Origin: Polychytrium aggregatum
Taxonomy: Eukaryota > Chytridiomycota > Chytridiomycetes > Polychytriales
Assembly (NCBI RefSeq): GCF_025602895.1
Contig: NW_026516233.1
Coordinates: 62,001-126,000, forward strand
Length of the DNA stretch: 64,000 nucleotides
Direction: 5' to 3'
The notes under the pieces are model-generated. The model searched no databases, was not told where the DNA came from, and saw only the letters and a program-made list of their open reading frames with translations. Shown piece after piece: positions 1 to 64,000 of the stretch (the first letter of the stretch is position 1; each line of letters starts with the position of its first letter). The position numbers and the translations under genes are program-made.

Positions 1-1275
1 TCAAGTCTCGACTCGTTGGACTGTGCGGCAACCTGTCGCAGGACAAGTGGGGACTCTCGGACGAGCGATGGAAGGAGATCAGCGAGGAGACCGACATGAT
101 TGTTCACAACGGCGCCGAGGTCCACTGGCTGTTTGACTATGACAGACTCAGGGGACCCAACGTCCTCAGTACGGCGACGGCCCTGAGACTGGCCACAACC
201 CACCACCTGAAGCCGCTGCATTACATCTCGACCATCGGCACGATCCCGATGGCCAAGAAGGCAGACAAGCCGCTCGAGGAGAAGATCTACTCGGCCTGGA
301 ACATCTCTGGCGGGTATGGCCAGACCAAGTGGGTCTCTGAGCAGCTGGTCAACAAGGCACGATCGAGGGGAGTACCTGCGACGATCATTCGCCCAGCCGT
401 CATTGCTGGCGACAGCCAGTACGGAGGTGAGTCGAGTGTGGTGTGATGTGGTGTGATGTGATGGAGATGTCTCATTCGCTCATATGAACTGGCCATGAAT
501 CGATGGTCTCGATTGTCAAGTGCCACTCATCACCAACTAATACCAACTGACACCTTCACACCCACCATCGCTCTAGTGTCCAACTCTGATGACTATATCT
601 GGCGATATGTCAAGGGATGCATCCAACTCGGTGTTGCTCCCTCGCACGCCACTCTCGTCACGATGACCATGGATCCCGTCGACCACGTCGCCAAGGTGGT
701 TGCCGAGATTGCCGGCACGGAGGAGTCCCTGTCCAAGTTTGTGTTCCACATCAGCGACTCGGAGCACAGGTGAGGAGTGTGTGATGTGGTGTGAAGTGCG
801 ATGTGGTGTGCGATATGGTGGATGGTGGATCCTGACTCTGATTACTCACTCACTCACTCACTCACTCACTCACTCACTCACTCACTCACTCACTCACTCA
901 CTCACTCACTCACTCACTCACCGCAGTGTCCTCTCCGAGACCCGGCTGTTTGAGATTGTCAGGAACCATGGCTGGCCGATCCTGTTCGAGACCCGCGAGC
1001 AGTTCAAAGAGGCATTTCACTCCCACCCCGCCGTCGAGAGCAACGCCCTGTTCCCGCTCATGCACATCATGATGGACATGTCCTTCAAGATCGACAACGC
1101 CAACACCCGCTCGATCTACCCGACTCCCTGTCCCTCGCTGGAGGAGGTTGTCGAGAAGTGTATCAGCTACTTGAACCACGCTCGCTTCCTTCCCAACCCC
1201 ATCAAACCGTCGAGCGAGCTGAAGGACGAGGAGTATCCCGAAGTCAGCATCTTTGGCCGCACCGGACGTAGCTAG
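1..1275 (+). CDS. LYS2: L-2-aminoadipate reductase, C-terminal part (5' truncated by window)
   Basis: C-terminal reductase portion of alpha-aminoadipate reductase, the multidomain enzyme that reduces carrier-bound 2-aminoadipate to the semialdehyde in fungal lysine synthesis. Seen: in-frame exons 3-426, 577-769 and 927-1275 (introns GTGAGT...CTCTAG and GTGAGG...CCGCAG, phases close). The Rossmann-type thioester-reductase fold is recognisable from IVHNGAEVHW, GGYGQTKWVSEQL (short-chain-dehydrogenase-like YxxxK) and IIRPAVIAGDSQYG; NSDDYIWRYVKGCIQLG and PVDHVAKVV follow, as in the LYS2 C-terminus, then NALFPLMHIMMDM and a short tail ending GRTGRS. The adenylation and carrier domains would lie left of the window. 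An NRPS-like reductase with the same terminal domain is the main alternative, but the order of motifs fits LYS2 best. Confidence 0.86.
843..920. repeat. (ACTC)n microsatellite inside LYS2 intron 2
   Basis: About 19 uninterrupted tetranucleotide units that run to within six bases of the splice acceptor (CCGCAG, ending at 926). The repeat takes the place of the usual polypyrimidine tract. Confidence 0.95.
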
Positions 1276-1488
1276 ATACCACGGTACCAGATCAATGACA
1301 CACCGCACTCTGATCGCCAGCCTATACTGGTTCGATTTACAGCCAATCCAATAAAAAACGGCACACCCCGGATATTGGTCGTTGAGCGGGTATTTTGTTG
1401 CCTTAGAACATCGCGAGCTGGACAAACAGCTCTCCGAGGATACTTTATGTCTTTTCCTCCAGTCTCAATAACAAAGCATTTATTAAAG

Positions 1489-1493
<5 letters not shown>

Positions 1494-1539
<46 letters not shown>
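1494..1539. repeat. (TC)n microsatellite
   Basis: Twenty-three uninterrupted TC dinucleotides downstream of LYS2. Confidence 0.95.
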
Positions 1540-1544
<5 letters not shown>

Positions 1545-1666
1545 ACGATTCTTATCGCTGCGCTGGTATTCATGCAACCCACAAGCCAAAGCAACGGCGA
1601 CGCAACATTGTCCAGATTTCTCCGCGCATCATAGGTCATATATGGCAAAATTGTTCAAACTCACAA

Positions 1667-1739
1667 GGGCGTGTAGATCAGTGGATAGATCGTCTGACTT
1701 CGGATCAGAAGGTCGCAGGTTCGAACCCTGTCTCGCTCG
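1667..1739 (+). tRNA. tRNA-Arg (anticodon TCG)
   Basis: 73-nt cloverleaf without intron or encoded CCA. D stem GATC/GATC, anticodon stem TCTGA/TCAGA with loop CTTCGGA (anticodon TCG, reads CGA), T arm GCAGG-TTCGAAC-CCTGT with a terminal G-T pair. The acceptor GGGCGTG/CTCGCTC contains one G-U wobble and a U-U mismatch at pair 6-67. The same 73 bases occur at 19870-19942 and 53694-53766 on the other strand. Confidence 0.95.
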
Positions 1740-2487
1740 CATTGTTTTGCTCCTCTCTCCCTGACGAGTCTCTCCGTGTTCACAATCTGTCTCTCAGCGT
1801 TTCCAAAATGAAATGGGACACCCCGTTTTGAGCCATGCCGGGGCTTTTTTTCTGTGACCTGTATACACCCATCCACTCATTGCGTTCATGGCCAAACACA
1901 GCACCCTCGATTTTCGCATCGCTGCACTCGGAGGCTGCCAAAGTGATCTGTTCTATTTCTTATGGCATAGTTAGACGCATGCCATCGCATACTACGCTGA
2001 CAAATGGGTTGTTGGCAGGTGTCCCAGTGTCCCATTTCCCCCTGAATCCAGTGTACACAACTTTTTTTCTCTCTCTCTCCTTTGTCAGCTCGCCTGGATA
2101 TGGTCTGCATTAGATGTATTTGCCCAGTCGCTACTTGGAAAAAAGGGAAGGACATGCTGACGGATCCCGCTGTGCATTTTGCTGGCGATTGCTCGTCCAG
2201 CACGCCGACATTTCCCTCAATCATCTCATCGCCATATACCGATATTAGCACGGCCTACGCACTCCGGGGATCTTCAAACCAACCCATTCACACTGCCAGG
2301 CCACGCCCGACTCTGTGTTCTGGCTTGCAGCAAAGCCAGAACCAGGACTCTCCTGTCCCAACAGAGAGCCAAGCGCATCCCGGCACCACATCGATATGGG
2401 AGAGGAACAAACGAGCTACTTACTAGGGAGTGTGTGTAAAAGCAACGGTATGTACATGTGTCATTGGAGGGAGGGGAAAGGGGGGGG

Positions 2488-2560
2488 GAGAAACGGAGAA
2501 ACGGAGAAACGGAGAAACGGAGAAACGGAGAAGAGGAGAAGAGGAGAAGAGGAGTAGAGG
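2488..2560. repeat. Purine-rich tandem repeat (GGAGAAAC then GAGAAGAG units)
   Basis: About six 8-bp GGAGAAAC units pass into GAGAAGAG-type units; all purines plus C on the + strand. It makes false open frames in several registers. Confidence 0.9.
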
Positions 2561-2652
2561 AAAAGAGAAGCGGATGGCAGGTCCGCCACCTCCACGAGTC
2601 ATCGAGTTGTCGTTCAAATCAAAAGTCAGGGAGGAAGGGAGGAGGCCCATGC

Positions 2653-4895
2653 CTACTCCAGATCATGATCATCTTCTTCGGAATGCTCGTTCTCGGACTT
2701 GGAGCCACGTTTGGCCGTGCCCGAGTTTTTGCCTCGGTTACGGATTCGAGCCGGGGGGAGAATACCATTGCAGACATCCAAGTGTTCCTTGTGCACATGT
2801 GCTCTATAGAAACCAAGCCCGCACTTGTGGCATTGGTACGCGCACGTGCTTCCGTGGAGACGACGGATGTGCACTTGCAGATCATATTTGCTCACAAAGC
2901 TCATTTCGCAGCTTGTGCATTTGAAGGGCCGTTCGCCTGTTCAAGCGGAAGGGTTAGAGCGCTGGGCAATCAGTAACGACAGAGCGGCTGCTTGAGAGCC
3001 GCGCCAAGCTCATTGTGGTCGTGGCTCGATCCGCTCGGATAGACAATCTCATCGATTTCCAGGACATGGATGACTCGTACTTACACGAATGGCGCATGAA
3101 GTGGCTCTCGAGGCGATCCGGTCGATGGAAAGACCGGTTGCACCCTTCGAACGTGCAATGGTAGACCTTCTTTTCAGGAGGGGGAGGCCGCCGAACCCGT
3201 TTCCGGATCGGGCCCCCGCCGGCACTGACGAGCTCGTGCTCGGATAGAGAGCCGCTGATGCTGTTGAGCGAAGTGACACTATTGAGGGTGTCGTCGGATT
3301 CATTGTAGGCATCCATAAGGGCCTGTGGATTGGCCAAACCCAGGGCAGACTTTGCGAGAACTTGGTCGGGGGGCAGTGCCCCCGACTGCGATGCACGCAG
3401 AGGCTGTGTAAGGGACTGGAGTTGCTGTGGCGAATGCAACGAAGGTTGAAATGGCTGTGTGGACTTTTGAAGCGGCTGGGGATGCGGCTGGGAGAAGGAC
3501 TGGAGCGATTGCGAGAGTGTGTGCTGGAGCGGCTGCTGAAGCGACTGCTGGAGCGACTGCTGGAGCGTCTGTTGCGGCGATTGAAGAGCTTGTGGCAGAG
3601 ATGGGAACGGTTGCTGCTGTTGCTGTGGTTGCTGCTGAGGATGTTGAGAGTGCCGATGATGCTGATGGGACTGCGACTGCGGATGCTGGAACTGCTGTTG
3701 TTGGTGCTGTTGGTGTTGTTGGTGTTGCTGCTGTTGTTGCTGCATGGCCTGGAGGAATTGGACATTTGGGGACTGTGCGATCAGCAGCGGATCGGGACAG
3801 TAAACCAGCGTCGCCGAGCTTGCTTGTCTGGATGGCGTGGGACAGGAAAAGAGAGTGTCGTTAGAGCACATCGTTCATGGCAGCGGGCGAAGCCGAGGGC
3901 CTGTCTGCTGGCACCGCGGAGGAGGCTTGTCGCGGGGAACGAGCAAAAGCGACGGACGCATCGCGGCCACGCGATCAGGAATCCCACGAGGCGCTGTTAA
4001 CCGGACATCAGGGTGGCTCTCGACGACCACGGCGGTATGCCCGCACCAATCCGCAGGATCGACAGGGGAAGATGAGCCGTGTGCGCTGAGCAGTCGGCAC
4101 TGGAGACGAAACAAACTGGGGAGGCTGGGCGGCCAAAGCCAATAGCGACTGCAAACACTAGAAAACAAAAGAGAGTGCGCTCCAAAAGGTAGAATGGCAA
4201 AAACAGCCCACCCTTACAAAAGCCAAAAATAAGACCAAGAGTTCCATCCAAAATACAGGCGACAGCAGCAACGACGACGATGATCGGACATCCGATTGTA
4301 CGGGTACCAAGCCGGTGCGCCACTCGGTCGGCAGACCACCACCGCCCGACAACGAGACGAGATCGGACCATGCTGCGGCCCGAGTGAATGACGAGATCAG
4401 GCTCGTCAAAGACACGTTCAAGTACCTTGATGGTCCCATCAGTGACGAATCGAGGACGTTCTCAGGGCGTTGCGGGATCCGGGACAAGACAGACGATAGA
4501 TCCAGGGAGCTGCTCTGGGGCTGGATGGCAGCAAGATGTTGCTGTGGTTGCTGCTGGGCCTGGGGTCGCGGAGGCACAAAGCCAGAAAAGGGATGCGACT
4601 GCGGGTGGAAATGTTCGGCGGAAGGGTACGGATGGGTGATCTGCTGCAGGGGTATAAACTGACTGCTGGTAGGATAGGGTTGGAGATAGAGTGGTTGAAG
4701 CGACGACGGAGCAAAGGGGGAGGGCGACGACGCCGCGGACGAGGCCGATCGATCAGCGGTGGTGGGCAGAGACATGGGGCCGGCAAAGAGAGGCGACGAC
4801 GAGTAAAATGACTGGGCGGGAACACCAGCGGCGGTGGACGGGTCCTCTTCTTCCAGTACCGAGTCCTCTGGAGGGGGCGGCAGCAGCGAGGTCAT
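2653..4895 (-). CDS. C2H2 zinc-finger transcription factor with polyglutamine tract
   Basis: Predicted 498-aa nuclear DNA-binding protein. Exons 4895-4426, 3827-3085 and 2936-2653; the donor/acceptor pairs close phase (donors GTACTT and GTAAGT; a CTAAC branch site lies before the exon 2 acceptor). The start is the first ATG followed by a low-complexity MTSLLPPPPEDS segment. The first about 370 residues are Ser/Pro/Gln-rich with a long Gln/His run at roughly residues 175-210 (3650-3745), typical of activation domains. Fingers: YHCTFEGCNRSFHRPDRLES plus HFMRH (C-x4-C-x12-H-x3-H) at the exon 2/3 junction; FKCTSCEMSFVSKYDLQVH plus IRRLH; YQCHKCGLGFYRAHVHKEH ending in C (a C2HC variant). The tail is acidic (SEEDDHDLE). 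No subfamily is assigned; the upstream start is the least certain part. Confidence 0.8.
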
Positions 4896-5894
4896 GCACG
4901 AGAGAGGAGGAAGGCGAGGAGAAGCGAGCAGGATGATAGGGGGGGATGACGAAGGCGGCTGGTGGCTCGCAAGAGAGGCAGGGGAGGGGAGGGGCGACGG
5001 CAGCGGACAGGAGGCCGATCGGGCCGCGGAGGGTGGTGCCGAGAGTGGTGCCGAGACAACAGGAACACGAAGGACAGGACGGGTCCGGCAGCGAACGCAA
5101 CAGGACGAGAGCAGGTCAGGGCAAAGAAGAACAACGTGCGGCGCCCAAGACCAACCCGAAACCAGGCGAAAAGCAAAATCGTCACTGTGACCGAAGCGAA
5201 CACGTGCGGGCCGAGTGGGGACAAGCGACAGTGGTTCTGTGCAGTGGTTCCGTGAAGCCTCGTTCTGTGCGCTGTATGTGCTGCGCTGCGCCGCGATTGG
5301 CTGTGTGTGTTGAAGGTTGTGCTGTGCTGTTGGTTGTGCTGTGCTGCTGGTTGTGCTGTGCTGCTGGTTGTGTCTGTGTTGAGGGTTGTGGTGCACTGTG
5401 CTGTCGCATGTTGTGCTGCACCCGCTGGTCGTGTCACTTCTGTGCTGCCTCTCTTCGCTCACTCTGTGTCCTCCCCCCTTGTCCTGCCCGAGTTCTTCCG
5501 CTGTTCCCAGCCGCCCTTGCCCGGCCCACAAGCTGCGTGGGAATTCTGTGTCGTGGCCTGGTGCTGCCGCCTGTGCTCCCACAGACCCCGTGCCTCGCTC
5601 CCGCTTCTGTTCGTGTGGGGTCGTCCCGATGTGTGCATGTGCCCTTGCCCACCCACCCTCTCTGGGGCTTGCGGTCTCTGGCCTGTGCTTCTGGTCACCC
5701 ACTCGCACTGCCCCTGGGTAACCCGCCATCGCGCCCATATGCTCGGCTGCCATCGTGCAGTGCGCACGACATATATTCTTCGGACTTGCTCGCCTACAGA
5801 CGTGAACGCTGGCTGCTCACCGAAAGGAGCCTTGCATCGTGGACCGGGAGGAGCAATCGTCTCTGGACGAGTGGATTGGCTGGTCCTTGGCCAT
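4896..5894. other. Intergenic region upstream of the zinc-finger gene
   Basis: Probable promoter and 5' UTR of the zinc-finger gene and the 3' side of the complex I gene. A degenerate 10-12-bp tandem repeat of the type GTGCTGCTGGTT occupies about 5290-5425 and gives Gln/His/Asn-rich false frames on the minus strand. No convincing gene. Confidence 0.55.
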
Positions 5895-7507
5895 TTACGA
5901 ATCCTTGGGATAGGGGGCGCCAATGAGCTCGTCGTTCTCTTGCCACTTTTGCTTGGCCTTGACGTCCTTATGAGTGTCCTGTCCAAAGCCCACCAGGTTG
6001 TCGGACGCACGCTGGAACATATCGGGGAAGGCAACGCGGTGGATGACCGGCTTCTCAATGAGGTTCCAGATCAGTTGGTCGTTGGCCTCGCGCTTGCGGA
6101 TCGCAAACCACTTTTCGTTCTCGGCATGAATCTTGTCGTTGCTGATGGCGAGCGAGTTCAGGAACTCGGCCAGAGGATGCACCTCCTTGCCCGCCGACAG
6201 GTATTCGTTGCCACGGTAGATGAACACGCCCAGGATCAGAGTACCCAGGAGCTTTGTCCAGAACGGAGACGAAAAGTTCTCGCCGCGTCCACCGGCGCCG
6301 GTGTCGCTGCCGTCAATGACGCCGTGCGAGTTGGTGCCGTGCTTGGGGGCCTGGGGTATCGTTACCGTGTCTTGCCAGAAGCCACCGGGGTACAGCTCTT
6401 CGTGAGGCCATCTGAGGACCACGAGCCAAACACGACATTTGAGGTGTTGATGTATATGCCGTACATGTCGGAGGAGAGCCGATGGATGTCGCGTGGGTGT
6501 TGTGTAGCATCAATGGTCGGTAGCGATGGATTTCCAAATCGCGGTGGAGGGGTCCGACGGCAGATATCCAGATGATGATGCATTGCAGTACGGCAAGACC
6601 ATGACAAAACCACGTCGAAACGCCGGATTCGGGTTCGGATGCGGATGCCGGAGCCAGCACGTCCAGACAAGCAGATCGATCGGTTGTCGCCCAGACACCA
6701 CGTCCAGACGCCGCGTCCAAGAGCGTTGTTCGTCGTTCAGTTCAGTCAGGCAGCCGTCATAGATCGGTTGCGTAAGCCGAGGGCGTGTCGATATTCGGCG
6801 TAGAGTGGTCGTTGTAAATCGGCATTGCCGAGGGATGGAATACATCAAAAGCACCAAACAAGATCCATTCGTTAGATTGGACTGCAAAGGTGTTTGTCCA
6901 AGTTCATCGACAATGACGATAATCCCCAATCCTCGACCGCCCAAATGAACGCCCGAGCATTCATTCAGTTGGTGTCTACTGTCGACACTGAGCGGCTTTC
7001 CGATGGCGGCCCAGCTGCCGTCCTCGTCAGAGCAAGGAAACCGGGCATCCGATCCACGATCCACCCCCGCAACATAACCAATCCATTCCGTCCAAAGCAC
7101 GATCCCCTTTCCATCCGAAAGAATGTCCCAGTGGATATCCAATATCTGGGATCCAAAGTCCTGCGCCTCACTCTGGGCCGCCTTCAAATGTCCCCCGTCC
7201 TCCTTGCTGTTTCGTCTCGGAAGTTTTGGAAGTCGCTTCGATGGATTGGGATCGCCCTGGCGATATCCCCGGAGCCGTATGCATAGAAACCATGGCCACC
7301 GGACTTCGACGCCTGCCAATATGGTCACTCAATCCGTAGCTGGTCTGCCACTTACTCTCGGGCGACTTTCAGATACTCTTCGGGATGCAGCTTCTCGGGG
7401 GCGCTGTGATCATCGTGGTGGGCACCACCGCGGACGGCGCTGGAGGAGGAGAGGCTGCGAATCGCCGCGGCACTACGGGAGCGTGTGGCGAGGATGCGGA
7501 GGGCCAT
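5895..7507 (-). CDS. Mitochondrial inner-membrane protein, probable complex I accessory subunit (fungal 17.8-kDa-subunit-like)
   Basis: Predicted 222 aa. Exon 1 7507-7356 (donor GTAAGT) and exon 2 6411-5895 (acceptor TCCTCAG), phase 2, separated by a 944-nt intron. The N-terminus MALRILATRSRSAAAIRSL is a classic Arg/Ser/Ala mitochondrial presequence; an alternative in-frame ATG lies nine codons upstream at 7534. Then a His-rich segment (HHDDHSAPEKLHPEEY), one membrane span around FWTKLLGTLILGVFIY, and a charged matrix or intermembrane-space tail with ENEKWFAIRKREANDQLI and FPDMFQRASDNLVGFGQ. This layout (presequence, HH-rich stretch, single span, RN..IE..FPE/D-F motif) resembles the fungal NADH:ubiquinone oxidoreductase 17.8-kDa subunit. 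The family call rests on remembered pattern only; the gene structure is firmer than the name. Expressed away from the protease gene on the opposite strand. Confidence 0.6.
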
Positions 7508-7791
7508 GGTCGTGGGCTTGAGCGGGAGCACCATTGCTGCTGTTCGTTTCGTGGAGGCGCTTGCGACAGATAGCGGCAGCAGCTCTTGCAGGACGCAACC
7601 CTCGACAGGAAGCCGATGTTGGGGGCTCGAAAAAAGAGAGAAACGGCGGGGGGTGTTCCGTGGCACCAGCGAGGGACGGCCGACACATACACCTGGCTCG
7701 AACCGCCCACACGAATCGATTTCATTTTCATTTCCGATCCAAATTGAATCCATTAGCGCAGCCACGCGCAGTCCGACAAGTAGCTGCGCAT

Positions 7792-7794
<3 letters not shown>

Positions 7795-7822
<28 letters not shown>
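7795..7822. repeat. (CA)n microsatellite
   Basis: Fourteen CA units in the divergent promoter region. Confidence 0.95.
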
Positions 7823-7825
<3 letters not shown>

Positions 7826-7916
7826 GCGGCACAAGGCAAGGCAAGGCGCGGCTGAGGGTGTCTGTACATCCGCGCTCGGGCGGCCGGCCTGTGCCACCGA
7901 CGGTGGTGGCTGGTGG

Positions 7917-8019
<103 letters not shown>

Positions 8020-8426
8020 AGAGCAACAGCATGCCACAGAAACAGCAGCAGGCCACACACAAAGCAACGGCACACGCACAAAACAGCAACCGGACCAATC
8101 AGCCAGCACCTGGCGCGCCGCTGCGGTCGCACTTGGCATCCCTGTACCACCACCGCCACCGTCCCGATGCCACGCGGTGCGGCGCCGCTTCCTGGCTCGC
8201 GTCGATCGCAATCTGCTCAGCCGTGTTTCTCCGTCCCAAGGCTGCGGGGGGAAGGAAGGAAAGGAGGGGAACTGGGCCTGGGTCGCCGCGGCTGTCCTGC
8301 GGGGGGGGGGACCCATCCGGCTCCTGCCTGGCTCCCGGTCTTCTGCCGCCGTCGCTGCTGCCGCTCTGTCTGCCGGCCATCCCCTCATCGCCCAGAGCGA
8401 CGCCGCCGTCGCCGGCTGCTACTTCT

Positions 8427-10987
8427 ATGAGACATTTCGTCGCCGTCTTCGTGGCTCTGCTCCATGTGGCCCTGCTGCCCTGGGCGCTGGCAGTCGCTGC
8501 CGAGGTCCGTCTGGTGCATTTGGCCTCGACGGACAAGTACTCGCTTGTCGATCGGTTGAACCGCAATGCTGCCTTCACCAAAGCCAAGCTCGGCGCATCC
8601 AGCCGCGGCCGGGCACCAGCGCTGCGAGAGCTTCTGGCCTTTGACAACCAAGTGAGTGACCAACCCTCACGCCTCCGTATCGCAGTCTTTTTGAACGGGC
8701 TCGATGTGCATGGCCAGCACGGAAAAGCGATATGCCGGCCTGTCTTCCCAGGCCCAGTCTGCCCAATCCCGATGTTTACGGGCCTGTGCTTGGCCCACCG
8801 GCCAGTCGTCCTGCAACTACAGCCCCCGCTTACGCATCGCTTCCTGTCTCGCTCTGCCCGATTTCGTGTGCCCGCGGTGCTGTCCGACAGACCGAGAGCG
8901 AGCTGCCACTCATATCCAACCCCGCGAGCCTGTTCGAGGTAGACCCCTGTCGGCTATGCCTGCTGCAAAATCGCCTGTCCTCGTGGCGGCGCTTGTCGCC
9001 GGTATTACGGCTGAATCCTGCCGTTGAAGGCCCCGAGCCCGAGCCCGAGCTCCTGGTCCGTGGTCCAGGCTCGGGCTTGCGTGCCAAGCCCGGATGGGCC
9101 CGTGTATTTGTCCCGTCTCGTCTTGTCGGCTTACCACCGCCGGCCTTGCTCCTTCCCGCTCGCCATACAGTATGCCGCGGTCATCTCGCTGGGCACGCCG
9201 CCTCAGCCCTTCCGTGTCATCATGGACACCGGCTCCGCCAACCTGTGGGTCTTTTCCAACTCGATTGTCCTGCCGCCATCCAAGAACGTGAGCACCTTCA
9301 ACGGCAACACTTCGTCGACGGCCCAGGTCGTCCCCAACGGCGCCAACGTCAACATCACATACGGCACAGGTCATATCTATGGGGGGCTCTACGCCGACAC
9401 CTTTCAGATCAGCGGCGCCCGCGTCATTGGCCAGCAGTTTCTGCTGGCAACGTGGTGCGATGGCCTGATATACAACCTCCTGGACGGCTTCTGGGACGGC
9501 ATTCTTGGCCTCGGCTATCCCCGCCTCGCCACTCCCTCAGGTTCGTGCCCGTCCCCTTCACACACACATTCCCACCGCACCCACACCCGATTCGCTCGAC
9601 CCAGCCTCGTTGTGGCGATGCACATGCATGTACTCTTCTCTGGTCTCACGCTCTGCTCACCTATCCGCCATTCCCGCGGATATCTCACTTCGGTCCCGCG
9701 CCGTCGCAGCCAAGGGGCTTCGTCCTGTCCCTCCTCTGACCAACATGCTCAAAGGCGGAGCCAACGGTCTTTTTTCCTTCTGGTTCAATCAAGCCTCGGC
9801 CTCGGACCCACAGGCCCTGCTCGGCAAATTCACTTTGAACGGATGCAACTCGGACTACTATGCCGGCGACCTGCTTTGGTATCGATTCTTTCCAACACAC
9901 TTGGAGCTCGGTTCTTGAGCAGGACGTGGGACTCGACAGCAGAACGGGGGTTTGACGTGCTTCTTTCTTGATCCAACAGCATTCCCATTGTACAGAATCA
10001 GCAATATGGCCTCTACGACCACTGGCGCATCCCCGTCGACAACGTCACCGTAGGATCCCAGCTGTTGGACCTCCCCTCGACCGACCAAGTGGCCATCATC
10101 GACACGGGCACGTCGTCCCTGGGTCTGCCCAACTCCATATACGACAGCGTCATCCAACAGTTTGATATCCTTGGCTGGTCTGGTAGCATAGCCGCAGTGC
10201 CTTGTTCCCAAGTCGATTCGATGCCAGCCATAACGATCTCGGTTGGAGGACACGCCTTTCCGCTTTCCCGTAGGTTCTATACGATGGCTCCGAGAGCAGC
10301 GCGGACGGCTCCGTCGGACCCATAGGCACCCCTCCCCCTAGCTCAATGTGCCGTGTGTTCTCCGTCATCGCTGTACCTCCTTATCCCGTCCATGGTTCTA
10401 ATTCGCTCCGTGGATATCTCCTCCTCTGCCTCATAGCAAACGAGTACGTCTCTCGACAAGGCGACGGCTGCTTTTTGAATTTCATCAAAGTCAACGGCTT
10501 TGTCGATGGCCTGATCCTTGGTCTGCCTTTTCTGAGAAGATATTACACGATCTTTGACATGGCCAACAACCAAGTCCGTGTCGCCGCATCCAGAGCAACG
10601 AACTCGTCCGGGCCATCCTCTGGATCCTCTGGATCCGGCTCAAGCACGTGCGAATGCACGTCGTCTGTGCAGCTCGAAGCTGATCTGATCCCGTCAAGCA
10701 ACGTCATCCGCATCGGCGATCTGCAAGTCGATATCGGCCTGTTTTCGGCCATCGTAGCTGGCAGTGTGCTCGTGATAGCGAGCACCGGCCTGATTATGTG
10801 GCGCTTCCGACAGAATCACCTCCGGCGCACGAATCGGCCGACCGATGATCATACCGTATCCGATATCGGCTACGACAAGGGCAAGTCTCAAGAGAAAGCG
10901 AATTACTCCGCAACTGTTATTATTCAGGACTACGATCTCTCAGATGACGCCGGCAGCTCACCGCGCCTCGGTGGAAGTACTTGCTGA
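8427..10987 (+). CDS. Membrane-anchored pepsin-type aspartyl protease
   Basis: Predicted 534-aa A1-family aspartic endopeptidase of the secretory pathway or cell surface. Exons 8427-8651, 9171-9540, 9710-9878, 9980-10269, 10437-10987; all phases close. Signal peptide MRHFVAVFVALLHVALLPWA; short pro-segment; mature start YAAVISLGTPPQPF; first catalytic motif MDTGSANLWV; flap region ITYGTGHIYG; DGILGLGYP; second catalytic motif AIIDTGTSSLG; C-terminal lobe ILGLPFLRRYYTIFD. After a Ser/Gly linker with a CEC motif there is a membrane span (FSAIVAGSVLVIASTGLIMW) followed by a basic then acidic cytosolic tail. A transmembrane rather than GPI anchor makes it a type I membrane protease, comparable to but distinct from yapsins. 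The exon 3/4 junction (a Cys codon) is the least certain splice. Confidence 0.88.
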
Positions 10988-11787
10988 ATCACTTTCGAAT
11001 CGAGGAGTCTCCGTCAATACCACCAACACAAGAGCAATCCCCCGGCTGCCTCACCTTTCTCAACCAACTCATAAGCTGGTTTGTCTCTGCGCTTTTTTTC
11101 GTTTACCCAACCCCTTTTCGTTCCAGCCATGCCGGCCATGTGTTTTTGTGTCTTCTCATGCTTTGCCTTCTCTGCTGCCTTGTCTGCCCCTGAATCTGCC
11201 CCCTTTCGGTTTATCGGACATGTACGAACGGTATTTCGCTCGGGGAAGTGCGTCTATTCCAAACCTCCGTGATTCTTCCTTGGCCTTTACCCTCTCTTCC
11301 GATGATATCTATCCTCTTCTTGCGGCACGCTCGCAGATCATACCTCGTTCTTCTATGTCGGTGCCTACATCTATGCAATCCCTGGCTCTTGTACATACTG
11401 TGGTGCTTTCCTCCCTGATTTTTGCGTGTACAGCCTTTCCTTGAAAATAAAAAAATCATATATAAAAAAACAGGTGCCGCCAAACTTTTGAGGCCCAATC
11501 CGATCGGCAATGGCCGCCTGGTCCTCTTGGACACTGTGGATGGAGATGGCCTTCGAAACGATCCAGTGGTTGGAGCATATCCTGATGACAAGGCTGCCGT
11601 GCCCTGCATCGCAGCGTACCCCACATCCTTGCTGCGTTTTGAGTGTACCTGGGATATGCCGCAAGCGAACATCGCAAAGGATCGAGCCCGTATGGGCTTG
11701 GAGCGGCCATCGCTTGGGTGTGGGGTATGGCTTTGGGTTCTCTGGCTGTTGGCTGTCCCTGGCAAATCACGCCCTGGACACCCCCAT
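10988..11787. other. Intergenic region between the protease and Fanzor copy A
   Basis: Pyrimidine-rich protease 3' UTR (to about 11450), then about 330 bp directly left of the transposon with open frames on both strands but no recognisable family. The left 330 bp are not shared with the second transposon copy, so they are host sequence. Confidence 0.5.
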
Positions 11788-12122
11788 CACTATAAATTTT
11801 TCCGGCCCTCTCGCGGCTGCTCATCTCGGTCACCTGAAAGTCACGTTGGATGTGACGCAGCAAAGTTGGAATCCGGCCATGGTCTGTTGACGGCATTTGG
11901 TATCACCTTGAGCCGATTGACGGTGGTGGTGGGCAATTGGTGTGGAGGAATGACCAATTGTATCATTGTTGGAAGCTCCACTCCGATTGCGGACAAGAAC
12001 CACCACCGTCTGAATCTCTCTGGTTGGAAACCTAGTCAAGCGTGGCTGTGTGTCAGCGAGATGACATGATCGTTTGGCTATCAGGCAAGACTCACCTTGA
12101 CAAGATGTCTTCCCACGACTGA

Positions 12123-13070
12123 TTGAGCGAGCGATGCGTTTCTGGATCTGAATCAAGGACGCCACTGCGCAGTATCTCTGCCAGCCCAAAATGCGCTGGT
12201 TTTGAAGAGATTCTTTCTTCCCCAAGGGCAGAACCAGCCATCGCTGCTATTTTCTCGCCAGATGGCTCCCCGCAAGAGAAAGACACCACCCAGGCGACCA
12301 AGTGGATCCAGAGCACCCACAAGATCCTTGGTCTGCAGGACTGGATGAGTGCCACACCAAGTCCCAAGATCCTTGGGTTGGCTTCCTTCCTGCAATACAT
12401 TCGCCATGTGTTCGATGGAGACATGCTGGACAAACAGCTGTACTTCAGCCTGACCCGGCGACGGCGATTCAAGCGACTCGATCTCCACAGCAAGCGACAG
12501 CGCACCGTCCACGAGATGTGCAAGCAAGTCATCGACCAGGCACCAAAGGAGACCGAAGTGGTGATTGCCTTTGGGAATGCATCCTGGAAGCAAGGGAAGG
12601 GATACGCATCCAGTCCCAGGAGACTCAGGTTCGCCAAGTACTTTGAGCAATTCCACCACCACCAGAGACGCCCACCAGACCGATCCGTCTCCAAGATCCA
12701 TGTGTGCTCGGTGAACGAGTTCAACACGTCCCAGGTGTGCTCACATTGTCGGGAAGCCAAGCGACTCGAGAAGGTCGAGTATCTTGATATCGAGAAACCA
12801 CACTTTGTCCGGAGCTGTGCAAGCTGCCATACGCTGTGGGATCGAGACGTCAATGTAGCCAGGAACATGATCTCAGTATGCCAGTCGATCATCGCCACAG
12901 GAGATCGACCGGGTGTATTCAAGACTGTGCTTCCCAAACCAACGAAATCAAGGAGATTGCCGACGAAGACAGGAGTGCAATGCCATGGCCTGCCCGCTGG
13001 GCCTACAGTCAGTCAGCGGGCTTCAGAAGCCAGGAAGGATCTGTCCCGTTTCTTTCTGGATAGACTGTAA
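12123..13070 (+). pseudogene. Fanzor (eukaryotic TnpB homologue), N-terminally truncated, copy A
   Basis: Open frame directly after a TGA at 12120; first in-frame ATG only at 12345. Fanzors are OMEGA-type RNA-guided DNA nucleases carried by eukaryotic transposons. Numbering codons from 12123: helical segment RFKRLDLHSKRQRTVHEM (116-132); RuvC-II region VVIAFGNASW (146-155), which lacks a glutamate at the usual place; target-nucleic-acid-binding zinc ribbon NTSQVCSHC (201-209) and CASC (232-235); RuvC-III WDRDVNVARN (239-248) with the catalytic Asp. This matches the published Fanzor signature [TS][TS]xxC4...RD. The N-terminal recognition/wedge part and RuvC-I Asp are not found in any frame of the 335 bp upstream. 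The tail after RuvC-III differs in frame from copy B. Probably inactive as a nuclease. Confidence 0.85.
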
Positions 13071-13194
13071 GTATCTTGCACTGTTCCTTGAGTATGTCGA
13101 CAGTGGATGCCGGGTCGCCCATATTCTGGGCAGTCCACTTCGGGGTTGCCATCCCTCTTGGGATGGTCGATGGGAGATGTTTGACTCCCTTGCA

Positions 13195-13196
<2 letters not shown>

Positions 13197-13253
<57 letters not shown>
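13197..13253. repeat. (GT)n microsatellite inside Fanzor element A
   Basis: About 28 GT units between the end of the Fanzor frame and the hairpin block. Copy B has an interrupted CA-rich version at the equivalent place, so the tract expanded or was broken after the copies separated. Confidence 0.95.
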
Positions 13254-13254
<1 letters not shown>

Positions 13255-13384
13255 CGGCGAGAGGCTTCTCGCCTTCCCTCGGGGGTCTCTCGCCAGAGAC
13301 TGCTCTTCTCGCCGACCGAGGTGGCTCCGAGAGCGCGTTTTTTCGTTCTCGCTGATTTTATTAACAAGAAATTTTTTCATAGTG
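13254..13384 (+). ncRNA. Candidate Fanzor guide (omega) RNA scaffold, copy A
   Basis: In TnpB and Fanzor loci the guide RNA scaffold sits at the right end of the element and its guide comes from the flanking DNA. Here the right-end block is GC-rich and foldable: GGCGAG(AGGCTT)CTCGCC at 13256-13273, GTCTCT(CGCC)AGAGAC at 13285-13300, and a longer arm GCTCT/AGAGC spanning 13302-13334. The motif CTCGCC recurs. The first about 90 bases are identical in copy B although the coding frame differs by about 3 percent, which argues for selection or gene conversion. A TTTTTT run follows at 13338. Folds were drawn by eye; transcription is not shown. Confidence 0.5.
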
Positions 13385-13425
13385 TCTGATGACCCAGGAG
13401 ATTTGGTTCAAGAGCCGAGAACGGA

Positions 13426-13519
13426 GCGAGAGCAATGGGAGAGAAGGGCGAGAGCAATGGGAGAGAAGGGCGAGAGCAATGGGAGAGAAGGGCGAGAGAA
13501 GGGCGAGAGAAGGGCGAGA
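13426..13519. repeat. 22-bp tandem repeat followed by 10-bp sub-repeats
   Basis: Three exact 22-bp units GCGAGAGCAATGGGAGAGAA-GG (13426-13491), then about three GCGAGAGAAG units that are an internal-deletion form of the same unit. Begins about 40 bp from the right end of Fanzor copy A. Confidence 0.9.
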
Positions 13520-13817
13520 ACATGAACCACGAGTTGGAACCACTCCCACGAAACTGCAAGCATGAACTGCAGGCATAAACTGCAGGCATGAATCGCGGAC
13601 TGAATTCCACCACCAAGCACGCACTGAAGGCCACATCGTCTCGTGATGGACAAAGGTGTCCGCCGGTCTGGCACCTGGCCACGGCCGGCTCGGCGACTTG
13701 CTTGTTTGATATCGGTGGTGTGATGCGGCATTCGCTCGGTGTTTCACTTGTGCGTCTGCTCCGTTCCAATGCCCGTCCGCCGGCGATCACTTGACTCTCG
13801 TGTGCTCGTTTTGTACG

Positions 13818-13945
13818 TTTGTTCGTCCATTCGTCCATTCATCCATTCGTTCATTCGTTTGTTCGTTTGTTCATTCGTTTGTTCATTCGTTTGTTTGTTC
13901 ATTCGTTTGTTTGTTCATTCGTTCGTCTGTTCGTTTGTTCGTTTC
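13818..13945. repeat. Degenerate (TTCGTTTG/TTCA)n repeat
   Basis: Tandem 4-bp-based units of TTCG, TTTG and TTCA mixed over about 125 bp; open in several frames and therefore a source of false Ser/Phe/Val-rich reading frames. Confidence 0.9.
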
Positions 13946-14294
13946 TCGACCCCCCCCCACTTCCGCCTGCTGCAGATCCCCGTTGCTCAGTCGCCCACAC
14001 TCCCACAGCCGCAGTACCGCGGCCCCATCCGGCGCCTGCAGAGCCCCCGTCTGTCCGACAGTGCACCCGCGTCCATTTGCCCGGCCCGCCTCGCCCTCCC
14101 CCCGTCGCCGCTCCCCCCACTGCCAGGAGGCCATTTCGCCGCCCTGCCCCCCCCCCGAGAGGTGACGCATCCCACAGCGTCCTTCGCCCGTCTGCACCTT
14201 TATTGTCATCTGCACCTCCGTCGGCATCTGCACCTCTGCTTTGATCCATCATCTACATCCAAACTCCCCTTCTTATCCTCGCAGTCCAGTTTCC

Positions 14295-16000
14295 ATGCGT
14301 CTCTCGCAGCGGCCGTCCTTCTTTGGCTTCCCCCGCCCGCTGGCGTCGTCGCACTCCTCCTCTTCCTCCTCCAAGATGCATGTCCCGCACCTGCTCCCCT
14401 CTGTCGAGATCCACATCGAGCCGACTCCTGTCTGCCAGCCGTCCAGCCATGTCGTATCTGCTCTCAAGTCCATCGCCAAGGAGTCCCTCGTCCTGACCCC
14501 CCGCAACGGCATCTACAGCATTTCCGGTACCGTGCGCCTCAACGTCCATTCTCCTATCGAAGCCACGCTGCTCAAGCTGACCCTCTCGCAGATGGAGGAG
14601 CTCTGTCCCGACAACCTGATTGGTCACGCTGACGAAAAGTCCAAGGATCTCCTCGAGTTCTGGTCCATGCCTTCGCTGTTCTCGGCTCGCACCGGCCCCG
14701 ACCACAACATCCTGCTCTGGGTTGCCCAGTCCAATGCCAATCAGACAGTCCAGCCCGGCCAGCCCCTCCATGAAATCATCAGCAAGGGCATTCATGAATA
14801 CGCCTTTCAGTTCGAGCTGCCGGTGTCTGCCATGATCCCGAGCGTCTCCTTGGCCGTCGATTTCGGCCGGATCCAGCACATCCTCAAAGCCGAGCTGGTG
14901 CTCCATCCGTTGGTGCTCCAGTCGCACCCGCATTTCCATCGCCACCACCCCAACCCCATCGATCTGCACTCGCACCTCCCCGAGGTCCACGACATTCGGC
15001 CATTGAATCTCGAGCTCCTGGCCGACTCGCTCACTCCAATCGTCCCGCGCCCTATCCGCTACACTGGCACCACCCCGGACTCGGAGTTTCAGTTCGACGC
15101 CGACATTCCGTCCTTTGTCCCCATCAACTCGAAGCTGCTGCGGATGAACATCCAACTCATGTCCGGCAATGTCGACATCGAGCGAGTCACCGAAATCGAG
15201 GGCGTGCTGGTCGAAAAGCATTCCATCAAGTAAGCTCGGGAGAGGGCATTGGTGCCGCCATGTTGGTTTGGGATTATTGTGTTGCCGATGACGGCGCCAC
15301 CTCATTTGTGCCGTGACGTTGGGTCGCCGTGGTCGAGGACAGTGCTCGGATTACAAGCCGCCGCATTTCACCGAGCTGACATCACCGTCGATGCAACGTC
15401 GCCACAGACCATCTCAAACTAACGCTGCCCCTGTCGTTTCTTGGTCTGCGGTGTGCCTCGCCGATATTCGCATCATGGTCCCTCACAACCCTCGGAATCG
15501 GTAGCATCTACGACGGGTTCGAGAGCCTCATTTCCGATTACGTCCAAATCACCCAAACAACCACCAAAACCCTCCGCCATCTCTCGGCGCAGCCCATCCT
15601 GATCGGTCCATCGGTCGTGCGCACTCATACTCCGGGCGACTCTCTAAGCCGCCAGATGGGCTTTGAGCTTGAAATCTCAACCCGAGCCCTGCCCGATGTC
15701 TCGACCCAGCATATCTCCGTCACCCACGTTGTCGTCTTTTCGGTCGTCTACGAAACCTACCCTAATGGCTCCGACACCTCTCTGACCCAAAACAGCGAGG
15801 TCGCAACCGAACTCTCGTCCTCGCCGTCTGCCACGGCATCGATCGCGCCCACAACTTCGGCTTCGTCTGTCTCGTTCTCACCAAAGCGACCCTTTGGGAT
15901 GTTCATGAAAAAGCACCACCAACGCCCCCTACAGCCCAAGCTGAATACGGTCTTGCTCGAGTTCCCCATCCGCTTCGAGATTGGATCTAGTTTTTCGTAA
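14295..16000 (+). CDS. Arrestin-like protein (alpha-arrestin fold)
   Basis: Predicted 476 aa. Exons 14295-15229 (donor GTAAGC) and 15505-16000 (acceptor GGTAG), phase 2; the acceptor is the only AG between a CTAAC branch site at 15418 and the downstream coding match, but it is unusually far from it. N-terminal half: VEIHIEPTPVC, GTVRLNVHSPIEATLLKLTL and HEYAFQFELPVSAMIPSVSL, the beta-sandwich pattern of arrestin N domains. The second half contains a linker and MNIQLMSGNVDIERVTEIEG, SIYDGFESLISDY, and a C-terminal strand VLLEFPIRFEIGSSFS. Alpha-arrestins are adaptors that bring ubiquitin ligases to membrane cargo; no PPxY motif for Rsp5-type ligases is seen here, so the partner is unknown. The start is the first ATG in frame after an upstream leader. 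Confidence 0.65.
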
Positions 16001-17076
16001 AGTCACCTTGGCTCCAGCGCCTGGATCTGGATCCTCGAGTGTTTCCCGGATCTAGGGCTCTGTACAAGTGCTGGTGAATGTTCTCCAGAGCGCCGCGTCG
16101 TCCTCCAAGTTATATCCCTATATCGTCTTGCCGCATGAACTAGCTTTCCCGTGACTCACTTGCATTGACTCGCCATTCTCGATTCATTTGCACTGACCGA
16201 CCTTCATTGACTCACTGATTCATCAACCTGGACATCCATGGCTTCATCGTGTACATTACCCTCGTCATCGATTGCATTTATTGCGCTCCCTCATTTCCGA
16301 TACGCCCCCGCGATAGCAAACCCGCCTCTGCTCTCTCGTTACCATATCCTTTTTTTTTTTCTTTGGTATTTCCACCAGTCCATACCGCCAGTGCGGTGAC
16401 CCCCCCCCAGACAGTCTCCGTTCCTCCTGTTGCAATCATGGCCTGAAGCCCGATGATCTGCGGACCGCATGGTCTCAGTCGTACGACTGTTTCCTGTCTC
16501 GGTTGGAAATCAAAGTTTTGGTGTGGGTTTGGGAGGGGGGAGGAGCAATGCTCTTGAATACACCCGGTCGATCTCCTGTGGCGACGATCGAGTGGCATAC
16601 CGAAATCATGTTCCGCGATGTGGGAGTGCGGTGCATGCATTCGATATGTTATGGGTCTCGAGCCCACAGCCGATGCATTCTGCTTGGAGCAACCGTAGGC
16701 GTCTTGGTGATGTCGCTGTCGTGGAGTCAGACAGGACTATGTGAGCTTGATGACGGATCCCATTGCAGGTCAACACAAGTTCCTCCACGACAGCCACACC
16801 CCAAGCGACGGGCCGGATTGATACGGTTCATTTCCTGCGCTCCGCTTCACATCCTCGTGTCGTATGGCCCACAGGATCACTGTCGCATGAACGATACTGG
16901 TGTATATTACCGCCAACTACACATGTAGCAGAGGCCCACAAATAGGACCATCATCAACAGCGCAAGACGCGGAATCGATCGCAGAGACTGTCGGTGCTCC
17001 GGAAGAGCCGAATGCATCGTAGGTACGGCTGACCAGAAGGAGGTGCCGCGCGATGGGGTGAAGGCGCCTGGATCGT
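16001..17076. other. Intergenic region between arrestin-like gene and REI1, with a Fanzor relic
   Basis: Contains AT-rich arrestin 3' UTR, homopolymer T and C runs around 16350-16410, and a degenerate Fanzor fragment on the minus strand (listed separately). No intact gene. Confidence 0.55.
16550..16680 (-). pseudogene. Degenerate Fanzor fragment (RuvC-III end)
   Basis: On the minus strand this reads RNMISVCHSIVATGDRPGVF, matching RNMISVCQSIIATGDRPGVF of copies A and B. Upstream, the WDRD region is recognisable at nucleotide level (CTGTGGGxTCGAGAC) but is broken by an insertion of about 35 bp, and the frame after the match diverges. It is clearly older than copies A and B. The TIR-like ends are not visible around it. 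Confidence 0.8.
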
Positions 17077-19159
17077 TTAGTAATCGACCTGGTGACGGAA
17101 GTGCCGCTGGAGCTTGTTTGCTTTGATGCCCGTGCGCATCTTGTAGTCCTGGTACTGCTTGATCTGGGTCTTGGCCTGCATCATCTTGTCGCGGATGACC
17201 AGACGCTCGGGCGAGTTGGTTGGCAGGCAGCCCAGCTCGCGATACTGGCCCATAAGCCGGCTGATGATCGCGGCGTCGCGAGTTTCGTCTGGTTTCAGAG
17301 TCTGCTTCCAGATCTTGTTGAACTGTCTGTGGCCGACGCGGTGGCCGGATGGAAGAACCATCTGGGTCTCGTCCATGATCACGAGCGAAGGGCCGCTGGA
17401 GGGAGGGCAATGAGCAGGAAGCAGCGGTCAGACTCGGTGCAGTGGAAGAGTGGTAAATCGATGACATGAACGCCGTGGCTCAATACATGGGCTTTGCTGT
17501 TCAGTCACCAACCCACGACTCTCGACCAAGTGACTGTCGTTGGACGAGCAGCCTCGAGCTTTGGATGGTGCCAGGTTCAACCATCGTGCAACAGAATCCC
17601 ACAGCGGCCACTCGCGGCACAGTGCAGCACAGCATAGCCTTACCTTCGTGACGATGGTCCATTTCCAGCCTCTGATGCATCTTCCCACTCTCCATCGCCA
17701 TTGTCCGCATCGGCATCGACAATCTCCTCGTCCTCGTCCTCGTCGACATCTTCCCATGTCGAGCTAAAGTCGTAGAACTCTGCCAGCTCCATTTCGGCAT
17801 CGCCTTCATATAGAACCTTGCAGTGGCCCTTGTCGATCTGGAAACAGCCATGCCAATAAAGATGTCAGATTTTGTGCGTAAATTGGCTCCCCGAATGCGT
17901 TCATTAGGTCGTGCCATCCATGATCAGCATGTTTGGGTGAGCTTCTGTTTTGCCACGCTGCTAAGCCTTTCAATGATGCATATCCGGCCACTGCATTCCG
18001 CCGCTTGGCGAGAACACATCTCCCCTGCAAAACAACACGAATCATAGAACCACCCCAGGATATTCTGTACCCACCATGTGCGCGCGCACGGCCTCGAGCG
18101 AATGGATGGCACGCCCGGCACCGTTGCAGTACAGGCAGATGTTGCCGACAGAAATCTTTTCGCCCAGATACAGGAGCAGGCCCTTGAGATCAGCCAGGTA
18201 TTCAATGTCCGGGATGAAGAAGCTGTGGGCAGCAGACATGTGCTTGATGTTGGCCTCGAGCGAGCCGGACTTTTTGGTACAGAAGAGGCAGTCAGTCTCG
18301 GTCAGGCGCGGCGCCGATGCAATCTTCTCTTCCCAGAGAGCCTCGGCCTCTTCGGCGGTGGTGGCCGAGGCCAGCTCCAGGCGCCAGTTGCGCTTGGTAG
18401 TCGAGGCCGTGTCCATGCTGTCGTCTGCCGACGAGCTGGATTCGGTCGACGACTGCTCCAGGGCTGGCTGGCCGGCTCGCTTGGCCTCATGCTTGGCCGC
18501 TAGCTCTTTGTGCTTCTTGGACTGGAGATGGTTCTGGTATGCGTTCTCGGTCTGGAACTCCTTGCGGCAGGGAGCACATTCGGCCGTGAATGCAGCCTGG
18601 GCTACGTCGGCTTGGTGCTTGGACTGCTGGGCCTCGAGGCGCTTGGCAAACTCTTCGAGAGCCACTGGAGGCAGCTCGGCAACCTTGCGCTTCAGATTGT
18701 AGCGATGCCAGTCGCTATGGTAGTGCTCGCGCTGCTGATCAGCGGAGCGGAAGGCGACCTGACACTGTTATCAAAGCCACCGCCGCCATGGCAGAAGAGG
18801 AGTACGGAGGAGGTGAGAAGATATTACAGCGACAAGGATCGGTGGTGTTGGGACAGAGCGCCTGGCTCACGAAGCGGCTCTATTCGCAGACTCCGAGCCC
18901 GATCGAGCCATCTTCGAAGCCCCAGAGATGCGGCTACATGACCACATCGCAATCCGTCACCATGGACAACGGAGTGATATGGATTAGGCTGATGCATATC
19001 GATACCTACGGCCAGACAAGTGTAGAGATTTGATCTCGGGGCATGGATGTAGGAGCGGGCCATCGGAGCAGGCACCTGCATCGTGGGATGAGAGAGGCCC
19101 GAGGAGGTTTCGGAGAACTCGGATGCCGTTTCGGAGTGGATGGATTCGGTTTCGTCCAT
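17077..19159 (-). CDS. REI1: Cytoplasmic pre-60S factor REI1/REH1 (ZNF622 family)
   Basis: Predicted 450-aa zinc-finger protein that acts in the last cytoplasmic steps of 60S ribosomal subunit maturation (release of export factors; its C-terminus probes the exit tunnel in yeast). Exons 19159-19010, 18764-18075, 17837-17644, 17395-17077; every phase closes. Fingers: CLACQVAFRSADQQREHYHS, created across the exon 1/2 junction; CAPCRKEFQTENAYQNH; CLFCTKKSGSLEANIKH; CLYCNGAGRAIHSLEAVRAH followed by MIDKGHCKV across exon 2/3. Then an acidic stretch (EDVDEDEDEEIVDADADNGD) and the conserved C-terminal half LPSGHRVGHRQFNKIWKQ and KMRTGIKANKLQRHFRHQ. Length and order fit the family. REI1 and its paralogue REH1 cannot be separated here. 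Confidence 0.93.
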
Positions 19160-19514
19160 GGTGCTGGGTGATAGCGATGCGACGTTGGGTTGTGGATGTG
19201 TTGTAGATGTGCTGTGGATGTGTTGTAGATGTGCTGAAAGTGCGGCGATCGGAAGCGAGATGCAAGGATTTTATCTGCGGCTGCTTGGGGGGTGTCGGAG
19301 TCCGGCTGGTGTGACGGCAGAAAAAAACGACGCAGCAGAGCCAGGGCGGATCAGCGGCAGGAGGCGACAAAAGGCGTGAATTCCGCCAATGGATTTGATT
19401 TGATTTGATTTGACTTGGGCTGGCTGGAGTGTGGCTGCGGGCTGGCTTGGTGTGGCGATGCACTCGGTGGCGTGGCATGTGTCAGAATGCACAGGCTCGA
19501 TCCGATGATTGTGA

Positions 19515-19586
19515 GCCCTTATAGCACAGTGGTAGTGCGTCAGTCTTGTAAACTGAAGGTCCCGTGTTCAATCCACGGTGGGGGCA
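19515..19586 (+). tRNA. tRNA-Thr (anticodon TGT)
   Basis: 72-nt cloverleaf: acceptor GCCCTTA/TGGGGGC, D stem GCAC/GTGC, anticodon stem TCAGT/ACTGA with loop CTTGTAA, T arm CCGTG-TTCAATC-CACGG, discriminator A. No intron. Confidence 0.95.
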
Positions 19587-19595
19587 CAGCTTGCT

Positions 19596-19667
19596 GCCTT
19601 CTTAGCACAGTGGTAGTGCGTCTGCCTCGTAAGCAGAAGGTCGCGTGTTCGATCCACGCAGGAGGCA
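19596..19667 (+). tRNA. tRNA-Thr (anticodon CGT)
   Basis: 72-nt cloverleaf nine bases after the UGU isoacceptor: acceptor GCCTTCT/AGGAGGC, D stem GCAC/GTGC, anticodon loop CTCGTAA, T arm GCGTG-TTCGATC-CACGC. Identical to the minus-strand gene at 32173-32244. Confidence 0.95.
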
Positions 19668-19869
19668 CTTGAGGTGGTACATTTTGACTCGAATTTTGCA
19701 TCGGTTTGCGGATGTTTTCTGCTCGCTGGCTCCTTTGCTTGCGTACTGAGAAAGCGACAAAACCCGAAGAATAGCATGCGATTTCGATCCTCAGTCCCCA
19801 CTCCGGTTGTCGCAGGTTCGGGCGGCTCCGAAGGTCAGTGATGGAAAATGACTGTGAGTCAAAACACTG

Positions 19870-19942
19870 CGAGCGAGACAGGGTTCGAACCTGCGACCTT
19901 CTGATCCGAAGTCAGACGATCTATCCACTGATCTACACGCCC
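19870..19942 (-). tRNA. tRNA-Arg (anticodon TCG)
   Basis: Reverse complement is base-for-base the same 73-nt gene as 1667-1739, including the U-U mismatch in the acceptor stem. Confidence 0.95.
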
Positions 19943-20386
19943 TGGATGAACAGGGCTGCATTTTCTGACAATATGATGTATTGCAGGATCTCCAACATCC
20001 AGTCTCACTCTCGCTGACTGGATGCCTCGGCCGCCTCTCCCCGCCTCGATCTTCCGAGCTGCCCCGCCCGCATTCGGCGACTCTGTCTTTCAGTAGTGTA
20101 TCCTCATGAAGCGGCACCACGCCTGCCCGGCCTGGCAAGATCGTATTCAGTCGCCCCTTGTGTACCGGTCCCAACCGCAGCGTTTGCCGGTTATTCCAAA
20201 CACCACAGCTCGGATGATGCTCCACACGATGAATGTATTGTGGATATGAGTGTGCTGTGAATGAGGCCACGGAGACCCCCGATGAGGCATCGGCCAAATA
20301 CCGACTGACCATATCTCAGGCAGTGCATCGCACGCTTCGTCTAATGGAAGCAATGCGCCGCTCGGGTTGAGGATCTCTGTCGATGC

Positions 20387-21676
20387 TTAGAAGCCAATGG
20401 CAAGCTTGGCGCCGCTGTAGAACAAGACGCCGACCATGCCGAGGAAGCCGGGATAAAAGAGCAGAGCGCCCTTGTATCGGCTCTGGGGGCCGCTCTTCTG
20501 GTAGCCATAAGTGTACAGGATGCGGCCAACCTGAATACGCAGAGTCGAGAGGCACAGGGCCAGGCAGTTAGAATCCAGTCGCTGCCCATGACTTTTCCAC
20601 AGACGATGCATCCCAGATCGACTGCCCGCTGTCTTCAGGGCTGGATCGCGCAGACTCAAGATCAACAGTGACTATCGACACATAGGCGGGCTATCCAGCC
20701 TGCCGAGTGCATCCTGTCCATCTGCCCACTTGCCCACCGCTTACCAAGTGGGCTGCACCGAGGGCGGCCTGGAGTCTGGGGTAGAAAACACCGCCGACCA
20801 GGAGCGAGGTCATGACGATGCCAAAGCTCTCAATGTAGTTCTGTTATGCACATCCGAGACGAGGACGGACAGCGATCAGTAGAATATCTCGTCAAAGTCA
20901 TGCATTAACAATGCACCTATATGCTTGTTTGGCTTACGTAGTGAGCTCGCTGGTAGTTGTTAAACTCGGTCCAATCCTTCAGCCTGGTCGGAAGCAAGAG
21001 GCACAGGGTTTGTATCGTTAGTGACGGCAACTCGCTTAGTAGTACCCGCTATCGTCATTGTGCCCCCGGCGTATCTACGGCGCCAGAAGCCGTGAACTTA
21101 CTCGAGCTTGTTAGCATAGGGACCGCAGCCCATATCCGGGTACTTTGGAGAAGAAAGGGCGGTGAGATTGGCTGCTGGGGTGCTCGAAAGGGCAGATCTC
21201 GATGGCCAGCATTTGACTGCCCACAGAAATTGCCCTGTGCCGTAGACGCAAAGGCAAAGGCATCGATCCGACTTACGGGGATGTTGTGCTTGCGGCGCTG
21301 GAACCCGACGCTGACACCGGTGGTATAGAGGTTAAAACAGAAGGCTCCAGCAACAAGGATGACCTGGGAGGGGAGGAGGAAGACGACGAAGCACCGAGTC
21401 AGTGGAAGTGTCTCCTTCGTTCTGCTTGGCTGGAACTGGTCGCAGAGCAAGGTGCAAGATTGCTCTGCCGTGATCATGCCGGCCGCTTGGATCCAGCAGC
21501 GGCCTCCTCGCTCGTTGATCGCTGCTCGCGACGGATCTCGCGGCCTCGAGCCTCGATTGCACCGTACTAGCGATCAAGGCATGATCGCTTGGTGCCGGGC
21601 GGCTTCTGTGCTGCAGCCATGATGCACTCACATATCCATAGTCGGACGAGATGGGAACGTTGGCGATCACGGTCAT
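20387..21676 (-). CDS. MAPEG-family microsomal glutathione S-transferase 3-like
   Basis: Predicted 152 aa, the same length as I recall for human MGST3, an integral membrane enzyme of ER/outer membranes with glutathione transferase or peroxidase activity. Six exons: 21676-21632, 21363-21277, 21142-21102, 20983-20938, 20840-20745, 20530-20387; phases all close. Four membrane segments are visible: VILVAGAFCFNLYTTGVSVG; SFGIVMTSLLVGGVFYP; AALGAAHLVGRILYTYGY; GFLGMVGVLFYSGAKLAIGF. Conserved MAPEG features include FNNYQRAHYNYIESF (the family N-x-x-RAHxN-x-x-E signature) and VGRILYTYGY. Such enzymes detoxify lipid hydroperoxides or make leukotriene-like conjugates; the substrate here is unknown. Confidence 0.92.
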
Positions 21677-22168
21677 GGCTACGGCGGTGCGGTGCGGATG
21701 TAGATGCAGATGCTGGTTGGGGCGAGGGAGTGTGGGGTCGGGTGCAGGAATCTATATATCCGCGATTCCTGACAAATGTGGGCCGCGGCTATCCGGAGAA
21801 TCCAGCCCGCCGCCAACTCAAACAAGGACCCGCCTGCTCTGCATGACCATTTGTGGATCCAAGCGGTATGCCGGATGGCACGTTGAAGATGGGACACACC
21901 CCACCCCACAATTGGACATATCATCTCCAGCAGCAGGCACCCGGTCGACGTGGCCGAATCATCATCGGTCTTGGCATTCCGGCGCAGGGCACATCACGGT
22001 ACCTTTCCGCCGCTCTCATGCAGTGATTGTCGCCTCATGAGCAGGGTACAGGACACACTTGATCGCTGCATTGCATTGGTAGCAGCAAGCTATCTCATAT
22101 TGGGTCACGGAGGTCACATCGCCGACATCGCCTCGGCCCTTTGCGCCCTCGCCCAGGCACACCTCGCG
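21677..22168. other. Intergenic region between MAPEG gene and TRS130 3' end
   Basis: 492 bp with no supported gene; includes the MAPEG promoter on its left side and a TATATAT-like stretch near 21752. Confidence 0.5.
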
Positions 22169-25100
22169 CTACGCTGAGGCGGATTCCGGCGCTGGACTCA
22201 TTTCAAGGACCAGCTGCGCGCTCTGTTCTCGTGGGAGGATCATCACTTGCTCGCCCGAGTTGATGTGGATCAGCTGTAGCTTCAGCGGTTTGCTTTGCAT
22301 ATCCAATTCAGACAGCGACTTGTTCACCAGACGAAAGTTCGGCATCGGCAGCTCGCCCGTCGTCAGTGGAATCAATGCAAATGGAAGCTTGACTGTCTGC
22401 TCGTTTGCCTCGTCGAGGTTCATCTGGACCATAACAATCAAGCACGCAAGCGTGAGGAAGCGGGTGTCGAGGCTTAACGGAGCGACGATCGCTCTGAGGT
22501 TGCCCGTAGAGTCGTGGTATCAGATCCGCTCGTGGCTCGTGACTCGAGTTCGTACCTGTAGCCGGACCGCATTCACTCGCTTGCCCGAGAGCATCCAAAT
22601 GTTGGGATCAAAGAGGGCCTCGATGGTGATATCGAGAAACTCTTCGGTTTCGCTATGATCGCTCTTGCCCCACGCCTTCAACTTCAGCTCCAGGGTGCAC
22701 GGGATCGTCTGAGCGACGCTGTATTGGCCGTTGGCACTCTCGGCCCCATGCAGGTGGAGGTGCGACGTAATGATGTTCTGAAAGCCGCCGGACCAGTAGC
22801 AACGTCAGTTGTGACCTGCATCATTCTTGGCCAGAGGGAGTCCCATGCGCCCCCCCCCTTCTCTCCGGCTTGTGCGGTTGACTGCGCAACTTACATGACA
22901 CACAGGAGGTGCAAAGTTGTACACCAGTGTGCGAGGCTTGATTTGGATCGATTCGCGAACCTGGCCAGCAGTTATCTTCTGGAACTTCTACGTATGCGAT
23001 GGATCAATTGAAATGTCAGCGCCATCACCACCATCTCAGATACGCACATCACACCCCTGCCCATCCACCATCCAGTGGACTGCTCTTCAAAGCACCATCC
23101 TTTGCACAGCCCTCGGAAGACAATATTCGCACCACGCAAGCCACCGGAAACAACTGGCGCCACAGGTTAATCGTTGCTGCTGAACCATACCCGCCTGGCG
23201 GTCAACATCCCAGCGGGGCCGATTCGGCAGCCAGCACTTACTGTTGCAAATCCTTGCAAAAACTTGAGGATTTCGCTGCTGATTCCCTCGTCGTCCATGT
23301 TCACAGAGTCTTGCAGCCAGCCCACAAGAGTGCTGCGATCGCTGCTGTCGTCGGACGAAAACATCCCTGGAAAGACGTCGACTTCGTTGTAAAGCCCATA
23401 CGAGTGAAAGTCGATCTGGGTGAAAATATGGTCCTTCAGCAGCTGCGTCAAGAACCCGGTGCACTTGGTCATCTGGTTTGCACGCAGCTCTTGCTCGAGA
23501 TGGAACAAAATGAACTGTTCGATCTCTGGGATAGGGATGAAGTTATACAGCGGATCAGCACCGTGGATATAGGCTCACACACCGGTGGCCCGATAGCAAC
23601 CGGCTCGTTGGCATATCATCGTAACGCTGTTTGATTCAACCACCACCTCAACCTGCGATCGCCTACCTTCACGGGTGTAGTAGTACTTGAGCGCGAACTG
23701 GAGCTTGTCGCCATGTGCCGGTCGCTTGGCGGAAGAATCTACAAAGTAGGACAATGCCACTCGCTCAGCCGACAGACATCTCCAAGTCCATCACCACCTG
23801 CGTCGCCAAGGCATGGCTTGATTGCCCCTCTTCTCGTCTGCCGCACTCGGTGCCGCCTTGGCATGCTCGCTTGACGGATCCTACCACTGGTGACATCTAT
23901 CGGCTCCAAGCGATAGAACAGCGTCATTTTCTGCTGTTCCACCAGAGTCTGCAAGAGCGACAGGTTAGCTTTGCTATCTCGGCGACGTCTAGAGGTTGTT
24001 ACCTCGCCGCACTGATTGCTGGCTCGCTGCAGCGCCGCGAGTCAGGATGCAGCATAGTAGCACTGCCAACACCAACATACCGTCGACGCCAAGGGATACT
24101 CGGTACACTTGTAGTGTCGTGGGACCGATATAGTTGTGTCGGTGATTCGAATGGGAACCGAATCCAGTCCGATCAACTGCACTTGTGCAAAGAGGCTACA
24201 GTTCATATGGGCATGGGTCAGCGGCATTAACATTGCATTGGTCTTGCTTGGTCGCTGATAGATGCACACGCGCCGGGCCACCAAGGCAGCTCGACTGCGG
24301 CTGTGACCACAGTAGTGGCATACCTGTCCGAGGCAAAGTTGAAACTACTCGAAAAGCCCACCGGCGGGAGAATCTTGACCTTTTCTGTCATGCAGTAGAC
24401 GCGCTTGGAGCCATCTGCGAGGCTGTACGGCAGTGTGACTTTGATCTTTGGTAGATGGCGTTGACGCATGTTAGCGTTTATGCCATCGTCACTCTATTGC
24501 CTCAGCAGAACCATCATAGGTACGGCGGTGTCGGCAAACTCGGCTCCAGATCACAGCCCGCGGTCATGGCATACATAATAGTCTTCCTGGCCGGCCTTGT
24601 CCGGCGGCAGAGTATAGGGAATCGAGAATTCGATCAGGGAGTTTGCCGGACTTTTGGGCAAGCTGATCCTGTTGTCCCCAACGATTTCAGAGGGCCGCTC
24701 TCGAGGGACATCGTCTTGTGATGTGAGGGCGATCATCAGATTAATGATCCATACAGTAGGGGCATCGCGGTCGCGGCAGGGGGTTCAAGGGCAAGGGTTC
24801 CTTGGATGCATGTGGGCCACGATCAATATCCATAGCAGAGAGCACGCACCGGCATTGAGGCACGACGATACGCGGAAGACGGATGCCTTGCTATAGTGTA
24901 GGATCATGCCGTTGATTGATGCAAGCAGCAGCTCGCCATGTTCGATGGCGTTGGAGTTGGTGAGGATTCGCATCGTCAGCGAGCTCGCAAGTTCTCCGTA
25001 GACCACTGCGTGGTATGGATATGTAGAGGAGGCATCAGTGAGTTGCGGATATTTCTAATCATTCCGAGTCAGTGAGCTGGATTGAATTGAAGCGGATTCC

Positions 25101-28100
25101 AAACCAGCCCAAGCCTTGCAGTCTGCGTGCTGAATCCATCGCTTTATGATTCACGATCTCTGCCTGCGCACAGCCAGTTTGTGGGCTACTGTTGCTGGTG
25201 TGCTCGGGTCTGCCGCTTTACCTTGGTCCGGGATCGAGATGTTGACTTTGATCGAGCCGTGGTTCTCGTAGATTCGGAACGTTTGTTTCTTCTTCGAGAG
25301 CTTGCTGGTGTTATATCGGAACTGAAGCTTGCCGATCGCGAGCACGATGGCCGAGACCGTGAAGAGGCCCGGGAGAATGACTGTCTACAGCACATGCGGG
25401 GAGGTGTTGCGATGAGCTGTCATCCAAGGTGGGCACCGCTATCCCGATTGCTGCTGGCTAATAACGCCCGGATGCGATCCCAGCACTTTCTAACTGTACG
25501 CGTAGCGTCGTCTGCTCTGGCCAGCCATACCTCGTTCGTGAGCTTGACCTCGTTCGAGCCGGGCTCTAAGCTAACATCGCTGGCTCCGCAGAGCATCTGG
25601 GCCCCTTCGGGACCATCAAGGATGACTTTGACGGACGACAGGCAAATGTCCTGGCAGCAACGATTTCCGCGGGAACCGTGTCAGATGGAGGGTGTGGCAC
25701 ACAACACTGGCTTGGATGGTGGACAGTCACATTTCACGCTCCGATGCACACAAATGCATTCCCACCTTGATCAGTCGACTGTGAATCCGAACGGTTGCGC
25801 TGATTTTGTCTTCCTCATGAAGCTCTTGCACCAGGGAGAGCACTGCAGGCTCAAACACGATGCTGTCGTCGCACACCAGCCCTGCATTGATGCAAGGGAG
25901 TAGACAAGGCGATGGTGAGGGCGATGGCAAGGCGAGGGCGAGATAGGCACACGGGCATCGACGCTATCTATCTAGATTGACGCAATTGGTCTCACTGCAG
26001 CATGGATACATTCAAGTGTCTTACCAGTCTCCATTACCCCGGCCGTCTGCTGGATTGCGTCGATGCATGCATTGATATCTGCTGGCTGGAGGCCCGACAT
26101 CAACACAAGCGACCGAGATGACTGCGACCGAATGAGCTGCCCCTTGCCACCACTCCGCAAAACATGGCTCGTGCGCTCGAGCTCGCTGTTGACGGTAATC
26201 AAGTGTATGCATGAGTTGACAAAGTCCGTCAACCTGCCGAGTTTCTTTTGGCACACCGAGAGCTTCTCGACGATCATAGTGTGGATGGTGTTCCACTCGT
26301 GTCCTTTGAAGTACGCTGCGAGCGGGACGAGGATGTTGATGGCGTCCTGGAAACGTCCGCGTGTGCTGGAAGGGCCGTTGATGTGGCATGGACAAGATAG
26401 GTCGCCAATGGTTGTCCAGGGTTAGTCGATCGTCGTTGATCGCCAGGAGCGAGGCAGTCCTCACGGTGTGGGCGCCGCGATCAGAGGTAGTTTCGGAGGC
26501 CAGAACGCCGCAAAAGCTCCAGCCAATCCTCATACCAAACTCACTGCACTGAATAGGGCACCACAGTAGCGCTTACAAGAGGAGGAGTGCAATGTCGCAC
26601 TTGAGCATATTTACGGTGCGGGCCCGTGTGGTGAGCTCAAAGCTAGTAATAGCACGACCTGTGATTCGCTGGATATACCGCGAATTAAAGGCAGTTTGTC
26701 AGTCAATTGCGTGGCTCTCACGAAACGCTGTCTGCTGGAGCCCATCGGGAAGCTTATTTGTCGAATATTGCAAGCGGGGTGTGGGGGAGGTTGCTGCTGT
26801 CTCTTGCTGAACTTTCAGAATGCGCCGTACGGCCAGGACACAAGTCCAACGATTGCGCAATGGATATCGTACCGCGTATAGCTCATCAAAGTGCGACGTG
26901 GACATCAAGGCGTTCTTGAGCTCTTGGTTAGTCAGGTACGCGACCTCATCGAGATGCAAAGTGTGGCTGTTGGCATCGATCTCCTCGGGATCCAGATCAT
27001 AGAACGGAACATAAGCCTCCGAACTCTCGGTTGGCTTGCTGGGCGTGGTCGTGTGGATGATCGAAAGATACTGGCCGGTGCGGGCGCCAAGGCGGTCGAG
27101 CTGTCGAGGCCAACCATGGTGTGAGATCCTGGGATGCAGTTCGCGCGGTGGATAGCTCTGGTGTCTCGGTCGACACGCTCCTACCTGAAGTCGGGCTTGC
27201 ATGAGGAGCTCCCCCTTGTATGCCTCGTAGATTGCGACCACTTCGGGACTGTGGCTTGACACGGCGACCAGTTCCTGGCAGTGCATAATCACGTTCAAGC
27301 AGGCCGAGTAAATCCAGCACTCGCAAAAGTTGGGTACGAGCGCCACCTGAGGAGCAGTCCGGCAAGTCAAGGAGGGATACAGTTGAAGTATCAGCAGGAG
27401 GTGAGTTAACTGCGAATAGCTTTGATCTGATCAAGAGCAGCGGAGCTGAGGGCGCTGAGGGCGCTGAGGGATCATGTGGATGTATCGGGACATTCAATTT
27501 GACTTTAACGGCGCGAGACATGGCGGCAAGGATACGGATTGCAACCGGAGAATGCTGGATACTGGAAGGCCGGCACTGGTGAGGCGCTGTACGCGGCCGA
27601 CTGCCGGCGATCCCGCATCAGCCTGTCCCACAATCTGACCTTGTAGTCTTCAAGGGTCCGCCCAAAGACGGCGATGAAGATGTTTGATCGTCGACAGATC
27701 TCTACGGGCATGTTCATGCGGAAGAGGATCTGGCATTGTCGCGCAAACATGTAGATGCGAAAGTCAAAGATCGAGATGGTCGTCTGGCTGATCATATCGC
27801 GGTAGGGCTTCTGCTTCAGATTCAAAATGTCCCCGCTATCGTCTCCGGGGTCGGTGCCGCCGAACTTTTTGATCCACGGAACGCCTTGCTCTGGAAAACG
27901 AGCAAAGTGGAACGAGCGGTCAGCGAGTCGCCTTGGAAAGCAAGGCCCAAGGTTCTATCCAGACAGCAGTAGAATCCGCGACGCATGCTCATGAAAGTGG
28001 CCCCTTCTTCGGAGCCAAAGCGGGCCAGTTGGCGATCGGAAGGCTCGGAACTCCAGAGCCTTCCGATCACGGGGAGGCGTACCTGCCATGGTTTGGAAAA

Positions 28101-29667
28101 ACGAGGCCTCCAGCTCGTCATAAACGAGCAAGGCTTCGCCCAGCAGATTCATGAGCTCAAAGATATATGCCAGCGCTTCCTACAAGAGGGGGCAGGCGGA
28201 GAGAGAACAACTTTAGTATCGGCGACAGCGGCGACGATATCCCCTATTTGCAGCTGTTGCATGGCTAGTGACTTGGCTTGCGACAGATGCCATGAGTTCT
28301 TCGAACACCAAACTGAGGGATACACCTTACCTTCATGATAAAGTATTGACAAAAGTTCCAGCCCGGCATAAGTCGCTGCGAGTCCAGGCGTCGAGTATCC
28401 TCCTCGAACTGCAGAATCTGCTGGTTGAAGCTTGTGACGAGTGCCTCCTTTAGTTTGGCAATAAACTCGATCCAGGATTCTTGGGAATCGGTGCTGCCGA
28501 GCTTGAGCTGGACAAATCTGAGGCGGGGAGAGACAGTATCGAGGCCAGAGGGAGATGGTGATGTCAACCACGAGCTCGGGAGTCGGGGCTCCTGGGTCGA
28601 TGTGATGTGGAGTCGTCCATTGAATGGTAGCCGAGGGAAAGGTGAGGAGATGCGCTGGTCCAGCGCTCCCCCAGGAGGTATCTGCTGCACACCCTCTTGA
28701 TTTTGCAGATCGCGGCCTGACCTGTCTTTCTTGCCCATACTGAAATCGGATTTTATCTTTTCAAACACATTTCCGCCACCCAGGAATCTTGGGGTCTGGA
28801 TCTTCTTCCCATCGGCCGGGACCACGTTCACAATCAGCCATTCCTGGCTCTTCTTGTTGGCGATGACGTTCAGCCAGTCCTGGATCTGCTTGCGCACCTG
28901 GTTCTTGTAGAGGTCCATATCCTGGACCATAGGGACAAATGAACCGCAGAGACCAGGATCCGAAGATATTGGGGCAGGGAAGGGAGGGACGATCGTACGG
29001 GATCGTTTAGTCGCAGGATGGAGTCAAGAAACCGGCACGGGCACACCATCAAAGCCTTCGTTCGGTGCATCGAAAAACGAGGTAACATGATTAAATAGCG
29101 ATGGTGTTTGTCTGATAAAGAGACACTCACCTCGCAGTTTACGAGGAAAAGATGCACAAAAAACGGGTTTTGGACGGAGCCGTTCGGCGCCTGGCGAGGG
29201 AAAATGTCGGCCGAGAACCGCTTGAACTCGACATCAAGGGCCTCGATGGTCCTGAAGATCGTTCGAGACTTGTCCATGGGATTCTGCCAGGTGATGTTGC
29301 GCAGCGGCATGCGACTGGAGATCTCGTCGGCCATCTGGCTCCAGAGCTTGCCTTCGTCGGCATCTACGATGATGTCCCCAATGGGGAGCCGCGATGGGGA
29401 AGGAGTTCAGGGCCCAGACGGCCAGATGGAAAGAAAGGGGTCAGCGAGTCAGCATTGCTTTTGGGTTGATGGAAACCTTTCTGAGCAGCCCTTAAGATCC
29501 TTATTTCTGCATGGGTTGGACGGACGGCAATCGACAGAGGCAGGTTTGTCGATGCAACTATCGGCCCTATAGCGCATCGAGGGCGTCAGACAGCCAGGAG
29601 GCGGGATGCGAAACGCTTCCAGAAGACAACACATACAGGTGACGATGACCCTCCGACTCTCTGTCAT
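22169..29667 (-). CDS. TRS130: TRAPP II complex subunit TRS130/TRAPPC10
   Basis: Predicted 1238-aa tethering/GEF-complex subunit acting at the trans-Golgi with Rab11/Ypt31. Twenty-three exons (5' to 3'): 29667-29637, 29363-29131, 28921-28722, 28517-28331, 28179-28083, 27890-27640, 27346-27185, 27100-26873, 26668-26577, 26365-26025, 25881-25766, 25650-25531, 25384-25222, 25005-24850, 24714-24575, 24445-24324, 24195-24081, 23948-23885, 23738-23667, 23525-23242, 22960-22895, 22777-22556, 22423-22169; the sum is a whole number of codons. Landmarks that follow TRAPPC10: RRVIVTYADEGKLW at the start, YKNQVRKQIQDWLNVI, SQESWIEFIAKLKEAL, RRLDSQRLMPGWNFCQYF, EALLVYDELEASF, FDFRIYMFARQC, QDAINILVPLAAYFKGHEW, and a beta-rich C-terminal half ending in PLTTGELPMPNFRLVNKSL. 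The 204-nt intron 3 is itself open and in frame (see findings). Confidence 0.93.
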
Positions 29668-29790
29668 TTCGTGTGGTAGGGTCGACGTGCAGGCTCGATT
29701 GAAGTCTTGCTCGGAGGGAGCGACAAGGACTGTTTGGCTGCCGCAAGGGGGCGATGGATAGCCAGGTGAGATGAAAGGGCAAGGGAGATG

Positions 29791-29922
29791 CACTATGAAA
29801 AAATTTTTTGTTAAAAAAATGAGCGAGAACGAAAAAACGCGCTCTCGGAGCCACCTCGGTCGGCGAGAAGAGCAGTCTCTGGCGAGAGACCCCCGAGGGA
29901 AGGCGAGAAGCCTCTCGCCGTC
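29791..29922 (-). ncRNA. Candidate Fanzor guide (omega) RNA scaffold, copy B
   Basis: Reverse complement carries the same hairpins as copy A (GGCGAG/CTCGCC, GTCTCT/AGAGAC, GCTCT/AGAGC), identical for about 90 bases, then an A/T-rich end with small differences. If it behaves like TnpB/Fanzor guide RNAs, the guide would be read from bases 29790 downward, inside the TRS130 leader. Confidence 0.5.
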
Positions 29923-31055
29923 ACACACACACACTTTGCACACACACACACACACATCCGCACACACACACTTTGCACAAGGGAGTCAAACACCTCCCAT
30001 CGACCATCCCAAGAGGGATGGCAACCCCGAAGTGGACTGCCCAGAATATGGGCGACCCGGCATCCACTGTCGACATACTCAAGGAACAGTGCGATATACT
30101 TACAGTCTATCCAGAAAGAAACGGGACAGTCACTTTCTGGCTTCAGATATCTGAAGCCCGCTGACTGACTTGTAGGCCCAGCGGGTAGGCCATGGCATTG
30201 CACTCCTGTCTTCGTTGGCAATCGAGTGGTTTTGGTTGGTTTCGGGAGCACAGTCTTGAATACACCCGGTCGATCTCCTGTGGCGATGATCGACTGGCAT
30301 ACCGAGATCATGTTCCTGGCTGCATTGACGTCTCGACCCCACAGCGTATGGCAGCTTGCACAGCTCCGTACAAAGTGGGGTTTCTCGATATCAAGATGCT
30401 CGGGTGACTCAAGTCGCTTGAATTCCCGACAATGTGAGCACACCTGGGATGTGTTGAACTCGTTCACCGAGTACACATGGATCTTGGAGACGGATCGGTC
30501 TGGTGGGCGTCTCTGGTGATGGTGGAATTGCTCAAAGTACTTGGCGAACCTGAGTCTCCTGGGACTGGAAGCATATCCCTTCCCCTGTTTCCAGGATGCA
30601 TTCCCAAAGGCAATCACCACTTCGGTCTCCTTTGGTGCCTGGTCGATGACTTGCTTGCACATCTCGTGGACGGTGCGCTGTCGCTTGCTGTGGAGATCGA
30701 GTCGCTTGAATCGCCGTCGCCGGGTCAGGCTGAAGTACAGCTGTTTGTCCAGCATGTCTCCATCGAACACATGGCGAATGTATTGCAGGAAGGAAGCCAA
30801 CCCAGGGATCTTGGGACTTGGTGTGGCACTCATCCAGTCCTGCAGATCAAGGATCTTGTGGGTGCTCTGGATCCACTTGGTCGCCTGGGTGGTGTCTTTC
30901 TCTTGCGGGGAGCCATCTGGCGAGAAAATAGCAGCGATGGCTGGTTCTGCCCTTGGGGAAGAAAGAATCTCTTCAAAACCAGCGCATTTTGGGCTGGCAG
31001 AGATACTGCGCAGTGGCGTCCTTGATTCAGATCCAGAAACGCATCGCTCGCTCAA
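29811..31055 (-). pseudogene. Fanzor (eukaryotic TnpB homologue), N-terminally truncated, copy B
   Basis: Same frame as copy A, following the same TGA; first in-frame ATG at 30833. Zinc ribbon NTSQVCSHC and CASC are intact and RuvC-III reads WGRDVNAARN (catalytic RD kept; W-G in place of W-D). Differences from copy A include G-to-D and L-to-P in the helical region, C-to-Y before the zinc ribbon and a changed spacer (FKRLESPEHLD). The frame runs on through the (CA)-rich tract and the hairpin block almost to the right end, which is very unlikely to be real protein. As in copy A, no RuvC-I motif is present. Transcription would run toward TRS130. Confidence 0.85.
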
Positions 31056-31428
31056 TCAGTCGTGGGAAGACATCTTGTCAAGGTGAGTCTTGCCTGATAG
31101 CCAAACGATCATGTCATCTCGCTGACACACAGCCACGCTTGACTAGGTTTCCAACCAGAGAGATTCAGACGGTGGTGGTTCTTGTCCGCAATCGGAGTGG
31201 AGCTTCCAACAATGATACAATTGGTCATTCCTCCACACCAATTGCCCACCACCACCGTCAATCGGCTCAAGGTGATACCAAATGCCGTCAACAGACCATG
31301 GCCGGATTCCAACTTTGCTGCGTCACATCCAACGTGACTTTCAGGTGACCGAGATGAGCAGCCGCGAGGGGCCGGAAAAATTGATAGTGTGATCGGTTCG
31401 ATCTCGCTTCCCGATCGTCCTCCGTACC

Positions 31429-31983
31429 ATGTCCAAGCACATCACCTTCGTCACTGGCAACGCCAACAAGCTCAAGGAGGTCTCGGCCATCCTCAGCGGC
31501 TCCGGCAACATTGTGCTCTCCAACCGAGCCCTCGATCTGGATGAGTTGCAGGGAACCACCGAGTTCATTGCCAAGGAAAAGTGCCGCCGTGCAGCCGCCA
31601 TCATCCAAGGGCCCGTCATCACCGAGGACACATCGCTGTGCTTCAACGCCCTCAAGGGCTTGCCGGGCCCTTACATCAAGTGGTTCCTGGAAAGCCTCGG
31701 CCATGACGGGCTGAACAAGATGCTGATCGGCTTCGGAGACCGCTCGGCCTATGCTCTGTGCACCTTTGCCTACAGCGAGGGCCCTGGCGCCGAGCCGATT
31801 CTATTCGAGGGCCGGACCGACGGCACGATCGTCCCGGCTCAGGGTCCGGCCAACTTTGGCTGGGATCCGATCTTCAAGCCCGACGGTTTCGACCAGACCT
31901 ACGCCGAGATGGACAAGGACCTGAAGAACACCATCTCGCATCGGTTCAAGGCCCTGCAGAAGCTGAAGGGCCATTTCCAGTAG
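31429..31983 (+). CDS. HAM1: Inosine/xanthosine triphosphate pyrophosphatase
   Basis: Single-exon 184-aa protein of the ITPA/HAM1 family, which hydrolyses ITP, dITP and XTP to monophosphates and so keeps deaminated purines out of nucleic acids; cytosolic. Seen: N-terminal [14 protein letters not shown] (substrate-binding T-G-N-x-x-K), [15 protein letters not shown] (the conserved E-D-T acidic site), [39 protein letters not shown] (the FGWDPxFxPxG signature) and the C-terminal ISHRFKAL. Length is normal for the family and the start is the first ATG. The Fanzor element ends only 40 bp upstream, so its promoter and leader are at least partly transposon DNA. Confidence 0.97.
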
Positions 31984-32764
31984 CGCCCCCGGCGATACCC
32001 ACCGCTCGTCAGGACCACCGGCCAACAATAAACCACACAATGACCTGTACAAAAGCAGAGCCACCGGCCGTACAAGTTGTGGCTGCTCGACGGCGGTCGC
32101 TTTACTGCATTCCCGACATGGCAAAAGCTCGATGGCGATGTGCAGAAATCGGGAGCCAAAAAGATTCCGAGTTGCCTCCTGCGTGGATCGAACACGCGAC
32201 CTTCTGCTTACGAGGCAGACGCACTACCACTGTGCTAAGAAGGCTTGACGAAATTCCCTCAATGCCCTATATGACCGTAGTGATCCCATGGACCCACCTC
32301 CTTCCCACCATCGCTCAACCGCCGTTCGCATATCGACCACAGATCGGTCACATATCGACCATAGATCGGCCATAGATCGGTCAGTCATTGTTCATCCATT
32401 TGCCTATCATTCGCCCAAGCACATTCCCAGGCCAAACAGTGCATATTCAGGTGGCTCGTTCGTGGCGTTGGCATGATCTATGGGAGGAGGGCACCACCTG
32501 GTGCATCCGTCGCGTCTTGACTTGCTCGAAAGTGCTGTATTTCATCATCAACAAAGACACGCGCTCACGGCCGGCGATCACACCCGAAGAAGTTAATCCA
32601 AGAAGAACAAAGCCGATCCGGGGGTGTGAAGATGTGCTCCACTCAGAGTCGAACTGGCGCTGGACGAACTCGGATGCAGACTGCCCTTGGCACCTCGAGT
32701 TCATGAGTTGTGGACATTATCCAGGCTGCACGGCGGGCTTTGCTGTCGAGCTGCCCAGGAACAG
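31984..32764. other. Intergenic region with tRNA-Thr
   Basis: Convergent 3' ends of HAM1 and the penta-EF-hand gene. Contains tRNA-Thr and a short tandem of ATATCGACCATAGATCGG-like units at 32328-32385. No other gene supported. Confidence 0.6.
32173..32244 (-). tRNA. tRNA-Thr (anticodon CGT)
   Basis: Reverse complement is identical to the 72-nt gene at 19596-19667; anticodon loop CTCGTAA. Confidence 0.95.
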
Positions 32765-34652
32765 TTACTTTCGGATGACAGCCGTCAGGAACTGCAATGG
32801 GAAGACAAAATCGAGTAAGATCGCTTGATGGATGTAGAAACGTAGTTCACACACAACCCACGAGCATGGCATCCACACGATCAGAGCCCTTCTTCGGCAG
32901 CATTGGAGCGGTGCCGCAGATCATCAACCCTATCTCAGATACTTACTTGCTCATAGTCCAATGTAACTCGGTTGTCCTAATGTACAAACAAGTTGATCAG
33001 CCAGGACGAACGCCCACGACTCCAGCTGCAGTAACGACAGCAGGGACCCGGAGGAGACACCACCAACAATGCTGCCCTCATCCTGCATCGAGTACTCACG
33101 CTGGTGGGGTTCAGTTGCACGAACGTTTCGGTGGCAGACTTGATCGACATGCACACCCGAATAAAGGAATCAAATGAAATATCGCTGCGGCCTGGAAAGG
33201 GAGCGACGTCAGTCCGGCCCCACTACAACCGAAAGTGAGACAGAAAGGCATGCGACCTGGACGACATCGAGCTCGCAGAGTCTGAAAAGGCAGTCAAATC
33301 GCCGCACGATTGTGCTCCCCGTCGAGGGCCGTTGCGCTTTCATTCGAATCAATTCAAGACACGCCTTCGGTCACCACAGCTACCGCGTTGCGATCTGCTC
33401 GACAGGATCGCATACCTTTCTTGGAGAATCGCTGGATAAGCGTGCGGCAAGTGGCGTCGCTGATGCGGAATCCAAAAGCCGCCAGCGCTTGTGTCAACTC
33501 GCCAGAATCGATGTTGCCACTGCGATCGGCATCGAACCGGTCAAAGATACCGCGCCAGTCGCTCAGATATTTCCAAAGACTCTGGAACTCGGTGGAGGTG
33601 ATTCGGCCATCTTCGTCGGTATCGAACAGCTGAAGCATGGTGCCGACGGTCTCGGGGCTGAACGCCGTGTAGTCGCCTGTGCGTGAAGCGGCGAGAGGAA
33701 GCGACGATGCGGTGTGCATGGTCAGCGGGTCGATACGAAACCGGTAGGCCGCTCCTGCTTCAACACGCATATCTTGGCTGGCCGTTTAGGCGACCGATCT
33801 ACCCACCATTAACAAGGGCCTGTTGGAGCTCTGCAGCATCGATTCGGCCGCTGTTGTCTCGATCGGCACCTGGACAGAGCAAGCGCGGTCAGCCAGCGGT
33901 ACCAAAAATGACACAGTCGTCAGCAATCAAAAGTGCCGCCGCATGAGGCGGTCGATGGCTCACGTTGGAATAGCACATATGGATCGCTTGGCTGGCCTAA
34001 AGGGGACCACGAACCGATAGGTCAGAGTGAGCAAAAAACCCAGCAAATCGAGGCGAGGAAGGGGCGATTGCAGGCACTGCAGCATAACGGGCACATGGGA
34101 ATGCCACGCAGCGCAAGTCCCGAGGAGAGATCCCTGTGTTGGACAGGCGAGAGGCGGCGACCGGGCTGTTTTCGCCAAACAGCTCTGCCTTGAGAGTGGA
34201 CGGCGTCGGGGATGACCAGGCCTGAGCGACGAACCCAGACAGTCGCAGGCACTCTGCCGAAATGCTTGCCAGAAAACGCTACCTGGAGGCGGAAGAGTGG
34301 CGATCCTGGCCGGGGCGACGGGTTGGTAGCCGTCGGATTTTTGGCTAAGAGTGGGATGGACAGTCGGAGGGCTGTAGGGAGTCGGGCCGGGCTGGTACGG
34401 CGGTCGCTGAGTGCTATAGGGGCCCGAGCTTTGATATTGCTGGCCTTGATATTGCTGGCCCTGATATTGCTGGCCCTGATACTGCTGGCCTTGATATTGT
34501 TGGCCTTGATAGGGCTGGCCGTAAGTTGGCGGGGCCTGGGAGTAGCCGCCGGGCTGGTATGGTGGCTGCTGGCCCTGGGAGTAGCCGCCGGGTTGGTATG
34601 GCTGCTGGTAAGTGCCTCTCGGGGCGTATTGGTTGGGTGGTTGATAGGCCAT
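32765..34652 (-). CDS. Penta-EF-hand calcium-binding protein (ALG-2/peflin family)
   Basis: Predicted 290 aa. Exons 34652-34253, 33869-33807, 33676-33416, 33191-33100, 32976-32947, 32791-32765. The long N-terminal region is Pro/Gln/Gly/Tyr-rich with five-residue YQGQQ repeats, as in peflin and fungal PEF proteins. EF hands: EF1 ADRDNSGRIDAAELQQAL; EF2 FDTDEDGRITSTEFQSLW; EF3 FDADRSGNIDSGELTQAL; EF4 weak (KGRSDISFDSFIRVCMSI); EF5 DNRVTLDYEQFLTAVI, the dimerising type. EF1-EF3 keep D-x-D-x-[DS]-G-x-[IL]-x-x-x-E ligands. PEF proteins are Ca2+-dependent adaptors in ESCRT, COPII and membrane repair. The exon 1 donor (GTGCCT) is non-consensus and was chosen because it restores the F-W-Q-A-F-R-Q-S helix of EF1; an alternative donor at 34283 keeps the phase but removes that helix. 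Confidence 0.88.
34431..34520. repeat. 15-bp coding minisatellite in the PEF gene
   Basis: Six near-exact units of TGATATTGCTGGCCT (TG)-type on the + strand, coding on - for the repeated pentapeptide YQGQQ. Confidence 0.92.
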
Positions 34653-35584
34653 GTGGTTTGCAGCGATCGGGGGTTGGGGCGATGGCGGAGAAGAAGGTTG
34701 CGAGTGTGTGCCGAAGCGACAAGAGGCGGAAAGCGATAAATAGGCAAACCAGGCGGCGAGAAAGAAAGCCCTCGGACAGATGGCGGGACATCGCCTCTGC
34801 CGGGGATGCTCTCGCCTCGTGCGCTCTCGCTGTTGCCTCGCTGTTCTCGCGGGTGGTGCGGTGCGGCACCGCCATGGCCGAAACACTTCCCCGCACCAAG
34901 CCGTTCTTGGCAACGGCCTTGAAAACCTTGCGGCCTGTGCGTGTCGAGTTCGAAACGATCCGCTGGCCGAGCACGGCCGTTGGGCCGCCTCGCAGTCACG
35001 GCTTCATGGCATCCGCAAGCAGCGGCATCGACCGAGGCACTGCTGGCCATAGACGGCGTTCCGCTCTGCAAGGCGACAAACTTGGCATGAACGCGGAGAG
35101 AGATTGGCAACCCGAGTCGTTCTGGGTGTCGAAGCCGCGGAACAAGATGTATGCCCCGCGCCCCGCACAGCGCCACCGCGCAAACCCGCAGCGAACGGAG
35201 CACGGTCTTGATCTCGCCAAGACCGATGATCGCACAGTTTGAGCATGAAAAGCGAAAGCTGTATTGGGTTTGAGAGTCAAGAGGTGCGCGTGTAGATAGG
35301 GCGGAGAGTTCTAGAGGTTTGGCTGCCAACAAACGGGCAGGAATCGATGTCGCTGCCGCAACGAGCGGAGAGAGAGAGAGAGAGATACGAAGGCAAATGA
35401 AGAAAACGTCGACCTCGGCCAAGGACGAAGAGCGCAGCCGCGAGAGGCTAATGCACTGCATTGCAGAAAAGAGAAGAGGAGAGCTCGAAGCGCAGCTGCA
35501 TCCACTCGCCGGATCTGCTGGGCACAGTCTTCAGGTTTATTATTCTATGGTTGAGTAGGAGGGGATCGGCAGGGTGAGCGGTGT
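34653..35584. other. Intergenic region upstream of PEF gene
   Basis: Promoter side of the PEF gene and 3' side of the GPI protein gene. A + frame at 34874-35242 (MAETLPRTKPFLATALKTLR...) is open for 123 codons but matches nothing I recognise; a short (GA)n lies at 35369-35386. Confidence 0.45.
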
Positions 35585-36460
35585 TCAGAACAGCATGGCG
35601 CAGACAGCGGCGACGACGGCGGCAGCGCCGGCCAGAGGGGCCGTCATGTGGCTATCGGAGGTGGAGGTAGTGGGAGAAGCGCTGCTGCTGGGCTTGGTGC
35701 TGCTGCTGGTGGTGGGCTGGCTGGGCAGAGTGAAGGCGGGGACCGAGGTGGTCGAAGCGGGGGCAACGGGAAGGTTGCTAACGGCACCGCAGAACGAAGT
35801 TTGCTGCTGCAGAGACGCCGAGGCGCCGGGATCGGTGCTGCAGAAGTTGCTGTAGCTGTTGTTTGCGAGCAGGAGCCACAAAAGCGCAGAGTGGAGGTGC
35901 AACCAAAGAGAGTCGTCGTTAGCAATGTGATCCATATGTGCCTTGAGGACAGCGCCGGATGTGGGTGCCTCGATCGATCACCACCGAGGGGCAGCGTCTC
36001 CCTGGTGCAGCAACGGTCGGAGATCGCGAGATCGATGGCACAACCGAGGACCACAGGCGGCTTGACGAGTGCCGGTGCCTCATCCCAGTCTCAGTCCCCG
36101 GCCCCGTCCCGTCCGGTCCCAGTACCGGGTTCATCGACATGAAAATGGACAAGGCTGTTTGACAGCGAGGAAGGGCCCGGCTGATCAAGGCAACAGAATC
36201 GCCTGTTGGTCCAGATGGAGGAGGAAGCGGGGTGACCATGCTTACCAGAGGTTGACGGCAGTGAACTTGTCGCAGAGGCACTTGTAGTAGCTGGGCTGGT
36301 CGTTCTGGAGCAGGGTGCAGGCGGTAAAGGCGTCGTTGTTGCCAGCGCCGAGGGCGTTGGAGACGCAGAGGTTGAAGGTGGCCTGCAGGCCGTTGGGGCA
36401 GGACTGGGCCTGGACGAGGGCAGCCGAGGCGAGGACAACAGCAGCGGTCTTGAATTGCAT
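35585..36460 (-). CDS. GPI-anchored cysteine-rich surface protein
   Basis: Predicted 161 aa. Exons 36460-36246 and 35855-35585 (donor GTAAGC, acceptor CAACAG, phase 2; a Cys codon is made at the junction). Signal peptide MQFKTAAVVLASAALVQA; mature part of about 80 residues with eight cysteines (SCPNGL, NLCVSN, ACTLLQ, YYKCLCDKF, NLCYSNFC, TSFC); then a Ser/Thr/Pro-rich stalk (STTSVPAF...SSSTKPSSSASPTTSTS) and a hydrophobic C-terminus (APLAGAAAVVAAVCAMLF) typical of GPI-addition signals. The cysteine pattern recalls fungal CFEM-type wall proteins but is not a clear CFEM domain. Cell-wall or plasma-membrane surface location inferred. Confidence 0.82.
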
Positions 36461-37199
36461 GGCTATCGAGCGAGAAGGTGCGGTAGGATGGAGGAGATGG
36501 TCCAGGCAAGAAGCAAGCGTGGGTGCAAGACAGGTGGGGGGGAGCAGCAGGCAAGGGCTTTTATGCGGGCTTTCTTTCGGAGAAGGGCCCTTGGGAGCCA
36601 AATTTTCCAGCAGCGAAGAGCCTGCCAAACAGCAGAGGATGTGTTTGGGAACCGCGACGGAGAGCGCGTCGCAGAGCACCACAAATGCCGTTGCCGCGAC
36701 ACAGACACAGAGGCGGCAGCAACAGCAGGCACTTCCCTGACAACAGAGTTTGTAGTGTCTCCCACAGGCGCGTCTGGGTTGCCTTTTTGGGCCGGTTTGT
36801 TTGCGGCTCCACAACAGTCACGCCAAACGTGGAGTGATAGCCACACACACACATCTCTGGCACTCACACACACACACCTACACACCCAGGACAGAAGGAA
36901 ACACCCGCCGCCGAATCTGGAATTCCAACACACGTTCATCGCCCCGGAACATCATCGCCCATCAAGTCTTGCGGTGTCCGCATCGTCCACGGCCACTCCC
37001 ATGGTGTCAGGAGCATTGCATTCCATTCCATGCCCCACTCTACCGCCAGCACCCATGACACAGCCTCACACATTGCTCACCAACCCGCCCACAGCCTCCG
37101 TCCGGAAAGAACGCGCGGATGCTGTGACGGCACGAATCAATGTATTATTGATCCAGATGGAGAAGAAGCTTACTATAAACATCACACACAGCTGCGAGT
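36461..37199. other. Intergenic region between GPI protein gene and RPS8
   Basis: GPI-protein promoter, short CA-rich tracts around 36842-36885 and the RPS8 3' UTR. No gene supported. Confidence 0.55.
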
Positions 37200-38944
37200 T
37201 TATTTCTTGGCCTGTTGTCGAAGAGCACAGCGCATGCGATGTGAAAGAGGGAGAGAAAGGTTACGAGAGAATCACCAGTTAGTGATCAGGGTACACGAGA
37301 GTAGGCAGACGAAAGTAGGCAGGCTGGAGGGGCCTCGGGTGCGTGCGAGCGACAGTCCTTACCTTGAGCTTACGGACGTAGAACTCGAGTTCCTTGCCCT
37401 CGAGGACGTATCCATCAGCACGACCAGACTGGCCGGGTCGGGAGGAAATGCGAGCCAGAATGCGACCAGCAACGAACTGTTCGTCAAGAGCAGGGTCGAC
37501 CTTGGCGAGGGCCTTGCGAGCCTCAACCTTGCGGGTAACGTGGTTGGAGCGGGTCTTGTTCACCTCCTCAGAGTCAGCGACACCCTGTACCAAGACAAGC
37601 ATTCGCGTGTGACTGTTAGCACGACCAAACAGAGCCTCTGGACTGCCATGAGATGCAATAAGATGCAGTAAGATGCAATAAGATGCAATAAGATGCAGTA
37701 AGATGCAGTAAGATGCAATGAGATGCGTTACCTTCTTGGACTTGCGGCCGAGGGGGGTGGCGTAGTGGGCCTCGTACCACTGGCGGAAGGGAGTGGCATC
37801 GATCTCGACAATGGCACCCTTGACGAGGGTGTTGGTGCGGACAAGCTCGTTGTTGGAGGCGTTGTAGACGACGCGGATAACACGGACCTTGCGGGCGACC
37901 TGCTCAGAGCCCCAGACAAAGTTGCCTGCAATTCCAGCCGACGGCAGCAGTCAGTCATTTTGCATCCACTGATTCGTCTGATCATGCGCCGACTCACTCG
38001 ATCACCGACGGATCGTAGAGCCTCAAGCTACAAAACACCAATGATACCCGCCACAGCCTCTTACCGGCTTCCAGGCGGAGAGCACGGAACTTGAGGTTGC
38101 CACCACGAACACGGACGGTGTGGATGCGCTTGGCACCAATCTTGGTGTTGGCAGCCTGGCGACCGAGCTCGAACTTTCTCTTCTTGCGGATCTGGGCACG
38201 CTTGGCACCGGTGGCCGAGCGCTTGTGGCGACTGTCTCTGCTGATACCTGTGGAGGAGCGTTGGTTGCCAGATTAGCACACGCCGATTATGCACCGCAAG
38301 ACGGGACACACTCCAGTCCATCCATCCATCTGTGTGTCTGTCCCAATTGGTAAGCTGCTATGGGCTGATCTGAAACACTGGCATCGGTCGATCCAAGTGA
38401 CCTGCTATCCATGTGCAAATGTGCCCCGGACACAGGCTGGCGGTCAAAGCATCCCCGACAAGTGGATCCGAGCGACAATAGAGCGAAGTTGGCAGAGCGC
38501 AGTATCTGTGGCTTCCGGATCATTGCAACGATCAGTTCCACAGATGGCTTGATGTGTGCATCGTGTGCGGCGAATGCTCGATGCCGCGGGTCGTCCATAT
38601 CGGTGCGGCTGATGGTGCGCGGAGCTACTGTAGCAGCGGCTCGGTTGGGCTCCTCTGGCTGCCACACATATCCTGTGTTCTGCCTCTATCCAGTGCATTG
38701 ATGCGTGTGCGTCTTGTGGGGTTCTGTCGGGAGGCAGACAGTTGCCATTTGGTTCTTGTTCCGTGGCCGTTCGACGACTGTCCAGATAACCCGGCTCGAC
38801 AGCCAGACATGGATGCAGATCGATGGATGGACGGATGGATGGACGGATGGATAGATGGATGGATGGATGGATGGATGGATGGATGGATGGATGGATGGAT
38901 GGATGGATGGATGGATGCTCTGGCATGATGGAGTAGTTACCCAT
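37200..38944 (-). CDS. RPS8: 40S ribosomal protein S8 (eS8)
   Basis: Predicted 204 aa, close to the usual about 205. Exons 38944-38941 (ATG plus one base), 38247-38065, 37925-37732, 37584-37363, 37211-37200 (codes AKK and stop). Seen: [116 protein letters not shown] and [13 protein letters not shown]. It binds 18S rRNA on the small subunit. The four-base first coding exon followed by a 693-nt intron resembles the start-codon introns common in fungal ribosomal protein genes. That intron contains a long GGAT microsatellite. Confidence 0.97.
37649..37728. repeat. 10-bp tandem repeat AGATGCARTA in RPS8 intron 3
   Basis: About eight units of AGATGCAATA/AGATGCAGTA ending three bases before the donor-side exon boundary of the upstream exon. 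Confidence 0.92.
38818..38917. repeat. (GGAT)n microsatellite in RPS8 intron 1
   Basis: About 25 tetranucleotide units, first mixed GGAT/GGAC then nearly pure GGAT, ending about 25 bp inside the 5' donor of intron 1. Confidence 0.95.
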
Positions 38945-39866
38945 GGCTGATGTCTCCTAACCGAATTGATGGGGCAAACGGCAGTAGGATATGATGGAAA
39001 GAGGGAGTATCAAAATTCCCTGTCCCGCTCGGTTTTCCGTTTCGGTCGTGGCGGGCGCGAAACGAGGGCTGGCGCTAGGGCAGCGCAGGGTTTCACCGTG
39101 GCGCAGCAACACATGATGCAGCCCTTGCCCCAGCCCTTGCTGGGTTGCTGCGATTGGCCAGTCCGTGGCTGGCCGCGAATAGCCAGACCCACGCGCAGTC
39201 GCATCGGATGGCTGTCGTCCTCCCACCACCATCACTCCATCGCTCCATCACCACCACCACCATCACTTCCAAAAGCATGATTTTATCAGGGCCACCATTC
39301 CCGAAGCCACCTCACTCTGTCGAACACGAGGCGCAGAGGAGATCACCGTTTTGCACAGATCACACACGATCAGTCGCAACGTCGTGATGCAAATCGGCCG
39401 AGATAGGAGCATTGATTGATTGAAACGGATACTATAATTTCACAATGAATTTCACAAATCAAGTCAGACAGAAGACGGTGGGTTGTTGTGGCGATTTACA
39501 CATTTGGCTCCACAGAAAGATACTGAGGAGGGGTCAGAGTTGAAGCTGAAAAAAAACAAACAGCAAGAACGAATAAACAAAAGCCGGGAGGAAAGGGGCG
39601 GTTGTTGTTGCTGGGAGCCCAGCGTCTAAACTTCAGTTTGCTACAGCCTTGCAGGAGCAGAGATGGTGGTGGGGGCAGTGGTGGGCGAGAAGGGGACAGA
39701 TGGCTCGGAGAGGCCTGAAGGCGTGTCCTGTGCGTCGTTGGTTGGAACAATAAAGCAGAGGAATCTCTGAAGAACGAGGATGTCGAGGGAAAAGGGAGGG
39801 CTTTGTATAGAGGGCCGCTGGTCGGGTTAGCGAGGATCGAGGTGAGGAGAGTCGCTCAAAGACAGC
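38945..39866. other. Intergenic region between RPS8 and the WSC-tyrosinase 3' end
   Basis: RPS8 promoter with a short ATCACCACCA-type repeat at about 39226-39275, then tyrosinase 3' UTR. No gene supported. Confidence 0.55.
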
Positions 39867-42800
39867 TCAAAGGCCGAGGCCTTGGTTGTAGCTATCGATC
39901 CAGTCGCGATGGAGCTGGTTAAACTGAGCCAGGGTGGCATTGTCGACGCGGCCCATAAACCACTCAAGCGGAATGGTGGGGCCGTACTCGAGAGGAGTCT
40001 GGTCTGCCAAGGCGTTGCTGGCTCGGGGGAGAGGATCCTGGTACTGGACACAGAGGGAGCCCGACGCCAGAACCTGGGAAACCGTCACGGGGGAGAACGA
40101 GGGAAGCACATCCGTCGGATATGCCAGGCCATCGGTGGGGTTTCCGGCGTAGGTGTTGGCGACCGATGGGTTGGCCTTCTGCCAGCGGTTCCAGATGCGA
40201 TCAACGTTCCTGGAGAAAGGCGGATGGTGGCATTATGATGAGCATACAAGCATCGAAATGTCGACACAAGTGTCGGGTCGGGAGCAGAGGATGGATTCGT
40301 ATCAAATTGATACGGATCATGCGACGACTTCTATCCGCTTGTGCGGTCGCAGTCGCGATCCGATCCAGACAGATCGATCGACAGCCGGAAGGCCAAAAGT
40401 CACCATGCACTTACGAGTGATGAAGGTAGAACAGAGGATCGTTGGGAGAGTACATCGGAGTCATGTCGCCGTTGGGGCCACCAACGTACACTGTGGCACC
40501 AGAAAGATGTGCTTAGTACAAACTGTTTTGATCTCGTACTCGCTGGTTGATACCCATCATCGTATCTGCTGTCCATGGAGCTGACTCGCATCGGCCGCTC
40601 GAGTGGGGCGACTTACCGTGAGGGCTTCCGTGGTAGATCTCGAGAGTCGTGCGGAAGTAGTTGTAGTCGGTCGTACCGTACACCAGGGTCGAGTCCAATT
40701 CGGCATTGGTGGCAAAGGCATCCTGGGTAATGAAGGTGGGGTTGTCCCACTGGCGCTTGACACACTCGCCAGCAAGGTTGGTGGGGTAGGCTTTAACCCA
40801 GGCTAAATGGTGAGCAATGCGGGAGAGGGGGTGGCACCGTCAGAATCGACACAGACCCAACACCAGCCCCTGACGCTCTGCAAAATCGCCAGCAGAATGC
40901 GTCTGGCTGGTGAACGCGACAGCGGCTACCGAAACGATGCACGAGGTGTCGCAATCGCGACTCATGTCCTGCCAACGACGCCACCCACACAAACCATACG
41001 TACCGGATGCGATACCGTCGAACAGGCAGTTGTCGCCGTTCCAGTTGTGGGTTCCAAAGGTGGTGGGGTCAAAGACAACAGACTGTCCGGGGTTGTGCGA
41101 GTCGGCGCCCCAGTCCCAGTAGGGCAAGAAGACGGAGGAATCGAACTGCTGCAGGTGCTTTTCGAAGACAAAGATGAACCAGCGATGCCAGGGCAGGAAG
41201 GCAGCCTGGAAACAGAGAGAGAACCCCGCGAGTCGCCAATGGGGTTCAGATGTTGGTGAATGAGCCATCAAATATAATGCCCCCCCCCAGACACTCCCCG
41301 AGGATTCGACGCAAAGCGACTTGCAAAGATGTGATGCTATGACTGTGCAGCGGACGGGCTTACATGATAGTGGGCGGTGTAGATGTTGTCCAGATGGATC
41401 TGGACAAAGTCGTCGTAGTTGTACGCGCCAAAGGCCTTGGGCGAGGTCTTGAGCTTCTGGAGGGCGTTCAGGTAGCGGGTGCGCTCGGTCGAAGACATGT
41501 CATACCAGCTCTTGCGGGTGGTGATCGTCTGGCAGGTCGTGGGGACCTGGATCGGGAAGGTGATCGCGGACACTGGCGCCGGGGGAGGGATGTAGCCAGT
41601 CAAGCCGATTTGTGCGAGCCATCCACCACCGCAGGTCTCCTTGCTGTTGCCGGAGCAAGGCGAGGAGCACTGCGAAGTAGCAACCAGGCTGCCGATGACT
41701 CCGCTGCCACTGCCGCCGGTGCCGCCGTAGGCAACGGTGTTGCCACAGTAGCACTCGGAGCTGTATTCAGTGCCGTAGTAGCTGTCGCGCGTGGATAGAT
41801 GCAGGCATCAAGACAAGCGAGCGGATGAGCAACCAAAGTCTAGGAACGGATATGGGAACGAAGAGCGACCAATAGTTGCGAGGCTGCTACTCACATGTAA
41901 TTCTGGGCGAGACAGCTGGCCTTGCACGACTCCTGGGTCAGGGTGCCACTGCTTCCCTGGATTCACAAAAGGTCAGGTACTGGTGAGCACGCAATCCACA
42001 TGCGATTCGCACACAACAGACACGAAGCGATGTCGGTGACCACGCCGGTTGTCGCTGTCGCCCCTATCCAGGCATCGCCACTCGCGCCTTACCAGAGACT
42101 GTCCCGTCAAGACACGGGTGGCGCCGTCAATGTAGCAGCCGGCTCCGGTGCTGAGATAGACAGCCATACGGGCGGTGCCGCCACAGCGGCTTCCGTCGGC
42201 GCAGAGCGAGCACTGACTGTCCGCAACCAGGGTACCAGCAGTCTTGCCGTCGGCACTTGTATCGCCAGAAATGATTTGCGAGCCGCAGTAGCACGTTCCA
42301 GCATCGATTCCAGCAAAGGTGTGGCTGTTGGTGTAGCAGTAGTTCTGGCAAGCCGCGGGAGAGCTGAAGCTGACCTGGGTCTACGCGAACAAACAAGCAA
42401 TATAGACAAGTTAGGGCTCATGTTTCCTGGTAAAAGTTGGGGAATAACCTCCCGATAAAAGTGGATGTTTCCGGGATTCGTGGCAAACGCTGTACAACAT
42501 AATCAAGCAGTCAAGATTGGTGCGCGCTCATCGAATGGCGGCGATGCAATGAGCTCGGATCTTACAGTGGAGGCGTCGCGGAGAATCGAGTTGGGACTGT
42601 CGACATAGCAGCCCTGGTAGAGCGGGTTGGCCGGCGGAGGAGGGGGAGGCGGGGGAGCAACAGACAAGTAGACAGAGAGCTTCCAGGGGCCACCGCAGCC
42701 ACTACCATCGGCGCACTTGGTGGAGCACTGGCTGTCACTCAAAAGAGTTCCGGCCGTGGCGGCACCGTCGCCTCCAGCTCCACCGCTGACAATGGTGTTT

Positions 42801-44455
42801 CCGCAATAACACTCCTGCGCAATTTCGACACCGGCATATTTGAAGCCCTGGGTGTAGCAGTAGTTCTGGCAAACTGTGGGAGAGCTCAAGACCAATTGAT
42901 ACTGGAGGATGCGGGAAGGGTTAGACACAACTCGGATCTCCCAGAGATGCAAAGCTGCACAGAACTGCTTACGTTCTTGGCGCCTTGAAGAATGCGGTTG
43001 GAGTTATCTTCGTAGCAGCCTTGGTAGATCTGGTTCGGCGGCGGCGGCGGCGGAGGAGGGGGAGGGGGAGGAGGAGGAGAGCCGGAGATAGGCTTGAGGC
43101 CGGTGAAGCCAACGGTCGCTCTCCAGCTGTTGCCGCAGTAGTAGCTCGGGTTGGCGCTGCAGGGCTGGTTGCAGTCGGTCGAGGGCGCCAGAGTGCCGGA
43201 AAGAGCGTTGGCATTTCCGGCGTTGCCGGGACCCTGGTAGATAGTGTTGCTACAGTAGCATTCGCCACCGTACTCGGAGCCGAAGTAGCTGATCGATGAA
43301 AGACGATTGCCCCCGACTTGCTCAGTACGCGGTGGAGTTGCACGGTTCCCAGAGAAATGCATGTGATCCAAAAACTTACTAGTAGTTCTGACCCAGGCAG
43401 TAACTTTTGCAGCTGAGCGAGCTGCCCGAAGGAGCCTAGAAGAAGGAGGCGTTCGCGGCAATTTAATATGAGTCCGAGGATGCTTAAGGATATCCCGTGG
43501 GTTGTTCATGATACTCCGACCGACATCAAGCACGGAGTCGATTCAGACACAGGGGCACTTACGGTGAGATCGCGCAGGGCTCGGCTGCTGCTGTCGTAGT
43601 AGCAACCCTCACCGGCGGCAAAGTACAGAGAGGCGGTCCAGGCAGCACCACACTTGGCGGTGCTGTCGCCGGAGCAGGCCATGCTGCACTGGCTATCGGC
43701 GACCAGAGTGCCGACCGTTCGCCCGTCGTTGGTGCCGGCGGGTGTTCCCGAGTGGATCTGCTGGCCACACCAGCACTCGCTTCCATATTCGAGACCGGCA
43801 AATCTGGATGGGTCGGTGGGGGCGTGTGGATCAGGTCAGGTCAGGTCAGGTGGTCGCCTGTGGAGGTTCCGAGGCTGGACGACTGTCGAGCAGACTCGGT
43901 GATGATCGGTGGTGGTTGACATGACTGCAGGCGACGGGCTGGCGGGCGGGCATGTCAGAACACTGCCAGCCAGCTCGGAGGGGAGCTCAAACTCTCAGCC
44001 TACTTGTAGTTGCTCTTGGCGCACTGGGCCTGGCAGTTGGCAACGGTGACGGGCGAGATGGTCTATGGCCAGAAAGGAGCCAGAATGATGTGAGTGGCCA
44101 AGCCTCCGAGGAGTTGTGGCACCGCAGCACCAGCGAAAAACGCAAGAGCGTCATGGGACTTACGATGCGGGTGTCGAGCAGACGGGTCGGGCCATCAAGA
44201 ACACATCCAATGTAAGGGGAGATGGAGGGTAGATTGGGCTGGGCTGGGGATTCACCCATATGAAGAAGTCGGATTAGCGGCACAGAACTTGGAAGCAACG
44301 GCAGGTTGGCGGAGGGGGGGAAGGCGGTCGCAAAGGACAGTCGCTGGCTGGCTGGTTGGCTGGCTGGCTGGCTGGTGGGCAGGGTGCGTACCAGAGACGG
44401 ACACCAGTCCTCCGGCAAGGAGGAGCAGGCCAGCCCCAAGATTCGTGCGGAGCAT
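39867..44455 (-). CDS. Secreted tyrosinase with five N-terminal WSC domains
   Basis: Predicted 908 aa. Fourteen exons: 44455-44392, 44243-44164, 44062-44004, 43803-43563, 43435-43380, 43288-42973, 42901-42566, 42380-42093, 41956-41895, 41781-41364, 41205-41004, 40802-40617, 40490-40415, 40209-39867; phases all close. Signal peptide MLRTNLGAGLLLLAGGLVSV. Five WSC modules (about residues 34-565), each with the Y-x-G-C-Y ... Q-x-Y-x-x-G-x-E-Y-x-x-E-C-x-C-G ... C-x-x-x-C ... C-G-G pattern; proline runs separate some of them. Tyrosinase domain about 590-895: CuA histidines in IHLDNIYTAHYH and LPWHRWFIFVFEKHL, then FLPYWDWGAD; CuB in YHGSPHG and DPLFYLHHSNVDRIWNRWQ. Type 3 copper oxidases hydroxylate phenols and oxidise catechols to quinones (melanin or wall cross-linking); WSC domains bind glycans and would place it in the wall. 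No C-terminal anchor seen. Confidence 0.92.
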
Positions 44456-47400
44456 GTCGCTGGTCGGATGGACGAAGAATCGAACAAGAGCAAAGACGAC
44501 CGCAGGAGAGAACGGCAGTGGCTTGGTTTTATAGAACGGCATTCCAAACGGCCGGGTGGGCAGGTGCAGGGCAGGACAGGGCAGCGGCCTTGCTGGTGAC
44601 AGAGCCTGAACAAGCACTGGGCTCTCCGAACGCACATGCACCAACGGCGAGCCAGTGGAAGCCCGAACGGGAATGGCGGCACGCGCGCGGCGTCATACAG
44701 CAGCGCGTGTGTGTCCCTTCGGACGCGCTTGACACAGCCTGTGCAAATTGCGATTCGCGGTCGATCCGGCGGCAAGCGACTTGCTCTCGCACACAGACTA
44801 CGTTGAAGGCACAGCTGGCCTGCCCCCACCGTGCTTCGATTGGTGCATCTTGGTACGCCACAACTATAGCCAGCCCACAGACACTGTGCAGCTGGCGGCA
44901 GACCAACACACGTGCGCGCTCCAGGGCCCTGGCCCGCATTAATCCCGCAACGGGTGAGCGCAGTCGCGCCTGAGCCACAAAGGACCCCAGCAAGGACGGC
45001 GCAGTGGAGGCTGTGCAGCCAAGGCCGGATGATGGCTAGCCAGCACGATGGCAGCCAGCCTGTGGCTGGGCTCGGCTGTGTCGGTCTGAATCATGCTTGA
45101 TGGGCTGGCCTTGAGACGACAGCGGATGCAAATTCGATCGCCCAAACGAACCAACCAGAAGGATCTGGACGAAACAGAGGAGACGGCAACAAGATGAGCG
45201 GCAGTCAGCACTATCCATGACGGACGGCAATGCCAGTGAGATGCATCAGCAGGATTCGTCTGTGGACATGTGCGACGGCAAGCGTCGAGAGCCACAAGCC
45301 AAACCAAAAGTCAAGATCGACCTTGAGCTCTGGCGAGGCCGAGCACCTCAACAACCGAACCAACCAGGGCTCGGCAACAGTAATACACGACGGATGTTGC
45401 CAACCGGGGACAACATGCCACTGCTCGCTGTAGGGTCAAAGTCGTTCGCACCGTCGGCAGAGTGCAGCGCAGGGCGATCGAGGATGAGAAAACGCAGCAA
45501 CGCTTCGGCTCTGCTGACCGTCGGGAACCAAGGAGGCGATGCCCAAACAGACCAGCCTGGCGGACGGTGTCGGCTGTTGTCGGCTGCGCGGGTCGGAGAT
45601 TGAGAGTTCCCCTGGCCAGGAAGGCGTTTTGTGGGCCGAGGCATGGAGGACAGCCATTCTGCTCACACCGAGCGCATGCCGTCAATGTCCTGCCAAGCCG
45701 GGAGCGAGCCCTGGGGCTGATACCCTGTCGCATCGGGATCCGGCTGAACAAGTTTGCCGACCACACAGAATCGGGGCATGAGACGGAGGGATACACAGGG
45801 AGGGCAAGCCCAGGCAGACCGGGGCTGTGTCGATCCAAACTGCTCTTGGCAGGGGGGTCACTGCAGAAGCACGCAGAAGCACGCAGATGCGCCGAGGTTT
45901 CAGATGTCGAGACAGCCGCTCTTTCTATTCAACTCGGTCACAGGCGCAAGGAGGTGGCAGACAGTCGTAGCCTCAACCGGGACAGCGATACCTCCTTGGC
46001 TCGACATTCGTTGGGTAAAAGTACCGCTCACCAGCACGAGCGATTTGCTGAGGCGAGAGACCTGGCAATATGGGTCATTCATCAAAACAAGAGCATTCGT
46101 CGAAGCAGGGACATTCAGCGCAGTGGTATCCATCGAAGCAGGGACACTCGGTGCAGTGGTATCCATCGAAGCTGCACCATCCACCGACCTCGGCCAGATG
46201 ATATTCGGTTCAACCAGGGCGGGCGTTTCCATCCCCTTGCTCCGGCCGGCGCACCGCATGCGAACGAGTCCGAGACACCATGACCAATCCGATCCACCTG
46301 ATTTGCAACCTTGGTCGCCGGCTGATCGCAGAATGGTCGCAGAATGGTCGCCAACTGGCCGCGCCGGCTTGGCCCACTGGCTCGGCTCTCACAACAAGTA
46401 TGCGGGCTGAGCGTCGCCGTCAAGCCCTCGCCGTGTTGTTCCGAAAGAGACAATGTGTCCCATTCTTTCTTCAACACGGTGTACTCCTGCGACGCCCACA
46501 GCACATTTACCAAGAGTCCAATGTCGGCGCCTGCCCAGCCAACGCTTGGACAAGGCTCCCACTGATGAAACCGAGGTGCGACTGGTCGGGCTCCATTCGT
46601 CGCTGGCTGGCTCTGTTCGGCCGCCGGCGGTACCAATCGCAGGGCAAGCGAGCGAGCGAGCGACGAGGAAAACGCAAGGCGGACAGCACCCAGTACCCAG
46701 GTGATGGAAGGCGGCAGCCAGGAGAGGGCAAACAAAAAACGCAAGGGCAAACAAACCGGATGAGTGACCAGGTCCGGGGCTTTCTCAGGCCATGCTTTCC
46801 CAGGCCATGCTTTCCCAGGGCCAACTGACGACAGCACCCAGGCGGAAAGAGAAAAGACGAAGCGACAAGGGCAAGGGGCAACAGGCCAACACCACACAAG
46901 CACGTCCACACGACGGCCCTGGGGCGGCGTGGGTCGGGGCGCACGCGCAGCACAGGCAGCGGCAGCGCGGGCCCTGGGGCCTGGGCAGAGTTTGCGTTGC
47001 ACAGGGGCCTGCTGTTCCAGCCGGACCACGCGCGCGCGGGTCGGCCAATGGGCGGGCGGCCTCGCTTCCACCCCCCGCACTGCCGCGCAAGGAAACACGG
47101 GCGCGGCTGCCGGGCGCAAGCACACACAGGCACTGCGGGCGGCGCTGCGCAGCGGGTGGTCTGCGGACAGCGGTGAGTGTGCGCAGCAGCGATGAAGGCG
47201 TCGGCGCAGCCCAGGCGGACGGATTTTGGTGCGCACCGCGGGCGGCAGCAGCGACAGCTGGCGGCGAGCACTGCAGCAAAGGCCGGAGAGCAGCAGCACA
47301 ACCCCGATACAGTACAACGCTACACCACAACAGCAGCAACACACCACAGCAGCAGCAATGCACCACAACAACAGCCCACCACAGCAGCACAGCACAACCG

Positions 47401-48043
47401 CAGCGGCAACACAGCGCTGCGCACACGCGTCTGCAAAAGTTTTTTCGATCGGCGCTGCCATCGCGAGTTCCTTTGCGGTTCCTTTACGGGTCCCTTTGCC
47501 GGTCGTCTGCTGGGCCCATGCCTCGGCCCGGCTTGTTTGCCGTCTCGTCCTGGCCTCGTCCTGGCCTCGTCCTGGCCTCGTCCTGGGGCCTGCTCGTCCG
47601 TCCGTTTCCGATATAATCCTCGGCCCTAACACGTTCCTGCTCCTGTCGTCTCGACTGTCTCCGTCACCTGGTAAGCCCACCACCACCATCACTCGCCCGG
47701 CTGACCGGCTGGCCGCCATGCGCTCCCGTCCGTCGCGGCTGTGCGATTCGCCTCGGTCCTTTCCAGATCGCCCTTCGTCTGCATTGGCCGCCACCCGCAC
47801 CGCCCTCTCGCCCGCTTTTGGCTGTCGCCTGTGACTGCTGTCGCCTCGTGGGCATACACCCATCCAGCACGGTGCTCTGGCCGTTTCGCTCGGGTCAGCC
47901 GCCCATCCGTTCTCGCCCATCTTGCTATATATTCCTTGCTGGCGCCCCAGCACACTCTTTTTTTTTTCTTGCCCTCTGTTATCCGCCCTGTCCGGAACGG
48001 CTCGTTGCTGACCCCCCATTCTCGGTTATTTCTTCAGCTATAA
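44456..48043. other. 3.6-kb gene-poor GC-rich region
   Basis: Promoters of the WSC-tyrosinase (left) and GNAT gene (right). Long open frames occur on both strands (the longest 46115-48019 on -) but overlap each other, have no domain and are expected from low stop-codon density. Repeats: 33-bp tandem at 46101-46166, CCCAGGCCATGCTTT tandem at 46784-46818, CAACAGCAGCAACAC-like tract at 47320-47410, CTGGCCTCGTC tandem at 47551-47585. I see no supported gene. Confidence 0.5.
46101..46166. repeat. 33-bp tandem repeat, two units
   Basis: Two units starting CGAAGCAGGGACA and ending CAGTGGTATCCAT, plus a partial third; unit length is a multiple of three so frames stay open, but no protein is recognised. 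Confidence 0.85.
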
Positions 48044-48748
48044 ATGTCGCCTTTTCCCGCTGTCTCGCCCTCGATCATGCTATCGCCACCAATGTCGCCC
48101 AGCTCCTCTGCCACCCTCCATCCTGTGCTGTACTCGCCCAGGCTCAGGCTTGTGCCTGTGGTCGAGACTGCTGCCCCGTTCTCGTCGTGGTTGGCCGATG
48201 CCGTCACGCCCAGCGCCGCAAGCTCGCCCGTGTCGCTGTCGGCTTCCTGGCCACCGGGATCGTTCAAGCCGTGCGAGATTCCCGACTGCAAGCTGTGGTC
48301 GATCGAGTTCCTGACAGAAACCCCCGACCTCGCGCCTTACAGCCCCAGCATTGCCATTCCCGGCAGTTACTCGACAATGATCGTCTCGGACCTGGCCGAT
48401 CGCTCGCTCAGCCCGAATTACATCGGCGCCGTTCAGGTCAGCCAGTCCGCCGACCCGTCCACCGCTCGCCTGGATGTGTACATCTCTCCCAGCGAAGCCA
48501 ACAACGGATACGGCACCGAGGCCGTCAAGCGGCTCTTGAACTTCCTCTTTGGGCTTCACCCCAGCAGCACCAAGCCCAGCGTGCACTCGGTGCTCTGCTT
48601 TTTCCCCGACAGCAGCCCCGCCGCAAGTCGCGTCATGGAGAAGCTGGGCTTTGAGGCTGCCGATCACTTCCAGATCGCCGAGGACGGCACCAACCTCCGC
48701 TGCTACCGCATCACCGTCAACCAGTTCACCGAGCGGTGGCATGCTTAG
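48044..48748 (+). CDS. GNAT-family N-acetyltransferase (RimJ/RimL-like)
   Basis: Single-exon 234-aa frame; ATG follows a TATAAA-like TATAAATG context. The N-terminal 40 residues are Ser/Pro-rich; the core starts at RLRLVPVVETAAPF. Acetyl-CoA-binding signature NNGYGTEAVKRLLNFLF (the R/Q-x-x-G-x-G/A loop plus helix) sits after the strand TARLDVYISPSE; ASRVMEKLGFEAADHFQ near the end matches the A-x-x-x-x-x-K-x-G-F motif of the Acetyltransf_3 group. Substrate cannot be told; related fungal proteins act on small molecules or protein N-termini. Probably cytosolic: no signal or membrane segment. Confidence 0.82.
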   Translation: MSPFPAVSPSIMLSPPMSPSSSATLHPVLYSPRLRLVPVVETAAPFSSWLADAVTPSAASSPVSLSASWPPGSFKPCEIPDCKLWSIEFLTETPDLAPYSPSIAIPGSYSTMIVSDLADRSLSPNYIGAVQVSQSADPSTARLDVYISPSEANNGYGTEAVKRLLNFLFGLHPSSTKPSVHSVLCFFPDSSPAASRVMEKLGFEAADHFQIAEDGTNLRCYRITVNQFTERWHA

Positions 48749-51002
48749 TCATGGCCTCGCACTCGCTGGCCTGTCTTGGGCTTGGGCCGCTGGGAGCTCG
48801 CCAAGGTCCTGCCAAGGTTCTGTCGAGGTCCTGCCAAGGCCCTTTCCCGCAACGCTCTCCCAACATCACTCTCCACTCCAGCTCGGTTTCTCATTCGTTC
48901 TGCCGGCTTTGGCGCAAACCGCCCCTCCCACCTCTCCGGTGGCTGCTTTCCCGCGACCAGCAGCCCCCGGTATCGCCTGTTTTCCGCTTCGTTCTCGCTG
49001 GCTCCGCCACCGCTCGCTCTTGTCTCCCTAGGTCCACTTGACTTTCTCGCCCGTCTTACTTCCGCAATCCTCCGTCGTCATCCCATTACGCCACCGCCCC
49101 TCTTCATTGTTCATAGCACACTTTGCCCGATTGATGCCATGGATGGCAGCACTGGTCTGTCCTCAACTGGTGTTCGGGATCCCTCCCCCCCCCAATTGTA
49201 TTTCCCCTCTTTTTTTTTCTCTCTCTCTCCCCTTCCCCCTCCGCTTTGGCATCTTGTCTTTGGTGTGATTTCATACCCCTTTCACTTCATAATCGCAACT
49301 TGGTCATGATCCCATGGTCTTGACCGCCGCCGCGCCCAGCCGCTGACATCTCCTCCGCTCCCCCGCCGCCGTCGCCGCCGCTTTTCTCTTCCTTTCCCCA
49401 CTAACACCGTTTTGCACTGACCTTGCATTTTTGTCCAACCGTTGCCACTGGATTAGCCTTGCCTCGAGTTCATCTCATAATTTTTCTTTTGCATCCCCGC
49501 CCCTCTTTTCCTGGCATCGTCAACGTATTTATACCGGATATGATTTAAAGCACTTCTACTTGCTGGTCGAGAAGGATGAAACAGAAATACATCTATGGTC
49601 TATTTTCTCGTTTCACCAATGTCTGCCAGCCCTCCAGGATCGCCGTCGCTTGGCTCAGTTCTACTCCTCCCTCCCGGCTACCCTGGCAACCTGGCAAGAT
49701 CCGTCCTCCAGATCCTTCAAGAAGTCTCCCCCCGGTCCTTTCCTCGAATCGATCAAGCTGCAAGGCCTCATAAGCACTGCGCTTTCCCTGTGTCAACTTG
49801 TCGGCTCCTGGACTCTACGTATACCTGCAGTGCTTTTTTTCTTTTCTTTATTACTTGGTTTTCTTGGCTCGCTTATCACCTCCATGGCCCAAGTTGGCTA
49901 CCTGTTCTACTTGCCTTCCCTCCCTCTCCACGTATACCTTGTCATTCCCTCTCTCTTGCTTGCGGTTTGATTGTTTCTCTCTCCTGTCTTTGCTTTTCGC
50001 CACCATTATACTCCTCTGTTTGCGTCATCGTTGTCAGTTTATCACCATGGCTCTTTCCCAGGCATTTCTCCTTTCTTTCGCAACCGAATCTTGTCCCTCG
50101 CTTCGTCAAAGCTGTAGATGCCCCGATCCTATCGGTTTCCAAACCTCAGATTTCTAGATTGGTTTCCCCAAATCCAAATATCCACAGTTCAAACACACTA
50201 TAAAATAAAAGACACGTTTTTTTGCATCACGCACTCCTTTACTTCTCCAACTCCGGGAATCGACTTCTGGACGGGGGTTTGGCCAGAGACAAAGCGATGC
50301 TGGGCTTGATTGCATATCCATGGCCCGAGAGACTGAGTGGCCCTGCCACCTCGCCTGAATCACAGAGCATCATTCTTGGCCGCATCGTCTGTTGAATCAG
50401 ACGAATCTCGTAACCTGACGTTCTGGTCCAACGTGAGCCAGCTGATCAATCCGCCGTACTCGCAGATCTGGGTGAATAGATGACCTCTATCGGGCTGCGT
50501 CGGATCCTCAGCTCTTTCTTCCCGCCCCCCTTCTCATCCGCGCTTCCTGTGCTCGCTCAAGCCTCCGTCGCAAGTCGCTCCCAAGAACAACACCATCTGG
50601 CGTGGGATTTCGGCAGGCGGCGTCTGGCGCGGTCAGTTATAAGCTTCTATACAGCCCCCCCCCTATCCCTGGTGAGTATCAACTCTCCCGTGTCGGGCCG
50701 CTGTCCTTCGGACAATTTGCACTCACGAGGGACCGTTGCGGCAGCGTATCGGCCGCCCCTGGTCAATCTGCTGTTGAGTATGGTCGTTCTCACGCCCTTG
50801 TCGCGCTTCGATCGAGGCTTGCAATATGCGCTGCATCTGCCGAGGGTGCGCTGTTGCAATGATATGCTGCCCCGAGTCCCCTGCCAGCACCGATGTTGTT
50901 CTCACGATGGGCAGAGTAATTCCTCGTGTCCATACTGCAATTCTCACCCGTCCCTGATTTGCACTTCCGCCGCCCGGCCGTTCAGATTCCGTCCTTGTTG
51001 TG
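48749..51002. other. 2.25-kb intergenic region, pyrimidine-rich
   Basis: T/C-rich on the + strand with runs at 49200-49245 and repeated CTCTCT; open frames (e.g. 49431-49970 +) are hydrophobic by composition and match nothing. Likely long GNAT 3' UTR and FAM72 promoter/leader. Confidence 0.5.
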
Positions 51003-53474
51003 ATGTATATTCCCCCGCCCTCGTCAAACCCGACATTCTCTGTGCGCCAAAGGAATCTGCAAAGAAATCTATCAACCGCTAGCATCATTGGCTCGATTTC
51101 GACATCGCCGCTGGCATCATCATCATTGACTTTGACAGCGTCAACGTCGTCACAGTCTCGGCGAATGCATCATTTCATGGACATGTCGCTGATACACCGC
51201 AGAGCACCAATACCATCAATGTCATCGTCACTGCCACTGCCATTGCCGATGCCGTCGCCGCCGACATCGCCGTTACCCTCGGCGACAGCGTTGGCATCGC
51301 CCTTTCGCGGTCCCAGCCACTCGCCGTCGGTCCACCCACAGTTCCGCAACAAGGTCGTCTGTATTCTGACCTGCCGCCATTGCCAGACGGCAATATGCCA
51401 TCGTGGAATGAAGGCCATCTTGCTAGGAGACACCCGGGTAAGTGGTGGCCGCCTTTGTGCATGTTTCTCTCGATGGTCTCCTCGATGCACATCCGACGAC
51501 GAGACTCGCCGAGGCATCGCCGTCAAGCAGCGGTCAATCGTCTTTGAAAACCGGCGTGTGCGCTCCGAGGCACGACGATCACACCCGAACGCACGCACGC
51601 AGGCACGCGCGCAACATGAAACCGGTGGGGAGGAGGAGGAAAGGAGCAGAGGAAGAAAACACGTCGCTTGGCTGAGCGCGAGCTCATACCGATACTCCGT
51701 CGATTGCCCGGGATCCGCGAGAACCGGGCTTGGCATGACGGTCTTGATCTGCAAGCTCGGACACTTCTTGCCACGACCGGCTGCGTTCCCACACTTGGAT
51801 GCCGGTCCGCCACCAGCCCAGGCTCGAGTCCTGAGCAAGTGATGGAGCCCCCACAGGCGGTCTTTGGGTTGCTGGCGCTGCACGCTGTCCAAAGGCCCAC
51901 GCACATGCCGCCTGATTTCTGTCTGTGGACCTGTGCGATTTGCGTACTCACCAACGACCGCCCTTGCGCTCTCTATCCCCTACTCGCGCGCTGGCATCTG
52001 CTGGATTTGCCAAAACGTTGCACTTTCGGCTCTTGCGATAGGTCGAGCTCTACTCCACCGACACGCCACCATCGCAAGTTCAGTTGGTCGATAAGGACTA
52101 TGTGACCCGAAACTGTCGCTGCAAAATAAGGGATGTCGCTTGTCTGACCTGGTGAGTCCAAAGGATGCGCTTGATCCGCCATGGCATGGCGGCGTCGGTG
52201 TGGCGACGGTTGTGGCGAGCATGTTGGTCAGGCGGCTGGTGGGGGCTGACAGCAGCCCGGCCTGGTGGCTGATGAAAGAGTGGTCGCCGGAGGGGAGTGG
52301 CCCTCTGCACCGACACCCATGCCTTCCTGCTGGACTCGGGCCGTGCGTGCACTCGTCCACCGTGGTGATCTGCCCCATCTCCGTCGGACGAGGCTGTCAC
52401 TTGATCGAGGCTGATCGTGGAGATCACCACGGCGGTGGAGAGAGTGCCAGCAGACGATAAGGGTGATCGGCGTGGGTCAGCAATGCCGCAGGCCCGGTCG
52501 GATTCGTGTCGCTGGTTGGTTGCGTTGTTTGGCAAATCCGTCGAGATCGAGACGGGTTGGCTGCCGATGCTGGTCGGGTCTGGTGTTGGTCAGTTCCCAG
52601 AGCGGCATCTGCGTCCCGGCTCACATCTCTCTGGCACACCACTGCTGTTTGCTTGACCGTGCAGCGGAAACATTGTCGGATATCATGGTAAGTTTGCTGC
52701 AACGGAGCAGCATACTGGGGACCAACGAGGTGCCCTCCGATGTTGCTCAGCTCGGCTGGCATCGGGTGTCGGGCTCGGGTGTCGGGCATCAGGTGCCGCC
52801 CTGAAAACCCTGGCAGCCCGGACCACTCCGAACCAGCGGCCGATGCGACGGCCCTGTGCCAGGATCCGCTTTCGGGACGGGCTCGGAGAAGGTCAGCCGC
52901 GACGCTGGTCTGGTGGCGGCAAGACGCTGATCCATCTGCTCTGGTGCTTGCTTGCTTCATGGTGGATCGCGGCGGCCAACTTCCAACCGGCTCGTCCGCT
53001 CTGCAGTCACGCAACCATGTGACACTTGTCTGGAAGCCTGCAACAACGGTAAGGGCAATGTCGACGACATCCGACGCCAATGGCCATTCACCGCCGTGCG
53101 GCCTCTGCTCTGTCGGGGTGATCACCATCCGCTTGCCGCCGTGACTGCCACTGCCGGTGGCGGACATGTCACTGCCCCGACACGGACAGTCCCGCTGATG
53201 CCCGCTGCCACGCCCGCTGCCATGCCCATACGGAGCCACCAACCGAGCCTCTATCGTTCGTAACGCCGCCCTCTCTGCTCTGCCTGTGTTTTTCCGCCAC
53301 CCAGGCCACTTCTGGATGTTCCTCTCGCAGGAAATCTCCTGCAGCGAACGCCTGGGCAAGAACAGCCAGATCTTGCTATGGGGCCAGCTGCCCCCGAAAG
53401 AAAAGGACGCTGCCGAGAATCACAACGACTTGTATCGATGGCTGGTGTCGAGGCCGGCTGAGCCTTCGCGCTGA
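51003..53474 (+). CDS. FAM72 family protein
   Basis: Predicted 259 aa. Exons 51003-51437, 52042-52151, 52665-52687 (only 23 nt), 53007-53048 and 53305-53474; phases 0, 2, 1, 1 close. The core matches FAM72: [20 protein letters not shown] plus [74 protein letters not shown]. Eleven conserved cysteines suggest zinc binding. Before the core is a Ser/Pro/Thr-rich extension of about 110 residues not in animal FAM72; an in-frame ATG at 51165 could be the real start. Human FAM72A binds uracil-DNA glycosylase 2 and affects mismatch repair; whether this fungal protein does so is unknown. Confidence 0.9.
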
Positions 53475-54277
53475 TGGGTCTGATAACCCGGCAGCGACTC
53501 GAGACCGCCCTCGACACCGCCGTTGTCACTGCCGTTCCCTGCAGTGAATCCCTTTCGTCATCCACAGCATCAGCGAGTCGACCCGTTAACCCATAGAGCA
53601 CACCAATAGAGCCGATAGACCATACCACAGCCAGCGCCGGAACCAGAACGGAGTGTGCCAGAGTGGGCAAAATTGAGGCGAGCAAAAAGCATTCGAGCGA
53701 GACAGGGTTCGAACCTGCGACCTTCTGATCCGAAGTCAGACGATCTATCCACTGATCTACACGCCCTTGTTGAGTCGCTCCACATTTGCATATATAATCC
53801 TACAACACACCTCGGATCGATTTTTGGCATTTGCACCCGCAAGACGAGTCGACACCCACACCGCAGCCCCGGCGTCGCCCGGTCGCAATCCAGCGGCACA
53901 CCAGCTGCCCCGCCGATGTTCCAGCCCCACGCCATGACTCTGGGCCGCCGGTCTTCTGGTGTGTTCCAGCATCTTCCAGCCACACCCAGAGACACGTGTC
54001 AGGCGAGCCGCTGGCACGCCCAGTCACATCCCGAATCGCCGAGAAGCACCCCCCCCCGGCGATGACAGCATATAGGAGGCGGGCGACTCCCCTCCAACGC
54101 CCCTGGCATCGAGACGAATCTCTGCTCTCTGCGTTTTCTGCATCCCGCATCCGCGCTCGCTTTGGTCGCCCGTGTGGCCCACTCGTGTACATATACGACC
54201 GTCATCCGCAGCATCGTTCCTTTCGTTTTGGTTTTCCATCACACCCAACCAACTGTCCCAAACACACATACACCGCC
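53475..54277. other. Intergenic region between FAM72 and DnaJ gene
   Basis: FAM72 3' UTR, a tRNA-Arg gene on the minus strand, and the DnaJ promoter. No other gene supported. Confidence 0.6.
53694..53766 (-). tRNA. tRNA-Arg (anticodon TCG)
   Basis: Third identical copy of the 73-nt gene also at 1667-1739 and 19870-19942. Confidence 0.95.
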
Positions 54278-56005
54278 ATGCCTGGAAAGGATTACTACGA
54301 CATCCTCGGTAGGTTTGCCAAGCCGCGATCCTCTTCCTGTCATGCTCTTCGAGTCAGACGTGGAACTCACTCACTCTGCAATCGATCATCGCTCTGGTCC
54401 CACAGGTGTTTCCAAGAGCGCCGATGACGACGAAATCAAAAAGGCATACCGAAAACAAGCCCTGAAGTGGCACCCCGATCGCAACCCCGACAAGAAGGAG
54501 CAGGCCGAAAAAAAGTTCAAGGAGCTGGCCGGTAAGCCGCCCACCGGCTGCAAATATCGCCGTCTCTAGAGAACGAGTTGATGGCTCGTGTGGAATGGAG
54601 ACCTGGATCTGCGAGGGGAGGAGGGGGAGCGGAGGAGGCTGGTCCTGCAGGGCAAACGCTGGGGCATTGCTACCGGGCTCTTCGCTGGAGCGGCCTCGTT
54701 CTCGTGCGGTTGGTGCTGTGCGTGAGTCGGCTTCAAACACGGCATATCTGACCCAGTCTTTTGTCATCTCTCGACCATGCACCCGCAACAACGTGAAACG
54801 ACGATTCGTTCGATCCGCGACACTCCATCCACCACATCCATAACGGCCCGTTGCTTGCAGAGGCCTACGAGGTACTCTCGGACAAGAACAAGCGGACCAT
54901 CTATGACCAGTTTGGCGAAGCCGGCCTGAAGGGTAGTGCCGGTGGTCCTAGTGGTCCGGGTGGTCCTGGCGGCGCCGGAGGATTCCCGGGCGGCTTCCCA
55001 GGCGGCAGCTTCAACTTTGGCAACGGCGGCGGCGGCCACACCTTCACCTTCACCAACTTTGGAGGCGCCGGCGGTCCCGGTGGCTTCACTCCGAGTTCAG
55101 CCGATGACATTTTTGCCCAATTCTTTGGCGGCCGCAACCCGTTTGCGTCCGCCGGCTTTGGTGGCGACGACTTTGACTTTGACGAAGATACCCACCGAGC
55201 ATCTGGATTCAGCCGAGGGTTCGGCGGCCGTAGCTCGCATGCGTAAGTGCCACAGGGCTGGTGTGCTGGTGTGCTGGTGTGCTGGTGTCGAGTTGGATAG
55301 AGTCTTGCAAGCGCAGGGAAGACTCATCTGTACTGGAGAAGTTTTACGCAGCTCCGATGTGGGCTGGCCGATTTGTAGCAACCAGACAGCAAGTCCACTG
55401 ACGCTGCTTGTCGCTCCCTCGCTGGTTTGGGCATCTTCCCAATGTCCCGATCCTTCAGCTCGCAGCCTCAGTCGGTCAAGCGGTCACTGGCCGTCACCCT
55501 CGAAGACCTATACACTGGCGCAACCAAGAAGCTCAAGGTCACGCGAAAGGTCCTGTCATCGTCGAACCGGGATCCTGAGAAGATTCTGCAGATTGACGTC
55601 AGGCCTGGCTGGAAGGCCGGCACCAAGATCAAGTTCCCGGGCGAGGGCGACGAACTGCCCGATGGCACCTTGCAGGACATTGAGTTCGTCATTGAAGAAA
55701 AGCCCCACGACCGATTCAAGCGGGAGGGCGACAACCTCAAGATCGACATCGACGTCACCCTGACCGAGGCCCTGACTGGATTCAAAAAGTCCATCCGGAC
55801 CCTCGATGGCCGCAGCCTTGAGGTTGCCGGTGCCGAGGGCACCCGGGTGATCAAGCCTGGCGAGCGCCAGATCATCCGAGGCGAGGGCATGCCCATCAGC
55901 AAGCTGCCGGGCAAGAAGGGCGACCTCATCATCGTCTTCAACGTCGTGTTCCCGTCGTCTCTGAGCGATTCGCAAAAGGCGGCTCTCAGGAAAACCCTCG
56001 GATGA
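54278..56005 (+). CDS. SIS1: Type II (class B) Hsp40 co-chaperone, DnaJ/SIS1-like
   Basis: Predicted 361 aa. Exons 54278-54308, 54406-54531, 54861-55242, 55459-56005. J domain at 1-70: [20 protein letters not shown], then [11 protein letters not shown] with the HPD motif that stimulates Hsp70 ATPase, [20 protein letters not shown]. Gly/Phe-rich region about 75-165 ([33 protein letters not shown]). No zinc-finger CxxCxGxG repeats, hence type II. C-terminal domains: [76 protein letters not shown]. Cytosol/nucleus; partner of Hsp70 SSA-type chaperones. Confidence 0.94.
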
Positions 56006-57081
56006 TTGATCTGGCTGAGGAAGTGCGCGCCGATTCCCCATGTGTTCCTCTTCTCCATCTAAAATCTGCCCCCCCCCGCTCCCTTGCGCACCGATATCTT
56101 GCAGCGGTGCATGAGCCACCAATGATACTTCACACATTTGCATTATAATTCATTCCCAGCGCGGGCGGCGACTTTCCCGTCGGTGAGTGTGAATGGCACC
56201 AATGCGCCCAGCGGAAGAGTGTTTCATCGCTGCCAAAGACAAACGCATGCTGCCTCCGAGGCTCGTGCCGTGAAGGACATGCCTCCGGGCCGATGTGCCG
56301 TCGATAGATGCCTCTTGGCCATGTAAAATGGGGGCCGTGGTGGTGCTCGCCATCACGCGGCTCCTGTGGCAAGACGGCAGTTGGCAAGACGGCTGACCAA
56401 TCGGTCGAGAATATAGAAATGTAGCAAGAGTCAGGAATCGACGAAGATAACAATAAAACCACACGCCATTGTATTTAGAGTGATTTGCGACGTTGGCCTT
56501 TGCCTTGTGATGGGCGCGTGTTGGGACTGGTCTACTGAGGCAAGCAATCGAGCAACAGGATCCGGGGAGGAAGATGGATAGCCAGGCGAATCTGTCCACA
56601 AACAGCAAACCCATGCTTCATTTCAGCAATTGGACCCGGGTCTATGAGCACAATCGAGAAACCAAGCAGTACATGGCGAGGCAAAGACCGATCCAGTCGT
56701 AGTGGGGGGTGGCGATGGTGCGGATTAGGACTGAGCAGACAGACCAAGTACAAGGAGAGACATCCTGCAGAAGCAGGATCAAACAGAGGGGAAGGGGAAG
56801 CGGGTGTCGACAAAAGACGGATGAGCAGGACGAGAAATAAGTACAGCAAACGCATAGCGAGTGGGGATGAAGGAGAAGGAGGGGGGGGAGACCAGGCAGC
56901 GGTACGATGCGATCGATCGCCACGGCGGCGTCTGAGTCGGGCGGGCGCCATGTCTCAGGATCGCAAGCTTAGCGAACGGTCGGCGGCCGCGGAGGCACCC
57001 CCAGTCCACACAGGTCGGTCGGCAAGATTGGCGTCAGGGATGGCGACAGACCCAGAGACTGGAAAGCGCGCCCGCATACTT
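56006..57081. other. Intergenic region, convergent 3' ends of DnaJ and SH3 genes
   Basis: Two facing 3' UTRs; several short overlapping frames without motifs; a G8 run at 56881. No gene supported. Confidence 0.55.
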
Positions 57082-58945
57082 TTACGACAGGAAGTTGAGC
57101 GGGGCCATGCCTTCGCCACGGGCAGTCTTGATGACACCCCAACCGTCGTCGTAGGCGGTCAGCACCGTCACCTCCTCGCCCAGGATCAGCTCGATCTCAT
57201 CGGGTTGCTCAGCGGGGCGAGCACACAGGACTTTCTTGGTGTTGGTGGCGGCAACAGGAGGCTCGTCCAGGAAGTTCAGGGGCACTGCACCGCGAAGTCC
57301 AGCCGAGTTGACAGCAAGACCCCAACCATCAGGGAAGGATTCGAGCACCGTGATGGTCTCGCCGGCCACGATCGAAAGCTCGTCAGGGTTGTCGGCCGCC
57401 TTGTTGGCCTTGACGATGCGGGGCTTGCCGGAGGCCGCCAGAGATGAGTTGCGCTTGCTCTCGGTAACAGTGGCAGTGACTGCGACAGGGACAGCCGAGG
57501 CGTAGACGGGGAAGCCTCCAGCAACCGGGGCGTCGCTTGTGTTGACCTTGGCCGGGGGAGGAGGGGGGACATCGCTTGCACCAAAGCTGGAGCTGAATCC
57601 AGAGTTGTAGCCCAAGTCGTACTGAGGCTGGGTCGAGTAGCTGACAGTGGCCGGGGGAGGGATGTAGCCAGCCGGAGGGGCGCTCGAATAGCCAGACTGC
57701 GGGCCGGGCAGCTGGGAGCCGTACTTGGTCTGGCCCATGGGATAGGACTCGGGCTTCTCGTCAAGAGGCTTCCAGGCGTTGCTGGCGGGCGGGGGCAGCT
57801 CAAAGTTGCGTAGGCCGGGTGACTTGGGCTGGCTGTACTTCTTCTTGGTGTAGAAATAGCTACCGATGGCAATGATGATCGCAAGGAGGACGATGCCGCC
57901 GGCGACACCTCCCAGAATCACGCCGGTGCTGGGACCCTGCGAGTCACTGGGGGCGTTGGTGGGAGTGGCGGTTGAGGAGGTTTGGGAGGTGGTCGAAGCC
58001 GATGGGCTGCCGTTGGACTTTGTCGAGACGACGGTGGGGGCGGATGTGGTTGAGGTGGTCGAAGAGCTGGCGGCGGTGGTGGCCGAAGTAGCCGACAAGG
58101 ACGAGCTGGACGAGGACGACGGCGCCAGGGACGAGGTCGAGGCAACGGCGCTGGTGGAGCTGGTGCCCGGAGTAGTCAAAATAGGATCAAAGATGGTGGG
58201 ACAGTTCAGAGGGTTGGTGCAAAGAGCGATGAAGGCCAGGCTGCTCAGGGTGGTTGGCAGACCAAAGGTGACGCCCTGGGTCGATGCCCCGAGGAGAGGA
58301 GCCTTGACGGAAGCCACCGCAGTCTGGAATTGCAGCGAGGGACGGTCAGCGGAAGGCGGGTTTCTTGGAGAAGCAGCGGTGAGGTCAGGTCAGGTCGGCA
58401 AAGGCCTGACCAAAATGGATATTGCGAGATGTAAATAGGACCGTGGCTTACCATGATGCCACCGTCGACAACGTTCACGGTCACGGATTCGCCAGGGGAA
58501 AAGGCGCCCAGAAGGTTCGCGTTGAAGCTGATGGAGATGCTGCATTGTCCACCGATGATACATGGGCCCTAGTGTTGGGGAGGCGGTTGTGCAATTAGGA
58601 GCGGTGGCGAATCGGGTGGTTGGGTTGCCATGAGGGAGGTTGTCCATGAGGGGGGGGTTGTCCATGAACACGGACTGACAGCTGCGATTGCCGACTGCCG
58701 TTCCACATCGGCGACGGACTAGAAAACGGCAGCCACAGAAAAGACGCAAAAGAGCGAGAGGATCGAGACAGGGAGCCAAACAGCAGACCAGGAGTGTGGC
58801 AGCCAGCGCGAAAACGAGCTGTCGGCCAAAGGCGGCGTACCGTTTGGGAAACTGTGGCATCAGATGCGCTGGCACAGGCGGCCCAGAGGCCGAGGAGGAG
58901 GAGGAGGGTCTTGGAGACCCCCGTTCTGCTGGAATGCAAAGACAT
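57082..58945 (-). CDS. Single-pass membrane protein with mucin-like ectodomain and two cytosolic SH3 domains
   Basis: Predicted 487 aa. Exons 58945-58841, 58568-58452 and 58323-57082, all phase 0. Signal peptide from MSLHSSRTGVSKTLLLLLGL; small ectodomain GPCIIGGQCSISISFNANLL ... SVTVNVVDGGIM; Ser/Thr-rich stalk of about 90 residues; membrane span GVAGGIVLLAIIIAIGSYFY followed by the stop-transfer TKKKY. Cytosolic linker is Pro/Tyr/Ser-rich. Two tandem SH3 domains end the protein: IVKANKAADNPDELSIVAGE ... DGWGLAVNSAGLRGAVPLNF and KKVLCARPAEQPDEIELILG ... DGWGVIKTARGEGMAPLNF, each with ALYDY-like start, DGW and P-x-N-F/Y. Architecture resembles yeast Fus1 (fusion/polarity) or Sho1/Msb2-type sensors but no orthology is claimed. 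Confidence 0.85.
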
Positions 58946-60533
58946 TGCGACGGCGATCGGGGCCGAGAGAGCGAGACGGATCCAGAGGGAGATTGCAGTC
59001 GAAGGACGATGGAGGAAGGACGATGGAGGAAGGACACCCCGAGGGCCGCGGCAAGTCTGCCGGCAAGAAAAGGAGCGCTCGCCAGGAGAGCGGGGCGGGC
59101 GCCGGCCAATCAGGCGCGTGCGTCGCGGCGGAGGCAGCTGTGGCGCCACACACAGACAGTGCGCTTGTCCAACAGGCGCCACGGGTCTTGCCTCTTGACA
59201 CGCGCCTGGACGCGCACAGCCAAGGGCGCCCCCGATCGCCACCCGCCGTGCGACCGCCCCCCCGGCTGTGGCTGTGCGGCTCTGGGTGTGTGCGCAGCCG
59301 GCGTCTGTTGTCTGAGCTCGATTGCGTTGTTGCTGTGTCGCGGTGTGACCGAGTCTGCTGTTGTGGTCGCGCTGGCTCTGTTTTGCGTCTTTTGTTGGCA
59401 TCCAGTCGATAGACAGACCGTGCCCGCAGAGGGATGCATGTCTGATTGATCGGTGCAGATGCAATTGGTCGCTGCGCGGTGCCGGTTGCCGCACGCCCAG
59501 ATGCCATCGCCGAGGATGCTGTCCTGTTGCGCTCGCAGTCTCTGCAGCAGAAGCCCAGCTGTCCACGGTCCATGAAGCCACTGTCGCCACACAATGTCGC
59601 ACAGACGCGCGGTGCCCTGCCACAGACGCGTCGCCCACCCCAGCCCCACGGCAGCCTTGTCGCCAGTGTCCATGTTTGCTCTTGGGGGGCGGACCATGAG
59701 TCCCTCTGTTGGTGGGTGGTGCTCCTTCCTGCTTGGCATTCCTTGGCCTCATTTCGCCCAAACCAACCTTGCTTGTCCCTGTCCATACAGGCCCGACTCC
59801 TGCGCGGCAGGCCCATGCGACAACACCACGGTCACGCCGAAAGGGGTGTGGGGCCAGGGCTTTGCTGGCGAGTCCCGAGACAATCCCGAGACAATCCCAA
59901 GACAATCCCAAGACAATCCCAAGACAATCCCAAGGCGGTCACGATGCGTGGCTGTCCAACATGGTTCATCTGGAGAGCCCGGCTGGGTTGCCGGGCACAG
60001 AGCGTCCCGGCTCATCCAAAGACCGGACCTGGAAACCCACCCACATGCGCCTATCGCGTGGGCGCTGGGTGCCTCGCAGCCCTGCTCTTGGGGCCGCTGT
60101 CTGGGCGCCTCAGCCAGCCGTCGCCTTCGCGTTTGTGCCGTGTGCGTGATCCAAGAATGACAGATGTGCTGCACCCTGTGCTCTCGGTGCGGAAATGAAC
60201 CTGGAGCGCCGCTCGCCTTGGGGGGGGGGATGGGTCACGATCTCTCTGCGGGACTCACATGCCGTTGGTGTTCTGTCGCTGCGAGCACGCTTCGGAGAAT
60301 TCGGATTGGGGAGCTCAGATCTGTGGGCATCATTTGACGAGCGTGTCCATGGGCAATCCGGCGAACACGTTCTCAAGCACGATTGCCGAATGCGCTCGCT
60401 CGAACAGAGTCGAATCTTCCAGCATGATGAAATCACGCGGGTCGAGCTGCTAATCTCGGCACACAGACAGGCTTTGGGAACATGGCCGGGTTCATATTCA
60501 AAGAAAAGGCAAGTGCTTCGTTGGGGTCGTGGC
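58946..60533. other. Intergenic region between the SH3 gene and the 2OG oxygenase 3' end
   Basis: GC-rich, with long overlapping frames on both strands and no domain; an 11-bp tandem repeat at 59877-59933. No gene supported. Confidence 0.5.
59877..59933. repeat. 11-bp tandem repeat GACAATCCCAA
   Basis: Five near-exact units (first two end in GAG instead of AAG). Confidence 0.93.
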
Positions 60534-62184
60534 TCAGGCCAGGTTGTATGACCTGTCGAGGCGCATTTGCAGATGCTCGCCGGCGGTCATGGTGCGCTTC
60601 AGCAGCGACCCAGCCTCAAACGAGCGATTAGGGACACTTGTAGGCGCCGTGCCCTCCAAGGTCTCCTTCGCCAGCAGCGGGCTCGGGATTGGGTCGAGCG
60701 GGGTGCTATCCTCGGGATGGCCAAAGAAGGCGACCGAGTATCGGCTCGTGCTCTCGGAGCCGGGCCATCCGCGGACTCGGTGCGGAGCGCTTCGGATGAG
60801 CCCGCCCGTCCAGAACTCCATGAGATCGCCGGCGTTGACGATCAGGGTATTTGGGGCCGGGACGACCGGGATCCAGCCATCGACTGCAGGATCGCGGATC
60901 GTTTCGGAGGTTGGCACAAAGACTTCAAGCCCCCCAACGCTGTCCTGGAAGAGCAGCGTCAACGACCCATAGTCCGTATGGCCACCGCATCGGATACTGC
61001 CGGTCTTGGCTGGTGGATAGCGCAGCATGCGCAGGGTGCAGCCCGACGGCTCTTGGTAGCGGTGACGATCCGACAGATAGGATATGCCGCCAGCCTCGGC
61101 CGGAATCTGGAGGCCGAGCGAGACGGCGTCCAGGATTCGGAGCATTAGGCGGTGCAGGTCCTAGACGTTTTCAATCTGGTCAGCGATATCTAAGGTCTCT
61201 TGGCTGGATTTGGGAGTCACAGGAGCCACAGGAGTCACAGGAGCCATAGGAGCCCGTACTGGAGCATACGTATGCCCATCCAAAGCCTTGCACGAGGCAA
61301 CATCATGGCGCATCCCATCGTGTCCTCTCGCTAGTGTCAGTCGCCCACCTCAACCGAGGCCCAACCGGCTGCACACACGGCGATCGGCACCACCAACGAT
61401 CTCGATCAAGGCCGCCAAATGCGCACACCCGTACCTCCGAGAGCTGCTCGATCCTGTCAAAGTGGGCCTGGAAGAGCTCGGGCAGGGTCTCCTTGGACCC
61501 AAAAAGCCCATTGAACGGTCGCAGGTTGAAGGCCTCCTTCTGATCGACGGGGTCATCGAGATTGAGCACCTCCTGGCCGAAACTGGTGTAGCCGCTGTTG
61601 TCGTTGGGGTCGTAGGCATGGCGCAACTTGTCCGCCAGAGGGCGATCGAAATACTGCGCGGCCAGGACGAAGAACTCGGCGAGAAGGTCCGAGTCGATGC
61701 CGTGGTTCTTGAGGCAGACGAACCCTACGATCGCAAGAGAGTCGGAGCGAGCGAGATGCAGCCGTCAGAAGGCGGGGAGAGAAGGAGCCCCACAAGTCTT
61801 GCTGGAGCTGTCGTCCCAGACCCGCACGGCCAGCCTTTCTTCCCACCAAAGGGACCGCGGAGCACGCATGGGGGGGGGCTGGGGTCCCTGCACATCGCCT
61901 CATGCCCCGCGGGTGCTGCTGCGGCAGACGGGCATGCGGCCAAGGATGATGGCAGATGTATCCAGCATCACGACAGAGTTTCAAATCCGTCGTAACGAAT
62001 GGAGGCCTGGTCCGAAGCAGAGCAACCTGCGCGTGACCCGGGAGTGCGTACCAAAGCGACAGAGGGCATCCATGATTTCTTGGGCGGTGTTGATGCGAGC
62101 CTCGTCGGTGGCGACGGCGACGGCCGGGTTGGGGCCGCCAAACGACGCAAAATCGATGGTGGGTATCTCAGGACTGGAAATCAT
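60534..62184 (-). CDS. 2-oxoglutarate/Fe(II)-dependent dioxygenase, isopenicillin N synthase-like fold
   Basis: Predicted 349 aa. Exons 62184-62052, 61724-61435 and 61160-60534, phases 1 and 0. N-terminal DIOX_N part: SPEIPTIDFASFGG, then after the first junction GFVCLKNHGIDSDLLAEFF (typical G-F-x-x-x-x-N-H-G-I), YFDRPLADKLRHAYDPNDNS and GYTSFGQEVL. Catalytic jelly-roll: LRMLRYPP, GGHTDYGSLTLLFQDSVGGL (iron ligands H-x-D), TLIVNAGDLMEFWTGG, RSAPHRV (third His), then SRYSVAFFGHP with the R-x-S that binds 2-oxoglutarate. All cofactor residues are present, so it is likely active; substrate unknown. An upstream in-frame extension exists but lacks conservation signs. Confidence 0.9.
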
Positions 62185-63011
62185 GACGACGACAAGGACG
62201 GGCAGATGGAGAGCAAGGATGGGGGAGGGCAGATGAAAGGCGAGGGTGAGCGGACGGACGGACAGACAGACGGATGGCGAGCAAGAGGCGGGCGGCAACG
62301 GGTTGCTTCCGCGGGGATGACACAATCACCGCCCCCGGCGTTTGGCTGGCCGTGGGCGCGGACACTGGATCTGGGGTGTATGGGGGGGAGGGACGATGCA
62401 CCGAGACTCAGCGGGACGCAGAGAGAGACAGCAAAGCACACGGGCCATGCCGGGCTCGCCGGACCTGCAGACGCACGTTGCGACCGATAAAGGCCCTTGC
62501 GGTTTCAGCGTCCTGTTCGGCTCGCAGGGACGTTCCACAACCAACAGGGTCGTGCGATATCGCCGCGGGGCAGCGGCCATGGCCAACGCGGTCATGAGGG
62601 CCAATCTCCGACCATGGGCCCTCCGTTGCACTGCCTGGCTCGCGCGAGTGCGGATACAACGGGATCGGCTCTGGCCTGCGCTTGCCGCCAGCCAACGCAT
62701 GCAAGGGCGGTCGTCGCTTCCACCCGACGCAGCGCAACAGCAGAGGGAGGAGCAGCAAGACGGGTGGCAAAGCAAGTTCCAAGCGGATCGAGATGGGCTG
62801 GAAACCAAAAACAAAAACCTGTATTGAGAGGAAGGAGAGTATGATACATGGTTTGGAATGGCCAGCAAACGAAGGGCGACGGCGAAAGCGACCCTGGGTA
62901 GTGCGTGAGGGACGACTGAGAGCGCAAGACACAACCCTGTGGTGGGAGGAACGGAGGAAGGAGCTTTGGGAGCGGCGTTCAAGAACACAGACATCTCCAC
63001 GATTGTGCTTT
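62185..63011. other. Intergenic region right of the oxygenase gene
   Basis: Oxygenase promoter and 3' UTR of the last gene; short overlapping frames, (GGACGGACAGACAGACGG) short repeat near 62252. No gene supported. Confidence 0.5.
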
Positions 63012-64000
63012 CTAGAGCATGACGTCGCTGCGCAGGTTCGTGTTGGCAGTAAAGTTATGGAACAGCTTGAGTTTTCTCAAAAAGTTGCGGCCGCTGCTGG
63101 TGGGATGGTTCTCGAGGTCGTTGGCTGCGGGCCGGGTGGCAGACGAGCCATCAGTATCGTCCTCTTCTGCCACAGCGCCGCTCCGTCGGGAACGAGCGGT
63201 TGTGTGGCGGACTGGGATCACCCGATCTGTCGATTCTGTCGCTATCGATGTCGACGCTAGCGTTGACGTCGACGTTGGGTTTGCTGGCCCGGCTGGGCCT
63301 ATCGGACTGGTCAGGCTGGTGGAGACAATGGCGGCTGTGGCAAGACTCGAGCCGACCTTGGGTTCAGATACCAAGCCAGCCTCGGTGCTGGTCGAAGCAG
63401 CAGGCCCGACAAACTGAGACTCGGTCGGCGGCGTGACCACGAGGATGGGGATCTCGTAGAGCGCCGCTGTTCGCGGGACCGAGCCGCCAATGAAATCCTC
63501 GGCGGTGGCAAAGATCTTGCGCTTTGGAGCCTGCACGGGCTGCGGGACTCTGGCGAGACAGTTGACGGACGATGTCCGCGTGGGCTCGGCCAGGTTCGCT
63601 GTGGTGTCGAATTCTAGAGTGTTGCTGGAGACGCTCACGCGCAGGCGAGAAAGCCGGCGTCCAAGAACCGAGGAAGGGGCAGGCATGGCCGAGACAGCCA
63701 GGGTGGTGGCTGAGGTGGTGGTGATGGAGCTGGAGGTAGTGGTGGATGCAGTCGGGGCGGCCAGGGCGGCGGAGCCATCGGGAGCAGGTGCAGAGACATA
63801 GCGCTCCAGAGCCTGAGCCTCTGCATTGATGCCGACAAGCTCGCGGCGGAAGCGGGCGCTTGAGAGCCGTAGTGCCGGTCGAACCTGGCGGTCGTGGAGA
63901 GTTGTTCGGATCGGAGGAGCATAGATTCGGAAGGCATGTTGCGAGCCCGACTGCCACTCGCCCAGCTCGATGCCGGGATGGACAGCAAGGGCGTGCAGCA
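63012..64000 (-). CDS. Hypothetical Ser/Thr-rich protein, C-terminal part (5' truncated by window)
   Basis: One frame stays open from the right edge (in frame from 63998) to the TAG at 63012, about 328 codons. It begins LHALAVHPGIELGEWQSGSQ, then HAFRIYAPPIRTTLHDRQVR and RELVGINAEAQALERYV, which looks like folded-domain sequence, followed by Ala/Thr/Ser-rich linkers, a small basic island (LGRRLSRLRVSVS), KRKIFATAEDFIGGSVPRT and a tail ending FLRKLKLFHNFTANTNLRSD. I do not recognise a family. No membrane segment is seen in this part. Confidence 0.55.
   Translation of the reverse strand, partial: LHALAVHPGIELGEWQSGSQHAFRIYAPPIRTTLHDRQVRPALRLSSARFRRELVGINAEAQALERYVSAPAPDGSAALAAPTASTTTSSSITTTSATTLAVSAMPAPSSVLGRRLSRLRVSVSSNTLEFDTTANLAEPTRTSSVNCLARVPQPVQAPKRKIFATAEDFIGGSVPRTAALYEIPILVVTPPTESQFVGPAASTSTEAGLVSEPKVGSSLATAAIVSTSLTSPIGPAGPANPTSTSTLASTSIATESTDRVIPVRHTTARSRRSGAVAEEDDTDGSSATRPAANDLENHPTSSGRNFLRKLKLFHNFTANTNLRSDVML

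Follow-up and report, generated by a model that had tools for sequence, protein, structure and literature searches.

In the stretch of Polychytrium aggregatum DNA that was analyzed (the window, 64,000 nucleotides), two copies, A and B, were found of a unit of about 1.6 kb, which is bounded by CACTA-type inverted repeats (CACTATSAA) and encloses the 3' part of a Fanzor1 gene. Copy B lies in inverted orientation and is 97% identical to copy A over 1210 nt within the window. For better orientation, the features of both copies are collected in Table 1. The window further holds six tRNA genes (three Arg-TCG, two Thr-CGT and one Thr-TGT) at 1667-1740, 19515-19668, 19869-19942, 32173-32244 and 53694-53766.

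Table 1. Features of the two units in the window, with positions counted from its first nucleotide.
Feature	Position	Strand	Basis or remark
Copy A, 1597-bp non-autonomous CACTA-ended element with Fanzor1 C-terminal fragment	11788-13384	+	Unit repeats, deletion joint
Left CACTA terminus, copy A variant CACTATAAATTTTT	11788-11801	+	Terminus reading
Fossil of the 3' end of a mariner transposase ORF	12105-12145	+	89-95% to M2/M1 elements; about 50 bases in the unit
315-codon open frame, 3' part of a Fanzor1 gene	12123-13070	+	RuvC-II region, alternative Glu, zinc ribbon, RuvC-III Asp
Native Fanzor start (MAPRKRKTPP...), frame 12127-12348	12262-12348	+	Out of frame past the joint, ends in a stop
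Deletion joint, 8-bp microhomology CACCACCC	12284-12291	+	1.8-1.9 kb missing compared with the 3.4-kb parents
TNB/zinc-ribbon domain (PF07282)	12693-12869	+	Pfam profile match
Embedded right terminal repeat of a mariner-Fanzor element (TGTCCCGTTTCTTTCTGGATAGACTGTA)	13042-13069	+	M2-type
Right CACTA terminus AAATTTTTTCATAGTG	13369-13384	+	Reverse complement CACTATGAAAAAATTT
Copy B, identical type of deletion derivative	29791-31389	-	Same joint (30882-30900), same embedded mariner end (30101-30128)

The 315-codon frame reads NTSQVCSHC...SCASC...WDRDVNVARN, lacks RuvC-I and the N-terminal part, and has its first Met at codon 75, with no earlier ATG. The first-pass annotation, made from the letters alone, had seen here a zinc-ribbon/RD frame inside a 1.6-kb unit with defined ends, and frame, motif and termini were all found as claimed. 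The profile search that it had proposed gave a significant match of the frame to PF07282 (Cas12f1-like_TNB) at residues 191-249, with 36.8 bits against a cut-off of 26.3 and an E value of 4.5e-9. Searched as a single sequence, the frame stayed far under the cut-offs of the NCBIfam TnpB/Cas12f models (E 1e-4 to 2e-3) and returned nothing significant among PDB chains (best E 0.056), and all seven homologues found came from P. aggregatum itself. The [TS][TS]xxC motif, the C4 zinc ribbon and RD are kept in both copies (copy B reads WGRD, with RD retained), whereas the RuvC-I Asp and the N-terminal half are missing from both. Since RuvC-I is deleted, neither copy A nor copy B encodes an RNA-guided nuclease, and copy A was ruled out as a working Fanzor on the same ground. 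From the earlier description of copy A as a Fanzor transposon, the C-terminal part of a Fanzor1 therefore remains, while the RNA-guided nuclease does not, as the unit is a deletion derivative. That it nevertheless represents an active Fanzor transposon with a nuclease protein is extremely improbable: the zinc ribbon, the alternative Glu and the RuvC-III Asp are retained, but an internal deletion has removed RuvC-I and about 600 N-terminal residues, D581 (numbering of the full-length element L039) is missing in all six independent deletion copies examined, copies A and B included, and the native ATG of copy A (12262) is not in phase with the Fanzor frame and runs into a stop at 12348.

The deleted part is present elsewhere in the genome. 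The unit was aligned to 58 loci, 20 of which surround long Fanzor frames. In L040, L041, L043, L044 and L057, its bases 1-504 and 497-1597 are separated by an extra 1.8-1.9 kb, and the 8-base overlap of the two segments is the microhomology CACCACCC. These five regions, which correspond to four independent sites (L043 and L057 are one site), contain the full-length parents, namely elements of 3.36-3.46 kb with ends of the same kind as those of the unit. GIDPG (RuvC-I) and the zinc ribbon lie in one open frame of 768-977 codons in all five regions, in L044 as a single frame from MAPKRK via GIDPG to WDRD, and the four independent parents are free of stops and have intact D/E/D catalytic residues. 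A full-length relative with RuvC-I had been anticipated by the first-pass annotation, and the genome-wide search with the 1.6-kb unit that it had suggested did recover these 3.4-kb copies.

The derivative itself is far more abundant than its parents. The genome search with the unit gave 45 rows, five of which were short pieces, and among the best 40 of 1442 first-look candidates that were scored, 39 other long matches were found in the P. aggregatum genome at 91-96% identity. A 35-base pattern across the joint was present at 111 genome places with up to 3 mismatches, and the 22-mer of the right end at 121 when up to 2 mismatches were allowed (reversed control patterns: 0 in both cases), which are not haploid counts because the assembly contains both haplotypes of some regions. 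For instance, C32 mirrors C235, and copies A and B are present in both with near-identical flanks. Prior to counting, L003, L005, L057, C32:73189, C418 and C325 were removed as duplicates and stood for L001, L004, L043, L002, L008 and C223, respectively. At L007 (around 1495 and 3114), the left terminus is damaged, and the flanks carry an 11-base direct repeat, TTCGCCACATC, and no 3-bp duplication.

The intact relatives could be classified in more than one way. L039 fits the Fanzor1 motif D-X(125,275)-[TS][TS]-X-X-C4-X(5,50)-RD, as given in the available part of Bao and Jurka 2013, with D581, 197 residues, T779-S780-Q-V-C783, the C4, five residues and R818-D819, and D/E/D is retained in all seven M2 and parent elements projected on L039. 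A family profile was built from 10 rows (two M1, one M2, one parent, five metagenome relatives and the window frame; M1 and M2 are described below) and matched SpuFz1 in the PDB at E 3.1e-15, with the next best distinct sequence at 1.4e-5. Together with the PF07282 score above, this match bears out the Fanzor/TnpB signature claimed for the window frame. G728 and E776 are invariant across the 10 aligned rows, the alternative Glu is located 48 residues past the RuvC-II glycine, and D581, E776 and D819 (GIDPG region included) align with D383, E541 and D606, which the accessible text of Saito 2023 gives as the active site of SpuFz1. By motif, profile match and alignment, the full-length relatives can be assigned to Fanzor1, nearer to it than to Fanzor2/TnpB, and they are most likely omega-RNA-guided nucleases like SpuFz1. 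A homologue search with the complete M2 Fanzor (853 aa) gave none among the 8000 scored candidates that had the most words in common with it, and with residues 570-853 it gave 11, five of which are metagenomic Fanzors with 35-41% identity.

Across the genome, PF07282 was above the cut-off at all 150 places scored (the best 150 of 663 first-look candidates), and 58 of the 149 places counted had an open frame of at least 700 codons, with both haplotypes and Fanzor2-like genes contained in these figures. Such Fanzor2/TnpB-like genes occur at L010 (1486-2916, minus strand), L018 and L024 with matches to TNB and OrfB_IS605, the latter above cut-off in L010 only. L010 additionally has a weak MerR-like stretch, and its best PDB match is the TnpB-like protein L79 (E 3.9e-24), a mimivirus protein. 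Public P. aggregatum gene models also fuse Fanzor pieces to other domains, namely P0009 (with PF00646), P0010 (named male sterility protein) and P0016 (named kinase-like), and these fusions are either exonised insertions or annotation artefacts. In the window, an isolated Fanzor 3'-end fragment without recognised ends lies at 16478-16614 (minus strand) and is 78-80% identical to M2 and a CACTA parent.

The ends of the unit point to a different transposon superfamily than its cargo. The left terminus of most other copies begins CACTATCAATTTTT, of which copy A has a variant, and the first 13 bases of the right terminus, read as CACTATGAAAAAATTT, are those of the termini (CACTATGAAAAAAAAG) of resident elements with Transposase_21, the CACTA transposase domain. 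The shared 13 bases are CACTATGAAAAAA; further inward, the unit and the left ends read from the resident elements do not match. Of 17 independent sites for which both sides were read, 9 have exact 3-bp target duplications abutting the CACTA termini (TCG, CAT, TAT, TGG, CAT, TCA, TAA, TCG and TCA), compared to an expectation of approximately 1 in 64 per site. The other eight, including copy A (CAT/TCT) and copy B (TCA/CAT), lack them. The duplications and the common terminal bases substantiate the CACTA-like ends noted in the first-pass annotation. Its further proposal, that this host carries a Fanzor lineage with such ends, also proved right, as the 3.4-kb parents and the 1.6-kb derivatives share their CACTA termini.

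Transposase_21 was matched at 29 genome places, 28 of them above the cut-off. The terminus pattern CACTATSAAWWWWWWD occurs at 139 genome places (control: 2), many of which are right ends of the unit itself. Among the matches listed, CACTATGAAAAAAAAG lies 2290-2291 bp from the Transposase_21 match and in the right orientation at at least 18 of the 29 places and is absent at six, and five more are on contigs outside those listed. All four CACTATGAAAAAAAAG ends that were read directly are sharp, with differing flanks. The resident Transposase_21 was seen in open frames of 81-189 codons only, and the domain is absent from the unit frame and from the two parent frames scanned. Non-autonomous CACTA members usually have no transposase of their own, and the 1.6-kb unit is most likely mobilised in trans by the transposase of the resident CACTA elements, which have the same terminal bases. 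Plavaka (PF18759) was considered as a mobiliser as well and gave no match in P. aggregatum, but control genomes likewise gave none, so that this negative carries no weight.

The origin of the cargo is indicated by the other 15 long Fanzor regions, which belong to two Tc1/mariner subfamilies, M1, with 12 regions (about 3.75 kb for the most part; Fanzor of 790 aa), and M2, with three regions (about 3.79 kb; Fanzor of 854 aa). These carriers have a TA target, imperfect 28-base inverted repeats and a DDE_3 transposase (325-codon frame, E 3e-24) upstream of the Fanzor on the same strand. The transposase is shorter in L049, L051, L053 and L054, and both genes are in open frames in L039, L045, L046, L047 and L050. 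The unit contains the 3' end of such a transposase gene and an internal right repeat of the M2 type, after which the mariner homology stops, and this argues that its Fanzor came from a mariner element. Moreover, the transposase part of L050 (M1) is 96-97% identical to that of M2 (L039, L042 and L045) over about 1015 bp, whereas their Fanzors differ strongly (about 68% where alignable), and the two CACTA parents included in this comparison have Fanzors with 86-88% identity to M2. Near-identical transposases next to divergent Fanzors, and CACTA Fanzors close to M2, show that the nuclease has been exchanged between carriers. A mariner transposase, rather than a CACTA transposase, can be given next to no credence as the mover of the unit: one mariner repeat is present and mariner-Fanzor elements are abundant, but the left mariner repeat is missing, the termini are of the CACTA type, and the duplications are of 3 bp and not TA. 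In a search for the empty CACTA site prior to capture, none was found with T or A before TA, and one C-TA variant was present at C399.

Two smaller remnants of mariner elements were also noticed. The first, in the window at 1337-1424 and 1922-1995, is decayed and combines a left repeat of the mariner type (76-83%) with a 3' fragment of M1 (85%); it may be a small derivative of a mariner-Fanzor element. The second, L031 (1230-1290), has a mariner-like left repeat and, a short distance after it, the mariner-like stretch CCCCGTTTTT beside a Fanzor fragment and is probably a strongly shortened mariner derivative. L031 was rejected as an un-inserted version of the L050 site, given the mariner-like left repeat just upstream, and was not counted.

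The mariner carriers show a sequence preference at one side. T precedes TA in all 15 carriers read, and for the exact 28-base left repeat genome-wide, T precedes 172 of 178 places and another base the remaining 6, compared to a background of 195 T among 1340 TA in the window. The bases downstream of the right repeat vary among the 14 carriers whose right end could be read. The M2 element L045 adjoins sequence common to L010-type Fanzor2/TnpB-like loci, and eight of these loci, which are free of the insertion, already carry T and TA to the left of it. To the right they show no match to L045 and hence do not amount to a full empty site. According to the accessible text of Saito 2023, a CA is conserved upstream of the SPu-1 left repeat, and the TAM required by SpuFz1 is CATA. 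This parallel suggests that the Fanzors of the mariner carriers may use a TTA TAM, and a one-sided preference of the transposase is a possible alternative.

Some hints of an omega-RNA were obtained from the M1 elements. In the last 64 codons of the M1 Fanzors, synonymous divergence falls to 0.019 from a mean of 0.095, a value as low as in 1 of 661 other windows, and the 3' 150 nt of M1 fold somewhat better than shuffles (z -2.47, compared to 0.08 to -0.92 for the other four sequences folded). M2 and the parents show a weak fall in synonymous divergence at the end of the Fanzor gene. Taken together, constraint and fold are suggestive at most of an omega-RNA at the end of the M1 Fanzor ORF. The unit, which keeps the Fanzor 3' end and the mariner right repeat, could be a ghost locus whose omega-RNA guides Fanzors made elsewhere. 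There is a precedent in Spizellomyces punctatus, for which the available part of Saito 2023 describes 134 Fz-less ghost loci and ghost omega-RNAs of four loci that are active in human cells. For the unit, however, we regard this as rather unlikely. Codons 41-80 of the M1 Fanzors reach a similarly low value (0.020). The 3' untranslated part shows no added conservation in M1 (0.046), and among seven segments compared in the CACTA elements it varies most (0.085 in deletion copies, 0.155 in parents). The predicted RNA folds of the two ends of the unit are ordinary (z 0.08 and -0.72). Because element sequence directly follows the embedded mariner repeat, the guide would be near-identical in all copies, and no T-TA-adjacent target matching such a guide was found in the search.

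The dN/dS values (ratio of means) were 0.29 for the M1 Fanzor (66 pairs of 12 copies), 0.32 for the M2 Fanzor (3 pairs; C-terminal part 0.46), 0.28 for the parents (6 pairs of 4 copies) and 0.20 for the transposase (105 pairs of 15 copies), and none of the M1, M2, parent, transposase or deletion-copy sequences used had a stop. L049, with an unreadable right end, was excluded from the M1 element alignment and included in the 12-copy set. The deletion copies gave 0.26 (15 pairs of 6 copies), which is unexpected for a dead fragment, and all six independent copies are free of stops over about 221 codons. In a neutral simulation with 15 changes per copy, the probability of no stop was 0.52 per copy and approximately 0.02 for six independent copies, so plain neutral decay fits poorly. 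These values would be expected if the truncated C-terminal frame were under selection as a functional protein, such as a repressor of Fanzor or of transposition, and the public model P0005 can be read as an upstream exon joined in frame. However, codon positions 1 and 2 of the deletion copies (0.032 and 0.030) diverge like their non-coding parts (0.018-0.032), and higher values were obtained for position 3 (0.081) and for the untranslated region at the Fanzor 3' end (0.085). This excess is found where the mariner carriers are homologous. With this comparison within the same copies, a functional truncated protein is not our main reading of the low dN/dS and is very unlikely; the pattern looks like an import of older, selected variation by gene conversion, not like purging. 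It should be considered that constraint on the CACTA ends could lower the non-coding divergence used for comparison.

An exchange between copies is also suggested by haplotype pairs. The two loci of each of three pairs have the same insertion site, and their flanks are 98.6-100% identical (above 99% in most pieces, repeats within one flank excepted). Within the element, the pairs differ at 40 of 1554, 9 of 1598 and 88 of 3428 sites, and at 27, 5 and 54 of these sites, respectively, both alleles were found in other copies. In the search with the joint region, five of 40 places match from the joint onward only and are thus without this joint, yet they are 95% identical to copy A and as near to it as other deletion copies. 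Gene conversion between copies would explain the patchwork, the divergence pattern and the places without the joint alike, although the haplotype patchwork could partly be caused by the assembly mixing repeats.

In summary, the unit is very probably a CACTA (EnSpm/CMC) transposon of the non-autonomous type, and its cargo is the degraded 3' part of a Fanzor1 gene that was borne by a Tc1/mariner element. The order of events may have been as follows. A mariner element with a DDE transposase and a Fanzor1, of a kind still found in many copies, would have become embedded in a CACTA element, with loss of the left mariner repeat and of almost the whole mariner transposase gene. The resulting 3.4-kb composite would then have spread by its CACTA ends, which placed the Fanzor gene in a second transposon superfamily. 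An internal microhomology deletion would subsequently have taken out RuvC-I and most of the Fanzor, and the 1.6-kb derivative would have reached approximately 100 places, most likely via a resident CACTA transposase in trans. Finally, the copies would have exchanged sequence by gene conversion. That RNA-guided cutting by intact Fanzors drives both the T-TA signature of the mariner carriers and the element-confined conversion, so that the CACTA derivatives profit from a nuclease that they no longer encode, is an unlikely but conceivable extension of this account.

The new part here is the change of carrier. The capture can be seen along with the fossil that it left, namely the transposase tail and the right repeat. 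Fanzor1 genes are described from Helitron, IS4-like, Sola and MuDR superfamilies in the available part of Bao and Jurka 2013; its abstract does not list CACTA among the superfamilies, and its accessible text mentions neither EnSpm nor CACTA. Yoon 2023 likewise has no occurrence of EnSpm, CACTA, Polychytrium or chytrid. Neither a Fanzor in a CACTA carrier nor a paper on Polychytrium aggregatum together with transposable elements was found in the literature searched, so that CACTA is an addition to the Fanzor1 carriers found listed there. The role of Fanzors for their carrier transposons is treated as open in the accessible text of Saito 2023. With at least 150 TNB-domain matches in one genome, mariner elements with transposase and Fanzor, CACTA elements with Fanzor and derivatives without it form a natural comparison set, in which carriers that have the nuclease can be set against those that lack it with respect to copy number, target motif and conversion.

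CACTA/EnSpm (CMC) transposons are characterized by CACTA termini, 3-bp duplications, Transposase_21 and non-autonomous deletion derivatives. The unit resembles them in its termini, its duplications and its nature as a non-autonomous deletion derivative, and it differs in that the cargo is a Fanzor1 gene or its remnant, with no transposase inside. M1 and M2 are of the known kind of mariner elements with transposase, Fanzor1 and TA duplications, whereas the window units are a CACTA-carried branch that keeps only the 3' part of such an element and lacks the two terminal mariner repeats and the TA duplication. A close known system is SPu-1/SpuFz1 of Spizellomyces punctatus, as far as covered by the available parts of Bao and Jurka 2013 and Saito 2023. 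It shares with the elements described here a chytrid Fanzor1 with RuvC, alternative Glu, zinc ribbon and RD as well as many partial or Fz-less relatives, and with the mariner carriers the TA duplication and a conserved motif directly before the left repeat (CA in SPu-1, T in these carriers). However, the accessible text of Saito 2023 gives no transposase between the SPu-1 repeats, whereas the mariner carriers here encode one, and the window lineage is distinguished by its CACTA ends, its 3-bp duplications and the shortening of copies A and B. Finally, like the Helitron, IS4-like, Sola and MuDR families in the available part of Bao and Jurka 2013, some of which are without their own transposase, the lineage described here is a DNA transposon that carries a Fanzor1.
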